Assembly (NCBI RefSeq): GCF_006542375.1
Contig: NZ_CP038143.1
Coordinates: forward strand, 1,550,001-1,614,000
Source: Oecophyllibacter saccharovorans
GTDB taxonomy: Bacteria > Pseudomonadota > Alphaproteobacteria > Acetobacterales > Acetobacteraceae
DNA: 64,000 bases
Direction: 5' to 3'
Positions 1 to 64,000 of this stretch are shown here, piece after piece. How positions within the stretch are numbered: the first letter of the stretch is position 1; each line of letters begins with the position of its first letter. Below the pieces are notes generated by a model. It ran no database searches. It had not been told where the DNA came from and saw nothing but the letters and a program-made list of their open reading frames with translations. A program made the position numbers and the translations under genes.

Positions 1-84
1 AAAACGCTCGGCCTGCACAAGGGCGACCGGAAAGGCGATCAGAAGGGTGATCAGCAAGGCAATGACACGGGAGCGCGCAAATGA
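1..84 (+). CDS. C-terminal end of an unidentified gene (5' end outside window)
   Basis: The frame is open from the first base and stops at the TGA at 82-84. It encodes a 27-residue tail of short basic and polar repeats (KGD, KGDQ, KGDQQ). The stop overlaps the ATG of the next gene in an ATGA arrangement, and the next gene's likely Shine-Dalgarno (GGGAG, 70-74) lies inside this frame. That overlap is the main reason to think the tail is real coding sequence. Nothing can be said of the function. Confidence 0.45.
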   Translation, partial: KTLGLHKGDRKGDQKGDQQGNDTGARK

Positions 85-569
85 CTGCTGACACAACCCC
101 GGAAAACACACCGGAAAACAACTCCGGAAACACGCCCGAAAACCCCCCGGGCACCAGGCTCGCAACCTTCACCTTCAAGGGCGAGACACTGGCCTTCAGG
201 ATAGGCGATCAGCCCGGGGAGGACGCGACCTACCTGAGCGGCGTGATGAGCGCGATTGCCGGAACCTGCCTCAAGGAGCTGCTGGGCCACCACCTGAGAT
301 GCACCATGTGCGGCTGCGGGGACGCGGTCTGCCCGGGCAGGTATGACGACCCCTTCAAGCTGCCGCTGAAATCCGGCACGACCGTGCCCTATTACGCCTT
401 CGGCTGCCTCAGTTGCGGCCATCTCCAGACCTTCGCCTACAACATCATCCACGAGCTCATGGATAAATACGGGGTGGGGCGCGTCCACTTCATCAGTGAG
501 GAGGAAGGGGAGACGGGGCCTGCGAAAGTGGACCGGGTGATCGGCACCATCCCCCTGGCCACCTACTGA
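81..569 (+). CDS. Cys-rich hypothetical protein, paralogue A
   Basis: 162 residues, family not recognised. The first 25 residues are low-complexity (Thr, Pro, Asn, Glu). A core follows with two cysteine clusters: CTMCGCGDAVC around residues 74-84 and CLSC around 112-115. This looks like a zinc-ribbon-type metal site, but that is inferred from the Cys pattern only. The gene after it (612-1043) has the same plan (CTVC, then CGKC, then a helix with a Met/Cys-containing end), so the two are diverged tandem paralogues. GC-rich codon use matches the chromosome, unlike the AT-rich genes downstream. The start has GGGAG seven bases upstream and overlaps the preceding stop. No signal peptide or membrane segment is seen. 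Confidence 0.7.
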   Translation: MTADTTPENTPENNSGNTPENPPGTRLATFTFKGETLAFRIGDQPGEDATYLSGVMSAIAGTCLKELLGHHLRCTMCGCGDAVCPGRYDDPFKLPLKSGTTVPYYAFGCLSCGHLQTFAYNIIHELMDKYGVGRVHFISEEEGETGPAKVDRVIGTIPLATY

Positions 570-611
570 ATTTTGAGTTGAGTCCTGAACAACCGGAACG
601 GGAAAGCGAAA

Positions 612-1043
612 ATGACCGCCCAAACCCCCACGCCCGACAATGCTTCTGCCAACACGCAGCCCTACAGAAGCGGCGCTTTCATGTTCGGCGACCGCCGCAT
701 GACCGTCACCCTGTTTGAACCCCAGACAGACGTCCGCATCGCCCGTGACATGGTCCTGCGCTCCATGATCACCTTTGCGCTGGACCAGTACCTGCTGCAG
801 GACGACGGCCCCGGCCTGCACTGCACGGTATGCAACACCCCATTGGTCAACATCCTGTGCGGCCCAGGCGACCTCACCCTCCTGGTCCGCAGCGCCCACC
901 CGGCCCAACCCACCTACACCTTCTTCTGCGGCAAATGCAGCAACATGGAATCCTTCATGACCTCCCGCGTCTACGCCATCATGAAACAATGCGGCATGAA
1001 CCCGGACCACATCGAACTGAGCCACGAAGCGGCGGAGGGGTGA
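612..1043 (+). CDS. Cys-rich hypothetical protein, paralogue B
   Basis: 143 residues, family not recognised. It has the same architecture as the preceding gene: polar N-terminus, beta-rich segment, CTVC near residue 76 and CGKC near residue 107, then a C-terminal helix (FMTSRVYAIMKQCG). Paired CxxC motifs suggest a structural zinc site. The last 163 bases (881-1043) recur at 1733-1895 with six mismatches, so a third copy of this family once stood downstream. A purine-rich stretch (GGGAAAGCG, 601-609) precedes the ATG and may serve as a weak ribosome binding site. GC content is chromosomal up to the stop codon, where it drops sharply. Confidence 0.7.
   Translation: MTAQTPTPDNASANTQPYRSGAFMFGDRRMTVTLFEPQTDVRIARDMVLRSMITFALDQYLLQDDGPGLHCTVCNTPLVNILCGPGDLTLLVRSAHPAQPTYTFFCGKCSNMESFMTSRVYAIMKQCGMNPDHIELSHEAAEG
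881..1043 (+). repeat. 163-bp direct repeat, copy 1 (copy 2 at 1733-1895)
   Basis: Direct repeat of about 96 percent identity (6 mismatches counted by eye), spaced 852 bases apart. Copy 1 is the 3' end of an intact gene and copy 2 is the gene remnant. The two copies flank the AT-rich membrane-protein gene, so homologous recombination between them would delete that gene precisely. Confidence 0.9.
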
Positions 1044-1105
1044 AGTTCTCTATTAGAAGAAGCAAACATCTGTTTATATTATAGTCATTTAAGGAGTCTT
1101 CTAGA

Positions 1106-1669
1106 ATGGTTGCCTTGCCACCTGTTGCCCCACTTCTGTTGTTTTTAGCGCTCTATGGCTTCTGTCGCGGCTATTTAAATCCTCTCATTAGAGGGATCAG
1201 TAAAAAAATTTACCAAAAAAATTTCCAGAATACCGCGGAATTTATTATGGGCGGGAATCCTCAGAAATTTAGAAGAAAGCTCAGAGCTGCAATCATTTTT
1301 GAGACAAATTCATCTGAATACAGCGGGATTTTAGAAGGAAATGTAACAAAGAAAGAAAAAACCGAGATTGGTGAAGAAATATTAATAGAGACTCTCGAAA
1401 AATACTCTAAAAATTTGTGCCGCTCGGGAAATTGGATAACCATAATTACAATTTCATTAACGGCTCAGTATTTTTCAACGAAAATTCCCTTTTTAAAATC
1501 TATATTGGAAGCTACGAAAATAATTGAAATTTCAACTTCTCTTCCAAGTAGTCCTCGAGCATTTTTGGTTTATTTTATTATTGGTTGTTTCGGCAGCATG
1601 CTTGGTGGGCTGATTCATCACAGGGGGGTACAGCTAAGAAGAGTGGCTCTGCTGAAGAGTCCATCGTAG
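1106..1669 (+). CDS. AT-rich hypothetical membrane protein
   Basis: 187 residues, no family recognised. Three hydrophobic segments are visible: about residues 5-22, 112-132 and 153-173. A basic, Lys/Asn-rich soluble stretch separates the first from the second. The ATG follows AAGGAG (1091-1096) with nine bases between, and an AT-rich TATATTATA stretch at 1074-1082 could be a promoter -10. Base composition is far more AT-rich than the flanking genes, and codon use (AAA, ATT, TTT) differs accordingly, which indicates transfer. It lies between paralogue B and a broken copy of paralogue B, so it sits where a third paralogue's 5' part was lost. Confidence 0.6.
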   Translation: MVALPPVAPLLLFLALYGFCRGYLNPLIRGISKKIYQKNFQNTAEFIMGGNPQKFRRKLRAAIIFETNSSEYSGILEGNVTKKEKTEIGEEILIETLEKYSKNLCRSGNWITIITISLTAQYFSTKIPFLKSILEATKIIEISTSLPSSPRAFLVYFIIGCFGSMLGGLIHHRGVQLRRVALLKSPS

Positions 1670-1712
1670 GCGGAAATTACCTAACAAACCGTCTTGCAGC
1701 TTTACAAGCTGA

Positions 1713-1895
1713 GCGACTACGGCGCCCCCTTTCCTGGTCCGTAGCACCCACCCGGCCCAACCCACCTACACCTTCTTCTGCGGCAACTGCAGCAACACGG
1801 AATCCTTCATGACCTCCCGCGTCTACGCCATCATGAAACAATGCGGCATGAGCCCGGACCACATCGAACTGAGCCACGAGGCGGCGGAGGGGTGA
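1713..1895 (+). pseudogene. Truncated third copy of the Cys-rich paralogue
   Basis: Positions 1733-1895 match 881-1043 (3' end of paralogue B) with six differences in 163 bases, including the shared stop codon. The frame is open only from 1713 and has no plausible start codon, so the N-terminal half with its CxxC motif is gone. The retained part keeps CGNC in place of CGKC and the C-terminal helix. The substitutions are mostly transitions and do not break the frame, so truncation is recent or the fragment exchanges with paralogue B by gene conversion. The missing 5' half coincides with the AT-rich gene just upstream. Confidence 0.75.
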
Positions 1896-2184
1896 AACAA
1901 TAGTCTTTAGGCCATGAAAAAGAAGAGGGATGGAAATAAACGCAAAATCTAGGTAGATTACTAAATCTGTCTGAATATTTTTTTAATTTTCCTATACGAA
2001 GACAGTTAGTGAATTAGTTTTCAGCCACCTGGGCCATCAGCTTAGCTTATAGAAAAGAGCAGATTTCTCAGGCCTTGAGCAGAAGGCACGACACCAAAAG
2101 CGTAGAAGTCAGCATCGAATTTCTATGGATTTGCATCGGGGCTTAACGTGTTATCAGCTGTTCAAGATACCATGAGGATATGCG
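1896..2184. other. AT-rich non-coding gap before the three-gene operon
   Basis: 289 bases with no credible gene: the longest frame starting with a good codon is a 12-codon one near 1914. It presumably holds the promoter of the operon that begins at 2185. A short inverted repeat TAAC-GT-GTTA lies at 2144-2153, about 30 bases before the start codon, and could be an operator for the XRE-type protein of the operon. That link is only a guess from position. Confidence 0.4.
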
Positions 2185-2763
2185 TTGACATTTATATCAA
2201 CAACTGAGAGGGTTCTTGAAGCTCTGAGGAAGAGCGGTAGATTCATGATAGTGGAGCCGTCTCAAACTATATTAAATCTTGCGTCTCAAGAAGGTTGGAC
2301 ACCAAGAGTCGTTCTTATTACGCCCGAATGCGATGAATGGATCATGCGGTTAAATGTTGATCCTGACAAACCCCCGCATCCGAAAAAATACTCAGGATTG
2401 AAGCCAAGAGAATTAGCTAATGGTTTTCTAGAACGATTAGCCGGTGGAGCAAAGGATGCTTATAATTTAAAAGCGCAGGAGGGCGGTTCGGGACCTTTTT
2501 TGCGTATCCGCGAGAGCCGGAAGTGGAAGTTAGCTGTTTATGAAGCACGTCTTTCCCATATCCGCTTATTCTGTCTCATTCCACAGCCAGGCATATTTTT
2601 GTTTGTGCTGGGTCAGTGGAATTGTCTTTTGCATGCCTCCAATCCTAAACCTGCGGAACATACTCATGAGGAATGTGCTAAAAAGGTAAAGGATTTCGCC
2701 TTACAACATCTTTCTCCTTTGGGTCTTCAATTTCCAGGATATAAAAATGATGAATTGCTATGA
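2185..2763 (+). CDS. Putative RelE/HigB-superfamily toxin-like protein
   Basis: 192 residues. The C-terminal half (about 105-178) follows the layout of RelE/HigB/Gp49-like toxins: a strand with basic residues (LRIRESRKWKLAVYEAR), two hydrophobic strands (IRLFCLI, IFLFVLGQW), then a charged helix (ECAKKVKDFAL). The N-terminal 80 residues are extra and unrecognised. If the assignment holds it would be an mRNA interferase; no catalytic set can be confirmed by eye. Start is TTG at 2185 with GAGGA (2174-2178) upstream; the ATGs at 2172 and 2180 run into stops at once. The 3' end overlaps the next gene, which encodes a helix-turn-helix protein, by 17 bases. That toxin-first order with an XRE partner is typical of HigBA. 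Strongly AT-rich, so probably acquired. Confidence 0.5.
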   Translation: MTFISTTERVLEALRKSGRFMIVEPSQTILNLASQEGWTPRVVLITPECDEWIMRLNVDPDKPPHPKKYSGLKPRELANGFLERLAGGAKDAYNLKAQEGGSGPFLRIRESRKWKLAVYEARLSHIRLFCLIPQPGIFLFVLGQWNCLLHASNPKPAEHTHEECAKKVKDFALQHLSPLGLQFPGYKNDELL

Positions 2764-3238
2764 TAATAATTCTCAGGCTGTCTGGAAAACAAAGGGTTTT
2801 CGGCGCCGTGTTCTGAGTCCAGAAGAAGAAGCCGAAGGGCGGAAAGCCTGGCTGTTTGCGCGTGTTAAAGGTTTAATTCGTGAGCGCATGAATGAGCTGG
2901 GAAAGAGCTTAGAAGAACTGGGGCAGCGTATGGGGGGGCGAAATAAGGCCAGTCTTTCCCGGTCTTTGAAAGCTGGTGCTGATATGCGTCTTTCCACTAT
3001 GTATGAGTTTGCTGAAGCTCTAGGTATGGAATGGCATCTGGAGCTGCGCGCAAGAGCACAGAAAAGAAGTTCAATTAATTTTGAGGCGCTTGATATTTAT
3101 CCAGCAGCTTTTTGGGCTTCGCAATTCGAACAAGATTCAATGCCAATATCTGAGGACGAATTACATCAGAGTTTAGCAAAAAATATGGATAATTTAAAAG
3201 AAAATCGAGTAAATCAGGAACGCGTCGATGCGCTCTGA
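2747..3238 (+). CDS. XRE-type helix-turn-helix protein, putative antitoxin
   Basis: 163 residues. Residues about 38-100 form a Cro/CI-like helix-turn-helix: a first helix (VKGLIRERMNELG), the HTH pair (SLEELGQRMG, then NKASLSRSLKAG) and a following helix ending in MEWHLELRA. It has a basic N-terminal arm (residues 14-22) and a C-terminal extension of about 60 polar residues that could bind and neutralise the upstream protein. It overlaps the upstream gene by 17 bases and the downstream gene by 11 bases, so the three are one translationally coupled unit. AGGAT precedes the ATG; a second ATG at 2750 is also possible. By analogy with HigA it would repress its own operon, which is inference. Confidence 0.65.
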   Translation: MMNCYDNNSQAVWKTKGFRRRVLSPEEEAEGRKAWLFARVKGLIRERMNELGKSLEELGQRMGGRNKASLSRSLKAGADMRLSTMYEFAEALGMEWHLELRARAQKRSSINFEALDIYPAAFWASQFEQDSMPISEDELHQSLAKNMDNLKENRVNQERVDAL

Positions 3239-3746
3239 AGAAGAATCTGGAAATTTTCCCAATTTCATTTTAGCTAATGCCTATATTTGTGATGCTGCAA
3301 CTTTTGGAAAAAACGTTGGCATCGCTGCTCTTGGCGTGACTACTGCCATAGTTAGTACATTACCGGGAAAATTTACTTCTCTTGCTTGTTTTGGGACGAT
3401 AGTTCATCAAGGTCATGAGCCTATTGAAGTGGAAATGTGCTTACGCATTTTGAAAAATGAAAAAGCTTATGGACTGACAAAGGTTCGTTTCGTTCCCACT
3501 GGTCCCATACCAGGCATGTTTGTGGTCACATTTTCTAGTCCGATAAATCTACCCCAACCTGGATTATATACAATTTGCTATCGAGTGGTTGGTATGAAAA
3601 ACTGGACTATTTGTGGAAATTTTAATCTGCTTCCACCACCGCCCAAGCCCCTAAACGAAACGATGCAGAAATTGCAAAAACTACGCACTGATCCGGATTT
3701 TATTGAGGCTTACAGACGCTTTGTCGCGGATTATTTGAATAAGTAG
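3228..3746 (+). CDS. DUF6941-like hypothetical protein, third gene of the operon
   Basis: 172 residues. The start (ILANAYICDAATFGKNVGI) and the later beta-rich pattern ending in a G-x-Y strand (QPGLYTICYRVVG) resemble DUF6941 proteins, whose function is not known to me. A Pro-rich linker (LLPPPPKP, about 137-144) separates this beta domain from a helical C-terminus (QKLQKLRTDPDFIEAYRRF). Neither signal peptide nor membrane segment is seen. The ATG lies inside the end of the XRE gene (11-base overlap), preceded by AGGAA, so it is made together with that protein. A beta-sandwich protein tied to a toxin-antitoxin-like pair may be a sensor, adaptor or second antitoxin. The family call is from pattern memory and is tentative. 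Confidence 0.5.
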   Translation: MRSEEESGNFPNFILANAYICDAATFGKNVGIAALGVTTAIVSTLPGKFTSLACFGTIVHQGHEPIEVEMCLRILKNEKAYGLTKVRFVPTGPIPGMFVVTFSSPINLPQPGLYTICYRVVGMKNWTICGNFNLLPPPPKPLNETMQKLQKLRTDPDFIEAYRRFVADYLNK

Positions 3747-3840
3747 TCATGATTTTCTAAGCTTTTCCATCTATTTTTATTTTCTTGAAAAAAGGAAGAG
3801 GGCTTTATTAAATCGCAAAGGTGAAAACTAGTAGTTAATC

Positions 3841-3868
3841 TTGACAATAAAGCAAAATTGCTTATAAA
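3841..3868 (+). promoter_or_regulatory. Near-consensus sigma-70 promoter with palindrome in its spacer
   Basis: TTGACA at 3841-3846 and TATAAA at 3863-3868 are 16 bases apart, close to the bacterial consensus. The spacer holds an inverted repeat, AAGCAA (3850-3855) and TTGCTT (3858-3863), that touches the -10 element. A repressor bound there would block RNA polymerase. It points at the gene starting at 3904, whose Shine-Dalgarno-like GAGAGGA is at 3890-3896. Confidence 0.7.
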
Positions 3869-3903
3869 TCCCCTCGCAGGCCCATTGCCTGAGAGGACCC
3901 CTG

Positions 3904-4236
3904 ATGCGCACCACCGTTCCCCTCACCAGGGAAGACCACCGTGCCCTGCACTATGGCAAGCTGCTGCTGCGCCGGGGCGGGCCGTATCATCCCGAGCATG
4001 AGGCGCAGCTGCACAAGGTCTACATGGATCATTGTGCAGAAATGGCTGAGCGCATTTTTGAAAAATCCGTCTCCGATGCCTTCGCCGATGCTGCCTGCGC
4101 CGCCGAAACGCTTGAGGCTGTGATCACAGTCAATGATTGCGGCGGGGAAGGGGACGCGGAAGAGTTCTGCCCCCACAACACCGCCGCCAGCCGCGCCGGC
4201 TATTGCGGCGCCCCGGGAATGGAAGCACGGGCCTGA
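3904..4236 (+). CDS. Hypothetical protein, 110 residues
   Basis: Family not recognised. The N-terminal two thirds is charged and helical (about residues 8-70), including HPEHEAQLHKVYMDHCAEM, and the C-terminal third holds four of its six cysteines (about residues 61-105). No signal peptide or membrane segment. It is GC-rich again, unlike the operon before it. The near-consensus promoter at 3841-3868 and the GAGAGGA ribosome site seven bases before the ATG support it as a real gene. It converges on the small minus-strand gene at 4247-4405. Confidence 0.55.
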   Translation: MRTTVPLTREDHRALHYGKLLLRRGGPYHPEHEAQLHKVYMDHCAEMAERIFEKSVSDAFADAACAAETLEAVITVNDCGGEGDAEEFCPHNTAASRAGYCGAPGMEARA

Positions 4237-4246
4237 CCCGCGCCCC

Positions 4247-4405
4247 TCACCACAGCTGCTTAAAGCTCGCAGCGATCTCAGCTTCTATCTCTTCCTCGGA
4301 AACCGGCTGAAAAGGTTCCTGCGGGGCGGCAAAGGCAAGCATTTCCGCCCATTGGGCGACAGCTGCTTTCAGAAAAGCATGCGGTCCATTGAAGAGGGTA
4401 AACAT
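4247..4405 (-). CDS. Small hypothetical protein, 52 residues
   Basis: A short minus-strand gene that length filters would miss. The ATG (4403-4405) is preceded by AAGGAG, about nine bases away. The protein starts MFTLFNGPHAFLKAAVAQW, continues through an Ala/Pro linker (FAAPQEPFQPV) and ends in an acidic helix (SEEEIEAEIAASFKQLW). It lies 35 bases downstream of the 170-residue membrane-protein gene on the same strand, so the two likely form an operon. No signal or membrane segment. Function unknown. Confidence 0.6.
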   Translation of the reverse strand: MFTLFNGPHAFLKAAVAQWAEMLAFAAPQEPFQPVSEEEIEAEIAASFKQLW

Positions 4406-4440
4406 TTAAAGGGTTCTCCTTTTCAAGCCATCCCCGAAAT

Positions 4441-4953
4441 TCAACCCACAACAAGCCGCAGAACAAACGCCAGCACGCCGCCTGCGATGGGGGTGGAGAT
4501 GAGCAGCCTCAGGGTCCATTTCAGGATGGTGCGGCTTCTTGCAAGGATCTTCTCGTTTTCCTGCAAGCGCCCCTCATACTCTTTTATGAAGAGCTGGAGC
4601 GTTTCCGTCTCTGTTCGGGCGCGCGCGGTTTCGGCGTTGCCCAGAAGCCGGTCTGTCTCTGCTGGGGTCAGGTTGATGCTTTCCCAGTTTCGGGCGTGAA
4701 ACCCCTTGATACACAGCAGCCCGGCCGCGCTGAAGCCCAGGGCCATGCAGCCGCACACCACCTCCAGCGAAGGTTTGGCAAACGCCCCGCCGATACTGGC
4801 CGTGGCCAGGGTGGCGTAGAGGGGCAAAAGCGTGACAAAGCGGGCCATGATGCGGTCATGCATGCTCACCTGCTCGGCCGCATAGGCCTTGAGAAAAGTG
4901 AGCTTCTGCCGCGCAATCCACAGCGGGGTGATTTGGGGGTCCGTATCGGTCAT
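4441..4953 (-). CDS. Hypothetical membrane protein, 170 residues
   Basis: Family not recognised. Two close hydrophobic segments (about residues 38-58 and 65-86) follow an amphipathic N-terminal helix. Then comes a charged, coiled-coil-like stretch (about 95-138, rich in Glu, Arg, Thr) and a last hydrophobic segment (about 147-168). The layout of paired N-terminal membrane helices plus a long charged helix recalls small two-TM effector-type proteins such as SLATT families, but no sequence motif proves that. A tRNA gene lies upstream on the same strand and the 52-residue gene lies downstream. Confidence 0.6.
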   Translation of the reverse strand: MTDTDPQITPLWIARQKLTFLKAYAAEQVSMHDRIMARFVTLLPLYATLATASIGGAFAKPSLEVVCGCMALGFSAAGLLCIKGFHARNWESINLTPAETDRLLGNAETARARTETETLQLFIKEYEGRLQENEKILARSRTILKWTLRLLISTPIAGGVLAFVLRLVVG

Positions 4954-5024
4954 GCTGGCCCCTGCATGCTGAAACCGCAGTGCTGCCCTTTACAGGGCGC
5001 GCGGGCATCTTGGGATTTCTGCAA

Positions 5025-5101
5025 TGGTGGACCCAGCAGGATTCGAACCTGCGACCTCTGCCTTCGGAGGGCAGCGCTCTATCCAGCTGAGCTATGAGTC
5101 C
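5025..5101 (-). tRNA. tRNA-Arg (anticodon CCG)
   Basis: The minus strand folds as a full tRNA. Acceptor arms GGACTCA and TGGGTCC pair with one G-T wobble. The anticodon stem is CTGCC/GGCAG with loop CTCCGAA (anticodon CCG, reading CGG). The T arm contains GGTTCGAATCC. The 3' CCA is encoded (5025-5027). It borders the accessory patch on its left, and tRNA genes often serve as integration sites, but no integrase gene or repeat of its 3' end was found in the window. Confidence 0.95.
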
Positions 5102-5181
5102 GCAACGCCCTTTCTAGCGACACGCTGCGCAAAGGGCCAGCTTTTTTCCCCGGCCTGCACGAAACTTTTCGCCGCCCCGAC

Positions 5182-6267
5182 CTACCGCCCCGCACGCCAC
5201 GCCGCCGCAGCGAGGTCGCCGCCTGAGGGCAGGAAGCGCTCGGGGTGGAAGATCCACGCAGAAATATCCGCCCCCACCCGCGTGCGCTCGCGGCTGAGCA
5301 GGTGGTAAGCGCCGTCGATCTCATCAAGCCGCAGCACACCCGGGGCATCAGCAGCCCCAGGCGGGGCGAGGCGGTCCACAAAGGCCGCCGTGTCTTCAGG
5401 CGGCACCAGCTGGTCGCGTGAGCCCCAGACCATCAGCACCGGCACGTCCAGCCCCCGCCGTGCCGCCTGCATTTCCGCTGCCGCGCCATTGGCCTCAGCC
5501 ATCAATGCGACCAGCCCGTGCAGGGAATGCACCGTGCTGTCGCGCGTGCTGAGCGGGTCGAAATACAGGCGGCGCAGGGCCCGGTAATTGGTGCTGGCAA
5601 CGCGCTCGCCCGGCGCATAATCAGGGTTGAGCACCATGGCCGGCGTCAGCAGGTTCCACGCTCCCAGCACCGCGCGCGCCGGCTGGCCCAGGCGGAACAC
5701 GGCCGGGGCCAGCAGGATCACGCCCCGCGGCGGGTCCACGCCCAGTTCGTGCAGGCGGGCGGCCAGCAGAAACGCCAGCGCGCCGCCCATGCTCTCGCCC
5801 ATCACGTAAACCGGCACGCCGGGCCAGCGCGCCTCCGCCCAGCGCAGTTCCGCTGCCGTGTCACGCAACATGTGTTCGGTCGTGCTCCACCCGCCAGGCA
5901 CCCGCGCCCCGCCGAAGCCGCGTATATCGGGGGCGGCTATCAGAATGCCGTCCGCGTTGAGCTGCGGGGCCAGGAACTCCCACGCGTCGCGGCTGTCGCC
6001 ATAGCCGTGCAACCCCAGCACCACCGCGCGCACCGGGCCGGTGGGGCGGTAGAGGCGCACGGGGATGCGCAGCCCGTCCTCCATGGGCAGAGTGAGGTCG
6101 GGCGGGCGTAACGCGCTCTCGGCAGCGCTGTGGGGCAGGCGGGCCGGGTCGGGCGAGGCCGCGCAACCTGCCAGGCACGCCTCCGCCAGCACCATAACCA
6201 CAGCCCAGGCCAGAGCCCGCAGGCGCAAAAGAGCCGGTTTCAAAAGCGGGGCCGATGTGTCTATCAT
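5182..6267 (-). CDS. Alpha/beta hydrolase lipoprotein (serine hydrolase, S33 type)
   Basis: 361 residues with the chosen ATG at 6265-6267. That start gives a clean lipoprotein signal: basic N-terminus, hydrophobic stretch (ALAWAVVMVLAEA), then LAGC as the lipobox. The frame extends further upstream, but the extra residues would spoil the signal. The mature part is an alpha/beta hydrolase of the monoacylglycerol-lipase/serine aminopeptidase type: LGLHGYGDSRDAW (oxyanion region), nucleophile elbow GESMGG, a late acid in VWGSRDQLVPP and a His in GAYHLL. Likely an envelope-anchored esterase or lipase; substrate unknown. It is divergent from polA, 57 bases apart, so both promoters share that small gap. 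Confidence 0.85.
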   Translation of the reverse strand: MIDTSAPLLKPALLRLRALAWAVVMVLAEACLAGCAASPDPARLPHSAAESALRPPDLTLPMEDGLRIPVRLYRPTGPVRAVVLGLHGYGDSRDAWEFLAPQLNADGILIAAPDIRGFGGARVPGGWSTTEHMLRDTAAELRWAEARWPGVPVYVMGESMGGALAFLLAARLHELGVDPPRGVILLAPAVFRLGQPARAVLGAWNLLTPAMVLNPDYAPGERVASTNYRALRRLYFDPLSTRDSTVHSLHGLVALMAEANGAAAEMQAARRGLDVPVLMVWGSRDQLVPPEDTAAFVDRLAPPGAADAPGVLRLDEIDGAYHLLSRERTRVGADISAWIFHPERFLPSGGDLAAAAWRAGR

Positions 6268-6324
6268 GCAGTCCTTATACATCATCCCCGCAAAGGGGCG
6301 CGGCAGGGGCACGGGAAAAGAACA

Positions 6325-9135
6325 ATGGCGGACACACAACACACAGCCCCCGAAACGCCTGCAACCAACGCCACCGAAGAAACCACCCCTTCCAAGCTCG
6401 TCCTTGTGGACGGCTCAGGCTTCATCTTCCGCGCCTTCCACGCTCTGCCGCCCATGAACACGCCGGACGGCACGCCGGTCAACGCCGTCTACGGCTTCAC
6501 CAACATGCTCTCGCGCCTCACTGCCGACCACCCCGGCGCGCATGTGGCGGTGATCTTCGATGCCGCGCGCCAGACCTTCCGCAACGACATCTACCCGCCC
6601 TACAAGGCCCACCGTCCGCCGCCGCCCGAAGACCTGCGCCCCCAGTTCGCCCTGATGCGCGAGGCCACCGAGGCCTACGGCATCCCCTCGGTCGAGCTCG
6701 AGGGGTGGGAAGCGGACGACATTCTGGCAACCTATGCCCGCCAGGCCGTCGCAGCCGGGCAGGAATGCGTCATCATCACGTCCGACAAGGACCTCATGCA
6801 GCTGGTCCGCCCGGGCGTCACTTTGCTGGACCCCATCAAGCAGAAACCGATCGGCTCTAAGGAGGTGGAAGCCAAGTTCGGCGTGCCGCCTGCGCAGGTG
6901 ATCGACGTGCAGGCGCTGATGGGCGACGCCACTGACAACGTGCCCGGCGTGCCCGGCATCGGCCCCAAGGGCGCGGCCCAGCTGGTGCAGGAACATGGCG
7001 GGCTTGAAGCCATCCTGGCGGCAGCGCCTGAAATGAAGCCCTCCAAGCGACGCGACAACCTCATCGCCCATGCCGGGGATGCCCGCATGTCGCGCAAGCT
7101 GGTCACTTTGGCCGATGACGTGCCCGTGCCCCTGCCGCTTGCAGACCTCCGCCAGCAGCCGCTCGACCGCGACGCCCAGCGCGCCTGGCTGGAGCGCATG
7201 GGCTTCAACTCCCTGCTGCGCCGGCTGGGGGCCACCGGCAAGCCGCGCCGCAAGCCCGCTGAAGCGCCCGTGGAGTACCGCGGCCCTGAAATGCCCCAGG
7301 CCGAAGGCACGCAGCCGCCCTACGGCCCTTACGCCACCGTAACGACATCCGCCCAGCTTGAAGAATGGGTCGCCTCGGCGCGCGAGGCAGGCGTGGTGGC
7401 GATCGATACCGAAACCACGGGGCTGGACGCGCGCAATGCCGAGCTGGTGGGCATCTCGCTCGCCACCGCCCCGGGCCAGGCGTGCTACATCCCCCTGCGC
7501 CATGAAGGCACGCTCGAAGCCCCTGCCGGCGAGCAGCTGGAGACCGCCCGCGCATTGGAGCTCCTCGACCCCCTGCTGGCTGACGACAGCGTGCTCAAGG
7601 TGTTCCAGAACGCCAAATACGACCTCACCGTGCTCCACCGCGCCGGCGCGGGCCCGATCACGCCGATTGATGACACGATGCTGCTTTCCTACGTCCAGTC
7701 CGCCGGCGCCCACGGCCAGGGGATGGACGAGCTTGCCGAGCGCTACCTGTCCCACAAGCCCATCCCTTACAGTGAGGTCACGGGCAAGGGGCGCAACAAG
7801 CTGCTGTTTTCCCAGGTGCCGGTCGAGCGCGCCACCGCCTACGCAGGCGAAGATGCAGACGTGACGCTGCGCCTGTGGCACGCTCTGCGCCCAGGCCTCG
7901 TGCGCCACCAGGCCACCGCCCTTTACGAAGGGGAGGAACGCCCGCTCATTCCCATCCTTGAGGACATGGAGCAGGCCGGCATCCGGGTGGATGCGAAAGA
8001 GCTGCAACGGCTTTCGGAAGATTTCAGCGCCCGCATGGCCGAGATTGAAAAGGACATCCACCGCCTGGCAGGCCGTCCCTTCAATGTCGGCTCGCCCAAG
8101 CAGCTGGGCGATATCCTGTTCGGCGAGATGAACCTGCCGGGCGGCAAGCGCACCCGCACCGGGGCGTGGAGCACGGATTCCTCAGTGCTGGATGATCTGG
8201 CCGAGCAGGGCCATGAGCTGCCGGTGCGCATCCGTGACTGGCGGCAGCTTTCCAAGCTGAAAACCACCTATGCCGATGCCCTGCTCAAGGAGATGGACGC
8301 CAGCCAGCGCGTGCACACCAACTACCAGATGACCGGCACCATCACCGGCCGCCTGTCCTCAAGCGAGCCCAACCTGCAGAACATCCCCGTGCGCACCGAG
8401 GAAGGCACGCGCATCCGCAAGGCCTTCGTGGCAGCTCCCGGCCGCGTGCTGCTCTCGGCCGATTACAGCCAGATCGAGCTGCGCCTGCTGGCCCATGTGG
8501 CCAAAATCCCCTCGCTGATCGAAGCCTTCCGCAACGGCGAGGACATCCACGCCCGCACCGCGTCCGAAGTGTTCAACATCCCCCTTGAAGAGATGGACAG
8601 CCTCACCCGCCGCCGGGCCAAGGCGATCAATTTCGGCATCATCTACGGCATCTCGCCGTTTGGGCTGGCGCGGCAGCTCCAGGTGTCGCAAAGCGAGGCC
8701 AAGGCCTATATCGAGGCCTATTTCGCCCGCTATCCCGGCATCCGCGACTATATGGAGCGCATGAAGGCCGAGGCGCGGGAGAAAGGCTACGTCACCACGC
8801 CGTTCGGACGCCGCTGCTACCTGCCGGCCATCGGCGAGCGCAACGGGGCCCGGCGCGCCTATGCCGAGCGCCTGGCCATCAACGCGCCGCTGCAGGGCGG
8901 GGCGGCGGACATCATCAAGCGCGCCATGGTCCAGCTGGCGCGCAAGCTGCCCCAGAGCGGGCTGGACGGCCAGATGCTCCTGCAGGTGCATGACGAGCTG
9001 GTTTTCGAGGTGGCCGAGAAAGACGCCGCCGCCCTGGCCGAGCTGGTCAAGGAGGAAATGGAAAGTGCCGCCCAGCTCGACGTGGCCCTGGCGGTGGAAA
9101 CCGGCACCGGCCACAACTGGGCCGAAGCGCATTGA
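6325..9135 (+). CDS. polA: DNA polymerase I
   Basis: 936 residues from the ATG at 6325, the usual length. Three domains are visible. The N-terminal 5' nuclease spans about residues 24-310 (LVDGSGFIFRAF, then WEADDILATYA). The 3'-5' proofreading exonuclease (about 335-520) keeps the acidic motif DTETTG at 361-366, so proofreading is probably active. The polymerase domain (about 545-936) has DYSQIELR at 713 and VHDELVFE near 888. It fills gaps in repair and removes RNA primers. The frame is open upstream, but ATG 6325 gives the natural start and avoids overlap with the divergent lipoprotein gene. A HAD phosphatase gene follows after 21 bases. Confidence 0.97.
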   Translation: MADTQHTAPETPATNATEETTPSKLVLVDGSGFIFRAFHALPPMNTPDGTPVNAVYGFTNMLSRLTADHPGAHVAVIFDAARQTFRNDIYPPYKAHRPPPPEDLRPQFALMREATEAYGIPSVELEGWEADDILATYARQAVAAGQECVIITSDKDLMQLVRPGVTLLDPIKQKPIGSKEVEAKFGVPPAQVIDVQALMGDATDNVPGVPGIGPKGAAQLVQEHGGLEAILAAAPEMKPSKRRDNLIAHAGDARMSRKLVTLADDVPVPLPLADLRQQPLDRDAQRAWLERMGFNSLLRRLGATGKPRRKPAEAPVEYRGPEMPQAEGTQPPYGPYATVTTSAQLEEWVASAREAGVVAIDTETTGLDARNAELVGISLATAPGQACYIPLRHEGTLEAPAGEQLETARALELLDPLLADDSVLKVFQNAKYDLTVLHRAGAGPITPIDDTMLLSYVQSAGAHGQGMDELAERYLSHKPIPYSEVTGKGRNKLLFSQVPVERATAYAGEDADVTLRLWHALRPGLVRHQATALYEGEERPLIPILEDMEQAGIRVDAKELQRLSEDFSARMAEIEKDIHRLAGRPFNVGSPKQLGDILFGEMNLPGGKRTRTGAWSTDSSVLDDLAEQGHELPVRIRDWRQLSKLKTTYADALLKEMDASQRVHTNYQMTGTITGRLSSSEPNLQNIPVRTEEGTRIRKAFVAAPGRVLLSADYSQIELRLLAHVAKIPSLIEAFRNGEDIHARTASEVFNIPLEEMDSLTRRRAKAINFGIIYGISPFGLARQLQVSQSEAKAYIEAYFARYPGIRDYMERMKAEAREKGYVTTPFGRRCYLPAIGERNGARRAYAERLAINAPLQGGAADIIKRAMVQLARKLPQSGLDGQMLLQVHDELVFEVAEKDAAALAELVKEEMESAAQLDVALAVETGTGHNWAEAH

Positions 9136-9156
9136 GCGGGGCGGGGGCATAAATCA

Positions 9157-9888
9157 GTGACGCATGACAAGACCATCATTCACCCGGGCGCGCACACGTT
9201 CCGCGATCCCGTGCTGCTGATCGACTATGACGGCACGATGGCCGCAACCCGCCCGGCCATCACCGGCGCGCTGCAGGCAGCTCTGCAGGCCTGCGGCTGC
9301 CACCGGCTGGACCCCAAAGCGGTTGCGTATTTCCTGGCAGGCGGCGGTACGTTCTTCGACTTCTTCCACGCCCATGTGCCCGATGCGACGCCGCAGGAAG
9401 ACCGCAAATTCATCACCGCCTATCACCAGCATTACCTCGTGCTCAACCGCGAGGAGACGCATCTCTTCCCGGGCGTGGCCCAGACGCTCAAGACCCTGTT
9501 TGAGGCCGGCTATACGTTGATATCTGTCAGCAACAAGTGGGAGGTCGCCCTGCGCGAATGCCTGCAGCAATTCGACGTGCTGCGCTACTTCACCGCTGTG
9601 GTGGGCTCGGAGATCGGCGCGCCCCGCAAGCCCCAGGCCACCTTGTGGACCGAGCGCATCGCCCCCCTGCTGCCGGGCGTGCAGGCGCGCGACTGCCTGG
9701 CGGTGGGCGACACGGCAGCCGATATCGAGTTCGGCCACAATGCCGGCATCCCCGTGTGCTGGGCCCGCTACGGCTTCGGCGATGCCGCCCAGTGCGAGGC
9801 GCTAAAGCCGCAATACAGCATCGCCGATTTCCCGGCCCTCCTGCCGATCGTCCGCCAGATCACCGCCGCGGCCCACAAGGCTGCCTGA
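9157..9888 (+). CDS. HAD-family phosphatase (Gph-like), first of two
   Basis: 243 residues, GTG start. HAD motifs are complete: motif I DYDGT (nucleophile Asp23, acid Asp25), motif II in ISVSNK, motif III Lys in APRKPQ, motif IV GDTAADIEF. The cap is the helical type of phosphoglycolate phosphatase. It would dephosphorylate a small phosphometabolite; 2-phosphoglycolate (released in DNA repair) is the usual guess for Gph, and its place just after polA fits, but substrate is not proven. It closely resembles the next gene, so the pair arose by tandem duplication. Confidence 0.8.
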   Translation: MTHDKTIIHPGAHTFRDPVLLIDYDGTMAATRPAITGALQAALQACGCHRLDPKAVAYFLAGGGTFFDFFHAHVPDATPQEDRKFITAYHQHYLVLNREETHLFPGVAQTLKTLFEAGYTLISVSNKWEVALRECLQQFDVLRYFTAVVGSEIGAPRKPQATLWTERIAPLLPGVQARDCLAVGDTAADIEFGHNAGIPVCWARYGFGDAAQCEALKPQYSIADFPALLPIVRQITAAAHKAA

Positions 9889-9928
9889 AGCACCCCGTAA
9901 ATAAGTAAATAAGAAGAGAGCCCCCGCC

Positions 9929-10618
9929 ATGTCCCGCACTTTGCCCATCCTGCTGCTCGACTATGACGGCACCCTGGCTGAAACCCGCCCCGCCATCTGC
10001 CGCGCTATCCGTGAAGCGCTGATCACCATGGGTCTGCCGCCCCTGGCCCCTGGCGTGCTGGAGGACCATCTGGGCCGCGGGGCCACGCTGGCGCAGTTCT
10101 ACAAGGGCCTGGTGCCGGGCGCCACGCCCGAGGCCATCGCCGCGTTCGAGGCCGCCTACCGCGCCCATTACAAACAGGCCGACGCTGAAGACACCGTGCT
10201 TTTCCCGGGCGTGGCCCAGACGCTCGAAACCCTGCGCCAGCGCGGCTACCTGATGATCGCCCTGAGCAACAAGCATGAAGGCACGCTGCTTGAAGGCATT
10301 GACCGCCTGGGCCTCAAGCCCTACCTGACTGCCGCTCTGGGTGCTGTGCCCGGCCTGCCGCGCAAGCCTGAGGCGGCGGTCTGGACCGAGCGGATGCAGC
10401 CCGTGCTGGCCAGGCTGGGGCGCGGGGAGGCGCAACCTTCAGAAGCCTTGCTGGTGGGCGACACCACGGCAGATCTGGGCTTCGGCCAGGCCGTGGGCAT
10501 GCCGGTCGCCTGGGCCAGCTACGGCCACGGCACGCCTGAAAGCTGCACGCCCTACCAGCCGCAGTTTCAGATCAACAGCTTCCCCGAGCTGCTGGACCAC
10601 CTGCCCAAACCGGCCTGA
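9929..10618 (+). CDS. HAD-family phosphatase (Gph-like), second of two
   Basis: 229 residues. HAD motifs: DYDGT (Asp11 and Asp13), IALSNK, the Lys in LPRKPE, and GDTTADLGF. It shares the cap plan and many blocks (LFPGVAQTL, a VWTER-like block, the final FPxLL) with the gene 40 bases upstream. The paralogues have diverged mostly in the cap, which decides substrate, so they may act on different phosphates. Convergent with purD, whose stop is 15 bases beyond. Confidence 0.8.
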   Translation: MSRTLPILLLDYDGTLAETRPAICRAIREALITMGLPPLAPGVLEDHLGRGATLAQFYKGLVPGATPEAIAAFEAAYRAHYKQADAEDTVLFPGVAQTLETLRQRGYLMIALSNKHEGTLLEGIDRLGLKPYLTAALGAVPGLPRKPEAAVWTERMQPVLARLGRGEAQPSEALLVGDTTADLGFGQAVGMPVAWASYGHGTPESCTPYQPQFQINSFPELLDHLPKPA

Positions 10619-10633
10619 ACATCCTGCAGGTTT

Positions 10634-11878
10634 TCACAGCCCGATATCGCGGCGCAACACCTTGTCGTCCCAGTTGATGCGCCCGGCCGCCTCATAGGCC
10701 CGCGCCCGCGCTTCCTCGGCGGTGGAGGCCACGGCGCACAGGGTCAGCACGCGCCCGCCATCAGCCACCAGCTCTCCGTTTTCGCCCAGGCGCGTGCCTG
10801 CCTGAAAAACCGTCACGCCCTCAACCGCTTCGGCCGCCTCCAGCCCGGTGATGACACCGCCCTTGCGGGGCGCTTCAGGGTAGCCGCGCGCCGCCAGCAC
10901 CAGGGAAACCGCCGCTTCGTCTGAAAACTCAAGCGGCGTCTCACCCAGCCGGTCGCCCGCCAGGTCGCGCAGGGCAGGCAACAGGTCCGATGTCAGGCGC
11001 GGCAGCAGGGCCTCGGCTTCGGGGTCGCCGAAGCGGACATTGTATTCAATCAGCTTGGGGCCGTCCTCGGTCAGCATCAGCCCGGCAAAGATCACGCCGC
11101 GGAAGGGCGTGCCGCGTCCGGCCATCTCGCGCAGCATGGGGCGCACGGTCAGGTCCAGGGCCTTTTCCTGCGCCTCCCGGTCGAAACCAGGCGGCGGGCA
11201 CACCGCGCCCATGCCGCCGGTATTGGGCCCGCGGTCGCCGTCCTCAAGCCGCTTGTGGTCGCGCGCAGCCCCGATCAGCACGGCCTCTTCACCGGCGCAG
11301 AAGGCGAAGAGGGACACCTCACTGCCTGTCAGGCATTCCTCGATGACCAGGGGCAGCCCCAGCCTGCGCACGGCCTCCTGCGCTTCAGTCACGCTCTGGG
11401 CCACCACCACGCCCTTGCCGCCTGCAAGCCCGTCCGCCTTGATGACGATCGGCGCCCCCTGCTGCGCCACCCAGTCCAGCGCCTCCTGCTCGGCCCCGGG
11501 CCGGTCGTCAAAGCGCTTCCACCGCGCGGTGGGGATTGCAGCAGCGTCCGCAATCTCCTTGGTGAAGGCCTTGCTGCCTTCAAGCTGGGCCGCAGCACGG
11601 CTGGGGCCCGCACAGGGGATGCCGGCTTGCGCGCATGCATCGGCCAGCCCGGCCACCAGCGGCGCTTCAGGCCCCGGCACCACCAGGTCGATGCCCTCGC
11701 GCCGGGCAAATTCCACCAGCCCCGCCACGTCACCGGCCTTGAGGTCCACGCAGTGCGCCACCTCAGCGATGCCCGGATTGCCCGGGGCTGCGTAAAGCCT
11801 GGTGAGGGCAGGGGAACGCGCGATGGCGCGGGCCAGCGCATGCTCGCGCCCGCCGCCGCCGACCAGAAGAACACGCAT
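10634..11878 (-). CDS. purD: Phosphoribosylamine-glycine ligase (GAR synthetase)
   Basis: 414 residues from the ATG at 11876-11878, which gives the canonical start MRVLLVGGGGREHALA. The frame is open further upstream, but the extension has no counterpart in the family. ATP-grasp enzyme of purine synthesis, joining glycine to phosphoribosylamine. Visible marks: GGGGREHAL (N domain), VIKADGLAGGKGV (ATP-binding), EYNVRFGDPEAE (metal/ATP site). AAAGG precedes the start. It diverges from xseA across a gap of about 130 bases, which must contain both promoters. Confidence 0.96.
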   Translation of the reverse strand: MRVLLVGGGGREHALARAIARSPALTRLYAAPGNPGIAEVAHCVDLKAGDVAGLVEFARREGIDLVVPGPEAPLVAGLADACAQAGIPCAGPSRAAAQLEGSKAFTKEIADAAAIPTARWKRFDDRPGAEQEALDWVAQQGAPIVIKADGLAGGKGVVVAQSVTEAQEAVRRLGLPLVIEECLTGSEVSLFAFCAGEEAVLIGAARDHKRLEDGDRGPNTGGMGAVCPPPGFDREAQEKALDLTVRPMLREMAGRGTPFRGVIFAGLMLTEDGPKLIEYNVRFGDPEAEALLPRLTSDLLPALRDLAGDRLGETPLEFSDEAAVSLVLAARGYPEAPRKGGVITGLEAAEAVEGVTVFQAGTRLGENGELVADGGRVLTLCAVASTAEEARARAYEAAGRINWDDKVLRRDIGL

Positions 11879-12006
11879 GGGCCAGGGCCTTTCACTGGGT
11901 TGGGGAAAACAGGAGGTGGAAACTGCCCGAGCGTTAGCACAAACCGCGCTTTGCATATACCCAGGCGCACAACGAGAGATGGACACCCGCGCCCCAATGA
12001 CCGATC

Positions 12007-13593
12007 ATGCGCCCCATGAGCCAGGACCCTGATGACGACCTGATTTTCACCGCCGATGAAACCGCCGCGCCCGCGCCCAAGGCCACGCCCGGACCGGCGG
12101 CCCGACCGCGCGCGCCTGCCGCCCGTTCACCGGCAGCGCCCACCACCAACGTGCCGGAATTCTCGGTCTCCGACATCTCAGGCTCCATCAAGCGCCTGCT
12201 GGAAGGCGCGTTCGGGCGCGTGCGGGTGCGCGGCGAGATCACCGAGCTCAAGCGCTACCCTTCAGGTCATGTCTATCTCTCGCTCAAGGATGAGGGCGGC
12301 AAGATCGCCGGCGTCATCTGGCGCAGCGCTGTCCCCAGGCTCGGCATGGTGCCTGAAAACGGGGCCGAGATCATCGCAACCGGGCGCATCACCACTTATG
12401 GGGAGCGCTCGAGCTATCAGCTGGTGATCGAGCGGCTGGAATATGCCGGGGAAGGGGCCATGCTGGCGCGCATCGAGCAGCTGCGCCAGAAGCTCCTGGC
12501 AGAAGGCCTGTTCGCGCCCGAGCGCAAGCGGCCCCTGCCGTTCCTGCCGCGGCGCATCGGCGTCATCACCTCGCGCGCCGGCGCCGTGCTGCACGATATC
12601 TGCACCACCATCTCGCGCCGCTTTCCCCATGAGGTTCTGCTGTGGCCTGTCGCCGTGCAGGGGGAGGGGGCCGCGCCCCAGATCGCAGCGGCCATCGAGG
12701 GCATGAACCGCCTGGCCGAGCCGCCCGACGTGCTGATTGTCGCGCGCGGCGGCGGCTCGCTCGAAGACCTGATGGCCTTCAATGATGAACGCGTGGTGCG
12801 CGCCGCAGCTGCCTCCAGGATCCCGCTCATCTCAGCCGTGGGCCACGAGACCGACACCACCCTGATCGACTTCGCCTCAGACCGCCGCGCGCCCACGCCC
12901 ACAGCCGCCGCCGAACTGGCCGTGCCCGTGCGCGCCGAGCTGCAGGCTGATCTCGACCACCGCGCCGCCCGCCTCTCAGGCGCCTTGGCAGGCACCCTGC
13001 GCAGCGCGCGCCAGCATCTCGAAAGCTACCGCCTGCCCTCGCTGCCGGTGCTGCTTGAGACCAACCGCATGCGCCTTGAAGATCGCGCCCAACGCCTGGA
13101 GCTCGGCCTGCCCGCGGCACTCCAGCGCGCGCGTTCCCGCCTGGAGACGGCAAGCCTGCAGCTGCGCGCGCCCGAGCTCGTCCTGGCCCCGCGCCAGAAA
13201 GCGCTGGACGCTGCGGGCTCTGCGCTCAACGCTGCGTGGGAGCGCAGCCTTGCCGGTCGGCAGATGCTTCTGCTGCGCCAGAACCTGAGCCCCGACCTTC
13301 TGGCAAGCCGCGTCCAGCTCCAGCGCGCCCGGCTGGAAGGGCTGGGCCGCCAGCTTGAAGCGCTTTCGCCCCGGCAGGTGCTCGAGCGCGGCTACGTCCT
13401 GGTGCAGGATGCCCAGGGCCGCCCCGTCACCCGCCAGGCCCAGTTGCCGCCGCACAGCCGCGTCACGCTGGATTTTGTGGACGGCAAGCGCCTGGCCGAG
13501 CTGGACCCCGAAGAACACCCCTGGCCCCCACCCCGCCGCCCGCGCGAACGCGGCGCCCCCCTGCCGCGCCTGCAGGGTGATCTGGGGCTTTAG
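12007..13593 (+). CDS. xseA: Exodeoxyribonuclease VII large subunit
   Basis: 528 residues, somewhat long because of an Ala/Pro-rich N-terminal extension (about residues 18-45). The OB-fold DNA-binding domain follows (VRVRGEITELKRYPSGHVYLSLKDE). The catalytic domain has RIGVITSRAGAVLHDI, VARGGGSLEDLMAFNDE and ISAVGHETDTTLIDF. A long coiled-coil region (about 310-450) is usual for XseA. With the small subunit XseB, not in this window, it degrades single-stranded DNA from both ends. A second in-frame ATG at 12016 is an equally good start. Confidence 0.95.
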   Translation: MRPMSQDPDDDLIFTADETAAPAPKATPGPAARPRAPAARSPAAPTTNVPEFSVSDISGSIKRLLEGAFGRVRVRGEITELKRYPSGHVYLSLKDEGGKIAGVIWRSAVPRLGMVPENGAEIIATGRITTYGERSSYQLVIERLEYAGEGAMLARIEQLRQKLLAEGLFAPERKRPLPFLPRRIGVITSRAGAVLHDICTTISRRFPHEVLLWPVAVQGEGAAPQIAAAIEGMNRLAEPPDVLIVARGGGSLEDLMAFNDERVVRAAAASRIPLISAVGHETDTTLIDFASDRRAPTPTAAAELAVPVRAELQADLDHRAARLSGALAGTLRSARQHLESYRLPSLPVLLETNRMRLEDRAQRLELGLPAALQRARSRLETASLQLRAPELVLAPRQKALDAAGSALNAAWERSLAGRQMLLLRQNLSPDLLASRVQLQRARLEGLGRQLEALSPRQVLERGYVLVQDAQGRPVTRQAQLPPHSRVTLDFVDGKRLAELDPEEHPWPPPRRPRERGAPLPRLQGDLGL

Positions 13594-13716
13594 GGAGAGG
13601 GGCATCACGCCAGCCCGATCCTCACGCTCGCTTGGCGGAAGGGACGGGAGGCTGTAAAGCTTGGAGATCAACCGGGCGGCTGCCCAGATCTTATTGCGAG
13701 AAAAGGACGACCCCCC

Positions 13717-14109
13717 ATGCCCAAATTCATGCCTGCACTCACTTCCCTGCGCGCCAGCCCGGCCCTGGCGAGCGTGGCCCTGGCCGCTATGGGCCTGGCC
13801 GGGGCGGCGTGCACGCCTGTCGCCCAGCCGGGCCCCCAGGCGCGCCGCACGCCCATCCAGACCTTCGCGCCCGCCACCATGCAGCCGGTCTCAGGCGAGA
13901 ACGACAACGCCAGCACCAAGGTCAACCTGCCCTCAGCCCCGCTCAACACCCCGCTGTGCGGCACGCATCTGCAGGCCCAGGCGCAGATGGGCGCGCAGCT
14001 TTTCCAGGGCAGCCTGGCCAGCGGCAATGCGTGCACGGCCAATGCCTGCTTCCAGCCGCTCACAGGCACCTATATCGCCCAGAACAACGACCCCACCGTG
14101 TGCCGCTGA
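13717..14109 (+). CDS. Small exported protein, possibly a lipoprotein
   Basis: 130 residues, family not recognised. Residues 1-32 are a signal sequence: basic start, hydrophobic core (ALASVALAAMGLAG) and Cys32 after GAA, an imperfect lipobox. The mature part is Pro/Gln/Asn-rich and has four cysteines (in LCGTH, NACTANACF and TVCR), likely two disulfides. AAAAGGA precedes the ATG. A strong hairpin terminator follows at 14131. It may be monocistronic. Confidence 0.65.
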   Translation: MPKFMPALTSLRASPALASVALAAMGLAGAACTPVAQPGPQARRTPIQTFAPATMQPVSGENDNASTKVNLPSAPLNTPLCGTHLQAQAQMGAQLFQGSLASGNACTANACFQPLTGTYIAQNNDPTVCR

Positions 14110-14130
14110 CCTCTTCGGGATAAGGCAGTA

Positions 14131-14163
14131 AAAAGGGCCGGAGGATTTCCCCCGGCCCTTTTT
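14131..14163. terminator. Rho-independent terminator, bidirectional
   Basis: AAAGGGCCGG and CCGGCCCTTT form a ten-pair stem with a run of A on the left and T on the right. It can stop both the small exported-protein gene (plus) and rne (minus). Confidence 0.85.
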
Positions 14164-14201
14164 CTGTGTCAGCTTTTCCCGTGTCAGCCAGGCTTGACCG
14201 C

Positions 14202-17162
14202 TCAGCGGCTCCACCAGCCCGCACGGCGCTTGGCAGGCTGCACCTCATCGACATCGATGGGCTTGGGCGCGGCCTGGTTCTCACCGGTCGCGGCTTTTTC
14301 AGCTCCGGTCTTTGCCGGGCCAGTTTTTGCCGCCCCAGCCCTGGCAGAGCTGCCGCGGGCGCGGGGGGCCTTGGGCGCAGGCGCTTCAGTCCCGGTCTCA
14401 GCTTCAGCCTCCACCTTAGGGGCCGCCTTGCGGGTCCGCTGGCGCTTGCGCGGAGCTTCCTCGACCGGGCTCGTTTCCGCTGCCGGCGCGTGGACCTGCG
14501 GCGCTTCAGCCACCTCCGCAATCGTTTCAGGCTGGGCTTCAGGTTGAACTTCAGCCGCGGCCTTGCGGCGGGTGCGCGTGCGGCGCGCCGGGGTCTTGGG
14601 GGCGGGCGTCTTCACCGGCTCGGGCGTAGGTTCTTCAGCCACGCGCGTTTCATGCACCGGGGCCGGTTCCCCGCGGCGCACGGGGGAGGCGTCAGCGGTG
14701 TCGAACACGTCATGGATGTCATACACCCCGCTGCCGAAGGGATCAGCCGGTGTGGGGCCGCGGTAGGCAGGGGCCTCACGGGTCTCGCGAGCAGCGTGCG
14801 CCTGCGGGGCCTCCTCGTCAGCGCGGCGGCGCAGGCGGGTGCGCTTGCGGCCGGGCATGAGCTGGGCCTCGCTTTCAGATGCGTGGGGCTCAGGTGCGGG
14901 CGCAGCAGAGCGCGGCACCGTGATCTCCTCTTCAGGAGCAGCCTGCCGGCGGCGGTTGCGCTGAGGCTGCGCCTTGGGCGCGGCTTCCCGGGGCGCGCGT
15001 TCCTGGGAATCCGGCCGCTCCCTGCGCCGGGTATTGCCCTGGCCCTGATTCTGGGCCCGGCTTTCCGGCTCCGCTACGGCCTCAGGCGCGCTCTGCACGC
15101 CCAGACCCGGGGCAACCGCCTCCCGCTCAGCGCCTTCACGCGCCGGGCGTTCCCGGCGGTTGCGGCGGCGCTTGGAGCGACGGCCCCCATCACCGTTCTC
15201 AGCCGTCCCGTTATCAACCGCACTGGCCTCACCCGCACTGTGAGCATTACCCGCACCCCCGCGGCTGCCACGGCGGCCGGGGATGACGATCTCTTCCTCG
15301 CCCTCGCGCCCGATGAACGGCGCGTCCGCTTCCTCGATGTCGATGATGCGCGGCTGCGGCCCCTGATGGACCGGGCCGTTTCCTTCGCGGCGCTCACGGC
15401 CATTATGTTTATGTTCCGCGCCCCGGCCGTAACCCTGGCCGTAACCCGGGTTCTGGCTGCGCACATTGGTGACCTGGCCCGCCTCTTCGTCTGGCACGAT
15501 CTTGAAGTCCATGCCCGAAAGCGACTTGTCGGCCTCAAAGGTGATCTTCATGCCGCAGCGCTCCTCGATCTCGGCAAGGCTGTCGCGCTTGCTGTTGAGG
15601 ATGTAGAGCGCGATCTCAGGGGCCACCAGCACGGTGATGGCTGCGGGGTGCTTGGCAGCAGCCCCGGTCTCCTCGATGGCGCGCAGCACGTGCAGCACCG
15701 CACTTTCAGTGCCGCGCACCTGGCCCGTGCCGTGGCACTGGGGGCAGGGGCTGAGCATCGTTTCGGCCAGGGAGGGGCGCAGGCGCTGGCGCGACATCTC
15801 CAGCAGGCCGAAATGCGAGATCTTGCCCACCTGGATGCGCGCACGGTCATGGCGCAGCGCTTCCTTGAGGCGCTTTTCCACCTGGCCGTTATGCTTGCGG
15901 CTCTCCATGTCGATGAAGTCGATCACCACCAGGCCGGCCAGGTCGCGCAGGCGCAGCTGGCGGGCGATCTCCTCGGCGGCCTCGAGGTTGGTGCGCAATG
16001 CCGTCTCTTCAATGTTGCGCTGCGAGGTGGACTTGCCGGAATTGACGTCAATGGCCACCAGCGCCTCGGTCTGGTTGATGACGATGTAGCCGCCTGATTC
16101 CAGCTGCACGGTGGGCGCCACCATGGCTTCGAGGTGGTTTTCCACATTGTAGCGCGCAAACAGGCTCTGCCCGCGGTTCTGCCACAGCTTCACCTTGTTG
16201 GTGTTGTGGGGCATGAGCTGGCGGGTGAACTCGCGCGTGTTCTCCCACGCTTCCTCGCTGTCGACGATGATGTCGTCAATGTCGCGGGTGTAGAGGTCGC
16301 GGATGGCGCGCTTGATGATGTTGGCCTCTTCATAGACCAGCGCGGGGGCGATGGCCGTCAGCGCGCGGGAGCGGATGTCATCCCACAACTGCAGCAGGTA
16401 GTCGCAGTCGCGCGTGACCTCGGGTCCCGGCCGCCCGCCGCCTGCGGTGCGCACGATCATCGCCATGGAAGGCGGCAGGTTGAGCCCGGTGATGATGTCG
16501 CGCAGCCGCCTGCGGTCGGACTCGGAGGTGATCTTGCGCGACACCCCGCCGCCGCGCAGGGCGTTGGGCATCAGCACGCAGTAGCGGCCGGGCAGGGAGA
16601 TATAGGTGCTCAACGCTGCACCCTTGTTGCCGCGCTCCTCCTTGGTGACCTGCACCAGCAGGATCTGGCGGCGGCGGATCACCTCCTGGATCTGGTAGTT
16701 GCGCAGGAAACGCGCGGTGCGGCGCGCAGCGGTGTTGTCCTCGCCGGTATCGTTCTCGCCGCTGACCGTCTCGGGCCGCTCGTCGTCACGGTCATTACGG
16801 TCACCACGTGAAGCACGCTCAGGGCCGGGGCTTTCACCATCGCCCGCTTCAAGCGCCTGCTGCTCGGCGGCATATTCCTCCTCCTGCAGCTCGAGCAGCT
16901 TGGCGCGGTCTGCAATGGGGATCTGGAAGTAATCGGGGTGGATCTCGCTGAAGGGCAGGAAGCCGTGGCGGTTGCCGCCATATTCCACAAAGGCCGCCTG
17001 CAGGCTGGGCTCGATGCGGATCACCTTGGCAAGGTAGATATTGCCCTTGAGCTGGCGACGCGCCGAGGTCTCGATGTCATATTCCTCAATGCGGCGGCCA
17101 TTCATCACCACCACGCGTGTTTCCTCGTCATGGGTGGCGTCAATGAGCATGTGTTTTGTCAT
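14202..17162 (-). CDS. rne: Ribonuclease E
   Basis: 986 residues. The N-terminal half is the catalytic core: S1 RNA-binding domain (about 35-120, interrupted by a long acidic insert at about 85-135), 5' sensor and RNase-H-like parts, and the DNase-I-like domain with metal ligands Asp372 (AIDVNSG) and Asp415 (IDFIDM). The 43-residue spacing equals that of E. coli Asp303/Asp346. Zn-link cysteines 473 and 476 (CPQCHG) follow. The C-terminal third is disordered, rich in Arg, Pro, Ala and Glu, and should be the degradosome scaffold. It makes the first cuts in mRNA decay and in rRNA/tRNA processing. ATG 17162 has GGAG upstream; a GTG at 17174 is less likely. Confidence 0.95.
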   Translation of the reverse strand: MTKHMLIDATHDEETRVVVMNGRRIEEYDIETSARRQLKGNIYLAKVIRIEPSLQAAFVEYGGNRHGFLPFSEIHPDYFQIPIADRAKLLELQEEEYAAEQQALEAGDGESPGPERASRGDRNDRDDERPETVSGENDTGEDNTAARRTARFLRNYQIQEVIRRRQILLVQVTKEERGNKGAALSTYISLPGRYCVLMPNALRGGGVSRKITSESDRRRLRDIITGLNLPPSMAMIVRTAGGGRPGPEVTRDCDYLLQLWDDIRSRALTAIAPALVYEEANIIKRAIRDLYTRDIDDIIVDSEEAWENTREFTRQLMPHNTNKVKLWQNRGQSLFARYNVENHLEAMVAPTVQLESGGYIVINQTEALVAIDVNSGKSTSQRNIEETALRTNLEAAEEIARQLRLRDLAGLVVIDFIDMESRKHNGQVEKRLKEALRHDRARIQVGKISHFGLLEMSRQRLRPSLAETMLSPCPQCHGTGQVRGTESAVLHVLRAIEETGAAAKHPAAITVLVAPEIALYILNSKRDSLAEIEERCGMKITFEADKSLSGMDFKIVPDEEAGQVTNVRSQNPGYGQGYGRGAEHKHNGRERREGNGPVHQGPQPRIIDIEEADAPFIGREGEEEIVIPGRRGSRGGAGNAHSAGEASAVDNGTAENGDGGRRSKRRRNRRERPAREGAEREAVAPGLGVQSAPEAVAEPESRAQNQGQGNTRRRERPDSQERAPREAAPKAQPQRNRRRQAAPEEEITVPRSAAPAPEPHASESEAQLMPGRKRTRLRRRADEEAPQAHAARETREAPAYRGPTPADPFGSGVYDIHDVFDTADASPVRRGEPAPVHETRVAEEPTPEPVKTPAPKTPARRTRTRRKAAAEVQPEAQPETIAEVAEAPQVHAPAAETSPVEEAPRKRQRTRKAAPKVEAEAETGTEAPAPKAPRARGSSARAGAAKTGPAKTGAEKAATGENQAAPKPIDVDEVQPAKRRAGWWSR

Positions 17163-17920
17163 GAAATGGGGCACTCCGTAGCGCTCGAGCGGGGCCTGCG
17201 CGGCAGGGGCCGGCGGGAGCGCGGATTGTCATGGAGGGGGGCCGGGGCCGCCAGGGCGCAGGGACGCGACAAGGCGCCGGGCGCGGTGGGGTTCATCCAC
17301 TGGCCGGTCATGCCGTTGCGATCATCTGTCTGCCATCTGTCTGCCCGTGCAGGTGCATTCGGCCCCTGAAAACTGGTGGCTGGCACTGGCAACGCCACTC
17401 CGGCAGATCCGGTCGCCCGCGCCGTCCTGTCGGGGAGAGGGGGGGGCCGGAAAAGCTGAGCACGCCTGCGTGCAGCCTTGTCATAACGATGCGGTTCCGG
17501 CCATGGGCGGCAAAGCCCGGGCCTGGAACCTGCGGGGCTCAGCCCAGCCGCTGGTTTCCCGCAGGCATGGGCCGGACCCGTCTGCGCCCGAAGGCGCGGA
17601 AATTCTGCTGGCTGGCCCCAGGCGCGCACTCACTACGCTACGGAGCGATGGCGCGCGCTTATATATATGGGCCGACCTGGTGCAGGGCTGTGCGAACCTT
17701 GGCACGGTTCACGCTCCTGCAGGGGCAGTATGCGGCACTTTCCCCGGCCTGACAAGCACGCCGTGCACCCCAAGGCCACACTTGGAAAACCGGACCCGGA
17801 ACTCCACTTGAAAAATGTGGACAGGATTTCATCCGGGGCGGTAAAATTTCCGGGCGTCACCGTTCTGACTAACTGCTCTTCTGACCGCCCCGCCTGCAGC
17901 GCCCAAGGGAACCGGCTCTG
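17163..17920. other. Long non-coding gap between rne and nadA
   Basis: 758 bases between divergent genes with no convincing gene. Frames here are open but show no Shine-Dalgarno, no recognisable protein and no third-position bias like the neighbours. It must contain both promoters. An isolated AT run (TTATATATAT, 17659-17668) could be a -10 for rne, which would give rne a leader of about 480 bases; long leaders used in autoregulation are known for rne in other bacteria. GC-rich inverted stretches around 17515-17560 could fold in RNA. Confidence 0.5.
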
Positions 17921-18937
17921 ATGGAAAATCCGCCCACGCTTCCTGCCCCCGCTCTCTCGCCTGAGGAAGCCGACCAGCTCTACAGCCGCGTTGCGCGCCT
18001 GATGACCCGCGACCACTGGGACGCGCATTTCCGCGACGACATCGCCGCCATCCTGCAGCTCAAGAAAGAGCGCAACGCCGTCATCCTGGCGCACAATTAC
18101 CAGACGCCCGAGATCTTCCACTGCATCGCCGACATCCAGGGCGACAGCCTGGCCCTGGCGCGCAGGGCCCAGGGGCTGGAGGCCGATGTCATCCTCATGG
18201 CAGGCGTGCATTTCATGGCCGAGACGGTCAAGCTGCTCAACCCGGACAGAACCGTCCTGATCCCTGACGCCCATGCCGGCTGCTCGCTGGCCGAGAGCAT
18301 CACGGCCCGCGACGTGCGCCAGCTGAAAGCGCGCCATCCCGGCGTGCCGGTGGTCACCTATGTGAACAGCAGTGCCGAGGTCAAGGCCGAGACCGATATC
18401 TGCTGCACCTCGGGCAATGCCCGGCGCGTGATGAAACATGCCGCCGCGCAGGCCGGCACGAATCGCGTCATCATGATCCCCGATGAGTTCCTGGCCACTA
18501 ACATCAGCCGCGATACCGGCATTGAAGCCATCACCTGGCCCGGCCATTGCGAGGTGCATGAGCTGTTCACGCCCCTGCAGATCAGGCAATACCGCCGCAT
18601 TCATCCGGGCGTGGTGGTGATCGCCCATCCCGAATGCCCGCCCGAGGTGATCGAGGCGGCGGACTTTTCAGGCTCCACAGCTGAGATGATCGCGTTCATC
18701 ACGGAGAAGAGGCCCCAGAAAGCGCTGCTGGTGACCGAATGCTCCATGAGCGACAACCTGGCCCAGCTCAATCCCGGCACCGAGTTCGTGCGCCCCTGCA
18801 ACCTGTGCCCGCATATGAAGCGCATCACGCTCAAGGGCATCCGCCACGCGCTGGAGACGATGCAGATCCCCGTCGAGATCCCAGCCCCCCTGGTGGAAAG
18901 GGCGCGCGCTTCCGTTGAGCGCATGCTGGCCGTCTGA
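17921..18937 (+). CDS. nadA: Quinolinate synthase A
   Basis: 338 residues. It condenses iminoaspartate with dihydroxyacetone phosphate to quinolinate using a [4Fe-4S] cluster. Three copies of the NadA fold are covered. Candidate cluster ligands are Cys121 (GCSLAE), Cys210 (GHCEVH) and one of Cys293/Cys296 (PCNLCPHM). Substrate motifs AHNYQTPEI and YVNSSAEVKAE are present. AAGGGA lies eight bases before the ATG. It heads nadA-nadB-nadC, with spacing of 12 bases and then an overlap of one base, so the whole pathway to NaMN is one operon. Confidence 0.96.
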   Translation: MENPPTLPAPALSPEEADQLYSRVARLMTRDHWDAHFRDDIAAILQLKKERNAVILAHNYQTPEIFHCIADIQGDSLALARRAQGLEADVILMAGVHFMAETVKLLNPDRTVLIPDAHAGCSLAESITARDVRQLKARHPGVPVVTYVNSSAEVKAETDICCTSGNARRVMKHAAAQAGTNRVIMIPDEFLATNISRDTGIEAITWPGHCEVHELFTPLQIRQYRRIHPGVVVIAHPECPPEVIEAADFSGSTAEMIAFITEKRPQKALLVTECSMSDNLAQLNPGTEFVRPCNLCPHMKRITLKGIRHALETMQIPVEIPAPLVERARASVERMLAV

Positions 18938-18949
18938 AGGGCTGAGCGC

Positions 18950-20515
18950 ATGGCCCGGTCCCCCACGTCCGCTGATGATCTTGCAAGCCTTGCCGGCCTG
19001 CCGGTGATCGTGGGGGCGGGGATTGCGGGCCTCAGCACCGCCCTGCACCTCAACGCCCCCTGCGTGCTCGTCAGCAATGCCCCCTTGGGCACAGGCGGCT
19101 CAAGCCCGCTGGCCCAGGGCGGGCTGTCAGCTGCCATCGGCCCTGCCGACAGCCCGGCCGAGCACGCGCGCGACACGCTGCAGGCGGGCGTGGGGCTGTG
19201 CGATGAGAGGGTGGTGCAGGCCATGACCGAAGCGGGGCCGCAGACCGTCGCCCAGCTCCTGGCCTGGGGCGTGCCCCTTGCGCATGACGGCAACGGCCAG
19301 CTCGCCCTGCACCTTGAAGCCGCCCACAGCCAGCCGCGCGTGGTGTTTGCTGGCGGCGACGCCTCAGGCCGCCTGATGACTGAGGCGCTGGCACAGCAGG
19401 TGCAGGCCCGGCCTGACATCCACGTGCTCACCCCGGCCTGCGCCAGGCGCATCGTGGTCCGCGGCGGCCAGGTGCGGGGGGTTGAGCTTGAGCTGGCCGG
19501 GGGCACACAGCTGTTGCCCACCACGCAGCTGGTCATCGCCACAGGCGGGCTGGGCGGTCTTTACGAAGGGGCCACCGTGCCTGCAGCCCAGAAAGGCGGC
19601 GGGCTGGCGATGGCCGCACGGGCAGGGGCTGCGCTTGCAGACATGGAGTTCACCCAGTTCCACCCCACCGCGCTTGACACAGGCCAGCCCGGCCAGCGCC
19701 CGCTCATCAGCGAGGCCGTGCGCGGGGCGGGCGCGTTGCTGGTCGATGAGACCGGCGCGCGCTTTACCGAGGAGCTTGCCCCGCGCGACGTGGTCACCCG
19801 CGCCCTGGCCGCCCATCTGGCTGCAGGCCACCAGGTCTTCCTCGATGGCCGCAACCTGAGGGGCGGGCGCTTTTCCGAGCTCTTCCCCGGCATTCACGCA
19901 ACCTGCCTGCAACACGGGTGGGACGCAGACCGCCAGCCCATCCCCGTGCGCCCGGCCATGCACTACCACATGGGCGGCATTGGGGTGGACCGGCAGTGCC
20001 GCAGCACATTGCCCGGGCTTTACGCGGTGGGCGAGGCGGCGTGCACAGGCCTGCACGGCGCCAACCGCCTGGCCAGCAATTCCCTGCTTGAAGCCTGCGT
20101 GACCGGCCGGTGGGCGGCTGAAGCGATCCTGCAGAGCCGTGCCGGCCAGGATTCCCCGTGGCCCGCGTCCCCTGTGGCGCAGGTCGAGCCGCAAGAGATC
20201 CCCACGCCCACGCCTGACACCGCCGCCCTGACCGCGGGGGAGCTGATGTGGCGTCACGCAGGCATCAACCGCACGCGCGCCGGCCTGCAGGCGGTCCTGG
20301 CCACGCTCGGCCCCAGGGCTGCTCACGATGACGCCGCCCTGATGGGCAGCTTTGTAGCAGCCGCTGCCCTGATGCGGCGCGAAAGCCGCGGGGCCCATGC
20401 CCGGCTGGACCACCCCCGCACCCTGCCTGCCGCCCAGGCCCCCCGCCGCAGCCTGACGCTTGCCGGGCTGGAGGCTTTCATTTCCCGTTCTTCTCCCTTC
20501 AAGGACTCCGCCTGA
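18950..20515 (+). CDS. nadB: L-aspartate oxidase
   Basis: 521 residues. FAD enzyme that oxidises L-aspartate to iminoaspartate, the substrate of NadA. Dinucleotide-binding motif VIVGAGIAGLSTALHL is at about residues 22-37, then the FAD site SPLAQGGLSAAIG. The active-site stretch is FTQFHPTAL; late FAD contacts are YAVGEAACTGLHGANRLASN. The C-terminal helical domain is present but ends somewhat early for the family. AAGGG precedes the ATG by nine bases. The stop codon TGA shares its last base with the ATG of nadC, which indicates coupled translation. Confidence 0.95.
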   Translation: MARSPTSADDLASLAGLPVIVGAGIAGLSTALHLNAPCVLVSNAPLGTGGSSPLAQGGLSAAIGPADSPAEHARDTLQAGVGLCDERVVQAMTEAGPQTVAQLLAWGVPLAHDGNGQLALHLEAAHSQPRVVFAGGDASGRLMTEALAQQVQARPDIHVLTPACARRIVVRGGQVRGVELELAGGTQLLPTTQLVIATGGLGGLYEGATVPAAQKGGGLAMAARAGAALADMEFTQFHPTALDTGQPGQRPLISEAVRGAGALLVDETGARFTEELAPRDVVTRALAAHLAAGHQVFLDGRNLRGGRFSELFPGIHATCLQHGWDADRQPIPVRPAMHYHMGGIGVDRQCRSTLPGLYAVGEAACTGLHGANRLASNSLLEACVTGRWAAEAILQSRAGQDSPWPASPVAQVEPQEIPTPTPDTAALTAGELMWRHAGINRTRAGLQAVLATLGPRAAHDDAALMGSFVAAAALMRRESRGAHARLDHPRTLPAAQAPRRSLTLAGLEAFISRSSPFKDSA

Positions 20516-21468
20516 TGGTCACTCCCGCCCCGATCACCCTGCCCCCATTGCTCTGGGAGCAGGCCGTCCGCACCGCCCTGCTGGAGGATCTGGGCAATGG
20601 CGGCGATCTCACCTCCCAGGCCGTGGTGCCGCCCGACCGCCAGGTGACCGCCGCTTTCACCGCGCGCGAAGACGGCATTGTGTGCGGCCTGCCCGCAGCC
20701 GCCCTGACCTTCAGGCTGCTCGAAGACCCCGCTCTGGGCCCGGTGACGTTTGAAGCCAGCGTCCGCGAAGGCGCGCCTGTTCATAAGGGAGAAGTGCTGG
20801 CAACCGTGCGCGGGCCTGCGCAGACCGTGCTGGCAGGCGAACGCACCGCGCTCAACGTGCTCACCCATCTCAGCGGCATCGCTACCGCCACCGCCAAGCT
20901 GGTGCGCGAGGTTGAAGGGGCGGGGCCAGGGGGCAAGACGCCGGCCGTCTGTGCGACGCGCAAGACCCTGCCCGGGCTCAAGGCGCTGCAGAAATATGCC
21001 GTGCGGCTGGGCGGCGGGGGCAGCCACCGCTACCGGCTCGATGACGCGATTCTCATCAAGGACAACCACCTGGCCCTGGCAGGCGGGGTGGAAAAAGCCC
21101 TCCAGGCCGCAGGCGACTTCGCCCGCACCAGCCATCTCACCAAGATCGAGCTTGAGGTGGACGACCTGGACCAGCTCAGCGAGGCGCTGTCCTTTGCGGC
21201 GCGCCAGCAGCTCGAGGGCCAGCGCTACCGCGGCGCGGATGTCTTCCTGCTCGACAACATGGACCTCCAGACCCTGCGCGAGGCCGTGGCGCTTATCGCC
21301 CGCTTTGCCCCGCACGCCCTGGCCGAGGCCTCAGGCGGCATCACGGCAACCAATGTGCGCGCCGTGGCGGCAACGGGGGTGGATGTCATCTCGCTGGGCG
21401 CGCTGACGCATTCGGTCCGGGCGCTCGATATCGGGCTTGATATCAATCCAGAGAGTGGCGGGCACTGA
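20515..21468 (+). CDS. nadC: Nicotinate-nucleotide pyrophosphorylase (carboxylating)
   Basis: 317 residues. It converts quinolinate and PRPP to nicotinate mononucleotide. N-terminal domain about 1-125; the barrel carries the usual signatures ATRKTLPGLKALQKYAV, GGGGSHRYRLDDAILIKDNH and, at the end, LAEASGGITATNVRAVAATGVDVISLGALTHS. Starts on the overlapping A of the nadB stop. The last gene of nadABC; the amidase gene 93 bases later has its own strong ribosome site and may be separately transcribed. Confidence 0.96.
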   Translation: MVTPAPITLPPLLWEQAVRTALLEDLGNGGDLTSQAVVPPDRQVTAAFTAREDGIVCGLPAAALTFRLLEDPALGPVTFEASVREGAPVHKGEVLATVRGPAQTVLAGERTALNVLTHLSGIATATAKLVREVEGAGPGGKTPAVCATRKTLPGLKALQKYAVRLGGGGSHRYRLDDAILIKDNHLALAGGVEKALQAAGDFARTSHLTKIELEVDDLDQLSEALSFAARQQLEGQRYRGADVFLLDNMDLQTLREAVALIARFAPHALAEASGGITATNVRAVAATGVDVISLGALTHSVRALDIGLDINPESGGH

Positions 21469-21561
21469 GGGCTGAGGAAAAGAATCCACAATTGCGCCGC
21501 GATGGTTGTATATTGCCCCTTTCATGACCGGTAACAGAAACCAGGCGAGGAGAGAGGGGAG

Positions 21562-22518
21562 ATGAAGTCAGGGCCTGTGATCAGGCGGCGCGCCTTGCTG
21601 GAGGCCGTGCTGGCAGCCGCTGCGGGAACGGCGCTTGCGCCCCAGACGGCCCTGGCGCGCGTTCTCTCCCAGCGCCACGCGCATGTTCATGCCCGCCACC
21701 ATGCGGCCATGCATCACGCCGGGCGCGCGGCGCACCAGCTCGCCCACTCGCCCGCGCCCACGGCCCTGGCTGAGGTTAACGCGTCCGCCGCCACGCCCGC
21801 CCGCGCGCCTGCCGTGCTGCGCGGGGCTGCGCCGCCGCGGCCTCTGGTGATGATCGACCCGGGGCATGGCGGCAAGGACCCCGGGGCCATCGGCGTGTCA
21901 GGCACGTATGAAAAACACGTCGCCGAGGCCGCCGCGCTGGAGCTGCGCCGCCAGCTCCTGGCCAGCGGGCGCTACCGCGTGGCGATGACCCGCAGCGGCG
22001 ACCGCTTCATCCCGCTCGATGGCCGCGTGGAGCTCGCCCACCGCCACCAGGCCGGGCTGTTCATCTCCCTGCATGCTGATGCCTTGCCCGATTCCTCGGT
22101 GCGCGGGGCCAGCGTCTATACGCTGTCAGGCAATGCGTCTGATCGCCAGACCGCCGCCCTGGCCCAGCGCGAAAACAGCGCGGACCGCTTTGCCAGTGCG
22201 GCCTGGCAGGGCGTGTCGCCCGAAGTGGCGCAGATCCTGGGCAGCCTGGTGCGCGAGGAGACCCGCCACGGCTCGACCCGCATGGCAGGCAGCGTGGTGC
22301 AGGCCTTCCGCAACCGCATCGGCCTGCTCAGCCACCCCGCGCGCCATGCAGGCTTCGTGGTGCTCAAATCAGCCGACATCCCCTCGGTCCTGGTGGAGAT
22401 GGGCTTCATGTCCAACCCCCATGACGAAGCCGCCCTGCGCCAGTCCGGCCACCGCCAGCAGGTCGCCCTGGCCATGAAAGCGGCGGTGGACCACTATTTC
22501 AACGTGATCTCAAGCTGA
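21562..22518 (+). CDS. N-acetylmuramoyl-L-alanine amidase (Amidase_3, AmiC-type)
   Basis: 318 residues. A Tat-like signal begins it (IRRRALLEAVLAAAAGTAL), followed by a His/Ala-rich linker (about 35-85). The catalytic domain (about 92-318) has the zinc-site motifs VMIDPGHGGKDPGAIG, the Glu in YEKHVAEA, SLHADA and the catalytic Glu in VLVEMGFMSN. It cuts the peptide from N-acetylmuramic acid, mainly at division septa. No AMIN domain is seen upstream of the catalytic part. A long purine-rich ribosome site (GAGGAGAGAGGGGAG) precedes the ATG. Export would need the Tat system, whose tatB and tatC are in this window. Confidence 0.92.
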   Translation: MKSGPVIRRRALLEAVLAAAAGTALAPQTALARVLSQRHAHVHARHHAAMHHAGRAAHQLAHSPAPTALAEVNASAATPARAPAVLRGAAPPRPLVMIDPGHGGKDPGAIGVSGTYEKHVAEAAALELRRQLLASGRYRVAMTRSGDRFIPLDGRVELAHRHQAGLFISLHADALPDSSVRGASVYTLSGNASDRQTAALAQRENSADRFASAAWQGVSPEVAQILGSLVREETRHGSTRMAGSVVQAFRNRIGLLSHPARHAGFVVLKSADIPSVLVEMGFMSNPHDEAALRQSGHRQQVALAMKAAVDHYFNVISS

Positions 22519-23917
<1,399 letters not shown>

Positions 23918-23988
23918 GGCGGGCGTTGGGGCGTTTCTCCCGGCGGTAAAGCGCGGGGGCAGGGCGGCCGCAGGAAACCGGAGCGACG

Positions 23989-24918
23989 ATGTTCTCCATC
24001 CAGGCACGACAGCTTTTCGGCGGATTCGTCCTGCCCGTATTGGTGCTGGTGGCCGTGGCGATCGTGCTTCTGGGCCAGATCTGGCCGCAGGGGCCCGAGC
24101 GGGTGCGCCTGGTGGTGCTGGAGGGGATGGGCCCGATCTACCGCGTGCTGACCTGGCCTGAGCGCGAGGTCCAGGCCTGGCGCGGCCAGCTCCAGGGCCT
24201 GGCCAACCTGCAGGCTGAAAACACCCGCCTGCGCACCGAGAACACCAAGCTCCTGCACTGGTACAACACCGCCGTCACGCTGGGGGCTGAAAACGCGCGC
24301 CTCAAGGGCATCCTCCACTGGGGCGCTGAGGTGCAGACCGCCTTCGTGAGCGGCCAGGTGATCCGCGAAGAAGACGGCCCCTACCTGCGCGCCGTGCTGA
24401 TCGACACCGGCACGCAGCATCTGCCGCCGGGCGCTCTGGGGGTGGATGCCAACGGTCTGGTCGGCCGCGTCAGCGAGGCCGGGCCGCAGGTGGTGCGCCT
24501 GCTGCTGGTCACAGACACCGCAAGCCGCCTGCCGGTGACCATGCAGCCTTCAGGCACGGATGCGATGATGGTGGGCGACAACACGCCGGTGCCGCGGCTG
24601 ATGTATTTCCCCCAGTCCCATCCGCCGCAGGAAGGCGAGCGGGTGGAGACGCGGCGCCAGAGCGGGCTGATGGGCGGGGTGCCGATCGGCCATGTGCACT
24701 TCCTGGGCCCGGGCCACCCGGCCGTCCTGCTGGATGCGGACCTGGACCATCTCGACATCGTGCGCGTCTTCAGCACGCCGCAGATCCCCGATCCCCCGCC
24801 TGCCGAAGGCCGCGTGCGCGAGCGCCCGCCGCTGCATGCGACAGACCCGCAGGCTGAAACCCCTTCAGTCCTGCACGCGCTGGAGAAGTTCATGCCGTTC
24901 ACCAAGGTCGAGAACTGA
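23989..24918 (+). CDS. mreC: Rod shape-determining protein MreC
   Basis: 309 residues. One membrane helix (about 13-32, GGFVLPVLVLVAVAIVLLG), a coiled-coil (about 60-95, with LQAENTRLRTENTKLL) and a double beta-barrel periplasmic domain (about 110-265) with the family features VDANGLVGRVSEAG and PVPRLMYF. A charged Pro-rich tail ends it. It links MreB inside to PBP2 outside in the elongasome. GGAG precedes the ATG by six bases; 71 bases separate it from mreB. Confidence 0.93.
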   Translation: MFSIQARQLFGGFVLPVLVLVAVAIVLLGQIWPQGPERVRLVVLEGMGPIYRVLTWPEREVQAWRGQLQGLANLQAENTRLRTENTKLLHWYNTAVTLGAENARLKGILHWGAEVQTAFVSGQVIREEDGPYLRAVLIDTGTQHLPPGALGVDANGLVGRVSEAGPQVVRLLLVTDTASRLPVTMQPSGTDAMMVGDNTPVPRLMYFPQSHPPQEGERVETRRQSGLMGGVPIGHVHFLGPGHPAVLLDADLDHLDIVRVFSTPQIPDPPPAEGRVRERPPLHATDPQAETPSVLHALEKFMPFTKVEN

Positions 24919-24957
24919 AAAACCCAACCCCGAACCCCGAGGAGCCAGACGCCCGCC

Positions 24958-25464
24958 GTGCAGCTTTCCACCCTTTCAGGCGCGACCTTGCGGGGCCTGC
25001 CCTGCCTGTTCATCGTCGCCATCGCCATCCTGTTCTCAGCGCCTTTCGGCCTGCCGGGCCAGGCGGAGCTTGAATGCGGGCTGATCCTGGGCACGGTCTG
25101 GTACTGGAGCCTGTACCGCCCCAACTGCATGAAGGCCGTCGGCGTGTTTCTCAGCGGGCTGCTGGCCGAGTTCTTCCTCTGCGGCCCGCCAGGCGTGCTG
25201 CTGCTGTGGATGCTGATCGCCTACGGGGTTGCCAATGGCTGGCGCTTCCAGCTTGCGCGCGGCGGCTTCCTGGCGGTGTGGGGGGTGTTCAGCCTGATCG
25301 TCTTCGGCGAGACGCTGATGACCTGGGCGCTGATGTCATTGCGCTGCTTCACGCTCCTGCCTGCCCTGCCGGCCTTCTTCCAGTTCTGCCTGGCAGCGGG
25401 GCTCTATCCGGTGCTGACGGTCGTCTACAGCCTGATCCGCAGCCGCTTTGAAACACCCGAATAA
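24958..25464 (+). CDS. mreD: Rod shape-determining protein MreD
   Basis: 168 residues, GTG start. Hydrophobic throughout, with about five membrane segments, including LPCLFIVAIAILFSAPFGL and AVGVFLSGLLAEFFL followed by a G-x-x-G-x-LLLW stretch. MreD is poorly conserved; the assignment leans on its length, the hydrophobic pattern and its place between mreC and mrdA. The conserved PxWx/YxP pattern near the third segment appears as YWSLYRPN. A GAGGAG element is somewhat far (13 bases) from the GTG. Confidence 0.85.
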   Translation: MQLSTLSGATLRGLPCLFIVAIAILFSAPFGLPGQAELECGLILGTVWYWSLYRPNCMKAVGVFLSGLLAEFFLCGPPGVLLLWMLIAYGVANGWRFQLARGGFLAVWGVFSLIVFGETLMTWALMSLRCFTLLPALPAFFQFCLAAGLYPVLTVVYSLIRSRFETPE

Positions 25465-25747
25465 CACCCAAGGAACACCGTGGGCGCAGGGTGATTCGGG
25501 GACCGCAGGAGTCCGGTAGAGGCAGTTGCGCCACGCCTGCGCCCCTAAAGAGGGAAAGGGGCGGCAAAAGCCTGAAAATTGCGGCAAAAGAAGCAAGGCG
25601 GCCTTGTTTGGCGATGTGCAGGTAGGTTAACTCTTTGGGTGTCCGGTCGCGCACCGGGGCCGCTGCAGGAGGTGGCCTGCTGCTGCCGGCTTGCCAGACC
25701 CTGGCCCGCAAACCCCGACCCGCAAACACTGGTGCCTGCCTTATTTA
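25465..25747. other. Gap between mreD and mrdA
   Basis: 283 bases without a gene. The ten-base direct repeat GCGGCAAAAG occurs at 25561-25570 and 25581-25590. A weak promoter-like pair TTGTTT and TTAACT, 17 bases apart, lies at about 25604-25632. A separate promoter for mrdA-rodA is therefore possible. No terminator seen. Confidence 0.35.
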
Positions 25748-27760
25748 ATGTCCATTCTGCGCCCCTTCTCAAAGTCAAAGACCCGCAGGGGATTCGGCAA
25801 CGATTCCGCCGAGCCTGCCGAGGCGCTGGCTGCGGCGGGCGGGGGCGTGTTCACGCGCCGCGCCCTGCTGATGATGGGGGTGCAGACAGGCGTGCTGGGG
25901 CTGCTTGCCGACCGGCTTTATGACCTCCAGCTCCTCAAGGGCGCGCCGCTCAAGGAGCAGGCGCGGCGCAACCGCACCAGCCGCCGCCTGCTGGCCCCGC
26001 CGCGCGGGCTGATCCAGGACCGCTTCGGCGTCACCCTGGCAGGCAACCGCATCAACTGGCGCGCCCTGCTGATGCCTGAGGAAACAACCGACGTCGATGC
26101 GGTGATCGCCCATTTCGCCACCATCGTGCCGCTTGACGAGCACGACCAGGCCCGCATCGCGCGCGACCGCAAGCATCTGCGCCGCTACGTCCCGCTGACG
26201 CTCAAGGAGTTTCTCAGCTGGGAAGACATGTCGCGCCTGGGCCTCAACGCGCCCTCGCTGCCTGGCGTGCTGGTCGATGTCGGCACGACGCGCGAATACC
26301 CCTTCAACGGGCTGATGGCCCATATCGTGGGCTACGTCGCCCCGCCCAACGAGAAGGACGTGCAGAAAAACGCCACCCTGGCGCTGCCCGGCATGCGCGT
26401 GGGCCGCGCAGGGCTCGAGCAGACGCAGGAGGGCCTGCTGCACGGCCAGCCCGGCTCGGTGGAGATGGAAGTCAACGCCGTGGGCCGCGTCATCGGCGAG
26501 CTGGACCGGCTGGACGGCGCGCCGGGGGCCAAGCTGGGGCTGACGATCGATTCCGTGCTGCAGAAGCAGGTCTGCGACCGGCTGGGCGAGCGCGTGGCCA
26601 GCGCGGTGGTGATGGATTGCCGCAACGGCGAGATCATGGCCATGGTCAGCACGCCGTCCTTCGATCCCACCCTGTTCGATTCAGGCGTGTCGCATACGCA
26701 GTGGAAGACCTGGAACGAAGACCCCCGCACTCCGCTGGTCGACAAGGCCGTCTCGGGCCTCTACCCGCCGGGCTCCACCTTCAAGCCCGCCGTGGCGCTG
26801 GCCGCCCTGTCCTCAGGCGCCATCACCGCGTCCGACCGCTTCAGCTGCCCCGGCCATTATGACCTGGGCGGCGTGCGCTTCCACTGCTGGAACAAATACG
26901 GCCACGGCTCGCTCAATCTGCATGGCGGGCTGAAATTCTCCTGCGACGTGTATTTCTACCAGGTGGCGCGCCGCTGCGGGATGGAGGCGATCGAGAAGGC
27001 CTCCCACATGCTGGGCATGGGGGTCAAACTGCCTGTCGAGCTGCCCCATGTCCGCTCAGGCGTCATCCCCACGCCTGAATGGCGGCGCGCGCACGGCCAT
27101 CACTGGAATGCGGGCGACACGGTCAATGCCGGCATCGGGCAGGGCTTCGTGCAGGTCACCCCGCTGGCCCTGGCCTGCTACGCCAGCAGCATTGCAAGCG
27201 GCCGCGCCACCAGGCCGCATTTGCTGCGCTCGCTTGAAGACCGCCTCCTGCCCGGTGCCAGCACCGATCCCGCAGCCAACCTTGGCGCAGATCCGGCCAT
27301 GAGCGGGGAGGGCGGCGACAATAACGGCCTGCTGTTCAGCGAGGCGCATCTGAGCGCAGTGCGCGGCGGGATGTATGCGGTGGTCAACGAGGCCCACGGC
27401 ACCGCGCCCAAGGCCCGGCTGTCGATCCCAGGCGTGCAGATGGCAGGCAAGACCGGCTCGGCCCAGGTGCGGCGCGTGTCGCGGGCCCTGCGCGAGAGCG
27501 GGCACTTCAACTCCATGAGCCTGCCCTGGGAATACCGCCCGCACGCGCTGTTCATCTGCTACGCGCCTTATGACAACCCCCGCTACGCCGTCTCGGTCAT
27601 CGTGGAGCACGGCAATGCGGGTGCTACAGAAGCCGCCCCGCTCGCCCGCCAGATCATGACCGACACGCTGATGCGCGACCCTGCCAACCGGGCTCCGCTG
27701 ACCAAGGGCGTGGTGGCGCGCGCCGCCCTTTCCCCGGAGGATATCCCGGGTTTTCGCTGA
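25748..27760 (+). CDS. mrdA: Penicillin-binding protein 2 (peptidoglycan transpeptidase)
   Basis: 670 residues from the ATG at 25748. A single membrane helix (about 38-57, LLMMGVQTGVLGLLADRLYD) follows a cytoplasmic N-terminus. The PBP dimerisation domain spans about 75-245 and the transpeptidase about 275-640. Active-site motifs: PGSTFK (SxxK), the SxN-type motif in the KFSCDVYFYQ stretch (SCD), and KTGSAQ. It cross-links new wall during elongation together with RodA, encoded next. No good Shine-Dalgarno is seen before this ATG; a TTG 57 bases upstream is an alternative that adds a proline-rich start. Confidence 0.94.
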   Translation: MSILRPFSKSKTRRGFGNDSAEPAEALAAAGGGVFTRRALLMMGVQTGVLGLLADRLYDLQLLKGAPLKEQARRNRTSRRLLAPPRGLIQDRFGVTLAGNRINWRALLMPEETTDVDAVIAHFATIVPLDEHDQARIARDRKHLRRYVPLTLKEFLSWEDMSRLGLNAPSLPGVLVDVGTTREYPFNGLMAHIVGYVAPPNEKDVQKNATLALPGMRVGRAGLEQTQEGLLHGQPGSVEMEVNAVGRVIGELDRLDGAPGAKLGLTIDSVLQKQVCDRLGERVASAVVMDCRNGEIMAMVSTPSFDPTLFDSGVSHTQWKTWNEDPRTPLVDKAVSGLYPPGSTFKPAVALAALSSGAITASDRFSCPGHYDLGGVRFHCWNKYGHGSLNLHGGLKFSCDVYFYQVARRCGMEAIEKASHMLGMGVKLPVELPHVRSGVIPTPEWRRAHGHHWNAGDTVNAGIGQGFVQVTPLALACYASSIASGRATRPHLLRSLEDRLLPGASTDPAANLGADPAMSGEGGDNNGLLFSEAHLSAVRGGMYAVVNEAHGTAPKARLSIPGVQMAGKTGSAQVRRVSRALRESGHFNSMSLPWEYRPHALFICYAPYDNPRYAVSVIVEHGNAGATEAAPLARQIMTDTLMRDPANRAPLTKGVVARAALSPEDIPGFR

Positions 27761-27823
27761 AAGCAGCGGATTTTGAGAGACCTGCCCAAAAATTACCTGC
27801 GCTGAAATATCGGGAGCCCCGCC

Positions 27824-29008
27824 TTGCTGCAGGACGACACGATCCCCAGAACGGTCCGCCGCCTGCTGCGGTCCGAGCCCAATATCCGCATGTTCTCACG
27901 CCTGTGGCAGGTGAACTGGGTGTTCGTCCTGCTGGTCTGCGCGCTGGCGGGCGTGGGCTATATCGCCCTTTATTCCGCAGGCGGCGGCTCGGCGCGCGCC
28001 TTTGCCCAGCCGCAATTGCTGCGCTTCGGCTTCGGCCTGCTCATGATGATCGGCGTGGCGCTGATCAGCCCGCGCCTGCTGCGCCTGCTCTCGGTGCCGA
28101 TCTATCTGGGGGCGATCGCCCTGCTGGTGCTGGTGCTCAAGATGGGTCATGTGGGCAAGGGGGCCGAGCGCTGGATCAACCTGGGCGGCTTTCAGTTCCA
28201 GCCCTCGGAATTCGCCAAGATCGCCCTGGTGCTGGCCCTGGCCACCTGGTTTCAGCGCGTCAGCCGCCGCAAACTGGGCAACCCGCTGCAACTGCTCATT
28301 CCCGCAGCCCTGACCCTGCTGCCGGTGGTGCTGATCCTCAAGGAGCCCAATCTGGGCACCGCGGTGATCGTGGGGGTGATCGGCGCCAGCCTGATCTTTG
28401 CTGCCGGCATGCGCTGGTGGCAGATCATCCTGCTGGTCGCCCCCATCCCGTTCATGGGGCATTTTGTCTATGACCACCTGCACGACTACCAGAAAGCGCG
28501 GATCGACACCTTCCTGCACCCCGAGCATGACCCGCTGGGCGCAGGCTACAACATCCTGCAGTCCAAGATCGCCCTGGGCTCGGGCGGCATGTGGGGGGAG
28601 GGCTACCTGCACGGCAGCCAGGGCCAGCTGAACTTCCTGCCTGAAAAGCAGACCGACTTCATCTTCACCATGATCGGGGAGGAATGGGGCTATGCCGGCG
28701 GGCTGACGGTGATCATCCTGCTCTCACTGGTCACTTTGGCCGGCATGCTGATGTCGCTGCGCTGCCGCAGCCGCTTCGGTCGCCTGCTGGCCCTGGGCAT
28801 CTCGATGGATTTCTTCCTCTACTGCGCGGTCAATCTCTCCATGGTCATGGGCGCCATCCCCGTGGGCGGCGTGCCCCTGCCGCTGATCTCCTACGGCGGC
28901 TCGGCCATGCTGACGATGATGTTCGGCTTCGGCCTGCTGCTCTCCACCTGGGTGCACCGCGACGACCCCGACACCCCCCGCAACAGCCAGGGCAGCGGTT
29001 ACAGCTGA
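27824..29008 (+). CDS. rodA: RodA, peptidoglycan glycosyltransferase (SEDS family)
   Basis: 394 residues. About ten membrane segments, beginning with VNWVFVLLVCALAGVGYIALY. SEDS signatures are present: GAERWINLGGFQFQPSEFAKIALVLALA, KEPNLGTA, and PVGGVPLPLISYGGSAMLTMM near the end, including the catalytic Asp region around HDYQKARIDTFLHPEHDPLG. It polymerises glycan strands with PBP2. TTG start at 27824 has GGGAG seven bases upstream; an ATG at 27890 would drop 22 residues but keep all membrane helices. Confidence 0.95.
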   Translation: MLQDDTIPRTVRRLLRSEPNIRMFSRLWQVNWVFVLLVCALAGVGYIALYSAGGGSARAFAQPQLLRFGFGLLMMIGVALISPRLLRLLSVPIYLGAIALLVLVLKMGHVGKGAERWINLGGFQFQPSEFAKIALVLALATWFQRVSRRKLGNPLQLLIPAALTLLPVVLILKEPNLGTAVIVGVIGASLIFAAGMRWWQIILLVAPIPFMGHFVYDHLHDYQKARIDTFLHPEHDPLGAGYNILQSKIALGSGGMWGEGYLHGSQGQLNFLPEKQTDFIFTMIGEEWGYAGGLTVIILLSLVTLAGMLMSLRCRSRFGRLLALGISMDFFLYCAVNLSMVMGAIPVGGVPLPLISYGGSAMLTMMFGFGLLLSTWVHRDDPDTPRNSQGSGYS

Positions 29009-29140
29009 GGCCTGAGGTCGAGGCTGAGGTTGAGCGCTGGGCGTGCGGGGTTTGCAGCAGGCAGGGTTTGGCCTAGGGTCGGGCAAGCTTTCACCATCCT
29101 GAAGACCCAACTCTCAAGAACCAGCCCCAAGAATCCGCCC

Positions 29141-29806
29141 ATGTCACAAGCCCTCCTTTCCCTCCTGGCCTTCACGCTTGCCGCCGGCCTGATGACCCTG
29201 ACGCCGGGGCTCGACACGGTCATGACCCTGCGCACGGCCGCGGCAGACGGGCGGCGCGCAGGGCTCGGGGCCGTGCTGGGCATCGCACTCGGCATCAGCG
29301 TGTGGGGGGTGGGGGCCGCCTTCGGGCTGACGGCCCTGCTGCGCACCTCAGCCATCGCCTTCCTGGCCGTCAAATGCGCGGGAGCGGCCTATCTGATCTG
29401 GCTCGGGCTCAGCCTGATCATCCATCCCCGCACAGAGCTGACCTCCTCGCGCCCGGCCCGCAAGGCAGGCGGGGCGGCGGACCCGGAAGAAGCCAGAATC
29501 CACGATCCCTTCTGGCACGCCTTCAGGCGCGGGCTGATGACCGACCTGCTCAATCCCAAGATCGGCGTTTTCGTCATCACCTTTTTCCCGCAGTTCATCC
29601 CGCCGCATGTCAACACGGTCGTGTTCTCGCTCCTGCTGGCAGGCATCCTGGCCTTTCTCAGCGTGGTGTGGCTGGGCACGCTGGTGTTTCTCACCGCTCC
29701 CCTGGGCCGCTTTCTCTCACGCCCGGTGGTGGTCAAGCGGCTGGACCGCCTGACCGGCGCGGTGTTCATCGGCTTCGGTGCCAAGCTGTTGCTCACCCAT
29801 GAGTGA
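29141..29806 (+). CDS. LysE/RhtB-family exporter
   Basis: 221 residues from the ATG at 29141. Six membrane helices with the family's N-terminal mark TPGLDTVMTLRTAAADGRRAGLGAVLGIALG (TPG plus the small-residue repeat) and the central NPKIGVFVITFFPQF. A polar loop of about 35 residues sits between helices 3 and 4. Such carriers export amino acids or related small molecules by proton exchange; the substrate cannot be read from sequence. Convergent with glyS, 25 bases apart. Confidence 0.88.
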   Translation: MSQALLSLLAFTLAAGLMTLTPGLDTVMTLRTAAADGRRAGLGAVLGIALGISVWGVGAAFGLTALLRTSAIAFLAVKCAGAAYLIWLGLSLIIHPRTELTSSRPARKAGGAADPEEARIHDPFWHAFRRGLMTDLLNPKIGVFVITFFPQFIPPHVNTVVFSLLLAGILAFLSVVWLGTLVFLTAPLGRFLSRPVVVKRLDRLTGAVFIGFGAKLLLTHE

Positions 29807-29831
29807 ATCTCGGGTGCGCAGGGGATAACCC

Positions 29832-31952
29832 TCAGCCCTCGATCTTGCTGAAATCAGCCACCAATTGCGCGCTGTCGCGGAAGGCCGCCAGCAGGCGCAG
29901 GCGGTTGCGGCGCAGCTCAGGGTCCTCGGCATTGACCGTGACTTTCTCAAAAAACCGGTCCATCACCGGCCGCAGCGGGGCCAGGTGCTTCATGGCGGCG
30001 GTGAAGTCATCACTGGCAAGGGATTTTTCAAGTTTGGGCAGGCTCTGCTGCAGCACGTCCTGCAGGGCGCGTTCCTCGTCCTGGGCGAAGAGGGCGGGGT
30101 CAGGCGCGCCCGTATGCGGCCCGTCCTTCCTGTTTTCAATGCGCAGGATGTTGGCTGCCCGCCGGTAGGCTGCCAGCAGGTTCCTGCCGTCCTCGGTGCT
30201 GATCATCTCGGCCAGAGCCTGCAGGCGGGTCAGCAGGCGCACCAGGTCGCCGTCAAGCTTATGGGTGAACAGGCTGTCGCTGGCCCGGGCCTCACCGGGG
30301 CGTCTGGCGGCCAGGGTGGCGTCGAGCACGTCATGGCGCTGGCCTTCAGCGCGCAGCTGCACGCGCAGGCGCTCGGCAAAGAAATTCTCAAGCTCGCCCA
30401 GGGCGTTCTTCCTGTCTTCTGCGGCCAGGCTCTCATAAGGCTGGGCTGCGCGTTTGAGGAGCGCGCCCAGGTCCAGCCGCAGCCCGTTGTCGCGCAACAG
30501 GCGCAAGGTGGTGATGGCCGAGCGGCGCAGGGCGTAGGGATCGCCCGAGCCGCTCGGGGTCTCGCCGATGGCAAAGAAGCCCGCCAGCATGTCCAGCCGG
30601 TCCGCCAGCGCCACGGCTACAGTCACCGGGGCTGTGGGCGGCACGTCGTTCTGCCCGCGCGGCTGGTAATGCTCTGACACAGCCTGGGCAACTTCAGGGT
30701 CTTCGCCGTCATGGGCTGCGTAATAGCCGCCCATCACGCCCTGCAACTCGGGGAACTCGCCCACCATGCCGGTGGTCAGGTCCGCCTTGGCCAGCAGGCC
30801 CGCGCGCTCGGCCTGGGCGATCTGGCCCACGCTCAGCCCCATGGCGCGCGCGATCTCGCCTGCCAGGGCGGAGATACGCTCAGCCCGCGCCTTCTGGGTG
30901 CCCAGCCTGGCATGGAAGGTGACGGCGCCGAGATCCTCCACCCGGTCAGCAAGGCGGCGCTTGCGGTCAAGGTTCCAGAAATGCCGCGCATCTGAAAAGC
31001 GGGCGCGCAGCACGCGCTCATTGCCTGCGATGCACAATTTGCCACCATCGCTGAAGGTCTGGTTGGCAACAAAAGCGAAAGCGGGGGCGGCCTTGCCGTT
31101 ACGGTCGCGCAGGGCGAAATAGCGCTGGTTGACCCGCATGGAGACCTGCATCACCTCAGGCGGCAGGTCCATGAAGGCGTCGTCAATGCGCCCGAGCAGG
31201 GGCTTGGGATATTCCACCAGCCCGGCAACTTCCTGCACCAAGCCCTCGTCAGGCACCACCTCAGCGCCGGCCTGGCGCGCAAGTGCCGCCACGCCCTCGG
31301 TGATCTGCCGCTCGCGCTCGGAAGCCTGAGGCACGACAAAGCGCTTTTCAAGCTCGGCAAGCCACTGCCCGGCATCGGTGATCTCAAAGCTGCCGGGGGC
31401 CAGAAAACGATGGCCTTCGGTCCGGTTGCCTGATCTGAGCCCATGCGCGTCGTCGCCTTCGCGCGCCAGGGAGAAGGGGACCGTTTCACCATCCAGCAGG
31501 CAGGCGACATGGTGCAGCGGGCGCACCCAGGTGAACTGCGAGCCTGTGCCCCAGCGCATGGCCTTGGGCCAGGGGAAGGCCCAGAGCAGGTCCGGCAGCT
31601 CGGCTGCGATCAGTTCAGCGGCGCTGACGGCAGGCAGGGTGCGGTTGAGCACCCAGGCCCCGTTTTCAAGCGTCAGCGCCTCCTTGTCCACGCCGTGCTT
31701 GCGCAGGAATCCGTTCAGCGCCTTTTCAGGCGCGTTCTCGCGCGGGCCGCGCTCGCTCTGCTGGCGGGGGGGCACCTGCTCGTCCACTTCCAGTACGGCG
31801 CTGACATGGCGCGGGCCCCAGTAGAGGTGCACGTCACGCGGGTTGAGGGGGGCCAGGGCCTTTTCAAGCAGGCGCTGCAGGTCGTCAGCGGCGCGCTTCT
31901 GCATGCCTGCGGGAATTTCCTCGCTGCAGAGATCGAGAAGAAGTTCAGCCAC
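29832..31952 (-). CDS. glyS: Glycyl-tRNA synthetase beta subunit
   Basis: 706 residues, GTG start at 31950-31952 with GGAG upstream. The start [15 protein letters not shown] is typical of GlyS, followed by [10 protein letters not shown] and, further on, [21 protein letters not shown]. The C-terminal part is the helical tRNA-binding DALR-like domain. With GlyQ it forms the alpha2-beta2 enzyme that charges tRNA-Gly. Its start overlaps the glyQ stop by eight bases, which couples the two subunits' synthesis. Confidence 0.96.
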
Positions 31953-32913
31953 GCGCTTTCTCCGTGCCGGAAATGTCCGTATCAGCTTTTTCAGTTGCAG
32001 AAGGCGCGCCCGCCGCCTTCTCCTCGCCCTCAAGCCACGCCTCGCATGAGGCGCGGGCCAGCGTGCGGACCCGCCCGATATAGGAAGCCCGCTCCGATAC
32101 CGAGATCACCCCGCGCGCATCAAGCAGGTTGAAGAGATGCGAGGCCTTCAGGCACTGGTCGAAGGCGGGCTGGGCCACGCCCTCTTCAGCCAGGCGCAGG
32201 GATTCACGCTCGCTGTCGCGGAAGTGGCGCAGCAGCATGTCGGTGTCGGCAAGCTCGAAATTGTGGCGCGAATAATCGCGCTCGGCCCGCAGGAAGACGT
32301 CGCCATAGGTCAGGCCGCGGCCGTTATAGTCGAGGTCATAGACATTCTCGACGCCCTGCACATACATCGCCAGCCGCTCCAGCCCGTAGGTCAGCTCGGT
32401 GGAAGGCACCACGGTGGGGATGCCGCCGACCTGCTGGAAATAGGTGAACTGCGTGACCTCCATGCCGTCGCACCACACCTCCCAGCCCAGCCCCCAGGCG
32501 CCGATGGTGGGGTTCTCCCAGTCATCCTCCACAAAGCGGATGTCGTGCCTGTCAGGGTCGATGCCGATGGCCCGGTAGCTCTCAAGCAGCAGGTTCTGGC
32601 TTTCCTGCGGCGTGGGTTTGAGCAGCACCTGATACTGGTAGTAATGCTGCAGGCGGTTGGGGTTTTCGCCGTAGCGCCCGTCAGAGGGGCGGCGGCAGGG
32701 CTGCACGTAAGCGGCCATCCACGGCTTGGGCCCCAGCGCGCGCAGGGTGGTGTGGGGCGAGAGCGTGCCTGCGCCCAGCTCGGTGTCATAAGGCTGCAGG
32801 AGCGCGCACCCCTTGTCGGACCAGAAACGGTTGAGACGCTGGATCAGCTCCTGAAAGGAGGGGGGCCGTTTTTGGGACAGGTCTTGGGGCAAGGCGGGGC
32901 TCCGTGGGCGCAT
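31945..32913 (-). CDS. glyQ: Glycyl-tRNA synthetase alpha subunit
   Basis: 322 residues. Class II catalytic core with [17 protein letters not shown], the [20 protein letters not shown] motif, [21 protein letters not shown] and [12 protein letters not shown]. It binds ATP and glycine. The C-terminus is longer than usual by an Ala/Glu/Thr-rich tail of about 25 residues. It heads the glyQS operon, divergent from the DUF2076 gene across 232 bases. Confidence 0.97.
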
Positions 32914-33037
32914 GGACGAGGTGGCAGGGAGAGACTTGAGGTCGTTTTAAAGGCGGATATTAAAAACAGATATTAACGAAGGCCAGCCCTGACCGCCAGA
33001 AGCCCCCCAGTTTTCCCTTGCGGGGGCGGGGTCTGCG

Positions 33038-33066
33038 CCTCATATGATATTGGTAACGATATGAGG
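33038..33066. promoter_or_regulatory. Inverted repeat in the glyQ/DUF2076 divergent promoter region
   Basis: CCTCATAT (33038-33045) and ATATGAGG (33059-33066) are perfect eight-base inverted arms 13 bases apart. A TATGAT element (33043-33048) inside could be a -10 for the plus-strand gene. It looks like an operator for a dimeric regulator, but none is identified nearby. Confidence 0.4.
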
Positions 33067-33145
33067 GAGGCCTGGAATGCGGCAAGTGCGCCTGGACCCT
33101 CCCGCAAGCCCCGTGCGCTTTCAGTTCAGCAAAGGATGCCTGACG

Positions 33146-34021
33146 ATGACCCCTGAAGAACAGAACCTGATCAGCCGGTTCATTGCCCGCGTCGGCGGCG
33201 GCGTCGGCGCGCAGACGGCCCTGCCGCCGCTGGACCCGCAGGCCAACCAGCTCATCACCGAGGACTTCAAGCGCTACCCCGATTCCGCCTACCGCATCAC
33301 GCAGCTGGCCATCGTGGAGGAAGCCGCCCTCGGCCAGGCGCAGAACCGCATCCGTGACCTCGAGTTCCAACTCCAGCAGGCGCGCGCGCAGATCGCCCAG
33401 CTTCAGGGCCAGCTCCAGCACAGCGGCGGTCACCAGCAGGGCGGCTTCTTCTCCAACCTCTTCGGCGGCCGCCCCCAGGCCCAGCCCCAACAGCAGTACC
33501 AGCAACCCCCCCAGCAGCCCATGCCGCCGGGTTGGGGCGCACGCGGCGCAGCGCCTGGCGGTTACGCGGGCGGTTATGCCCCTGGCCTGCAGCCCGGCAT
33601 GTTCCCGCGCTCAGGCACGGGCTTCCTGGGCTCAGCGCTCAGCACGGCGGCAGGCGTGGCTGGCGGCGTGATGGCAGCCAACGCGCTTGAAGGCCTGTTC
33701 TCGGGCCATCACGGCGCAGATGCCGGGGCTGCAGGTGCTGCAGGCGGCGTGATGCCCGACAGCGGCACTTTCACAGGTGCTGGGGACGCAGGCACTGGGG
33801 CAGCCACGGCCAGCGACCCCTTCGGCGGCAGCGGCACGGACGCAGGCGGTTTCAGCCAGCAGGATTTCGGCGGCACGGACGCAGGAACCCCCGATTACAG
33901 CCAGGGTTACGGCGGCTACCAGGACGACGGCAGCCAGGGCTTCGGCGGCGGCGGCGCTGACGGGGGCGACTTCGGTGGCGGCGATTACGGCGGCGGGGAC
34001 GATTATGACAGCTCTTTCTGA
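33146..34021 (+). CDS. DUF2076 family protein
   Basis: 291 residues from the ATG at 33146 (AAAGGA nine bases upstream). The N-terminal MTPEEQNLISRFIARV and the helical stretch to about residue 95 (AYRITQLAIVEEAALGQAQ, then a heptad-like LEFQLQQARAQIAQLQGQL) match DUF2076 proteins. A Gln/Pro-rich linker follows, then a Gly/Ala segment (about 150-190, TAAGVAGGVMAANAL) that may dip into a membrane. The tail is very Gly/Asp/Ser-rich and acidic, as in many family members. DUF2076 proteins are described as periplasmic in some annotations, but no signal peptide is visible here. Function unknown. Confidence 0.8.
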   Translation: MTPEEQNLISRFIARVGGGVGAQTALPPLDPQANQLITEDFKRYPDSAYRITQLAIVEEAALGQAQNRIRDLEFQLQQARAQIAQLQGQLQHSGGHQQGGFFSNLFGGRPQAQPQQQYQQPPQQPMPPGWGARGAAPGGYAGGYAPGLQPGMFPRSGTGFLGSALSTAAGVAGGVMAANALEGLFSGHHGADAGAAGAAGGVMPDSGTFTGAGDAGTGAATASDPFGGSGTDAGGFSQQDFGGTDAGTPDYSQGYGGYQDDGSQGFGGGGADGGDFGGGDYGGGDDYDSSF

Positions 34022-34048
34022 GCTGGGCCTGGCTGAGACCCGCCCGGC

Positions 34049-35893
34049 GTGAGCGACGGATCCGGCGATTCCCCCAGACCTGCCTCCCCGGTCAGCCACG
34101 AGCCGCTCGCCCATGCGCGCTCTGGCGGGCCTGAAGGAGTGCGGCAGGCTGACGGCTCGGGAGAGGCGGCCCCTCCCAGGGACCCCCACGCCAAAGAGCG
34201 TGCGCCCCGTGAGGAAACCGCGCCCGACCGCCAGACGCATGACCGCCGCGAAGACCCGTCTGAAGAGATGGATCCCCGGGAGGCCGAGCGGAGCTTCCAC
34301 GATGTCGCGTCCCTTGACGAGCTGAAGGAAGGGGAGATGAAGCCCGTCACTGTGGCGGGCAAGTCTCTCGTGCTCATCCGCCACGGCGGGCATGTCATCG
34401 CGCTGGGCGGCAAATGCCCCCACAAGGGCGCGCCGATGGAAAAGGGTGCCGCCTGCCACAGCCCCGATCATGGCGACGTGGTGGTGTGCCCCTGGCACAA
34501 GGCCGTGTTCAGCCAGGCGACCGGCAAGGTGGTGGAGCCCGTGGCTTTCGCGCCCCTGCCGCGCTACCCCGCCAAGGTGATCGAGGGCCGCGTCCTGGTG
34601 CGCCCCACACCTGAAGCGGTGCCCGAGCCCGAGCGCCGGGGAGAGGGGGAAACCGTCCTGATCATCGGCGGCGGGGCGGCTGCGGCCAGCGCGGTCTATA
34701 CCCTGCGCGAGGAGGGCTTTGCAGGCCCGATCACCATGGTCGGTTCCGAGCCCGAGCTGCCTTATGACCGCACGACGCTCAGCAAGACCCTGCTTCTGGG
34801 CGACCCGGACCGCACGCGCGCGCCCCTGCTCCTGCCGCAGGATTATTACGACGACCGCAAGGTGACCACCCGCCACGAGCGCGTCACCTCGTTCGACCCC
34901 GCCACGCACACGGCCCACCTGCCGAGCGGCGCTACGCTGAGCGCCGATCACGTCCTGCTGGTGCCGGGCGGGCGGCCGCGCATGCCAAGCGACATTCCGG
35001 GCCTCGAGCTTGAAGGCGTGCTGGAGCTCTACACCCAGGCCCAGGCGCAGACCATCGCCAGGGTGGTCACGCCTGAGCAGGCCGTGGTGCTGATCGGCGG
35101 CGGGCTGATCTGCCTTGAGGTCGCCTCGGCCCTGCGCCAGAAGGGCGTGGGCGTGACGATCATCACCCGCCAGGCTGTGCCGATGGAAGCGCAGTTCGGC
35201 CGCGAGATCGGCCTGCGCCTGCTGAAGCTGCAGGAAGACAACGGCGTCGCCTTCATCAGCGATTGCGCAGCCAAACGCGTCTACGCCGACCCCGCCCGCC
35301 CCGGCCAGGCTGCGGGCGTGGAGCTTGAGGACGGGATGAAGCTTCCCTGCGCGCATGTGCTGGTGGCTGCCGGCATCATCCCCAATGTGGATTTCGTCTC
35401 AGGCGACCTTCCCAGAACGCCCGCAGGCGCGCTGATCGTCGACCGCAACATGCGCGTCCACCTGCCAGACGCGCTGCGGGAGCGGCGCGAGAGGGAAGGC
35501 CGGCGCGGCGGCATTTACGCGGCAGGCGATGCCTCCTCGCTGGAGGAGGACGGGCGCTTCTGGCAGTCAGGCCACTGGCGCCCTGCCGAGGTGGAAGGGC
35601 GTATTGCCGCCCAGACCATGCTGAAGCACCCGCCGCGCACCGTCCCCGTGCCCTGGTACTGGACCCAGCAGTTCGGCAAGAAGATCGAATATCTCGGCTG
35701 GGGGCTGAAGTTCGACAATGTCGTGGTGGAGGGCAGCCTGCCCAATTTCGACTTCATGGCCTATTGCCAGTTCGAAGGGCGGATCGTGGCGCTGATCAGC
35801 TCGGGCCGCGACAAGGCCATGTCGCGCGCGGTGGTGGATTTCGCGGGTTTCGTCCACGAAGCGGGGCGGGAGCTTGCGCATATTCTCTTCTGA
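34049..35893 (+). CDS. FAD-dependent oxidoreductase with N-terminal Rieske domain (AIFM3-like)
   Basis: 614 residues from the GTG at 34049. Residues 1-73 are low-complexity and charged, and may not be translated: ATG 34268 is an alternative start. The Rieske [2Fe-2S] domain (about 80-185) has CPH at 123-125 and CPWH at 147-150. The reductase (about 195-560) has the FAD motif LIIGGGAAAASAV, a second dinucleotide motif VLIGGGLICLEVASAL for NAD(P)H, and the late FAD contact YAAGDAS. A C-terminal domain of about 90 residues follows (RPAEVEGRIAAQTM, then VEGSLPNFDF). It resembles ferredoxin reductases of dioxygenase systems and eukaryotic AIFM3. Its electron acceptor is not known; no partner oxygenase is adjacent. 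Confidence 0.85.
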   Translation: MSDGSGDSPRPASPVSHEPLAHARSGGPEGVRQADGSGEAAPPRDPHAKERAPREETAPDRQTHDRREDPSEEMDPREAERSFHDVASLDELKEGEMKPVTVAGKSLVLIRHGGHVIALGGKCPHKGAPMEKGAACHSPDHGDVVVCPWHKAVFSQATGKVVEPVAFAPLPRYPAKVIEGRVLVRPTPEAVPEPERRGEGETVLIIGGGAAAASAVYTLREEGFAGPITMVGSEPELPYDRTTLSKTLLLGDPDRTRAPLLLPQDYYDDRKVTTRHERVTSFDPATHTAHLPSGATLSADHVLLVPGGRPRMPSDIPGLELEGVLELYTQAQAQTIARVVTPEQAVVLIGGGLICLEVASALRQKGVGVTIITRQAVPMEAQFGREIGLRLLKLQEDNGVAFISDCAAKRVYADPARPGQAAGVELEDGMKLPCAHVLVAAGIIPNVDFVSGDLPRTPAGALIVDRNMRVHLPDALRERREREGRRGGIYAAGDASSLEEDGRFWQSGHWRPAEVEGRIAAQTMLKHPPRTVPVPWYWTQQFGKKIEYLGWGLKFDNVVVEGSLPNFDFMAYCQFEGRIVALISSGRDKAMSRAVVDFAGFVHEAGRELAHILF

Positions 35894-35961
35894 AAGCGCT
35901 TCAAAGCACCCGGGGCCCCCTCCCGGCAGGGGCAAGAGCCTGTTATAGAAGCCACGTTTTA

Positions 35962-35987
35962 TTTTTGTTGACCCTTTTTGTTGACCC
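35962..35987 (+). repeat. Perfect 13-bp tandem repeat upstream of aspS
   Basis: Two head-to-tail copies of TTTTTGTTGACCC, ending 57 bases before the aspS start. Each includes TTGACC, but no fitting -10 lies 16-18 bases on, so a promoter role is not supported. Pyrimidine-rich surroundings continue to 36020. Confidence 0.6.
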
Positions 35988-36044
35988 TTTCTGCCCCTTC
36001 TGATTGTCCCCTTTTTACTGTCCCAAGACGCACGAGGCCCTTTC

Positions 36045-37886
36045 ATGCACCAGTACCGCACCCATACCTGCAACGACCTGCGTGCGTCCGACGCGGGCAA
36101 GACCGTTCGGCTGTCAGGCTGGGTGCACAGTAAGCGCGACCATGGCGGGCTGCTGTTCATCGACCTGCGCGACCATTACGGCATGACCCAGGTCGTGGTG
36201 CCTGCAGGCGGCGACCTGCTGGAGAAAGCCGAGCACCTGCGCGTTGAAAGCGTCATCACGGTCACGGGCGAGGTGGTCCTGCGCGAGGGCGGGCAGGTCA
36301 ACCCCAACCTGCCGACCGGCGAGGTGGAGCTGCGCGCCAGTGACATCGAGGTGCAGTCAAACGCTGCTGTTCTGCCCTTCCAGGTTGCAGGCCAGGAGAA
36401 CTATCCTGAGGACCTGCGGCTGAAATACCGTTATCTCGACCTGCGGCGCGAGAAGATGCAGCGCAACCTCAAGTTGCGCAGCGAGGTCATCGCCAGCATG
36501 CGCCGCCGCATGAACGCGCAGGGCTTCACCGAGTTCCAGACCCCCATCCTGACCGCCTCCTCGCCTGAAGGCGCGCGCGACTTCCTGGTGCCTTCGCGCC
36601 TGCATCCCGGCAAGTTCTACGCCCTGCCCCAGGCGCCCCAGCAGTTCAAGCAGCTGGCCATGGTCGCAGGGATGGACCGCTATTTCCAGATCGCCCCCTG
36701 CTTCCGCGATGAAGCCTCGCGCGCTGACCGCAGCCCGGGCGAGTTCTACCAGCTCGATTTCGAGATGTCGTTCGCCACGCAGGAAGACGTGTTCGGCGTG
36801 CTGGAGCCGGTGCTGTCAGGCCTGTTTGAGGAATTCACGCCTGAAGGCTGGGCCATCACTGAAGGCGCTTTTCCCCGCATTCCTTACGCCGACGCCATGC
36901 GCGATTACGGCAGCGACAAGCCTGACCTGCGCAACCCGCTGATCATCCGCAACGTGACAGACGCCTTTGCAGGCTCAGGCTTCGGCCTGTTTGCGCGCAT
37001 CGCGGCAGATGGCGGCGAGATCCGCGCCGTTGCAGCCCCGGGTGCTGCTTCCAGGCCGCGCGCGTTTTTCGACAGGCTCAACGCCTGGGCGCGCGAGCAG
37101 GGGGCCGGCGGGCTGGGCTATATCAGCTTTGATGAAAACGGCGAGGCCAAGGGCCCGATCGCCAAGAATCTCGAGCCCGAGCGGGTGGCGCAGATCCGCG
37201 AGATCTGCGGCCTCAAGCCGGGCGATGCGGTCTTCTTCGCTGCCGGCAAGGGCGACGAGGTGGCGAAGTTCTCAGGCCAGGTGCGCACCAAGATCGCCAC
37301 CGAGCTGGACCTGATTGAGAAGAACGCCTTCCGCTTCTGCTGGGTGGTGGATTTCCCGATGTATGAGCGCAATGAGGAGACGGGGCAGATCGACTTCTCC
37401 CACAATCCCTTCTCCATGCCCCAGGGCGGGCTGGAGGCGCTCAACACCCAGGACCCGTTGAGCATCAAGGCCTTTCAGTATGACATCGTGTGCAACGGGG
37501 TTGAGCTGTCTTCGGGCGCCATCCGCAACCACCTGCCCGAGGTGATGCTGCGCGCCTTTGAGATCGCGGGTTACGGGCCCGAAGTGGTGGAAGAGCGCTT
37601 CGGCGGCATGCTCAACGCCTTCCGCTACGGCGCCCCGCCCCACGGCGGGGCCGCACCGGGCGTGGACCGGATCGTGATGCTGCTTGCCGATGAGCCCAAC
37701 ATCCGCGAGGTCATCCTCTTTCCGCTCAACCAGGGCGGCGAGGACCTGATGATGGAAGCGCCCGCTTCTGTTGAGCCCCAGCGCCTCAAGGAGCTCTCGC
37801 TCAAGCTGGACCTGCCCAAGCCCAAGCCGGGCGCCAAAAAAGCTGAGGCAGGGGCCGGGGCGGAAGGGAAACCTGCCGCGCCCTGA
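36045..37886 (+). CDS. aspS: Aspartyl-tRNA synthetase, probably non-discriminating (Asp/Asn)
   Basis: 613 residues, bacterial type. The N-terminal OB-fold binds the anticodon ([23 protein letters not shown]). The class II core has [24 protein letters not shown] (motif 2) and [14 protein letters not shown] (motif 3), with the bacterial GAD insert between (about 290-415). The residue equivalent to Pseudomonas His31 is His (RDHGG) and the later position has Gly (REGG) rather than Lys. Those are features of enzymes that also load Asp on tRNA-Asn for GatCAB. The tail is Lys/Ala/Gly-rich. GAGG lies eight bases before the ATG. Confidence 0.96.
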
Positions 37887-37899
37887 GCCGGGCCGGGCT

Positions 37900-38676
37900 T
37901 CAGGGCCAGTTGAGGGTGGCTGAAACCGGCACGTGGTCGGAAGGCCGCTCCAGCGCGCGCTCGTCGCGGTCGATATGGACACTCACCAGCCGGTCGGCAA
38001 GCTGGGGCGAGAGCAGGACGAGGTCGATTCGCAACCCGCTGTCACGCGCGAAGGACGCGCCCTGGTAGTCCCAGAACGTGTAGGCCCGCCCGTCAGGATG
38101 CAGCGCGCGCCAGGCATCGGTCAGCCCCACCCACAGCAGGCGGCGGAAGGCTTCGCGCGTCTGTGGGCGTTTCAGCGCGTCATAGGCCTCCAACGCGTTG
38201 GGCGCGCAGTCAGCATCGGTGGGGCAGACATTGAAATCCCCCATGAAGACGAAAGGCTGCCCTGCCTGCAGGAACGCCAGCGCGCGCCGGCGCAGGGCGG
38301 CGAAAAAGGCCAGCTTGGTGGCGTAGCCGGCCTCGCCGCCTGAATTGCCGTTGGGCAGGTAGAGATTGCCGAAGCGGATGCCCTCAAGCTCGGCCTCGAT
38401 ATAGCGCGCTGCCGGGTCCTCGAAGCCGGGCAAAGCGCGGCACGTGATCTCAAGCGGCCGGCGGCTGATGAAGGCCACGCCGTTATAGCCCTTCTGCCCC
38501 ACCAGGGCCGTATGCAGCCCGGCCTGGGCGAAAATTTCAGGAAACTGCCCGTCCTCGCATTTGACCTCTTGGAGGCCAAGCAGGGTACAGTCAGGGTTGC
38601 GGTCCAGCCAGCCCTTGACCAGGCCGCTGCGCACGCGGATGGAGTTGATGTTCCAGGTGGCAAAGGTCAGGGCCAT
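37900..38676 (-). CDS. xthA: Exodeoxyribonuclease III (AP endonuclease)
   Basis: 258 residues. EEP-fold nuclease with FATWNINSIRVR (metal Asn), GLQEVKCEDGQFP (metal Glu), FMGDFNVCPTDAD (catalytic Asp/Asn pair), GLRIDLVLLSP and the final SDHVPV (catalytic His). It cuts DNA at abasic sites and trims 3' ends in base-excision repair. Convergent with aspS with 13 bases between; a GC-rich inverted repeat GCCCTGA/TCAGGGC around 37879-37905 may act as a shared hairpin. Confidence 0.95.
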   Translation of the reverse strand: MALTFATWNINSIRVRSGLVKGWLDRNPDCTLLGLQEVKCEDGQFPEIFAQAGLHTALVGQKGYNGVAFISRRPLEITCRALPGFEDPAARYIEAELEGIRFGNLYLPNGNSGGEAGYATKLAFFAALRRRALAFLQAGQPFVFMGDFNVCPTDADCAPNALEAYDALKRPQTREAFRRLLWVGLTDAWRALHPDGRAYTFWDYQGASFARDSGLRIDLVLLSPQLADRLVSVHIDRDERALERPSDHVPVSATLNWP

Positions 38677-38738
38677 GCGCGGGCTTTCTTGAAACGGAAT
38701 TTTCTTGGGCGAAAGTTGAGCGAAAGAGAGAAGGGCGC

Positions 38739-39077
38739 TCAGGCCAGCGAGAAGCTGGTGCCGCAGCCGCAGGAGGAGGCGGCATTGGGGTTGTTGATCG
38801 TGAAATGCGCGCCCATCAGCTTGTCCTCGAAGTCCAGCTCAGCGCCGTCCAGCAGCTCCAGGCTGGCAGGATCGATCACCACGCGCGCGCCGTGGGCTTC
38901 GATCAGCCGGTCATCGCCTGCCTGCTCCGTGTCGAGCTTGAAGAGATACTGAAAGCCGTTGCAGCCGCCCGCCTCGACCGAAACGCGCAGCGCCGTGCGT
39001 TCGGGCTCGGGGCGGGCAGAGGAGATTTCAACGATGCGCGCGGCAGCGGCGGGGGAGATGCGGAAATAGGAAGCCAT
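38739..39077 (-). CDS. erpA: A-type iron-sulfur cluster carrier (ErpA/IscA family)
   Basis: 112 residues. The three conserved cysteines are present: one in GGCNGFQY (about residue 39) and the C-terminal pair SSCGCGTSF (about 103 and 105). It hands [4Fe-4S] or [2Fe-2S] clusters to enzymes such as NadA in this window. The C-terminal motif and length fit ErpA; IscA or SufA cannot be excluded from sequence alone. It lies divergent to dgt, an arrangement common in alphaproteobacteria. Confidence 0.88.
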   Translation of the reverse strand: MASYFRISPAAAARIVEISSARPEPERTALRVSVEAGGCNGFQYLFKLDTEQAGDDRLIEAHGARVVIDPASLELLDGAELDFEDKLMGAHFTINNPNAASSCGCGTSFSLA

Positions 39078-39343
39078 GACGTTCTTTTGCAGGATTTGTG
39101 GAAGGATAAAGCTCTGAAGAGGACGCCGGTCAAAGACGTGTCGGAAAAGACGTGGAGAGGTGAGTAGAGGTGAGTATAGAGAAAAACCCCGCCGCCCTCC
39201 ACCGGCCTTTCAGGCGCGCCTGACGCGTATAAAGGATGAAAGTGACCTGCAGCTTGCCCAACCGCTTGCCCGCAAGGCCCTGGGCCCTGTAGGGCTGGGA
39301 GTATTAATTTACCCCGGCACTTATTCTGGCAGGCCTTCTTCCC

Positions 39344-40579
39344 ATGACGAACGCGCCCCCTACCATGGCCACCCCCCACACCGCCCAGGCCCTAGGTCCG
39401 GGCCAGCTTGCGCCTTATGCGGTCCAGGCGGAAGGCGCGCGCGGCAGGCAGTTTGCTGAGGAGCCCAAGACCAGCGCCCGCACGCCCTGGCAACGCGACC
39501 GCGACCGGGTGCTGCATTCGGCCGGGTTCCGCAGCCTGCAGTACAAGACCCAGGTCTTCCTCAACCATGAGGGCGATTTCTTCCGCACGCGCCTGACCCA
39601 TTCGCTGGAGGTGGCGCAGATCGCCCGCTCCATCGCCCGCAGCCTGGGCGTGAACGAGGACCTGGCCGAGGTGATCTCCCTGGCCCATGACCTGGGCCAC
39701 ACCCCTTTCGGCCATGCAGGCGAGGATGCGCTGCAGGAGGCCATGGCCGGGCTGGGCGGCTTTGACCACAACATCCAGTCCCTGCGCCAGGTGACCGAGA
39801 TCGAGGCGCGCTACCAGGGCTTTGACGGGCTGAACCTGACCTGGGAAACCCTCGAGGGCCTGGCCAAGCATCACGGCCCCGTGCGCCGCCCCAGGCCCTG
39901 GCTGGCCAGTTTCGATGCCCGTTACCCCCTGCAGCTCGAAACCCATGCCTCGGTCGAAGCCCAGCTTGCCGCCATCTGCGACGACATCGCCTATCACGGC
40001 CATGACCTTGATGACGGCCTGCGCGCCGGCCTGCTGCAGCTTGATGACATCTCCGAGGTGCCGCTGCTGCGCCAGTGCCTGGAGGAAGCCCGCGCGCTCG
40101 ACTGGTCGCGCTTCACCCCGCTGGACCGTGAGCAGCGCGTCCGCCATGAGACGGTGCGCCGCGTCATCAATGCCCTGGCAAGCGATCTCACCGCCCAGAC
40201 CCGCCGCAACCTTGAAGCACTGGCCCCCAAAAGCGCTGATGACGTCAGGCGCGCAGGGCACGGGGTGGTGGCCTTTAGCCCGGAGATGGCCGCGCGCAAC
40301 AAGGAGATCCGCAAGTTTCTCTACGGCAGGCTCTACCGCCACTGGCGCGTCAGCCGCATGACCAGCAAGGCGCGCCGGGCCGTGGGTGAGATCTTTGACA
40401 TTCTGGCTCAGGAGCCCGGCCTGCTGCCCCCGCCCTGGCGCGAGCGCGCCCTGCTGTGCCGCGCCAAGGGCGACGCGGCAGGGGAAAAGCGCGTCACGGC
40501 CGATTACATCGCCGGCATGAGCGACCGCTTTGCGATGGAGGAGCACCGCCGCCTGACCGATCTCTCCGTGCTGGGCTAG
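39344..40579 (+). CDS. dgt: Deoxyguanosinetriphosphate triphosphohydrolase-like protein
   Basis: 411 residues. HD-domain enzyme: FRTRLTHSLEVAQIARSIAR gives the first His, SLAHDLGHTPFGHAGEDAL the HD pair and a following metal His, and ICDDIAYHGHDLDDGLR the last Asp. These match the dGTPase type 2 branch typical of alphaproteobacteria, which removes triphosphate from dNTPs and helps balance nucleotide pools. Two ATGs compete (39344 and 39365); neither has a clear Shine-Dalgarno. It stands upstream of argS with 162 bases between. Confidence 0.92.
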   Translation: MTNAPPTMATPHTAQALGPGQLAPYAVQAEGARGRQFAEEPKTSARTPWQRDRDRVLHSAGFRSLQYKTQVFLNHEGDFFRTRLTHSLEVAQIARSIARSLGVNEDLAEVISLAHDLGHTPFGHAGEDALQEAMAGLGGFDHNIQSLRQVTEIEARYQGFDGLNLTWETLEGLAKHHGPVRRPRPWLASFDARYPLQLETHASVEAQLAAICDDIAYHGHDLDDGLRAGLLQLDDISEVPLLRQCLEEARALDWSRFTPLDREQRVRHETVRRVINALASDLTAQTRRNLEALAPKSADDVRRAGHGVVAFSPEMAARNKEIRKFLYGRLYRHWRVSRMTSKARRAVGEIFDILAQEPGLLPPPWRERALLCRAKGDAAGEKRVTADYIAGMSDRFAMEEHRRLTDLSVLG

Positions 40580-40741
40580 AGAACCGGGAGTGGGGGCAGG
40601 ACGGTTGTTTTTCCCCGTAATTCAATAATAAAAGAGCTCTCAGGCCTCCAGGGCGGTTTTTCCGGCTGCAGGGGCCGTTTTTTCGCCGCTTTTCCCGGTT
40701 TTTCTTGAGGCCGGGCGTTTTCGCAGGAGATATCCCCCGCC

Positions 40742-42592
40742 ATGGCATCCAGCCCCCCGACCGCCAAAGCCGTTTCCCAAGGCCCTTCCCAGGCCGCAAG
40801 CGGGGCGGGCGCGTGTCTCTTCAGCGGGATGCGCGCGCAGGTGGCAGCGATCATGGCAGAACTTTTCCCGGACCTGCCTGCCGAGACCCTGGCGCGCATC
40901 GAAGTCACCCCGACTCGCGACCCCGCCCATGGCGACATGGCAACCAACGCCGCCCTGCTGGCCGCCAAGCCCCTGCGCCGCAAACCCGCCGAAATCGCCG
41001 CCGCCCTGGTGGGCAGGCTGGCTGAGCTGCCGCAGGTGGAAAAGGCCGAAGTTGCGGGGCCGGGCTTCGTCAACCTCACCTTGCGCCCCCAGGTGCTGCA
41101 GGAGGTCGGCCGCATTGTGCTGCAGCAGGGCCCGCAGGCCTTCGGGCGCTCAGGGCTGGGGGCCGGCAAGCGGGTCAACATCGAATACGTCTCGGCCAAT
41201 CCCACAGGCCCGCTGCATGTCGGCCATTGCCGCGGGGCGGTGGTGGGCGACGCGCTGGCCAACCTGCTGGAAAAGGCGGGATATGAAGTCACGCGGGAAT
41301 ATTACGTCAATGATGCGGGCAACCAGGTCACTGCCCTGGCCTGGGCTGCCTATTGGCGCTACCTGCAGGCCATCGGCCGCCCGGTAGAGGCTGAAACCTT
41401 TGCACAGCTCGCCCCTTCAGGTCTGCAGTACCAGGGCGATTATCTCATCCCCGTGGGCCAGGCGCTGGCAGAGAAATACGGCGCCAGCCTGGCGCCAGAG
41501 AGCGGCAGCGTGGCCCCGGTCGAGCTCTGGTTTGACAAGGTGCGCGCGCTCACGCTCGCACACATGATGGCTGCTATCCGCGAAGACCTGGCGGCCCTGG
41601 GCATCACCCATGAAGTGTTCTCCAGCGAGGCCGAAGTACTGGCAAGCGGCGACGTGGACCGCGCCATCAGCGCGCTGGAAGGGGCAGGGCTGCTTTACGA
41701 AGGCGTGCTGGAGCCGCCCAAGGGCAAGCTGCCCGATGACTGGGAGGCCCGGCCGCAGACTCTGTTCCGTTCCACCGATTTCGGCGATGACACCGACCGC
41801 GCTCTGCGCAAGTCAGACGGCAGCAACACCTATTTTGCCAATGATGTCGGCTATCACGCCCGCAAGGCCCGCGGGGCGGACATGCTGATCGACGTTCTGG
41901 GCGCTGATCACGGCGGCTATGTTTCGCGCATGAAGGCTGCCGTCGCCGCGCTGACGCAGAACCATACCGAGTTCGACGTGCTGGTCTGCCAGATCGTGCG
42001 GATCATGAAGAACGGCCAGCCCGTGCGCATGTCCAAGCGGGCCGGCACGTTCGTGACCCTGCGCGACCTGCTTGACGAGGTCGGGCGTGACGCGGTGCGC
42101 TTTACCATGCTGACCCGCAAGGCCGATGCGCAGATGGATTTCGACCTCGACGCCGTGGTGGCGCAGACGCGTGACAACCCGGTTTTCTATGTCAATTACG
42201 CCCATGCCCGCTGCCGCTCGGTCCTGCGGCATGGCGCTGAGAAATACGGTGCGGACCAGGTGAGCGACAGCGCGCTGGCCGGCGCGGACCTCTCTGACCT
42301 CACCGCGCCTGAAGAGCTGGCAGTGCTGCGCCGCATCGCTGCCTTCCCCCGCCAGGTGGAGGCCGCAGCCCAGGCGCGCGAGCCCCACCGCATCGCGACC
42401 TACTGCATCGACCTGGCGGCAGACTTTCACGCGCTGTGGAACCGCGGGCGGGAAGAGGCGGCCCTGCGCTTCATCCAGGAGGACGCGCCCCAGGCCAGCA
42501 AGGCGCGCCTGGCTCTCGTGGCGGCAACGGCTGCCACGCTGCGGGCCGGGCTCGATATTCTCGGTGTTGAACCGGTAGAGGAAATGCGTTGA
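40742..42592 (+). CDS. argS: Arginyl-tRNA synthetase
   Basis: 616 residues. Class I enzyme with the N-terminal Add1 domain (about 35-120), the HIGH-type motif ANPTGPLHVGHCRGAVVGDAL, the KMSKS-like RMSKRAGTFVTLRDLL and a C-terminal helical anticodon-binding DALR domain (FYVNYAHARCRSVLR onward). AGGAGA lies 11 bases before the ATG. The first 25 residues are an Ala/Ser/Pro extension. The stop TGA shares its last base with the ATG of the SPOR gene, so argS, the SPOR gene and scpA form one coupled unit. Confidence 0.97.
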   Translation: MASSPPTAKAVSQGPSQAASGAGACLFSGMRAQVAAIMAELFPDLPAETLARIEVTPTRDPAHGDMATNAALLAAKPLRRKPAEIAAALVGRLAELPQVEKAEVAGPGFVNLTLRPQVLQEVGRIVLQQGPQAFGRSGLGAGKRVNIEYVSANPTGPLHVGHCRGAVVGDALANLLEKAGYEVTREYYVNDAGNQVTALAWAAYWRYLQAIGRPVEAETFAQLAPSGLQYQGDYLIPVGQALAEKYGASLAPESGSVAPVELWFDKVRALTLAHMMAAIREDLAALGITHEVFSSEAEVLASGDVDRAISALEGAGLLYEGVLEPPKGKLPDDWEARPQTLFRSTDFGDDTDRALRKSDGSNTYFANDVGYHARKARGADMLIDVLGADHGGYVSRMKAAVAALTQNHTEFDVLVCQIVRIMKNGQPVRMSKRAGTFVTLRDLLDEVGRDAVRFTMLTRKADAQMDFDLDAVVAQTRDNPVFYVNYAHARCRSVLRHGAEKYGADQVSDSALAGADLSDLTAPEELAVLRRIAAFPRQVEAAAQAREPHRIATYCIDLAADFHALWNRGREEAALRFIQEDAPQASKARLALVAATAATLRAGLDILGVEPVEEMR

Positions 42593-43998
42593 TGAACGGC
42601 TCTGACAACATCCCCCCCGATCCCCGCGCGCGCGACCACCGCGGCAACCGCATCAACCCGGCCGGCCGCTACGCCGGCGGCGCGCCTGGGGGGCAACCCC
42701 AGAATCCGCCGCCCGGCCCCGGCCCGGCCGCGCCGCAGCAGGGCAGGCTCTATGCCGATGGCCCCCAGCGCCTGGCCCCGGGCCAGCGCGGCCCCCAAAG
42801 CGCCCGGCAGGACTACCAGCAGGAGGGGCCCCAGGGTTACGGGGAGCCCGGTTATGTCGAGCCCGGCTACCAGGACCAGGATTTCAATGCCACCGGCCAG
42901 CGCGCGCGTGAGCGGCTGAACGGCCGCCCCCCGCGCAACGGCCGCGGGGGCGGCGGGTCGGGCGGGGTGCTCGGCTCGATGCTGGGCCAGGACCCAGGCA
43001 CCCGCAAGCTGGTGGGCGGTGCGGCGATCATCGTCGTGCTGCTGGGCGCCACAGTGGGGGGCTGGGCATTGTTCGGCAGCCATCATGAAGGCGTGCCGGT
43101 GATCGGCCCGCCGATGATGGCGCTTAAGGATCGCCCCGCTGACCCGGGCGGCCTGCAGGTCATGCGTGATGACACCGCCCAGAGCGACGTGACGGGCAAG
43201 GGGGCCTTGCACCTGGCCCCGCTGCCCGAGCAGCCGGACGCCCAGGCCCTGGCCCGCGAGGCCGCCGCCCGCCAGCAGCCCCAGCCCCCCCCGATCACAC
43301 CGGCAAGCGACACGCCTGCTGCCACAACCCCCCCAGCTCAGCCCGAGACGCTGCCAGCCCAGCCTGCGCCCGCAACCACGCAGGCGCCTGAGAAAGCGGC
43401 CGCTGAAACCCAGCCTGCCTCTGCGCCCGACCAGGCAGAGCATGAGGGGGCAGAGGCCGAAGCGCGCGAGCGTGCCCGCCAGGCCGAGGAACAGCGCCAG
43501 GCTGCCCGCCAGGCGCAGGAGGAAGCGGCCCAGAAACGCGCCGCCGCCCGCAAGGCAGCGCAGGAAGCCGCTGCCGAGAAACGCGCTGCCGCCCGCAAGG
43601 CCGCCCAGGAGGCCGCCGCCAAAGCCGACAAAGCTGACAAAACGGACGCCGCCACCCTGCCGCCGCCCTCAACCACACCGGCCAGCAAGCCTGCCGCCAA
43701 GACCCCTGCCAGCGCAGACGCCCCCAGCGCCAGTGCCGCTCCGGCTGGCAGCGGGCATTACGCCGTGCAGCTGGGCGCGCTTGACAGCCCGGCCCTGGCG
43801 CGCAAGGCGTGGGAAGCCAGCAAGGGCAAGGCGCCTGACCTTCTGGGCGGCCACACCCCGCTTTACTCGCAGGTCACGCGCAACGGGCGCAGCTACGTGC
43901 GGCTGCGGGTGGGCGGTTTTGCTGACATGAAGGCAGCGCGCCTGTTCTGCGCCAAGCTGCATGCGGCTTCCGTCAACTGTGCGCCAGCCGCTTTCTGA
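42592..43998 (+). CDS. SPOR-domain membrane protein
   Basis: 468 residues. A Gly/Pro/Gln/Arg-rich cytoplasmic part (about 1-137), a single membrane helix (about 138-160, GGAAIIVVLLGATVGGWALF), a long Pro/Ala/Gln periplasmic linker, an Ala/Lys/Arg helical stretch (about 290-350) with a 15-residue tandem duplication (43534-43623), and a C-terminal SPOR domain (about 387-468: GHYAVQLGAL through VRLRVGGFADMKAARLFCAKL). SPOR domains bind stripped septal peptidoglycan, so it should act at division sites. Overlaps argS by one base and the proposed scpA start by four. Confidence 0.9.
   Translation: MNGSDNIPPDPRARDHRGNRINPAGRYAGGAPGGQPQNPPPGPGPAAPQQGRLYADGPQRLAPGQRGPQSARQDYQQEGPQGYGEPGYVEPGYQDQDFNATGQRARERLNGRPPRNGRGGGGSGGVLGSMLGQDPGTRKLVGGAAIIVVLLGATVGGWALFGSHHEGVPVIGPPMMALKDRPADPGGLQVMRDDTAQSDVTGKGALHLAPLPEQPDAQALAREAAARQQPQPPPITPASDTPAATTPPAQPETLPAQPAPATTQAPEKAAAETQPASAPDQAEHEGAEAEARERARQAEEQRQAARQAQEEAAQKRAAARKAAQEAAAEKRAAARKAAQEAAAKADKADKTDAATLPPPSTTPASKPAAKTPASADAPSASAAPAGSGHYAVQLGALDSPALARKAWEASKGKAPDLLGGHTPLYSQVTRNGRSYVRLRVGGFADMKAARLFCAKLHAASVNCAPAAF
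43534..43623 (+). repeat. 45-bp tandem duplication in the SPOR gene
   Basis: Two 15-codon units encode KRAAARKAAQEAAAE and KRAAARKAAQEAAAK. Synonymous differences have accumulated between them, so the duplication is old and kept in frame. It lengthens an Ala/Lys/Arg helix between the membrane anchor and the SPOR domain. Confidence 0.8.
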
Positions 43999-44780
43999 CC
44001 GCGCAGCTTCAGCTCCGGCTGGAAGGCTTCGAGGGCCCGCTTGACCTCCTGCTGGAGCTGGCGCGCACCCAGAAGGTGGACCTGCAGTCGCTCTCGCTGC
44101 TGCAGCTCGCCCAGCAATATCTGGACTTCATCGCCCAGGCCCGCCACCTGCAGCTTGAACTGGCTGCAGACTGGCTGGTCATGGCCGCCTGGCTGACCTG
44201 GCTCAAGTCACGCCTCCTGCTGCCCCAGCCCGAAAGCGACGCTGACGCCGAGCTTGAGGAAGCCTCAGACCAGCTCCAGGCCCGCCTGGCTGAGCTTGCC
44301 CGCGTGCAGGCCGCAACCGCCTGGCTCCAGGCACGGCCCCGGCTTGGGCGCGACGTGTTCGCGCGCGCAGAGACCGAGGATCATACGGTCCGCACAGCCG
44401 GCCCGCTTGAAGGCGATGTCACCCGGCTGGTGAGCGCCTATCTCACCGCCCGCCGCCGTTCAGCACGCCAGCGGCACTACCGCCCGCCGCCCGTGCGTTA
44501 CTGGACCGTGCAGCAGGCCCGCACCACCCTGATGCGCCTGCTGGGCGCGCGCGCCCTGCAGGGCGGCGCCGGCGGCGGATGGCACAACCTGCTCGCCCTC
44601 CTGCCGGAGCTGATCCCTGCGTCTTCGCAAGCACCGTCGTCGGCTCCCCTGCAGGCCCGCGCCGCCCAGGCGGCTTTGCTGGTGGCCGGGCTCGAGCTTG
44701 CCAAAAGCGGCACGCTCGAGCTGCGCCAGCCCGCGGAATTCGCCCCCATCGCCTGGCGCCCGGCCCCCACGCCCGACTGA
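43995..44780 (+). CDS. scpA: Segregation and condensation protein A, probable CTG start
   Basis: 261 residues if begun at CTG 43995. The conserved ScpA N-terminus (LRLEGFEGPLDLLLELARTQKVDL) is encoded from about 44013. No ATG, GTG or TTG precedes it in frame back to a stop at 43923; the first such codon (GTG 44076) would cut through the conserved helix. CTG 43995 overlaps the SPOR stop as CTGA, a variant of the common ATGA coupling, so it is the best start. ScpA is the kleisin that bridges the Smc heads; the N-terminal helix pairs with Smc, and the C-terminal winged helix (about 200-261) is present. scpB is 1.8 kb away, beyond an unrelated gene. A terminator follows. Confidence 0.85.
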   Translation: MTAQLQLRLEGFEGPLDLLLELARTQKVDLQSLSLLQLAQQYLDFIAQARHLQLELAADWLVMAAWLTWLKSRLLLPQPESDADAELEEASDQLQARLAELARVQAATAWLQARPRLGRDVFARAETEDHTVRTAGPLEGDVTRLVSAYLTARRRSARQRHYRPPPVRYWTVQQARTTLMRLLGARALQGGAGGGWHNLLALLPELIPASSQAPSSAPLQARAAQAALLVAGLELAKSGTLELRQPAEFAPIAWRPAPTPD

Positions 44781-44806
44781 AGTGGCCGAACGGTCAAAGC
44801 GCCCAC

Positions 44807-44839
44807 AAAAAAGGGAGAGCCCGAAAGCTCTCCCCTTTA
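44807..44839. terminator. Rho-independent terminator between scpA and gfo
   Basis: GGGAGAGC (44813-44820) and GCTCTCCC (44827-44834) with loop CCGAAA, flanked by A-run on the left and T-run on the right. Serves convergent scpA and the gfo-like gene. Confidence 0.85.
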
Positions 44840-44888
44840 TCCCGGCCAGGCCGGAAAACCGTCGTTGCGTAAGTAAGCTGCCGGAAGC

Positions 44889-46085
44889 TTACAATGCGCT
44901 CCACAGACCGTCGGGCCCGTAGACCTGCTGGGCCCAGTCCGCGCCCTCATGCACGTCCACCAGCTCGCCGTTATTGCCCGCGCTGCGGACGATGGCGCTG
45001 ATGATCTGCACGTCGCGCCGGCCTTCCTGCCAGGTGGCGGCAGAAGGCTTGCCCGAGGCGATGGAGGCGGGCAGGGCGTCCAGCTGGTGGCCCCACTGGG
45101 TGGCGGTGAACTTCTGGAAGTAGGGCTGCTGGAAGATGTGGTCGTTGCCGTGGCCGTTGCTGAACAGGCGGGCCTGGTTGTTGTAGTAGGAGCTGCCCGG
45201 CTGGATCTCGACATAGTTCTTGTCGCCGATGACCGCAAAGCGGTTGCAGCCCGCGCTGCCGAAGGAGGAAGCGCCCTCGGCCACCGCGCCATTGGCGTAA
45301 TACAGCGTCCAGCTCATCGCGCCGTCCACGTCATTGACATGCATGATCTCATGGGCGCGCACGGCGATGGGGTCCTGGTTGGAGAGGTAGCGGCTGGCAT
45401 TGATGCCGTAGATGCCGAGATCTCCCAGCGAGCCGGAACCGGCCATGGCGCGGTTCAGGCGCCATTTCAGGTAGGGCAGGTCGCGGTCGGGCAGCTGGTT
45501 TTCCAGGTTGGCGGTCTGGATGAGCTGCAGCTTGCCGACCTGGCCCGCCTTGAGCTGGGCGATGACGTCGCGCGTCATGGGGTCGAAATGCACGCGGTAG
45601 CCGATCATCAGCTGCTTGCCGGCCTTCTTGGCGGCAGCGGCCATGGCGTCGCAGTCTTCCACGGTGGTGGCCATCGGCTTTTCGCACATCACGTGCTTGC
45701 CTGCGGCAAACGCAGCCTCGGTGAAGTGGCGGTGGGTGGCATTGGGGGTGATGACATACACGGCGTCAATGGCCGGGTTGCGGGCGATGGCAGCCCAGTC
45801 CTTGTAGGTATAGGCGCTGTTGGGGCCCAGCTTGTATTTGCGGGCGTAGAACTCGGCCTTGGCCTTGTCGCCCGAGATGACCGCAACCAGCTCGGAATTC
45901 TCGGCCGTGCTGAAATTGGGGAGGATGACCTCGGTTGCGTATTTGCCCAGGCCCAGCACCGCATAGCCGAACTTGCGCTTGCCGTTGGCCGGCCGGCCGG
46001 ACTGGGCGAAGGCCGACATAGCGGGCGTTGCGGCCATTGCCGCGGCACCGAGGCTGGCGACCTTGAAGAAATCTCTGCGTTCCAT
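44889..46085 (-). CDS. Gfo/Idh/MocA oxidoreductase, glucose-fructose oxidoreductase-like, Tat-exported
   Basis: 398 residues. The N-terminus MERRDFFKVASLGAAAMAA is a Tat signal (RRxFFK) with a predicted cut near FAQS (about 28). The Rossmann domain has GYAVLGLGKYATEVILPNF, then the hallmark GKHVMCEKPMATTVEDC and LMIGYRVHFDPM. The C-terminal sheet includes WRLNRAMAGSGSLGDLGIYGINASRYL. This pattern follows Zymomonas periplasmic GFOR, which turns glucose and fructose into gluconolactone and sorbitol using tightly bound NADP. The substrate here is inferred. The gene interrupts the usual scpA-scpB order. Its export fits the tatB and tatC genes nearby. Confidence 0.85.
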   Translation of the reverse strand: MERRDFFKVASLGAAAMAATPAMSAFAQSGRPANGKRKFGYAVLGLGKYATEVILPNFSTAENSELVAVISGDKAKAEFYARKYKLGPNSAYTYKDWAAIARNPAIDAVYVITPNATHRHFTEAAFAAGKHVMCEKPMATTVEDCDAMAAAAKKAGKQLMIGYRVHFDPMTRDVIAQLKAGQVGKLQLIQTANLENQLPDRDLPYLKWRLNRAMAGSGSLGDLGIYGINASRYLSNQDPIAVRAHEIMHVNDVDGAMSWTLYYANGAVAEGASSFGSAGCNRFAVIGDKNYVEIQPGSSYYNNQARLFSNGHGNDHIFQQPYFQKFTATQWGHQLDALPASIASGKPSAATWQEGRRDVQIISAIVRSAGNNGELVDVHEGADWAQQVYGPDGLWSAL

Positions 46086-46561
46086 GTTTCAAGCCCTCAA
46101 AAACTGTTCCGACCGATCCGGCACCTTGCCCAAGGAGGAAAGGGCGCCGGCCTGTCCTGCTGCCCAAAGTATCTGCCCCCGCCCGGGGAGGAAACTGCCC
46201 TGGCATTAACTGGCCCATTAACTGTTTTTAACAGTCTCCGGGCGCGCAAAGCAGGTTCTTTCAGGTCGCATGACAGGCAATCTGTCACTTGCCGGAAGCC
46301 TGCCACTCTTTTTTTCACTTATGAAGGGGCTTATCCCTGCACCCAGTGCAGGGCAGCATCTTGCTAGGGCCGGTTTTTGATTTGCGCCCTTCTTTCCCAT
46401 CACCTGAAACAACCAATACTGCATTGGTCCTGTTAACAGATCTGCCTGAAAACCGGTTCTGCCTGCAGGTCCATTCCCTGCAGGGCCCCGATCTGACATA
46501 ACAGCCCTGCCTCTTATTAGTCTTACAGCAAGCCAGACACAGAAAGACGGAACCCCGGTGC
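46086..46561. other. Gap between the gfo-like gene and scpB, with several inverted repeats
   Basis: 476 bases between divergent genes, no gene seen. It holds a direct repeat CATTAACTG (46204-46212 and 46216-46224), an inverted repeat ACTGTT/AACAGT (46221-46235), TGACAG/CTGTCA (46271-46287) nested in GGCAA/TTGCC, and the hairpin CCCTGCAC/GTGCAGGG (46335-46353). The density of palindromes about 120-270 bases ahead of the gfo-like gene suggests regulated transcription of that gene. Confidence 0.5.
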
Positions 46562-47314
46562 ATGCAGCCTTCAGCAAGGCCCCGCTCTGAAGCAGACCCC
46601 GCAACCCCCAGTCCCGCGCACCCAACAGCGCCAGGGGTGCGGGCGGAAGCGGTCAAGCTGGCTGAAGCCCTGCTCTTTGCCAGTGCAGGCCCTGTTGCGC
46701 GCCAGGCGCTGGCTGAGTTCCTGGCCGGGCGCGGCTTTGCGCGCGAGGCCGAAGGGCTTGAAGAGGTGATCGCAGCCCTGGAGGGGCTTTACGCAGGCCA
46801 TGCGGTGGGGGTGGTGGCGGTTGCAGGCGGCTGGCAGCTGCGCACGCGCCCCGATTACGGCCCCGCCCTGGCCCGCGTGGTGGAAAAGCCGCGCCGTCTG
46901 GGCCGCGCAGCCATGGAAACCCTGGCCGTGGTCGCGTATCATCAGCCCTGCACGCGCGCCGAGATCGAGGCCATACGCGGCGTCAGCCTCGGCCAGGGCG
47001 TGCTTGAGCCCCTGCTGGAGGAAGGCCTGCTGGCCCCGCGCGGGCGCAGGGAAGTGCCGGGCCGCCCGGTGCAGTGGGGCACCACGCCTGCCTTTCTGCG
47101 CCTGTTCGGCCTCAACCGCCTGGCCGACCTGCCGGCCAGGGGGGAGCTGATGCTCGACCCCCAGCCGACCGGCCCCGCTGATCCGGAGCCAGCGCCGGAG
47201 CCAGCGCCGGAGCCGGAGTCAGAGGGCGGCGCGCCGGGGGAGGCCGCAGAGAAACAAGCCACCCGCACCGGGGCACGGAGCGGGAAGAAGGGAGACGGGG
47301 AGAGGGATGTTTGA
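46562..47314 (+). CDS. scpB: Segregation and condensation protein B
   Basis: 250 residues. Two winged-helix domains (about 28-110 and 115-185) with the family block RLGRAAMETLAVVAYHQPCTRAEIEAIRGV and GRPVQWGTTPAFLRLFGL. A C-terminal disordered tail is rich in Pro/Glu repeats (PEPAPEPAPEPE) and Gly/Lys. ScpB dimers bind ScpA in the Smc condensin complex. The start is uncertain because the first 25 residues are Pro-rich and no Shine-Dalgarno is clear. Its 3' end overlaps tatB by eight bases. Confidence 0.9.
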   Translation: MQPSARPRSEADPATPSPAHPTAPGVRAEAVKLAEALLFASAGPVARQALAEFLAGRGFAREAEGLEEVIAALEGLYAGHAVGVVAVAGGWQLRTRPDYGPALARVVEKPRRLGRAAMETLAVVAYHQPCTRAEIEAIRGVSLGQGVLEPLLEEGLLAPRGRREVPGRPVQWGTTPAFLRLFGLNRLADLPARGELMLDPQPTGPADPEPAPEPAPEPESEGGAPGEAAEKQATRTGARSGKKGDGERDV

Positions 47315-48131
47315 CCTGAGCTGGGCGGAGATGGCGCTCCTGGTCGTTGTGGCCCTGATCTTCATCGGCCCCAAGGACCTGCCGGTCGCCATGAAGGCGC
47401 TTTCCAAGGGGATCCGGGCCATGCGCGGCCTGGCGGCGGAATTCCAGCGCCACCTTGATGAGATGGTGCAGCAGGCGGACCTGGGGGAGACGCACCAGCA
47501 GTTGCGCGACCTGCAGAAGTTCAACCTGCGCAACCAGGTGGAACGCATCATCGACCCCGACCGCAGCCTGCGCGACGGACTGGACCTCAAGGAAGCCACC
47601 GGCCAGGGCGCGGGTTCAGTTCCCCCGAAGCCTGAGCCGCTCCCTGAAGGCCTGCCCCGCGCCCCGGCCCCCCCGCCCGCACCGCCGCCGTCGCTGTCCT
47701 CACCCAGGGTCGCGCCCACGGCAGCAGCCTTCTCCGGTGCCCCGGAGGGCGCGCAGGAGGACCTTCAGGGCGGCCGCACCCCAGGCACGCTTCACGCCCC
47801 CCAGCAGGCGGCGCCATTGGGGGAAGGCACAGGCCAGGCCTCAAACCGGCCGCACGACCAGGCCCCGGGCGAGGGGGGCGAGGTGTCGGAAGCGCAGCTC
47901 ATCGCCCTGGCGCCTGCCATCCTGCCGCCGCGCACGGCCAGGCGGCTGGTGCGCGAGGCCGCCAGCTGGCAGCGCCCTTCCGTCCTGCCGCCCGAGGTTG
48001 CGCTGCATAACGGCATCCGGGTCGTTATCATGAGCGAGACCCGCACCCTCGACGATTCCGGTGAAACCCCTCCTGCTTCCCATCCGGCAGAACCCGAGAC
48101 CGCAACCCTGAAAGAAGCCCCGCATGGCTGA
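47307..48131 (+). CDS. tatB: Sec-independent protein translocase subunit TatB
   Basis: 274 residues. MFDLSWAEMALLVVVALIFIGPKDLPVAMKAL is a textbook TatB start: short membrane helix, hinge GP, amphipathic helix to about residue 60. A very long Pro/Ala/Gly-rich C-terminal tail (about 100-190) follows, then a weakly conserved basic segment. TatB with TatC binds twin-arginine signals. The usual tatA is absent between scpB and tatB here. The gene overlaps scpB by eight bases and tatC by eight bases. Confidence 0.92.
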   Translation: MFDLSWAEMALLVVVALIFIGPKDLPVAMKALSKGIRAMRGLAAEFQRHLDEMVQQADLGETHQQLRDLQKFNLRNQVERIIDPDRSLRDGLDLKEATGQGAGSVPPKPEPLPEGLPRAPAPPPAPPPSLSSPRVAPTAAAFSGAPEGAQEDLQGGRTPGTLHAPQQAAPLGEGTGQASNRPHDQAPGEGGEVSEAQLIALAPAILPPRTARRLVREAASWQRPSVLPPEVALHNGIRVVIMSETRTLDDSGETPPASHPAEPETATLKEAPHG

Positions 48132-49017
48132 GAGCAATCCCATCAACGACACCCCCATGCCGCTGATGGCGCATCTGACCGAGCTGCGGAAGCGGCTGAT
48201 CTGGTGCCTGGTGACCTTCGCCCTCGCTTTCGTGCTGTGCTACCATTTCTCGGGCGACATCTACCGCTTCCTGGCCCAGCCGCTGGCTGCGATCATGCGC
48301 CAGCGCGGCGAGCAGCCGCACCTGATCTACACGGCTTTGTACGAGGCCTTTTTCACCCATATCCGCGTGGCCGTGTTCGGGGCCTGCTTCCTGGCCTTTC
48401 CCATGATCGCCATCCAGGCCTGGATCTTTATCGCGCCCGGGCTGTACCAGAACGAGAAAAAGGCCTTCGCCCCCTTCCTGATCGCAACTCCGGTGCTGTT
48501 CCTGGTGGGGGCCGCGCTCGCCTATTACGTGGTGTTCCCCTACGCCTGGGAGTTCTTCCTCTCCTTCCAGCAGAGCGGGGGGAAGGACAGCATGGGCATC
48601 GAGCTTCAGGCGCGGGTGTCGGAATATCTCAACCTGGTCACCAAGATGATCCTGGCTTTCGGCATCTGCTTCGAACTGCCGGTGGTGCTGACCCTGCTGG
48701 TGCGCGTGGGGCTGGTGAGCACGGCCCAGCTGCGCAAGGTGCGGCGCTACGCCTATGTGGCCGCCTTCGCCATCGCTGCGGTCATCACCCCGCCTGACGC
48801 GATCACCATGCTCACCCTGGCCGTGCCGCTGATAGGGCTTTATGAGATCTCCATCCTGGCCGCCAGCCTCATGCAGTCCCACCGCCGCCGGCTCAAGGAC
48901 AAGGCCCAGGCCGAAGCTGAAACTGAAGCTAAACCAGGAGCCGCCAAGCCTGCCCCCGAACCGCCCGAGCGCCTTTCCCACCAGGCCGAAGCCCAGCCCC
49001 AACCGCCGCCGCAATAA
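48124..49017 (+). CDS. tatC: Sec-independent protein translocase subunit TatC
   Basis: 297 residues, six membrane helices. Family marks: PLMAHLTELRKRLIWCL (N-terminal cytoplasmic site for the RR motif), IYRFLAQPL, FGACFLAFPMIAIQAWIFIAPGLYQNEKK, FGICFELPVVLTLL and the final AVITPPDAITMLTLAVPLIGLYE. TatC is the primary receptor of Tat signal peptides. A Glu/Pro/Ala tail of about 45 residues follows the last helix. Overlaps tatB by eight bases. Confidence 0.96.
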   Translation: MAESNPINDTPMPLMAHLTELRKRLIWCLVTFALAFVLCYHFSGDIYRFLAQPLAAIMRQRGEQPHLIYTALYEAFFTHIRVAVFGACFLAFPMIAIQAWIFIAPGLYQNEKKAFAPFLIATPVLFLVGAALAYYVVFPYAWEFFLSFQQSGGKDSMGIELQARVSEYLNLVTKMILAFGICFELPVVLTLLVRVGLVSTAQLRKVRRYAYVAAFAIAAVITPPDAITMLTLAVPLIGLYEISILAASLMQSHRRRLKDKAQAEAETEAKPGAAKPAPEPPERLSHQAEAQPQPPPQ

Positions 49018-49078
49018 CCTGCCCTTATCTGCCCTGACCCCCTGACCGGCCCGCTTTTCCAGACGGAGTTTTCCCTCA

Positions 49079-50383
49079 ATGCACGACCTCAAAGCCCTCC
49101 GCGCCGATCCCGCCGCCTTTGACGCCGCCCTCAAACGCCGCGGCCTGCCGCCTGTGGCAGAGCAATTAGTGGCGCGCGATGAGGAAGGTCGTGCAGCGAT
49201 GGCCGAGCTTCAGGCGGCCCAGGCGGAGCGCAAGACCCTGGCGCGTGAGATCGGCCAGGCCAAGCGCAAGGGCGAGGATTCTGCCGAGCTTGAAGCGCGT
49301 GCCGTCGCCCTGCGCGAGCGGATCGACATGCTTGAGGATAAGGCCGTTCAGCTGCAGGGTGGCGTACATGCGGACTTATTGATGCTGCCCAACCAGCTCG
49401 CCCCTGACGTGCCTGAAGGGGCGGATGAAAACGACAATCTCGAGCTCAGCCAGTGGGGGGAGCGGCCTGATTTCCCCTTTGAGCCGCGCCAGCATTTCGA
49501 GCTGGGGGAGGCGCTGGGGCTGATGGATTTTGCCGCAGCCGCCCGCCTATCAGGCTCGCGCTTCGTCATGCTGCGCGGCGCGTTGGCGCGGCTCGAGCGC
49601 GCGCTGGGCCAGTTCATGCTCGATACGCACACCGGCGAATTCGGCTACCAGGAAACCACCGTGCCGTTGCTGGTCAAAAATGCAGCTATGGTCGGCACCG
49701 ACAAGCTGCCTAAATTCGCCGCGGAATCTTTCGAAACCAGAGACAGCCGCTGGCTGATCCCCACCGGCGAGGTGCCGCTGACCGCCTCGGTGATGGGCGA
49801 GATCCTGCCTGACGCCGCGCTGCCGATGCGTCTGACCACCCTGTCGCAATGCTTCCGCTCCGAGGCCGGCTCTGCAGGGCGCGACGTGCGGGGCATGCTG
49901 CGCCAGCACCAGTTCACCAAATGCGAGCTCGTCTCCATCACCCGGCCCGAAGACAGCGAGGCCGAGCACGAGCGCATGACCCGCGCGGCTGAAACCGTGC
50001 TTGAAAAGCTGGGCATCCCTTACCGCCGCATGCTGCTCTGCGCGGGCGATACGGGCTTCGGCGCGGCCAAGACCTATGACCTGGAGGCCTGGCTGCCCGG
50101 GCAGAAGGCGTGGCGGGAGGTCTCTTCCTGCTCCAACACGCGCGATTTCCAGGCCCGCCGCATGAATGCCCGCTACCGCCCGGCCAAAACTGAGGGGGAG
50201 GGCGACAAAGCCGCCAAGGTGGCGCCTGCTTTCGTGCACACGCTCAACGGCTCGGGCCTGGCTGTGGGGCGCGTACTGATTGCGGTGATGGAGAACAACC
50301 AGCAGGAAAACGGGGACATTCTCATCCCCGAAGCCCTGCGGCCTTACATGGGCGGGCAGGAAGTCATCACCAAAGCGGGCTGA
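49079..50383 (+). CDS. serS: Seryl-tRNA synthetase
   Basis: 434 residues. N-terminal coiled-coil arm for tRNA-Ser binding (about 28-105, with [24 protein letters not shown] split over two helices), then the class II core: motif 2 [21 protein letters not shown] and motif 3 [21 protein letters not shown] precedes the ATG. Last gene of the scpB-tatB-tatC-serS run, closed by a terminator at 50403. Confidence 0.97.
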
Positions 50384-50402
50384 AAAACCTTCTCCCGACA
50401 TG

Positions 50403-50436
50403 AAAAACGGCCCCGGTGAAAGCCGGGGCCGTTTTT
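50403..50436. terminator. Rho-independent terminator after serS
   Basis: AAAAACGGCCCCGG and CCGGGGCCGTTTTT form a 14-pair stem with loop TGAAAG (bases 50404-50437 give or take one) and a T-run. Bidirectional: also stops the Suv3-like helicase gene from the other side. Confidence 0.9.
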
Positions 50437-50481
50437 GTTTCGCTGTTTTACTGGTCTGCTGTTTCAGCGCTCAGCGCCGCT

Positions 50482-53058
50482 TCACGCCTGGGGGCGCCTG
50501 CGGCTGCTGCGCGCGGTTGCCGTGCGGCGGGTGGCGCGCTTGGGCGGCTTGCCGTCCCCGCCCGGGCCAGAGCCACCAGTGTCCCTGCCGCCGCGCCGGC
50601 CGGGATGGCGGCTCTGGCGGCGGGTGGTCTCGCGCATGCGGCTCTGGGTGCGCAATACCTGCTCGATCCAGTCATCAAGGGTGGCTGCATTGCGCTCGGC
50701 GGTTTCTAGATCGGCGTAGATCTCGGGAAAGCGCATCGCAAGCCAGCGCCAGGTCACCAGCAGGCGGTGACGCTTTTCAGCCCGCTCCAGCTCTTCATTG
50801 GAGGACTGCGCTGCAGGCGGCAGGCGGCCGGTGCCGGGCGGGGGCACCTGCTGGCCGCGCGCATGCTGGGCGGCCCATTCCACCAGGCGGGCAACACCGT
50901 TGTCACGCGTGTTGACCGGGCACATGGCGTAGGTCCAGCGGGTGTTGAGGTCGAGGTCCTCAACGCCTTCCAGCTCGGCTGCGATCTCCATCGCCTGTTC
51001 CATGTCGGCCAGGCGGTAATTGGGGTCGTCAGGCCGCAGCACCGCGCGCTTGATGCGCGCCAGCACGCCGTAGAGGCTGTCCGTGCCCACTTCGCCTGCC
51101 ACCGCGTCAACGATATCGGCGTCCGGCTGCACCAGCGGGCGCAGCTCCGTCTCCACCTCGGGCGCGGCTTCAAGCGCGCGCCGCACTACGGTCGGGCTGC
51201 CCGCCCCTTCCAGCACGCAGACCAGGCCTTCCTCATGCTTGCCGTAACGGCCCGCGCGCCCGCCGATCTGCTTGATCTCCTGGGTGGTGAGGTTGCGGTT
51301 CTCGCGCCCATCGAATTTCTGCAGCGCGCTGAACACCACGCGCTTGATCGACAGGTTGAGCCCCATGCCGATCGCGTCAGTGGCGATCAGGATGTCCGCT
51401 TCCCCGCTGTTGAAGCGCGCAGCTTCCGCCCGCCGCACCTCAGGGCTCAGCGCGCCGTAGATCACCGCGACCTTGCGGCCCTGGGCCATGAGCTGGGCGC
51501 GCAGGTCGAGCACCTCGCGGCGCGAAAAGGCGATGAGCGCATCGCCGGCCTTGAGCTCCTTGAGCGCCAGCGTGCCGCCTGCCTTGAGCGGGCTCTTGCG
51601 CTCCAGGTGGATCTCCTCGACCTCGTCGCCGCACAGCTCGGCGATGCGCTTGACCTGGGGGATGCAGTCCGCAGCCCCCAGCACGAAGATCTGGCGCGCG
51701 GGCACGCCCATGATGGCCGCCGTCCACGCCGCGCCGCGATCGGGGTCGGAAAGCATCTGCGCTTCATCAATGATGGCCACGTCAACGGGGCGGTTGAAGG
51801 GGCACATCTCCACCGTGGCCGCCACATGCTTGGCGGTGGGGTCGATGATGCGCTCCTCGCCGGTGGTCAGCGAGGTGGGCACGCCGCGGCTGACCAGCGA
51901 CTCGCGGAACTCATGGGCCAGCAGGCGCAGCGGGGCCAGGGCCACGCCGCTTTCAGCGCCGGCCAGCGTTTCAAGCGCGGTGTGGGACTTGCCGGAATTG
52001 GTCGGTCCCGTCACCAGGGTGATGCGCCGCTTGAGCGCGCGCGCGGTGCGGAAATGACCTGCGAACTTGTCCAGGGCCGCCACGCGCGCGATCGCCTCAT
52101 TGCCCTGCGGTGTTGCAGGCTCCAGCGTGGGGAGGGGGGCTTTTTCCAGCGCGCCTTCAGGCGGCCCGCTTTCGCCACGCCGCCAATAGGGGATGAGCTG
52201 GCGGCATTTCTTGAGCTCGGAGGGCTCGAAATAGAAGGTCTCGCGCCCGTCCTCATCGGTTACGCGGCGGGCGACGGGCAGGCGGTTCTCAGCGATCCAG
52301 CGCAGCGCGTCACGGCGCGAGCAGCGCAGGATTGCAGGCACTTCCTCGAAATCAACGAGCGTATCTTCCCACTGCTTGAGGCGCTCAAGCTCCTGGGCGC
52401 GGCGCTCTTCGGCGCGGGCGCGGATCTCGGCCTGCTCTTTCTGGCGCTTCTCTTCAGCTTCGACCAGCTCGCGGGTCAGGTTCTGGTCGTGCACGCCAAA
52501 AGCTTCCGCCACCGAGGCTGAAAGATTGGCAAGCTGCGCCCCCGAAAGGGTGACACCGCTGTCGGCAAGCTCGGTCCGCACTTCCTCAAGCACCTGGGCA
52601 GGGATGCTGCCCATCGACCGCCACCGCTCCTCCAGCACACCCTGAAGCACGTCGCGCAGGTGCTCGGCATTGATGTTGGGGTCGGTGACCAGGGCCACGG
52701 CCTGCTGGATGTCGGGCTTGCGCACCCAGACTTCCATATCGCCTTCAACGATGGCGTTCAGCTGCGCGGTCCAGTGCCGGCGGCGCACCTGGCACAGGGC
52801 CTGCTTGAGCTCGGCGCGCGTGAGCTCAAGCAGGGGCTTGCCGGTATTGTGCTCGGCAGAGGCGATGAGCCCGCGCACCTGGCTGAGCAGCGGCGCGCGT
52901 TCACGCGGGGTGATTTTGAGGGAGTCGCCGTACTCATGCTCGGCCTTTTCCAGGATGGCTTCGGGCGCAATGGGAGGCATGGGGGCGGGCGTGGCGGCGG
53001 GGGCCGGCGCGTGCGCGGCATCGTCGAGCGGCGGCTCGGAAGGATTCTGATCACTCAT
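50482..53058 (-). CDS. Suv3-like ATP-dependent RNA helicase
   Basis: 858 residues. An N-terminal region of about 330 residues (helical, with a charged Glu/Arg coiled coil near 205-235 and a winged-helix-like part near 240-285) precedes the helicase core. Core motifs: VTGPTNSGKSHTAL (Walker A, near 345), IIDEAQML (DEAQ box), IATDAIGMGLNLSI and QIGGRAGRYG. This set is that of Suv3, the helicase partner of mitochondrial RNA decay, and its alphaproteobacterial relatives. A C-terminal Suv3-type helical bundle is followed by an Arg/Gly/Pro tail. It probably unwinds structured RNA or RNA-DNA; partner nuclease unknown. A plus-strand open frame over it is a shadow. Confidence 0.88.
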   Translation of the reverse strand: MSDQNPSEPPLDDAAHAPAPAATPAPMPPIAPEAILEKAEHEYGDSLKITPRERAPLLSQVRGLIASAEHNTGKPLLELTRAELKQALCQVRRRHWTAQLNAIVEGDMEVWVRKPDIQQAVALVTDPNINAEHLRDVLQGVLEERWRSMGSIPAQVLEEVRTELADSGVTLSGAQLANLSASVAEAFGVHDQNLTRELVEAEEKRQKEQAEIRARAEERRAQELERLKQWEDTLVDFEEVPAILRCSRRDALRWIAENRLPVARRVTDEDGRETFYFEPSELKKCRQLIPYWRRGESGPPEGALEKAPLPTLEPATPQGNEAIARVAALDKFAGHFRTARALKRRITLVTGPTNSGKSHTALETLAGAESGVALAPLRLLAHEFRESLVSRGVPTSLTTGEERIIDPTAKHVAATVEMCPFNRPVDVAIIDEAQMLSDPDRGAAWTAAIMGVPARQIFVLGAADCIPQVKRIAELCGDEVEEIHLERKSPLKAGGTLALKELKAGDALIAFSRREVLDLRAQLMAQGRKVAVIYGALSPEVRRAEAARFNSGEADILIATDAIGMGLNLSIKRVVFSALQKFDGRENRNLTTQEIKQIGGRAGRYGKHEEGLVCVLEGAGSPTVVRRALEAAPEVETELRPLVQPDADIVDAVAGEVGTDSLYGVLARIKRAVLRPDDPNYRLADMEQAMEIAAELEGVEDLDLNTRWTYAMCPVNTRDNGVARLVEWAAQHARGQQVPPPGTGRLPPAAQSSNEELERAEKRHRLLVTWRWLAMRFPEIYADLETAERNAATLDDWIEQVLRTQSRMRETTRRQSRHPGRRGGRDTGGSGPGGDGKPPKRATRRTATARSSRRRPQA

Positions 53059-53217
53059 GCCCCATTAGTGGCCCATTCCCGCCGCTGCATCAATGCGCTA
53101 GAGAGGGGAAAACCGATCCGGCCCGGCCTGCGCCCCGACCGTGAGCCCCCAGTCTGAAATTATCCCTGAGATTACCCCTGCGCCTACCCCTGAGCCCAAG
53201 AGGAGTTCCCAGCCGTT

Positions 53218-54111
53218 ATGACGACAGTTTTCCCCCAGAAATCAGCCCCCACCCCCACGATGGAAGGCACGCTGAGCGGCCTGGAACCCCATGAGGGCCA
53301 CCCCGGCCAGCACCGGCTGCAGGCCCCGGGCAAGGAATACGGCCATCTCTACCCCGCCAAGGTGGAGAAGGTGCATCACTGGACCAAACGCCTGTTCAGC
53401 TTCACCACCACGCGCGACCCGGGGCTGCGGTTTGAAAACGGCCAGTTCACGATGATCGGCCTTGAGGTGGACGGCAAGCCGCTGCTGCGCGCTTATTCCA
53501 TCGTCTCGGCCAATTACGATGAATACATGGAGTTCCTCTCCATCGCGGTTGAAGACGGCCCCCTGACCTCGCGCCTGCGCCACGTCAAGGAGGGCGACAC
53601 GGTGCTGATCGGCCGCAAGCCGGTGGGCACCCTGCTGCTCGACAACCTCAAGCCGGGCCGCAACCTCTATTTCTTCTCCACCGGGACCGGGCTTGCGCCT
53701 TTCATGAGCCTGATCAAGGACCCCGAGACCTATGACCGCTATGACAACGTCATCCTCACCCACACGGTACGCGAGCGTGACGAGCTCGCTTACCGCGACT
53801 TCATCGAAAGCGAGCTGCCCCGCCATGAATTCCTGGGCGAGGAGGTCAGAAGCAAGCTGAAATACTACCCGGCCGTGACGCGCGAGGACTTCCCGGTGCA
53901 GGACCGCATCACCAAGCTGATCGAAACCGGGCAGCTCTTCCGCGACCTGGGCCTGCCCGAGCTGGACCCGGCCCTTGACCGCGCCATGATCTGCGGCTCG
54001 CCCGAGATGCTGGCCGACACTGAAAAGCTGCTGGTTGACCGCGGCTTTGACGAAGGCAACATGAACCACCAGGGCTCCTACGTGGTCGAAAAGGCCTTCG
54101 CCGAGCGCTGA
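53218..54111 (+). CDS. fpr: Ferredoxin-NADP reductase
   Basis: 297 residues. FAD domain with RAYSIVSANYDEYMEFLSI (RxYS motif) and GPLTSRLRHVKEGDTVLIGRKPVGTLLLDNL; NADP domain with FFSTGTGLAPFMSLIKDPET and MICGSPEML; C-terminal YVVEKAFAER, as in bacterial subclass I enzymes. It exchanges electrons between NADPH and ferredoxin or flavodoxin, supporting Fe-S assembly and oxidative defence. The N-terminal 40 residues are an unusual extension. AGGAG precedes the ATG. gor follows after 57 bases, so both may be co-regulated redox genes. Confidence 0.93.
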   Translation: MTTVFPQKSAPTPTMEGTLSGLEPHEGHPGQHRLQAPGKEYGHLYPAKVEKVHHWTKRLFSFTTTRDPGLRFENGQFTMIGLEVDGKPLLRAYSIVSANYDEYMEFLSIAVEDGPLTSRLRHVKEGDTVLIGRKPVGTLLLDNLKPGRNLYFFSTGTGLAPFMSLIKDPETYDRYDNVILTHTVRERDELAYRDFIESELPRHEFLGEEVRSKLKYYPAVTREDFPVQDRITKLIETGQLFRDLGLPELDPALDRAMICGSPEMLADTEKLLVDRGFDEGNMNHQGSYVVEKAFAER

Positions 54112-54168
54112 CGCCCGGTTCTGTTTCTTCTGCCTGTCCTGCCCCCCTGAACCGCTGAGGTTACCGCC

Positions 54169-55653
54169 ATGTCGCATCCTTCCGAGTCTTCTGGAGCCTC
54201 CCCCTTTCCCTCAGCGGGCGCTGCTGCCCGCCACCCCCAGGACGGGGAAGGCGTTCAGGAGTTCGACCTGTTCGTCATCGGGGCGGGGTCAGGCGGTGTG
54301 CGGTGTGCGCGCGTGGCTGCCCAGCTCGGGGCGCGGGTGGGCATCGTCGAGCGCAGCCACTGGGGCGGCACCTGCGTCAATCTGGGCTGCGTGCCCAAAA
54401 AGCTGATGTTCTACGCCGCCGAGACAGGCCGGGCGATCGCTGACGGCCCGTCCTATGGCTGGAACGTCCCGCTGCCTGAATTCGACTGGCCCCATTTCCA
54501 GAAGGGCAAGGATGCCGAGATCACCCGACTCGACGGCATCTACGTCTCCATGCTGCAGAAGGCCGGGGTGATATTGTTCGAGGGCGAGGCGCAGCTGCAG
54601 GGCGCGCAGACCATCGAGATCGGCCCCTCCGCGCTGGACCCCACGCGCAAGCCCCAGCGCATCAGGGCGCGCCACATCGTGCTGGCCACGGGCTCGACGC
54701 CCACGCGTATCGATTTCCCCGGCAGCGAGCTGTGCATCACCTCCGACCAGGTCTTCCACCTCCCGGCCCAGCCGCGCCGCCTGGCGGTCATCGGCGGCGG
54801 CTATATCGGCGTGGAATTCTCGGGCGCCTTCCGCGGCTTCGGCTCGGACGTTGCGATCTCCTACCGTTCCGCCCATGTGCTGCGCCATTTCGATGACGAG
54901 CTGCGCCTGCGCCTTGAAGAGCTGATGGACCTCGCAGGCATCCACCGCCATCCCCACACGCTGCCGCGCAGTCTCGAGCGCACGCCAGACGGCCTGCGCC
55001 TCACCCTTGATGACGGCACCGAGCTTGCAGCCGACCAGGTGATCATGGCCGTGGGCCGCCACCCGGCCATCGCCGGGCTGGGGCTCGAGAAGGCCGGCGT
55101 GCGCACCGAGAAGGGGCGGGTGCTGGTCAACAGCGCCTTTGAAACCAACGTGCCGGGCATCTACGCCATCGGCGACATTTCAGACAAATACAACCTGACC
55201 CCCACCGCCATCGCCGAGGGCCAGCTGCTGGCCGAGCGGCTTTACGCCCCCCAGGGACGCTACTGGGACTTCAACCAGGTGCCGCGCGCCGTCTTCTACG
55301 CCTCGCCTCTGGCAACGGTGGGGCTGAGCGAGCAGGAAGCGGCGGTGGACCATGACCTGCTCATCTACACCTCAAGCTTCACCCCCATGCGCCAGGTGAT
55401 GCCCCACCGCCCGGGCAAGGCCTTCATGAAGCTGGTTGTCGATGAGAAAAGCGATGTCATCCTGGGCGCGCACATGATCGGGCCGGAAGCGGCCGACATC
55501 ATCCAGATCATGGCCGTCGCGGTGGTCAACGGGCTGACCAAGATCCAGCTCGACCACACCCTGGCGCTCCACCCCACGACGGCCGAGGAATTCGTGACCA
55601 TGCGCACGCCCACCCGCCGCGTGGCCAAAGGCACGGTGGAAGCCCTGGGCTGA
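54169..55653 (+). CDS. gor: Glutathione-disulfide reductase
   Basis: 494 residues. FAD motif VIGAGSGGVRCARVAAQLGA near 42-60, redox-active pair GGTCVNLGCVPKKLM, NADPH motif VIGGGYIGVEFSGAF, late FAD contact YAIGDISDKYNLTPTAIAEG, and the C-terminal dimer-interface HPTTAEEFVTMRTPTRR with the catalytic His-Glu pair. It reduces oxidised glutathione with NADPH. The GGTCVNLGCVPKK motif and lack of a lipoate-type C-terminus favour Gor over lipoamide dehydrogenase. GAGG lies seven bases before the ATG. The N-terminus has a 30-residue Ser/Ala/Pro extension. Confidence 0.93.
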   Translation: MSHPSESSGASPFPSAGAAARHPQDGEGVQEFDLFVIGAGSGGVRCARVAAQLGARVGIVERSHWGGTCVNLGCVPKKLMFYAAETGRAIADGPSYGWNVPLPEFDWPHFQKGKDAEITRLDGIYVSMLQKAGVILFEGEAQLQGAQTIEIGPSALDPTRKPQRIRARHIVLATGSTPTRIDFPGSELCITSDQVFHLPAQPRRLAVIGGGYIGVEFSGAFRGFGSDVAISYRSAHVLRHFDDELRLRLEELMDLAGIHRHPHTLPRSLERTPDGLRLTLDDGTELAADQVIMAVGRHPAIAGLGLEKAGVRTEKGRVLVNSAFETNVPGIYAIGDISDKYNLTPTAIAEGQLLAERLYAPQGRYWDFNQVPRAVFYASPLATVGLSEQEAAVDHDLLIYTSSFTPMRQVMPHRPGKAFMKLVVDEKSDVILGAHMIGPEAADIIQIMAVAVVNGLTKIQLDHTLALHPTTAEEFVTMRTPTRRVAKGTVEALG

Positions 55654-55659
55654 GGCCGC

Positions 55660-56850
55660 TTATTTCGGCAGCAGCGCACCCAGCCCCAGGGCGTGCAGCT
55701 TGCGCGCCAGGCGGTGGAGCAGCAGGGTGCGGGCGTAAAGGGCGCGGGCGGGGTTGAGGGCCAGGGCGCGCTTTTCGTAATCCACCGCTGCATCATACTG
55801 GTGCTGGCGGGCGTGATATTTCGCCAGGCTGTGATAGGTTGCAGCGAGGTTGGTGCCTTCTTCAAGCAGGGTCTCCAGCTCGGCGCGGCAGGCCTCAAAA
55901 TCCCCCGCACTGAGATAAGCCATGGCCAGGAAGCGGCGATAGGGCAGGGCTGCAGGCTCGCGTTCCACCGCCCTTTGGGCCATGCGCACGGCGTTCTGCG
56001 TATCACCCACCCGCAGCAGGCAGCGCGCCAGGGTGTGCAGCACCGCCCCACTTCGGGGGTGCAGGCTGAAGGCCTGGCGGGCGCAGGAAAGCGCGCGGTG
56101 GGGGTGGCGGCGGCTGAGCAGCTCGGTGCGGGTTTCAAAAAAGCAGCTGCTGCGGGCCCGCGCGCTCCACACCGCGTGGATGCAGCGCGCAGGGTCGAAA
56201 CGCCCTTCGACGATCTGGCGCACCGCGCGGCTGAGCTGGCCGGTGGACGCCAGGTGATTGGCAACGATATGGCCCGCGTAAGGCAGGCCTACAGGGGTGA
56301 CGGTGATGTCGCGGCAGATGCGGCGCATGTGCAGCAGCTCGAGCCTGCAGCGCGAATCATAAAAGACATAGGCGCGCCGCGGCTGGGCGATGGGCTGGCG
56401 CCGCTCGGTCACGAAGGGGAGGTGGAAGCTCTCCTGCCAGCGGTTCTCGCGCCGCATGACCTTGGGATCAACGGAATATTGCGGCCCCATGGCAATGGCG
56501 GTCGCCTGCAGGAAACGCGCATGGCGCAGGGCGGCATAAGCCCCCATGCTCGAGCCATAGGTGAAGACGTTGCGAAAGCCGCGGGTGCGCTGCCGGACAG
56601 CCTCCAGCAGCGCTTCCATCTCTTCATGCTGATACCAGCTGTTGTCGCGCGAGAGCACATGGATGGCATGCAGCCCGTGGCGGTGGAAGAATTCCTCCCC
56701 GAAACCCGCCCGCTCCAGCGTGTGCTGGTCGCTGTAGCTGCCGAAGGTGACGAAGATTGTCTCTCCCCCACCCATCCAGTCGCTCGGGTGGTCAGGCTGG
56801 CAGTGGCGGGCCAGCAGGAGGTCAGAACGGTAGAGGTCTTCAGTGGCCAT
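55660..56850 (-). CDS. Alpha/beta-hydrolase-like domain fused to TPR repeats
   Basis: 396 residues from the ATG at 56848-56850; a TTG at 56874 adds eight residues. The N-terminal half (about 30-215) looks like an alpha/beta hydrolase: a strand TIFVTFGSY, the nucleophile elbow GSSMG with Ser101, a strand AYVFYDSRCRLEL, and a late His in LPYAGHIVANHL. The C-terminal half (about 235-390) is TPR-like helical pairs (HRALSCARQAFSLHPRSG, then QNAVRMAQRAVEREPAA and YDAAVDYEKRALALNPARA). No signal peptide is seen, so cytoplasmic. Known relatives are annotated only as TPR proteins; the role is unknown, perhaps linked to polysaccharide handling. Convergent with gor. Confidence 0.7.
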   Translation of the reverse strand: MATEDLYRSDLLLARHCQPDHPSDWMGGGETIFVTFGSYSDQHTLERAGFGEEFFHRHGLHAIHVLSRDNSWYQHEEMEALLEAVRQRTRGFRNVFTYGSSMGAYAALRHARFLQATAIAMGPQYSVDPKVMRRENRWQESFHLPFVTERRQPIAQPRRAYVFYDSRCRLELLHMRRICRDITVTPVGLPYAGHIVANHLASTGQLSRAVRQIVEGRFDPARCIHAVWSARARSSCFFETRTELLSRRHPHRALSCARQAFSLHPRSGAVLHTLARCLLRVGDTQNAVRMAQRAVEREPAALPYRRFLAMAYLSAGDFEACRAELETLLEEGTNLAATYHSLAKYHARQHQYDAAVDYEKRALALNPARALYARTLLLHRLARKLHALGLGALLPK

Positions 56851-57061
56851 GAATGCGGGCGCGCCCACTCCCAATCCAGCAGTGTCAGGGCCCGTATTGC
56901 AGTGGTCAGTATTTAATTCAATTCAGTGCAGTGCAGCGTCGGGGCAGGCTTTCCGCCGATCTCGCGCCCCGGGCCCGGGGGAGAAAACCTGGCGGAAAGC
57001 CGCGTGATTATGTGCCGGGTGAACCCGGACCTGCCAGACCCGGACTTGCCAGCTTTCGGGC

Positions 57062-57517
57062 TTACCAGCCGTTGCCGCGCGGGGCGACCCAGCCATTGCC
57101 CGTGGCATCGCCCAGGCGGCCCTGCTCGATGGGGTCGCTGTTCTGGTAGGCGCTGCCGAAGGGGGTGAGGTTGGTGCCCGTCACCTTGTCGCGTTCCATC
57201 TTGGCGAGATGCCCCGGGTCAGGCCCGTTCTCGAACTCGACGGAAGGCGCTTCCTGGTAGCCCTGGGGCAGGCTGCGGTGGCCGCGGGCATGGAAATGCT
57301 CGCCGCCATGGCTGCCACCGCCCGTGGCGCCCAGCGGCGCCTGGGAGCCGTGCGAGGAGGCCGAGGCGCCATGCGCTGCCTGGTAGGGGTTGGAGAAGCG
57401 GACCGACTGCGCCCAGGCGGAACCAGCCCCCGCTGCGGTGAGCAGGGAGCCGGCCAGAAGGGCGCGTGACAACATGAAGGGAAGTTTCTGCACGGGGAAT
57501 CCTGAGGCGTCTTGCAT
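57062..57517 (-). CDS. Secreted hypothetical protein
   Basis: 151 residues from ATG 57515-57517, with ATG 57474-57476 as alternative. A signal peptide with core LLAGSLLTAAGAG and cut after SAWA is clear from either start. The mature part is Gly/His/Ser/Asn-rich (GGGSHGGEHFHARGH) and ends in repeats of the form GNGW. No cysteines follow the signal, no domain is recognised. The His-rich piece may bind metal. No good Shine-Dalgarno is seen for either start. A long inverted repeat lies just upstream at 57537-57571. Confidence 0.6.
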   Translation of the reverse strand: MQDASGFPVQKLPFMLSRALLAGSLLTAAGAGSAWAQSVRFSNPYQAAHGASASSHGSQAPLGATGGGSHGGEHFHARGHRSLPQGYQEAPSVEFENGPDPGHLAKMERDKVTGTNLTPFGSAYQNSDPIEQGRLGDATGNGWVAPRGNGW

Positions 57518-57850
57518 GAAAATATGAAACCGGGTCTGCCGCTGCCGATAAACCGTTAATCGGCAGCGGCAATAAAAAGCCCGGCGATAAAAAGCTTTGT
57601 GCCCTGTATGTATTGTAATCATGGCGCTTTTGCGCAAGGGGGCTTGTGCATTTCCCGCGCCTCTGCAGCAGGGTAGCTGGGGGAAATATGTCCCGCCTGT
57701 TGCTTATCTGCCGCTCTTCGGCCCCGCCCTGCACAGCACTGGAGCTGGGCCCGCTCTTTTCACCTCCGTGGTGCTGCGTCATAGTGGCTCAAGAGTGGTT
57801 TGCAGCTGCGCCTGGCAGGCGCCGGGCCGATGAACGGGAGTTGGAACAGC
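57518..57850. other. Divergent promoter region of the secreted-protein gene and aroG
   Basis: 333 bases without a gene. Besides the inverted repeat at 57537-57571, it has a small inverted repeat GCGCTTTTGCGC (57624-57635) and, on the minus strand, TACAAT (57611-57616) as a possible -10. The aroG ribosome site GGGAG lies 11 bases before its ATG. No attenuator-like leader peptide was found. Confidence 0.4.
57537..57571. promoter_or_regulatory. 13-bp perfect inverted repeat between the secreted-protein gene and aroG
   Basis: TGCCGCTGCCGAT (57537-57549) and ATCGGCAGCGGCA (57559-57571) are perfect arms around nine bases. In minus-strand RNA it would be a stable hairpin ending 20 bases before the start codon of the secreted protein, so it could govern translation or early termination. 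Two copies of a CTTTTTAT(C/T)GCCG-type element lie beside it. Confidence 0.6.
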
Positions 57851-59266
57851 ATGCAGTCTTCAGCAGCCCCTGCGGGCACCGCCAGTGAGCCCGCGGCCAG
57901 GGAAACGGCCCCACGCGGCTGGTCGCCTGCCAGCTGGCGGAACTTTCCCATCCGCCAGGCCCCGAGCTACGGGGAGCAGGCGGCGCTGGAGGCGGTCGAG
58001 AAGCGCCTTTCCACCTATCCGCCGCTCGTTTTCGCAGGCGAGGCCCGCCGGCTCAAGCGCCGCCTGGCCGCAGCGGGGCGGGGGGAGGCCTTCGTGCTGC
58101 AGGGCGGCCCCTGCGCTGAAAGCTTCGCTGATTTCAGCGGCAATTTCGTGCGCGACACCTTCCGCGTCCTGCTGCAGATGGCCGTCGTGCTGACCTATGG
58201 GGCCAAGGTGCCCGTGGTCAAGATCGGCCGCCTGGCAGGCCAGTTCGCCAAGCCCCGCTCTTCGGATGTGGAGGTGCGCGACGGCGTGGAGCTGCCCTGC
58301 TACCGCGGCGACATCATCAATGACCCGGCCTTCACCGCAGCCTCCCGCACCCCGGCGCCCGAGCGGATGGAGACGGGCTATTTCCAGTCGGCCGCCACGC
58401 TCAACCTGCTGCGCGCCTTCTCTCATGGCGGTTACGCCAACCTGCATGAGGTGCACCGCTGGAACCTCGATTTCGTCGGCCGCACCCCTCTGGCTGACCG
58501 CTACCGTGCGCTTGCGCGCCGCATCGACGAGACCCTGGCTTTTCTCAATGCCTGCGGCATCAGCCAGGCCGCCCCCCAGCTGGACGAAACCGAATTCTAC
58601 ACCTCCCATGAAGCCCTGCTGCTGCCTTATGAGCAGGCGCTGACCCGCATCGACAGCACCACAGGCGCCCATTACGACTGCTCGGGCCATTTCCTGTGGA
58701 TCGGCGACCGCACCCGCCAGCCGGACGGGGCGCATGTGGAGTTCCTGCGCGGCGTGCGCAACCCGATCGGCATCAAGGTCGGCCCCACCACCACCGTGGC
58801 AGACCTTGAGAAGCTCCTGGAGATCCTCAATCCCGCTGACGAGCCCGGGCGCATCACGCTGATCTCGCGCATGGGGGCGGCCAAAGTGGGCCAGCTCCTG
58901 CCCCCCCTGCTGGAGGCGGTACAGGGCACCGGGCGCTCGGTGACCTGGCTGTGCGACCCCATGCACGGCAACACCCGCAGCACAGCCAACAAGGTCAAGA
59001 CGCGCGATTTCAACGACATCCTCAGCGAGATCGTGGGCTTTTTCGACGTGTTCGAGCGCGCAGGCCTGCGTCCGGGCGGCGTGCATTTCGAGATGACGGG
59101 CCAGGATGTCACTGAATGCGTGGGCGGGGCCAACGGCCTGACGGACGCGGATCTGAGCGCACGCTACGAGACCTTCTGCGACCCGCGCCTCAACGCGGCG
59201 CAGTCGCTGGAGATGGCCTTCCGCCTGGCTGACATCCTGGGCGCAAGCGGGCTTTACGCCTCCTGA
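57851..59266 (+). CDS. 3-deoxy-7-phosphoheptulonate synthase, class II
   Basis: 471 residues from the ATG at 57851 (GGGAG upstream); ATG 57830 is possible. Class II (plant/Mycobacterium type) DAHP synthase joining PEP and erythrose 4-phosphate, the first step to aromatic amino acids. Family blocks: [15 protein letters not shown] (metal Cys), [78 protein letters not shown] split across two strands, LCDPMHGNT (metal His) and [12 protein letters not shown]. No ACT domain is present. pncB follows after 39 bases. Confidence 0.95.
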
Positions 59267-59305
59267 GCGGGGCACACATCTATATGCCAGGCAGGAGGTG
59301 AGCGC

Positions 59306-60586
59306 GTGACCCAGAACAGCAATGAGGGCAACGGGGGCAAGGAAGGGGCGGCACTCCAATCGGACCCCCAGAAGACCCCGACCCTGGCGCAGGAGGTGAT
59401 CGCCCAGGTTGGCGGCCGGGACCAGGCGGCGCTGACCACGCTGGAGGAAGGCAACATCGCAGGCCGGGTGGACAGCTACTTCATCCGCACCCGCGACGTG
59501 GTGCGCCATTACGGCGATTGCGAGGTCACCTACGCCGTCTTCCTCCGCCGCCCGGTGATCTCAGCCTGCGGTCTGGCCCAGGCCTGGCTGCGCAACGTGG
59601 CGCGTGCCGGAAACTTCCAGGTCGATATCCGCGAAATCTATCCCGAAGGCAGCTGGGTCGGCGCGGGCGAGCCGCTTTTCTACCTCAGCGGCTCATTCGC
59701 TGCCCTGGCCCCGCTTGAGACCATGCTGCTGCAGAAGCTGGGCGCCACCTGCGTTGCCGCCCACAACGCCTACCAGATGGCCATGGCCCTGCCCGAAACG
59801 CCCTTCCTGGCGATGGACGCCCGCCACTGCACCGGCATGGAGATGCAGGAGCAGATGGCTTACGGTGCTGCCGTGGGCTCGCGCGCAGCCCAGCGGGAAG
59901 GGGCAGTGGGCTTCATCGGCAATGCCAATGACCACACGGCCCCCTTCTTCGGCCTCACCAAGGGGCTGGGCACGATGCCCCATGCGCTGATCGGCTACGC
60001 AGGCAGCACTCTGCGCGCTGCTGAAATGTATGCCGACACCTTCCCGGGCGAGCCGATGACGGTGCTGGTGGATTATTTCGGCCGCGAGATCACCGACGCG
60101 CTGGAAGTCTGCCGCCGATTCCCCGAAATGGCCGCCGAAGGCCGGCTTTCGGTGCGGCTGGACACGCATGGCAGCCGCTTCCTCGAAGGGCTGGACCCCC
60201 AGTCCTCCTACGCGGTGCTGGAGCGGCGCACGCCCGGCACCATCCGCCGCTATCGCTCGGAGAAGGAATTGCGCTACCTTGTGGGCACAGGCGTTTCGGC
60301 AGCGGCCATCTGGCGCATGCGCGAAGCGCTGGACGGGGCCGGTTTTCCGAAAGTGAAGATCGTCGCCTCTTCAGGCTTTTCAGTGGCCAAATGCGTTGCG
60401 ATGCAGGACGCCAACGCCCCGGTGGACGTGGTGGGCACAGGCTCCTTCCTGCCCGAAACCTGGGCTGAGACCTATGCGACGGCCGACATCGTCTCCTATA
60501 ACGGGCAACCGCGCGTCAAGGTGGGGCGCGAGTTCCTGCTCAAGAACCTCCAGGAAAGCCAATCTCAGGAAAGTAACAAGGCATGA
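59306..60586 (+). CDS. pncB: Nicotinate phosphoribosyltransferase
   Basis: 426 residues, GTG start with AGGAGG seven bases upstream. It recycles nicotinate to nicotinate mononucleotide with PRPP and ATP. Seen: ALTTLEEGNIAGRVDSYF at the N-terminus, ALPETPFLAMDARHCTGMEMQ, GNANDHTAPFFGL, VLVDYFGREITDALEVC, SVRLDTHGSRFLEGLD (PRPP-site Asp), KIVASSGFSVAKC and DVVGTGSFLPE. This is the type lacking the usual catalytic His-containing segment of E. coli PncB, and is close to the NAPRT branch of alphaproteobacteria. The stop overlaps the next gene's start as ATGA. Confidence 0.88.
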   Translation: MTQNSNEGNGGKEGAALQSDPQKTPTLAQEVIAQVGGRDQAALTTLEEGNIAGRVDSYFIRTRDVVRHYGDCEVTYAVFLRRPVISACGLAQAWLRNVARAGNFQVDIREIYPEGSWVGAGEPLFYLSGSFAALAPLETMLLQKLGATCVAAHNAYQMAMALPETPFLAMDARHCTGMEMQEQMAYGAAVGSRAAQREGAVGFIGNANDHTAPFFGLTKGLGTMPHALIGYAGSTLRAAEMYADTFPGEPMTVLVDYFGREITDALEVCRRFPEMAAEGRLSVRLDTHGSRFLEGLDPQSSYAVLERRTPGTIRRYRSEKELRYLVGTGVSAAAIWRMREALDGAGFPKVKIVASSGFSVAKCVAMQDANAPVDVVGTGSFLPETWAETYATADIVSYNGQPRVKVGREFLLKNLQESQSQESNKA

Positions 60587-61230
60587 GCGACAAGAATGCG
60601 GGCCGCACGGCGTCCGGGGACAAACAGGACAAGATCATCGACGTCGAATCCGTCGAGGTGGCGCCTGCCGACATCCTGCCTGCCGATGAGGTGAACGGCG
60701 AACCCTCCGACATCCCCAAGGGCTGGGTGGTGCGCATCATCGACCAGTCCAACCCAGACGCGCCTGACGACGAGCGCATCGAGGAGGTGCGGGGCTTCCA
60801 TGACCTGGCCCATGCCAACGCCTTTGCGCGCGCCTATGTGCGCGACAGCGTCGAGCGCTCCCGCGTGCCCGGCGCCACGCCCAAGGAGACGCTCGACAGC
60901 TGGCTTGCCTTCGGTGAAAACGCCGATGTGCCTGACGCAGGCGAGGACGGGTGGAAGTCGAGCTCGGAGCTCAATGATTTCGTCACCGAGCCTGCAACGC
61001 CGATGGAGCGTGACTGGCGCGCGCTGGACCCCCGCCGCCTGGTTGACGAGGCGGATGCGGTGGGTGCCGAAGCCTTCCAGCACCCCACTGAAGACGAGGA
61101 CGACCTTGATGACGACGAGCTGATCGAGATCATCCGCCACCGTCATGAAAATGGCGGGCATGAGAGCGGGAACCACAACGGGCATGACCACAGCGCTCAT
61201 GGCCACGATCACGACCACGGTGCGGGCTGA
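60583..61230 (+). CDS. Acidic hypothetical protein with His-rich C-terminus
   Basis: 215 residues, family not recognised. A charged N-terminus (1-45) leads to a small folded core (about 45-100, GWVVRIIDQSNPDAPDDERIEEVRG and FHDLAHANAFARAYVRDSV in two pieces). Acidic stretches (TEDEDDLDDDELIEI, about 166-180) precede a tail with many His in HGHDHSAHGHDHDHG-like runs (about 184-213), a likely metal-binding tail. It overlaps pncB by four bases (ATGA), so it is co-translated with it. A role in metal supply or in regulation of the NAD-salvage enzyme is only inference. Confidence 0.65.
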   Translation: MSDKNAGRTASGDKQDKIIDVESVEVAPADILPADEVNGEPSDIPKGWVVRIIDQSNPDAPDDERIEEVRGFHDLAHANAFARAYVRDSVERSRVPGATPKETLDSWLAFGENADVPDAGEDGWKSSSELNDFVTEPATPMERDWRALDPRRLVDEADAVGAEAFQHPTEDEDDLDDDELIEIIRHRHENGGHESGNHNGHDHSAHGHDHDHGAG

Positions 61231-61239
61231 GGGCGCGTC

Positions 61240-62595
61240 TTGAGCAAACTCCCCATGAAGCTGCGTTTCGCCCCGTCACCCACTGGCTCGCTCCATGTCG
61301 GCAATGCCCGGCTGGCGGTGGCCAATTATCTCTTCGCCCGCCGCCACAATGCCCCGCTCCTGCTGCGCATGGACGACACGGACGCCAGCCGGGGCCGCAA
61401 GGAGCATGAAGACAGCATCCGCCGCGACCTGAAATGGCTCGGCATCGAATGGGATGAAGAGGCGCGCCAGTCCGAGCGCACCGCGCGTTATACGGCGGTG
61501 GTGGAGAAGCTCAAGGCCAGCGGGCGGCTTTACCCCTGTTTTGAAAGCGAGCTGGAGCTGCGGATCAAGCGCGAGCAGCGCCTGCGCGCCGGCAAGCCGC
61601 CGCTCTATGACCGCGGCATGCTCAACATGACCGATGAGCAACGCGCGCGCGCCGAGGCCAACGGCAAGGTGCCTTACTGGCGCTTCCGCCTGAGCGACGG
61701 CTCCAAGCACTGGAACGACCTGGTGATGGGCGAAAGCTCGGTCAAGCTCACCGCCGTGTCAGACCCGGTGCTGGTGCGCACGGACGGCACCATTCTCTAC
61801 ACCCTGGCCTCCATCATCGACGACCTCGACATGGGCGTGACCCATATCGTGCGCGGTGAGGACCACATGACCAATACCGGCGTGCAGCTCGACATCGCCG
61901 AGGCCCTGGGTGCCGCGCCTGACCGCTTCACCTTCGCCCATCTGCCGCTGCTGCTGGGCGAGGGGGGCGAGAAGCTCTCCAAGCGCAAGGGGGCCATGGC
62001 GCTTTCCACTCTGCGCCATGACGGACTGGAGCCGCTGCCGCTCATGGAATATCTCGCCCGCCTGGGCACCTCGCAGGACCTGGTGCTGGAGCCGCGCGAG
62101 GCCCTGGTCGCAGGCTATGATTTCGCCCATGTCTCGCGCTCGCCCGCACGCTTTGACATGAACCAGCTCCTGGCGCTCAACCGCCGCGCCCTGCACGCCA
62201 TGACCTTCGAGCAGGCCCGCCCCCTGCTGCCAGAAGGCAGCACGCCCGCCTTCTGGGAGGCCGTGCGCGGCAATATCGACCTGGGCACTGAAATCCCTCA
62301 TTGGTGGGAAGTTGTTCACGGCACGATCGCGCCCACCCCCCAGCCGGGAGAAGCGGATTTCCTGCGCCAGGCCGCTTCCCTCCTGCCGCCCGAGCCCTGG
62401 GACGATCAGAGCTGGAAGGCCTGGACCACCGCGCTGAGCGAAGCCACCGGCCGCAAGGGCAAAGCCCTGTTCCTGCCCCTGCGCCTGGCGCTGACCGGCG
62501 AGGACGCCGGGCCTGAACTGGCCAAGCTCCTCCCCCTCATCGGCCGCCCCCGCGCCGAGAGCCGCCTGCAGGAAGCCGCTGCCCAGTCTGAGTGA
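61240..62595 (+). CDS. gltX: Glutamyl-tRNA synthetase
   Basis: 451 residues. Class I: HIGH-type motif FAPSPTGSLHVGNARLAVANYLF, RMDDTDASRGRKEHEDSIRRDL (in two parts), and KMSKS-type KLSKRKGAMALSTLR; an all-helical anticodon-binding domain forms the C-terminal third. Start is TTG 61240 or ATG 61255; the second gives the conserved KLRFAPSP. It lacks the long zinc-binding insertion. Alphaproteobacteria commonly have two GltX; which tRNA (Glu or Gln) this one serves is not readable here. Convergent with the KirBac channel, 18 bases apart. Confidence 0.93.
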   Translation: MSKLPMKLRFAPSPTGSLHVGNARLAVANYLFARRHNAPLLLRMDDTDASRGRKEHEDSIRRDLKWLGIEWDEEARQSERTARYTAVVEKLKASGRLYPCFESELELRIKREQRLRAGKPPLYDRGMLNMTDEQRARAEANGKVPYWRFRLSDGSKHWNDLVMGESSVKLTAVSDPVLVRTDGTILYTLASIIDDLDMGVTHIVRGEDHMTNTGVQLDIAEALGAAPDRFTFAHLPLLLGEGGEKLSKRKGAMALSTLRHDGLEPLPLMEYLARLGTSQDLVLEPREALVAGYDFAHVSRSPARFDMNQLLALNRRALHAMTFEQARPLLPEGSTPAFWEAVRGNIDLGTEIPHWWEVVHGTIAPTPQPGEADFLRQAASLLPPEPWDDQSWKAWTTALSEATGRKGKALFLPLRLALTGEDAGPELAKLLPLIGRPRAESRLQEAAAQSE

Positions 62596-62613
62596 GGCCC
62601 GCGCGTAGCCTGT

Positions 62614-63621
62614 TTACGGCGCGTCCTTGACGTCAGCGGTGATCTTGGTGGGGGCTTTGCTGGCTGTCTTGCCGGCCGTCTGGGCCTCGAAGGCCTGGCG
62701 TGCGGTCTCCACAGGCACCAGGGCGTCGAACAGCTTGAAGTCAGCCACCAGCCTGCCTGAGGGCAGGGACTTGATGATGTCGCGGAAGACGACATTCTCG
62801 CGCAAGGCCCCCGGGCCGTAGGTGTGGCAGGCGAACACGCTCTGGGCCGAGACTTCGTCAGTGGCTGTCAGGGTGACGATGATCTCGGCATCCTGCGCCT
62901 TCAGCTGCTCGATCGTCAGCCCGTAGAGGGGGCTGCCGGGCATGATGTCATGCACGACCGGCAGGCTGACGCGGAAAAGCGGCACCTGCGCGTGCTCCAG
63001 GACCAGGTTTTCAACCTCCAGCCCGCGCTGGCCGTTCTTCTCGGTCACGGTGCGCGCCAGCACCACCACGGCGGTGGCATCGATCAGCGGGGTCGACCGC
63101 AGGTTGCCGATGCGCAGGGCCATGCGGTAGATGCCGTTCTCCTCCCAGATGACCACATTGCGGCTGAAGATCACCCAGGGCGTGGGGCGCGAGAAGCGCG
63201 CGAACACCAGTCCCGTGGCGAGTGCTGTGAACATCATGCCCGTCAGCTCTTCAAAGGTCATGACCAGGTTGGCCGCGATGGAGACCGGGGCCGAGACCCC
63301 GTAGCCGACGGTCGAGAGCGTCTGCACGCTGAAGAAGAAATAGCCGAGATAGGTATGGCGGGTGAGGCCCGACACGCTGCCTGAGGGCAGCAGCCAGTAA
63401 GCCGCGCCGAACAGCATGTTCAGCAGGATGTAGATAACCCCCATGATCATGAAGAAGCCCGGCCAGCGGATGGCCAGCATGCGGTGATAGAGATCCCCGG
63501 TCAGCGAATGGCGGATGCCGACCTTGCGAACGTTGGGAAACGTGTTTTCCTGCTCAAGCAGGGTCAGCGCGGTGCGTTTGCGCCTGAAATGAAAGGGGGC
63601 AGCCCTGTGGGGAAATTTCAC
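62614..63621 (-). CDS. Inward-rectifier potassium channel (KirBac family)
   Basis: 335 residues, GTG start. A slide helix (DLYHRMLAIRW) leads to outer helix GFFMIMGVIYILLNMLFGAAYW, pore helix and selectivity filter STVGYG, then inner helix (LTGMMFTALATGLVFARFSRP). The C-terminal cytoplasmic domain (about 155-300) is the immunoglobulin-like Kir fold (MALRIGNLRSTPLIDATAVV, then VPLFRVSLPVVHDI). FARFSRP is a KirBac hallmark. It passes K+ and may set membrane potential. The start lies five bases from the upstream stop, so it is co-transcribed with the methyltransferase gene at the right edge. Confidence 0.92.
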   Translation of the reverse strand: MKFPHRAAPFHFRRKRTALTLLEQENTFPNVRKVGIRHSLTGDLYHRMLAIRWPGFFMIMGVIYILLNMLFGAAYWLLPSGSVSGLTRHTYLGYFFFSVQTLSTVGYGVSAPVSIAANLVMTFEELTGMMFTALATGLVFARFSRPTPWVIFSRNVVIWEENGIYRMALRIGNLRSTPLIDATAVVVLARTVTEKNGQRGLEVENLVLEHAQVPLFRVSLPVVHDIMPGSPLYGLTIEQLKAQDAEIIVTLTATDEVSAQSVFACHTYGPGALRENVVFRDIIKSLPSGRLVADFKLFDALVPVETARQAFEAQTAGKTASKAPTKITADVKDAP

Positions 63622-63626
63622 GGCGT

Positions 63627-64000
63627 TCAGCTTTTCTGCTCAGGGGTGGCGGGGGCGGCGGGAAGGGGCTCTTGCGGCATCGTGCCTGGGGCCGGGGCTG
63701 TATCTGTGGCTGGCTCTGGTCGCACGCCCGGCGCACGGCCGCGGGCAAGCTCGCTGACCACCCCGTGCAGGGTGCGCAGCTCCTGCTCGGTCACCTCGCC
63801 GCGGGCGAAGAGATGGCGCAGGTTGCGGATCATGCCGGGCCGCTTCTGGGCGTTGCGCAGGAAGCCGCTTTCATCCAGGTCACGCACCAGATGGGTCATG
63901 AAATTATCGACCTCGCCCTTGGTGGCGATGCGGGTCTCATTGGTCATGAAATGGCGCTCGGGCGTCTGCTCGCCGGCCAGGTACCACTCATAGGCCATGA
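63627..64000 (-). CDS. C-terminal part of a TrmJ-like RNA methyltransferase (5' end outside window)
   Basis: About 123 visible residues; the 5' part lies beyond the window edge. The segment with ATKGEVDNFMTHLVRDLDESGF, LRNAQKRPGMIRNLRHLF and LTEQEL-like TEQELRTLHGVV is the helical C-terminal domain of the SpoU/TrmD-class tRNA/rRNA methyltransferase TrmJ (2'-O-methylation at position 32). A Pro/Ala/Thr-rich tail of about 35 residues ends it. The catalytic SPOUT knot cannot be seen here. The first Met shown is probably internal, because the frame is open to the edge. Confidence 0.8.
   Translation of the reverse strand, partial: MAYEWYLAGEQTPERHFMTNETRIATKGEVDNFMTHLVRDLDESGFLRNAQKRPGMIRNLRHLFARGEVTEQELRTLHGVVSELARGRAPGVRPEPATDTAPAPGTMPQEPLPAAPATPEQKS

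Follow-up and report, generated by a model that had tools for sequence, protein, structure and literature searches.

To our knowledge, SecB-like proteins are the only specialised partners through which an antitoxin comes to depend on a third component, and CmdC of the CmdTAC system is such a SecB-like chaperone. In toxin-antitoxin-chaperone (TAC) modules the SecB-like chaperone binds a variable C-terminal extension of the antitoxin, and SecB occurs together with HigA, MqsA and HicB antitoxins (PMC5105189). In CmdTAC the toxin CmdT is an mRNA ADP-ribosyltransferase and the third component has been proposed to act as an infection sensor, newly made capsid protein releasing CmdC (PMC11618068).

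Here we compare with these systems a three-gene locus located in a 64,000-nucleotide stretch (the window) of the 1.94 Mb genome of Oecophyllibacter saccharovorans. The assignment of genes 1 and 2 to a toxin-antitoxin (TA) pair is well supported by the gene architecture and the modelled fold. For the locus as a whole we incline, by a narrow preference, to a tripartite type II TA module resembling TAC, with an Ig-like protein that would take the place of the SecB chaperone and bind the antitoxin tail.

Organization of the locus

The trio consists of three intact open reading frames (ORFs) on the + strand, and the overlaps of 17 nt (genes 1 and 2) and 11 nt (genes 2 and 3) given in a preliminary description of this DNA are confirmed. 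The features are as follows, with the evidence in brackets:

2172-2184, + strand: AGGA, a Shine-Dalgarno-like site, and the spacer up to the TTG start of gene 1 (sequence)
2185-2763, + strand: gene 1, RelE/HigB-fold toxin-like protein, 192 aa, TTG start (ORF, AlphaFold2 model, fold matches, family hhalign)
2299-2736, + strand: RelE/HigB-like part of gene 1, residues 39-184 (model matches, family alignment)
2747-3238, + strand: gene 2, HTH protein, probable antitoxin/repressor, 163 aa (ORF, weak HTH_3 match, PHROG match, family HMM 22.8 bits)
2876-3025, + strand: HTH region of gene 2, residues 44-93 (weak HTH_3 match, PHROG match)
3023-3235, + strand: C-terminal tail of gene 2, 71 residues, candidate docking site for gene 3
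3228-3746, + strand: gene 3, divergent DUF6941-type protein, 172 aa (ORF, relatives, AlphaFold2 model with pLDDT 87.8)
3264-3632, + strand: Ig-like β-sandwich of gene 3, residues 13-135 (model)
3648-3740, + strand: two-helix C-terminal extension of gene 3, residues 141-171 (model)

The TTG start of gene 1 is credible because an AGGA lies 6 nt 5' of it and the N-terminus of the protein aligns with the family N-terminus LTyMaTl. Sigma-70-type promoters and terminators predicted in the AT-rich island did not exceed those in shuffled sequences. The GC content of the trio is 42.8% vs. 65.9% for the window, where stretches of trio length do not fall below 61.4% from position 4000 on, and GC3 is 32-37% in the trio genes vs. 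70-85% in two flanking ORFs. The AT-richness ascribed to the trio is thus real, but the patch extends beyond it, from about 1044 to 3900, and also holds an AT-rich ORF at 1106-1669. This ORF is bracketed by a 165-nt direct duplication (96%; window positions 880-1044 and 1732-1896) that corresponds to the end of the upstream orphan gene, and the arrangement has the appearance of an insertion during which the end of the gene was copied. GC-rich orphan genes lie at 81-569 and 612-1043. A search for relatives of the second gave a further one in the same genome, immediately before the window begins, and no match in 24 other genomes. A tRNA-Arg (CCG) is found at 5025-5101, approximately 1.1 kb downstream of the AT-rich patch.

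The toxin-like protein of gene 1

The AlphaFold2 model of gene 1 (pLDDT 79.4, pTM 0.78) has the RelE/HigB fold that the preliminary description had anticipated, and matches RelE/HigB toxins over residues 38-184. The best VIA match is HigB of S. pneumoniae HigBA (Z 9.3, 110 residues, rmsd 3.3), RelE/HigB-superfamily toxins make up nearly all of the best 50 VIA rows, and the first Foldseek matches are likewise RelE/HigB proteins (best E 6.1e-3, probability 1.00). The RelE-like part begins at residues 38-40, which leaves an N-terminal addition of about 38 residues rather than the 80 originally estimated. At the sequence level, none of the RelE-type Pfam models (HigB, RelE, ParE, Gp49) matches gene 1 or any of 22 relatives, and Pfam and PDB sequence searches with gene 1 gave nothing relevant, also when the family profile was used. 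The gene 1 family gave no significant hhalign result against individual Gp49-like or RelE-like toxins taken from other DUF6941 loci, and so the link of gene 1 to RelE is one of fold.

Among 56 distinct relatives, Arg-127 is invariant (56/56), position 122 is Lys or Arg in 53 and position 120 is Glu or Asp in 48. Gene 1 of the window retains Glu-120, Arg-122 and Arg-127, at catalytic-type positions as judged by alignment and spacing only. The catalytic set of HigB-TAC comprises E66, R68, R77 and K95 (PMC9098466), and from alignment and spacing we propose that gene 1 has positions equivalent to these. A Lys or Arg follows the last strand in 54 of the 56 relatives, where the window protein has His-150; because of this substitution and its distance from the rest of the family, the window protein could be weak or inactive. 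Gene 1 is a probable mRNA-cutting toxin, and its relatives may represent a toxin family that annotation now labels hypothetical.

Members of the HigBA/RelE superfamily of type II TA systems share with this locus a toxin gene in first position, an overlapping gene for an XRE-type antitoxin, the RelE fold and the E-x-[KR]-x4-R pattern at catalytic-type positions. They differ from it in the N-terminal addition and the third gene found here, and in that no sequence match to the HigB, RelE, ParE or Gp49 models links the present family to them.

The probable antitoxin and its C-terminal tail

Gene 2 adjoins gene 1 in the same direction and, to judge from its sequence and position, is a probable antitoxin/repressor. 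Its earlier description as an HTH protein with a long tail agrees with the match to a PHROG transcription regulator (3.1e-5) and with the 71-residue tail, but the HTH_3 score of 12.3 bits is below the Pfam cut-off of 23.

Antitoxins with a DUF6941 gene behind them have tails of 32-97 aa (median 60, n=43), while those without a third gene have tails of 29-41 aa (n=4, two loci being near-identical). The difference gives a Mann-Whitney p of 8e-4, or 3e-3 without near-duplicates, in a post hoc comparison that ignores kinship. Locus L085 is an exception to this trend, with DUF6941 present and a tail of 32 aa, and L059 combines a long tail with a different third gene. A tail Asn is present also in loci without DUF6941. 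These lengths lend weak support to a tie between the antitoxin tail and the third gene. A TSTSP-like motif was seen by eye in the tails of some sequences and is not claimed as a feature.

The DUF6941-type protein of gene 3

The AlphaFold2 model of gene 3 is an all-β Ig-like sandwich followed by two C-terminal helices. Its matches in the PDB are mixed Ig/E-set-like domains, namely the Wzt carbohydrate-binding domain, PDE6D, RhoGDI, and glycosidase and adhesin domains, and therefore the fold alone gives no function. The Ig-like sandwich is a common fold and by itself no sign of peptide binding or chaperone activity. The SecB family (PF02556) showed no match up to E=1 for gene 3 of the window or for the related proteins of L003 and L011, and no SecB structure was among the matches listed for gene 3 in the ranked lists, which leaves room for a more distant similarity.

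DUF6941 (PF22091), the family suggested earlier for gene 3, turned out to be the right one, although the connection runs through relatives and not through a direct Pfam match. A Pfam search with the window protein gave no DUF6941 match at the gathering score of 27 bits, and its nearest relative, in L003, reaches 22.7 bits and is also below the cut-off. Gene 3 is tied to the family by hhalign (E 6e-7) and by BLASTP to L003 (5e-11), and relatives within trios do reach PF22091, for example L011 with 35.2 bits. The C-terminal helical extension is an addition of the window protein. No mention of DUF6941 was found in the literature searched. An uncharacterised protein of Anoxybacillus phage A403 has the fold of gene 3 (Foldseek E 1e-7, TMt 0.72), hinting, at the level of modelled structure, at relatives in Firmicutes phages.

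Recurrence of the three-gene arrangement

With gene 1 as sole query, no relatives outside this genome were found in the genome, viral and plasmid collections, because gene 1 is too divergent; access to the family came through gene 3 and genome G146. A search with gene 3 led to one relative in another genus, in this genome, where the three-gene order is kept and gene 3 has 26% identity. The expectation that the three genes travel together was borne out, since the trio recurs far beyond this genome and often on plasmids and prophages.

Searches starting from DUF6941 yielded 39 distinct loci in which the upstream sequence could be read, and their ORF tables were sorted by reading. The order toxin-like protein, HTH protein, DUF6941 was found in 28 of them. 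In a further five, DUF6941 stands behind another TA pair, with ParE in L008, Gp49 in L024 and DUF4258 plus an MqsA-like protein in L023; the toxin-like proteins of L027 and L081 were judged by eye. One locus (L073) has the HTH and DUF6941 genes without a toxin, so that TA-type operons account for 34/39, and five (L004, L015, L021, L022 and L082) have DUF6941 without TA genes. Candidate L009 proved to be a false positive, lying within a long ORF of an unrelated kind, and was discarded. With the gene 1 family as query, further trios came to light in plasmids, genomes and viral contigs, and three of these trios were re-checked with family HMMs. The same searches gave a few pairs of gene 1 family and HTH proteins without DUF6941 (L044/L045, L054, L065) and one locus (L060) with gene 1 and DUF6941 but no HTH gene. 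The toxin and antitoxin genes overlap in all trios measured, and across loci the reading frames of genes 2 and 3 usually overlap or abut.

Family HMMs built without the window and G146 scored the window proteins at 12.4 (gene 1), 22.8 (gene 2) and 12.1 bits (gene 3), compared with 6.2, 13.8 and 7.8 bits for the respective best shuffles, and hhalign of gene 1 against the family gave E 3.5e-5 over 121 columns. Singly these matches are less secure, but because the three weak matches occur in the same order and on the same strand, the membership of the window trio in the family is secure.

In several loci the toxin gene is damaged and the antitoxin and DUF6941 genes are kept: there are in-frame stops in L013 (3056-3574)/L069 and in L055, the gene is apparently split in L087, and it is absent in L073. 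For L013/L069, L055 and L073 this is the usual pattern, in which the toxin is lost and the neutralising part kept. Two variants concern the other genes. In L059 (373-1026) a 217-aa third gene without a Pfam match stands in the place of DUF6941 behind a TA pair of the same type, and in L066 (1640-3136) the HTH ORF continues into a 498-aa protein with a large uncharacterised C-terminal part.

Proposed mode of action and alternatives

How close is the trio to TAC? As in the M. tuberculosis HigB1-HigA1-SecB-TA system, the order is toxin, HTH antitoxin, third protein; the toxin has the RelE/HigB fold, the gene 1 model matching HigB1 with a VIA Z of 8.6; the antitoxin carries a variable C-terminal extension; and the third protein is common to several TA families (here the gene 1 family, ParE, Gp49 and DUF4258/MqsA-like). 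On the other hand, the third protein is of the DUF6941 type, with an Ig-like sandwich as its model and no SecB Pfam match, the toxin family lies outside all RelE-type Pfam models, and chaperone action is conjectural here. Because the SecB feature is absent by the sequence test, we do not file the module as a member of TAC. CmdTAC resembles the locus in being a tripartite TA system, but neither an ADP-ribosyltransferase toxin nor a SecB-like chaperone is seen in the window trio. This combination of a TAC-like architecture with an apparently unrelated third protein is the reason why we propose an Ig-like control protein that would bind the antitoxin tail, suggesting a previously undescribed kind of TA system with an extra control protein.

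What the results establish is the gene order and its recurrence, the folds of genes 1 and 3 at the level of models, and the occurrence of DUF6941 behind TA pairs with toxins of several families. Toxicity, neutralisation, tail binding, antitoxin dependence and a release trigger are all properties that we infer, as is the role of the third protein. The gene 1 toxin is predicted to cleave mRNA on the ribosome, and the HTH antitoxin would bind the toxin and repress the operon. Gene 3 is predicted to hold the long, variable tail of gene 2, and only in the presence of gene 3 would the antitoxin remain stable and active. Loss of gene 3, or its titration (for example by a component of an incoming phage), would make the antitoxin fail and free the toxin. 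In a wider and more tentative reading, for which we see somewhat less than an even chance, DUF6941 would be a second family of control proteins dedicated to TA systems, distinct from SecB. Spread by prophages and possibly sensing phage, these Ig-like proteins would capture the tails of unrelated antitoxins and make the antitoxins dependent on them, and gene 1 would found an unlisted RelE-fold toxin family. If this is true, a structurally different protein fills the place of SecB after several toxin families, antitoxin dependence evolved more than once, and the uncharacterised family DUF6941 gains a role and the list of toxin families an additional entry.

Could gene 3 instead be a co-transcribed passenger, or an independent accessory, of a classical two-component HigBA-type pair, with no control over the antitoxin? 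The pairs of gene 1 family and HTH proteins without DUF6941 and the five DUF6941 loci without TA genes would fit such a view, but we regard it as unlikely, since DUF6941 belongs to TA-type operons with different toxins in 34 of 39 distinct loci, genes 2 and 3 usually overlap or abut, and the antitoxins of loci with DUF6941 have the longer tails. The window copy might also be a decaying remnant, with a catalytically dead toxin and with the antitoxin and gene 3 retained as regulators. His-150 in place of the conserved Lys/Arg points in this direction, as do the interrupted toxin genes of L013/L069 and L055 and the lack of one in L073; against it, all three window ORFs are intact with their overlaps kept, and Glu-120, Arg-122 and Arg-127 are still there, and we doubt that decay describes this copy.

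The remaining alternatives concern what the module is for. The sensor or defence role put forward in the preliminary description is one that may be inferred for the trio, and by analogy with the proposal for CmdC, gene 3 might be the phage sensor of a prophage-borne abortive-infection system, whose Ig-like protein would bind a phage protein and so activate the toxin. Frequent residence in prophages, beside a repressor or in the packaging cluster, and the release of the third component by capsid protein in CmdTAC (PMC11618068) speak for this role, although PADLOC gives no defence-system match at the window; we consider it rather improbable as a full account, but it is compatible with the tail-binding control protein that we favour and does not exclude it. 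Maintenance of plasmids or prophages by addiction, with no defence function, would suit the trios found in viral contigs and on plasmids of Rhizobium and Bosea. However, the large chromosomal contigs that carry the window copy and several relatives show no evident plasmid or phage genes near the locus, which makes pure addiction distinctly unlikely.

Hosts and genomic context

The trios are hosted by alphaproteobacterial chromosomes, plasmids and prophages. The same-family genome G213 has the same locus as Roseicella (Acetobacterales according to NCBI). No phage records similar to gene 1 of locus L029 were found. An S24-peptidase repressor is encoded directly upstream in seven trios, and one trio lies between terminase and portal genes. 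In L041 (3-3564) the trio has a terminase-like ORF on one side and, on the other, the 3' part of this ORF repeated almost identically. Trios on plasmids, where annotated, read as hypothetical protein, XRE or HTH regulator, hypothetical protein. Two of the plasmid trios, L092 and L091, are near curli-type genes, which encode CsgG, CsgF and CsgH in Rhizobium and CsgG/HfaB in Bosea.

Follow-up and report, generated by a model that had tools for sequence, protein, structure and literature searches.

At which codon does translation of scpA, the gene for the kleisin subunit of Smc-ScpAB, begin in Oecophyllibacter saccharovorans, where the conserved N-terminus of the protein is encoded ahead of the first ATG, GTG or TTG (hereafter canonical) codon in frame? 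The question was examined in a stretch of 64,000 nucleotides (the window, to which all plain coordinates refer), for which a first-pass annotation had placed the start at a CTG overlapping the stop codon of the preceding gene. From the comparisons described below, scpA in this acetic acid bacterium very probably starts at that CTG. This reading, with reinitiation on CUG and an origin of the junction by deletion as its inferred parts, was given a probability of roughly 0.83; the observation itself and its interpretation as a start are well supported.

The junction of the SPOR gene and scpA

The gene lies in a chain of argS, a gene for a SPOR-domain protein and scpA (Table 1), in which the argS stop overlaps the SPOR start (TTGATG, 42589-42594). 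The SPOR protein is weakly FtsN-like (NF050813, E 1.7e-14, 54.7 bits, against a cut-off of 300). Positions 43995-43998 read CTGA, and CTG 43995-43997 shares bases with the SPOR stop TGA 43996-43998, giving a start-stop overlap of 4 nt of the NTGA type. The SPOR gene ends GCC GCT TTC TGA, which is TTT CTG ACC GCG CAG CTT in the scpA frame, and the first base of the CTG also serves as the third (wobble) position of the last SPOR codon, Phe. An in-frame TGA at 43923 precedes the scpA frame, which opens at 43926 and up to GTG 44076 contains no ATG, GTG, TTG, ATT, ATC or ATA; its in-frame CTG codons include 43947, 43977, 43995 and 44019. As a measure of chance, 1.4% of the codons are CTG when 34 window genes are read in the corresponding (-1) frame.

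Translation from CTG 43995 gave 261 residues with the N-terminus LTAQLQLRLEGFEGPLDLLLELARTQKVDL, in which the motif FEGPLDLLL is present and GTG 44076 encodes residue 28. In known complexes the residues around this motif bind Smc. Gene calling restricted to canonical codons would begin at GTG 44076 and delete residues 1-27 together with the motif. The sequence and the ORF ends thus agreed with the first-pass annotation in its placing of the CTG on the SPOR stop, in the absence of a canonical codon back to the preceding stop, in the position of the kleisin N-terminus upstream of the first such codon and in its warning that automated annotation would clip the protein.

The scpA product matched PF02616 (SMC_ScpA) above the cut-off, and the NCBIfam ScpA models matched below their own cut-offs. 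The first position of one of these, NF000995, fell exactly on CTG 43995, and three others extrapolated to 1, 2 and 4 codons downstream of it. Alignments with the solved ScpA chains 3w6j and 3zgx began at residues 6 and 4 respectively, and both chains contain a FEGPLD-type motif. Matches to the ScpA protein were found in 46 of the 60 genomes searched, own included; the named ScpA relatives are Acetobacteraceae. In this genome of 1.94 Mb scpA is intact and the partner gene scpB is present.

Table 1. Features around the scpA junction (window coordinates)
Feature	Position	Strand	Basis
argS, arginine-tRNA ligase, first gene of the chain	40742..42592	+	ORF; NCBIfam TIGR00456, E 1.8e-106
SPOR-domain protein, weakly FtsN-like, last codon TTC (Phe) then TGA	42589..43998	+	Pfam SPOR PF05036, E 4e-11
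No clear Shine-Dalgarno in the initiation region (duplex -1.5 kcal/mol)	43965..44030	+	predicted hairpin covers CTG
CTGA junction, CTG of scpA on TGA of the SPOR gene	43995..43998	+	sequence; homologous GTG/TTG/ATG starts in relatives
scpA, kleisin of Smc-ScpAB, 261 aa as read from CTG	43995..44780	+	PF02616, E 1.6e-12
First canonical codon in the scpA frame (GTG)	44076..44078	+	ORF listing, frame scan
GFO/IDH/MocA oxidoreductase gene between scpA and scpB	44889..46085	-	ORF, profile match
scpB, partner subunit	46562..47314	+	ORF; PF04079, E 1.5e-44 at 46661-47137; TIGR00281

Start codons in relatives and in the rest of the genome

A set of 136 scpA loci (128 distinct over 240 nt), taken from the matches listed (the best 30, the best 80 and 26 more from another best 30), was anchored on the FEGPLD-type motif, and in each locus the in-frame canonical candidates were listed back to the preceding stop. 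The motif, with variants, was found in 136/136 of these listed matches, one of the search patterns used to gather them being the motif itself. Among the same listed matches a canonical candidate preceded the motif in all 135 other loci, and the window's own locus was the only one (1/136) without a canonical codon between the preceding stop and the motif. None of the others therefore has to be started from a point as far into the gene as GTG 44076 of the window, the position at which starts in relatives had been named by the first-pass annotation as evidence against the CTG. The listing does not prove the start of each relative, because several candidates are available in many of the long open frames.

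The codon 11 positions before FEGPLD, which is CTG here, was canonical in 34 of the 128 distinct loci listed (22 GTG, 9 TTG, 3 ATG): GTG in Bombella and Saccharibacter, TTG in Gluconobacter and ATG in Neoroseomonas. Four Neoroseomonas/Roseomonas loci among the matches listed carry an overlap at the same site, ATGA in three and GTGA in one; the resemblance to ATGA junctions noted at first sight, and the suggestion that ATGA be sought at this junction in related genomes, were thereby upheld, site and 4-nt geometry being the same in Neoroseomonas scpA. Judged from these alignments, CTG 43995 is homologous to the putative GTG, TTG and ATG start codons of the relatives.

A tree of 127 distinct ScpA proteins, rough because its bootstrap was still unsettled and the row of the window formed a long branch, placed this row with Bombella and Saccharibacter, sister to Gluconobacter/Neokomagataea (support 82/99 and 81/95). 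Codon -11 was the most upstream candidate at a distance of at least 10 codons in 18 of the 127 proteins (9 GTG, 8 TTG, 1 ATG), and these cases tell most about the start. All 20 neighbouring rows had a candidate at the site, namely GTG at -11 (9 rows), TTG at -11 (9 rows) or TTG at -12 (2 rows, Neokomagataea), and three of them (L033, L048, L050) carry an additional ATG at -27.

Starts of other genes in the same genome were examined in two overlapping samples. The first consisted of 35 window proteins (34 of the 59 listed ORFs and the oxidoreductase), of which 32 matched NCBIfam models, 31 of these (all except the oxidoreductase) having been supplied stop to stop. By eye, a match beginning before the first canonical start was found for scpA only among these 31 genes; matches beginning deep in the protein (the SPOR gene, a helicase-like gene) are uninformative on the start. 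The second sample consisted of 88 conserved genes (40 from the window and 48 from elsewhere in the genome, in ten stretches of 20 kb), set against 571 kb of G032, a genome grouped with Bombella by its ScpA, and against the scpA loci of relatives. Ten rows were flagged, and at least 10 identical residues upstream of the first canonical start were found only in scpA (19 of 23), glyS (12 of 17) and a phosphatase-like gene (13 of 23). The glyS flag was read as a probable out-of-frame reading of the overlapping glyQ end.

Relaxed initiation throughout the genome was considered and rejected: since scpA is the only convincing CTG start among the 88 genes sampled, it is taken as an isolated event and not as the sign of a relaxed code. 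An unusual initiator tRNA or 16S rRNA was also considered. Neither the initiator anticodon patterns nor a 16S gene turned up in this genome, where contig C2 is all N and such an absence is uninformative; the 16S search also missed 5 of 14 control genomes. The initiator tRNA pattern was found in 3/3 relatives, and an AGG/CCT stem in the tRNAs of G032, G234 and G273.

Three further observations were made along the way. In the phosphatase-like gene (G000:C1:70608-71354 of the own genome, L146:10608-11354), 77% identical to its G032 relative, the conserved N-terminus precedes the first canonical codon, and either a candidate ATT start at G000:C1:70632 or an indel may be present. No ATG precedes the conserved N-terminus of infC (own genome, L138:2032-2034, minus strand), which may start at an ATA that has GGAGAG before it and ARPPFPAAPTREGPRVNEE behind it; six codons further 5' the frame contains a GTG. 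At window positions 1106-3746, near a tRNA-Arg (5025-5101), four ORFs have a third-position G+C of 0.32-0.37, as against about 0.8-0.9 for conserved window genes, and may form a recently acquired island.

Alternative readings of the junction

The alternative that survives best, improbable though it is, is a sequencing or strain artefact in which position 43995 is really a T and the junction TTGA, so that scpA would start at TTG. The Phe at the SPOR end is kept with C or T only at this position, and protein conservation cannot detect a T because TTT and TTC both encode Phe, so that the change is silent for the SPOR protein. The Gluconobacter loci carry TTG at the homologous codon, the Neokomagataea SPOR gene ends TTT-TGA, and the CTG was read in a single genome of its genus. 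On the other side, C is the base expected, since 34 window genes use TTC for 367 of their 471 Phe residues, and the SPOR gene also ends TTC-TGA, with CTGA as in the window, in Gluconobacter and Asaia. The SPOR end is TTT-TAG in Saccharibacter and AAC-TGA, AAC-TAA or (L002) AAT-TGA in Bombella. An indel at the junction is unlikely because the tail CAPAAF* aligns to its last residue with CTPAQF* of Gluconobacter; of 53 distinct SPOR tails, counting the window's own, 28 have a terminal Phe.

Initiation at GTG 44076, with a ScpA shorter by 27 residues, is very unlikely. It is the first canonical codon in frame and the choice of callers restricted to such codons, and one secondary scpA-like match (G016:C1:393936) begins at query residue 29; against it, the product would lack the motif common to every listed locus and to both solved chains, the other loci listed all have a candidate before that motif, and the Shine-Dalgarno signal at the GTG is weak (-3.6). 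As little can be said for a start further upstream, at CTG 43977, CTG 43947 or some other unusual codon, with a longer N-terminus: the frame would allow it, being open from 43926 with these two further CTG codons, but both lie inside the SPOR gene, and the extra residues are absent from Bombella, where the scpA frame is open for just 14-17 codons before the motif.

A programmed -1 frameshift at the SPOR stop, yielding a SPOR-ScpA fusion, was ruled out as extremely unlikely: scpA does lie in the -1 frame there and a slip of the Phe tRNA from TTC to TTT might be conceived, but no X-XXY-YYZ slippery heptamer was seen by eye before the stop, a spacer parts the two genes in Gluconobacter and Bombella, and the site of action is the cell envelope for SPOR proteins and DNA for ScpA.

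Probable initiation at the CTG, its proposed origin and known systems

The 21 bases 5' of the CTG pair weakly with the anti-Shine-Dalgarno sequence (-1.5 kcal/mol; -1.5 to -11.4 kcal/mol in 34 relatives with a start codon at this site), and because a Shine-Dalgarno signal is almost absent, termination-reinitiation is the likely route. Ribosomes ending the SPOR gene at UGA would move back a little and begin again at the overlapping CUG with initiator tRNA, which would give a low output of ScpA tied to SPOR translation; that a low output suits a scarce protein is speculation. An unusually strong RNA structure at the CTG was considered and rejected (predicted hairpin against shuffles, z -0.36). 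The genome encodes IF3 (PF00707, E 2.6e-36).

In published work, the NTGA (-4 nt) arrangement is the commonest spacing of neighbouring genes (PMC12548453), and translational coupling requires an overlap or a very short distance, dropping sharply as the distance grows (PMC10666635). CUG is described as a poor initiator, its initiation complexes being less stable than those on AUG, GUG or UUG (PMC11497404); CTG was not enriched in start-codon selection in mycobacteria (0.03%; PMC4633059), and reconstructed switches to CUG were very rare, at 2 of 61,358 AUG, 1 of 5,080 GUG and 1 of 2,468 UUG codons (PMC5622118).

Loss of an intergenic spacer, rather than a base change in an existing start codon, probably produced the CTG. 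Counted from the F of FEGPLD, the SPOR stop stands at -55 in L002 and L035, the two Bombella-group loci in which it was placed, at -46 in the Gluconobacter loci and at -32 here, and the spacer is therefore gone in the window. The junction of Gluconobacter L033 reads TTC-TGA-GAGACCGGGC-TTG-AGC, and removal between its two TGA copies leaves TTC-TGA-GC, which is CTG-AGC in the scpA frame. We infer that a deletion of this kind occurred in the window lineage. The ancestral SPOR gene would have had a last codon ending in C followed by TGA, and the ancestral scpA a start NTG-A; loss of the DNA from one TGA copy to the other would have taken out the spacer and the old start, and scpA would have acquired the C of the last SPOR codon, so that a CTG already present at the SPOR end would have come to serve as the start. 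How the ancestral junction read is uncertain, because the closest relatives, Saccharibacter and Bombella, differ at the SPOR end. Loss of nagZ was rejected as a cause, since the SPOR gene lies directly 5' of scpA in the Bombella-group and Gluconobacter loci too; no glycoside hydrolase 3 (nagZ-type) match was found in the genome as searched, with contig C2 masked.

In a bolder extension of this model, the last base of the upstream gene would pass to the fused start, and kleisin synthesis would become a by-product of translating an FtsN-like division protein. Many CTGA starts might then be hidden in GC-rich genomes, because gene finders usually disallow CTG. Taken together, the extension that CTG starts commonly arise when DNA is lost from a TGA stop to an NTGA start, that condensin dose follows translation of the FtsN-like gene under an IF3 throttle, and that further CTGA starts lie hidden in GC-rich genomes is unlikely. 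More cases might be found by searching for CTGA junctions with conserved sequence before the first canonical codon. The junction also offers a clean test of whether CUG is tolerated better by termination-reinitiation than by new initiation.

Searching the open-licence literature for ScpA starts gave only unrelated work, and the titles found on CUG/CTG starts and overlaps were without scpA. Natural bacterial CUG starts have rarely been documented, and here a probable one falls in a conserved core gene bracketed by relatives. Known in kind and uncommon in instance, it is well supported but a modest curiosity and an annotation trap, because CUG starts and NTGA coupling were both already known.

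As in the NTGA (-4 nt) coupled pairs of PMC12548453, two bases are common to the probable start of scpA and the SPOR stop; it differs from the usual pairs in that N is C and the codon falls outside ATG, GTG and TTG. Non-canonical starts repressed by IF3 are described in PMC5472188 for infC (ATT in E. coli, ATC in Streptomyces) and Streptomyces sigR (GTC); these genes and scpA would share a natural start outside the canonical codons that is easily missed by gene prediction, whereas sigR has a very extensive ribosome site and the CTG of scpA lies in an overlap with no clear Shine-Dalgarno. The rare CUG starts reconstructed in PMC5622118 resemble the probable one of scpA in that CUG replaces the canonical start of an orthologue. 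Those CUGs were counted as codon switches between closely related genomes, whereas at scpA a deletion at the junction likely moved an existing CTG into place.
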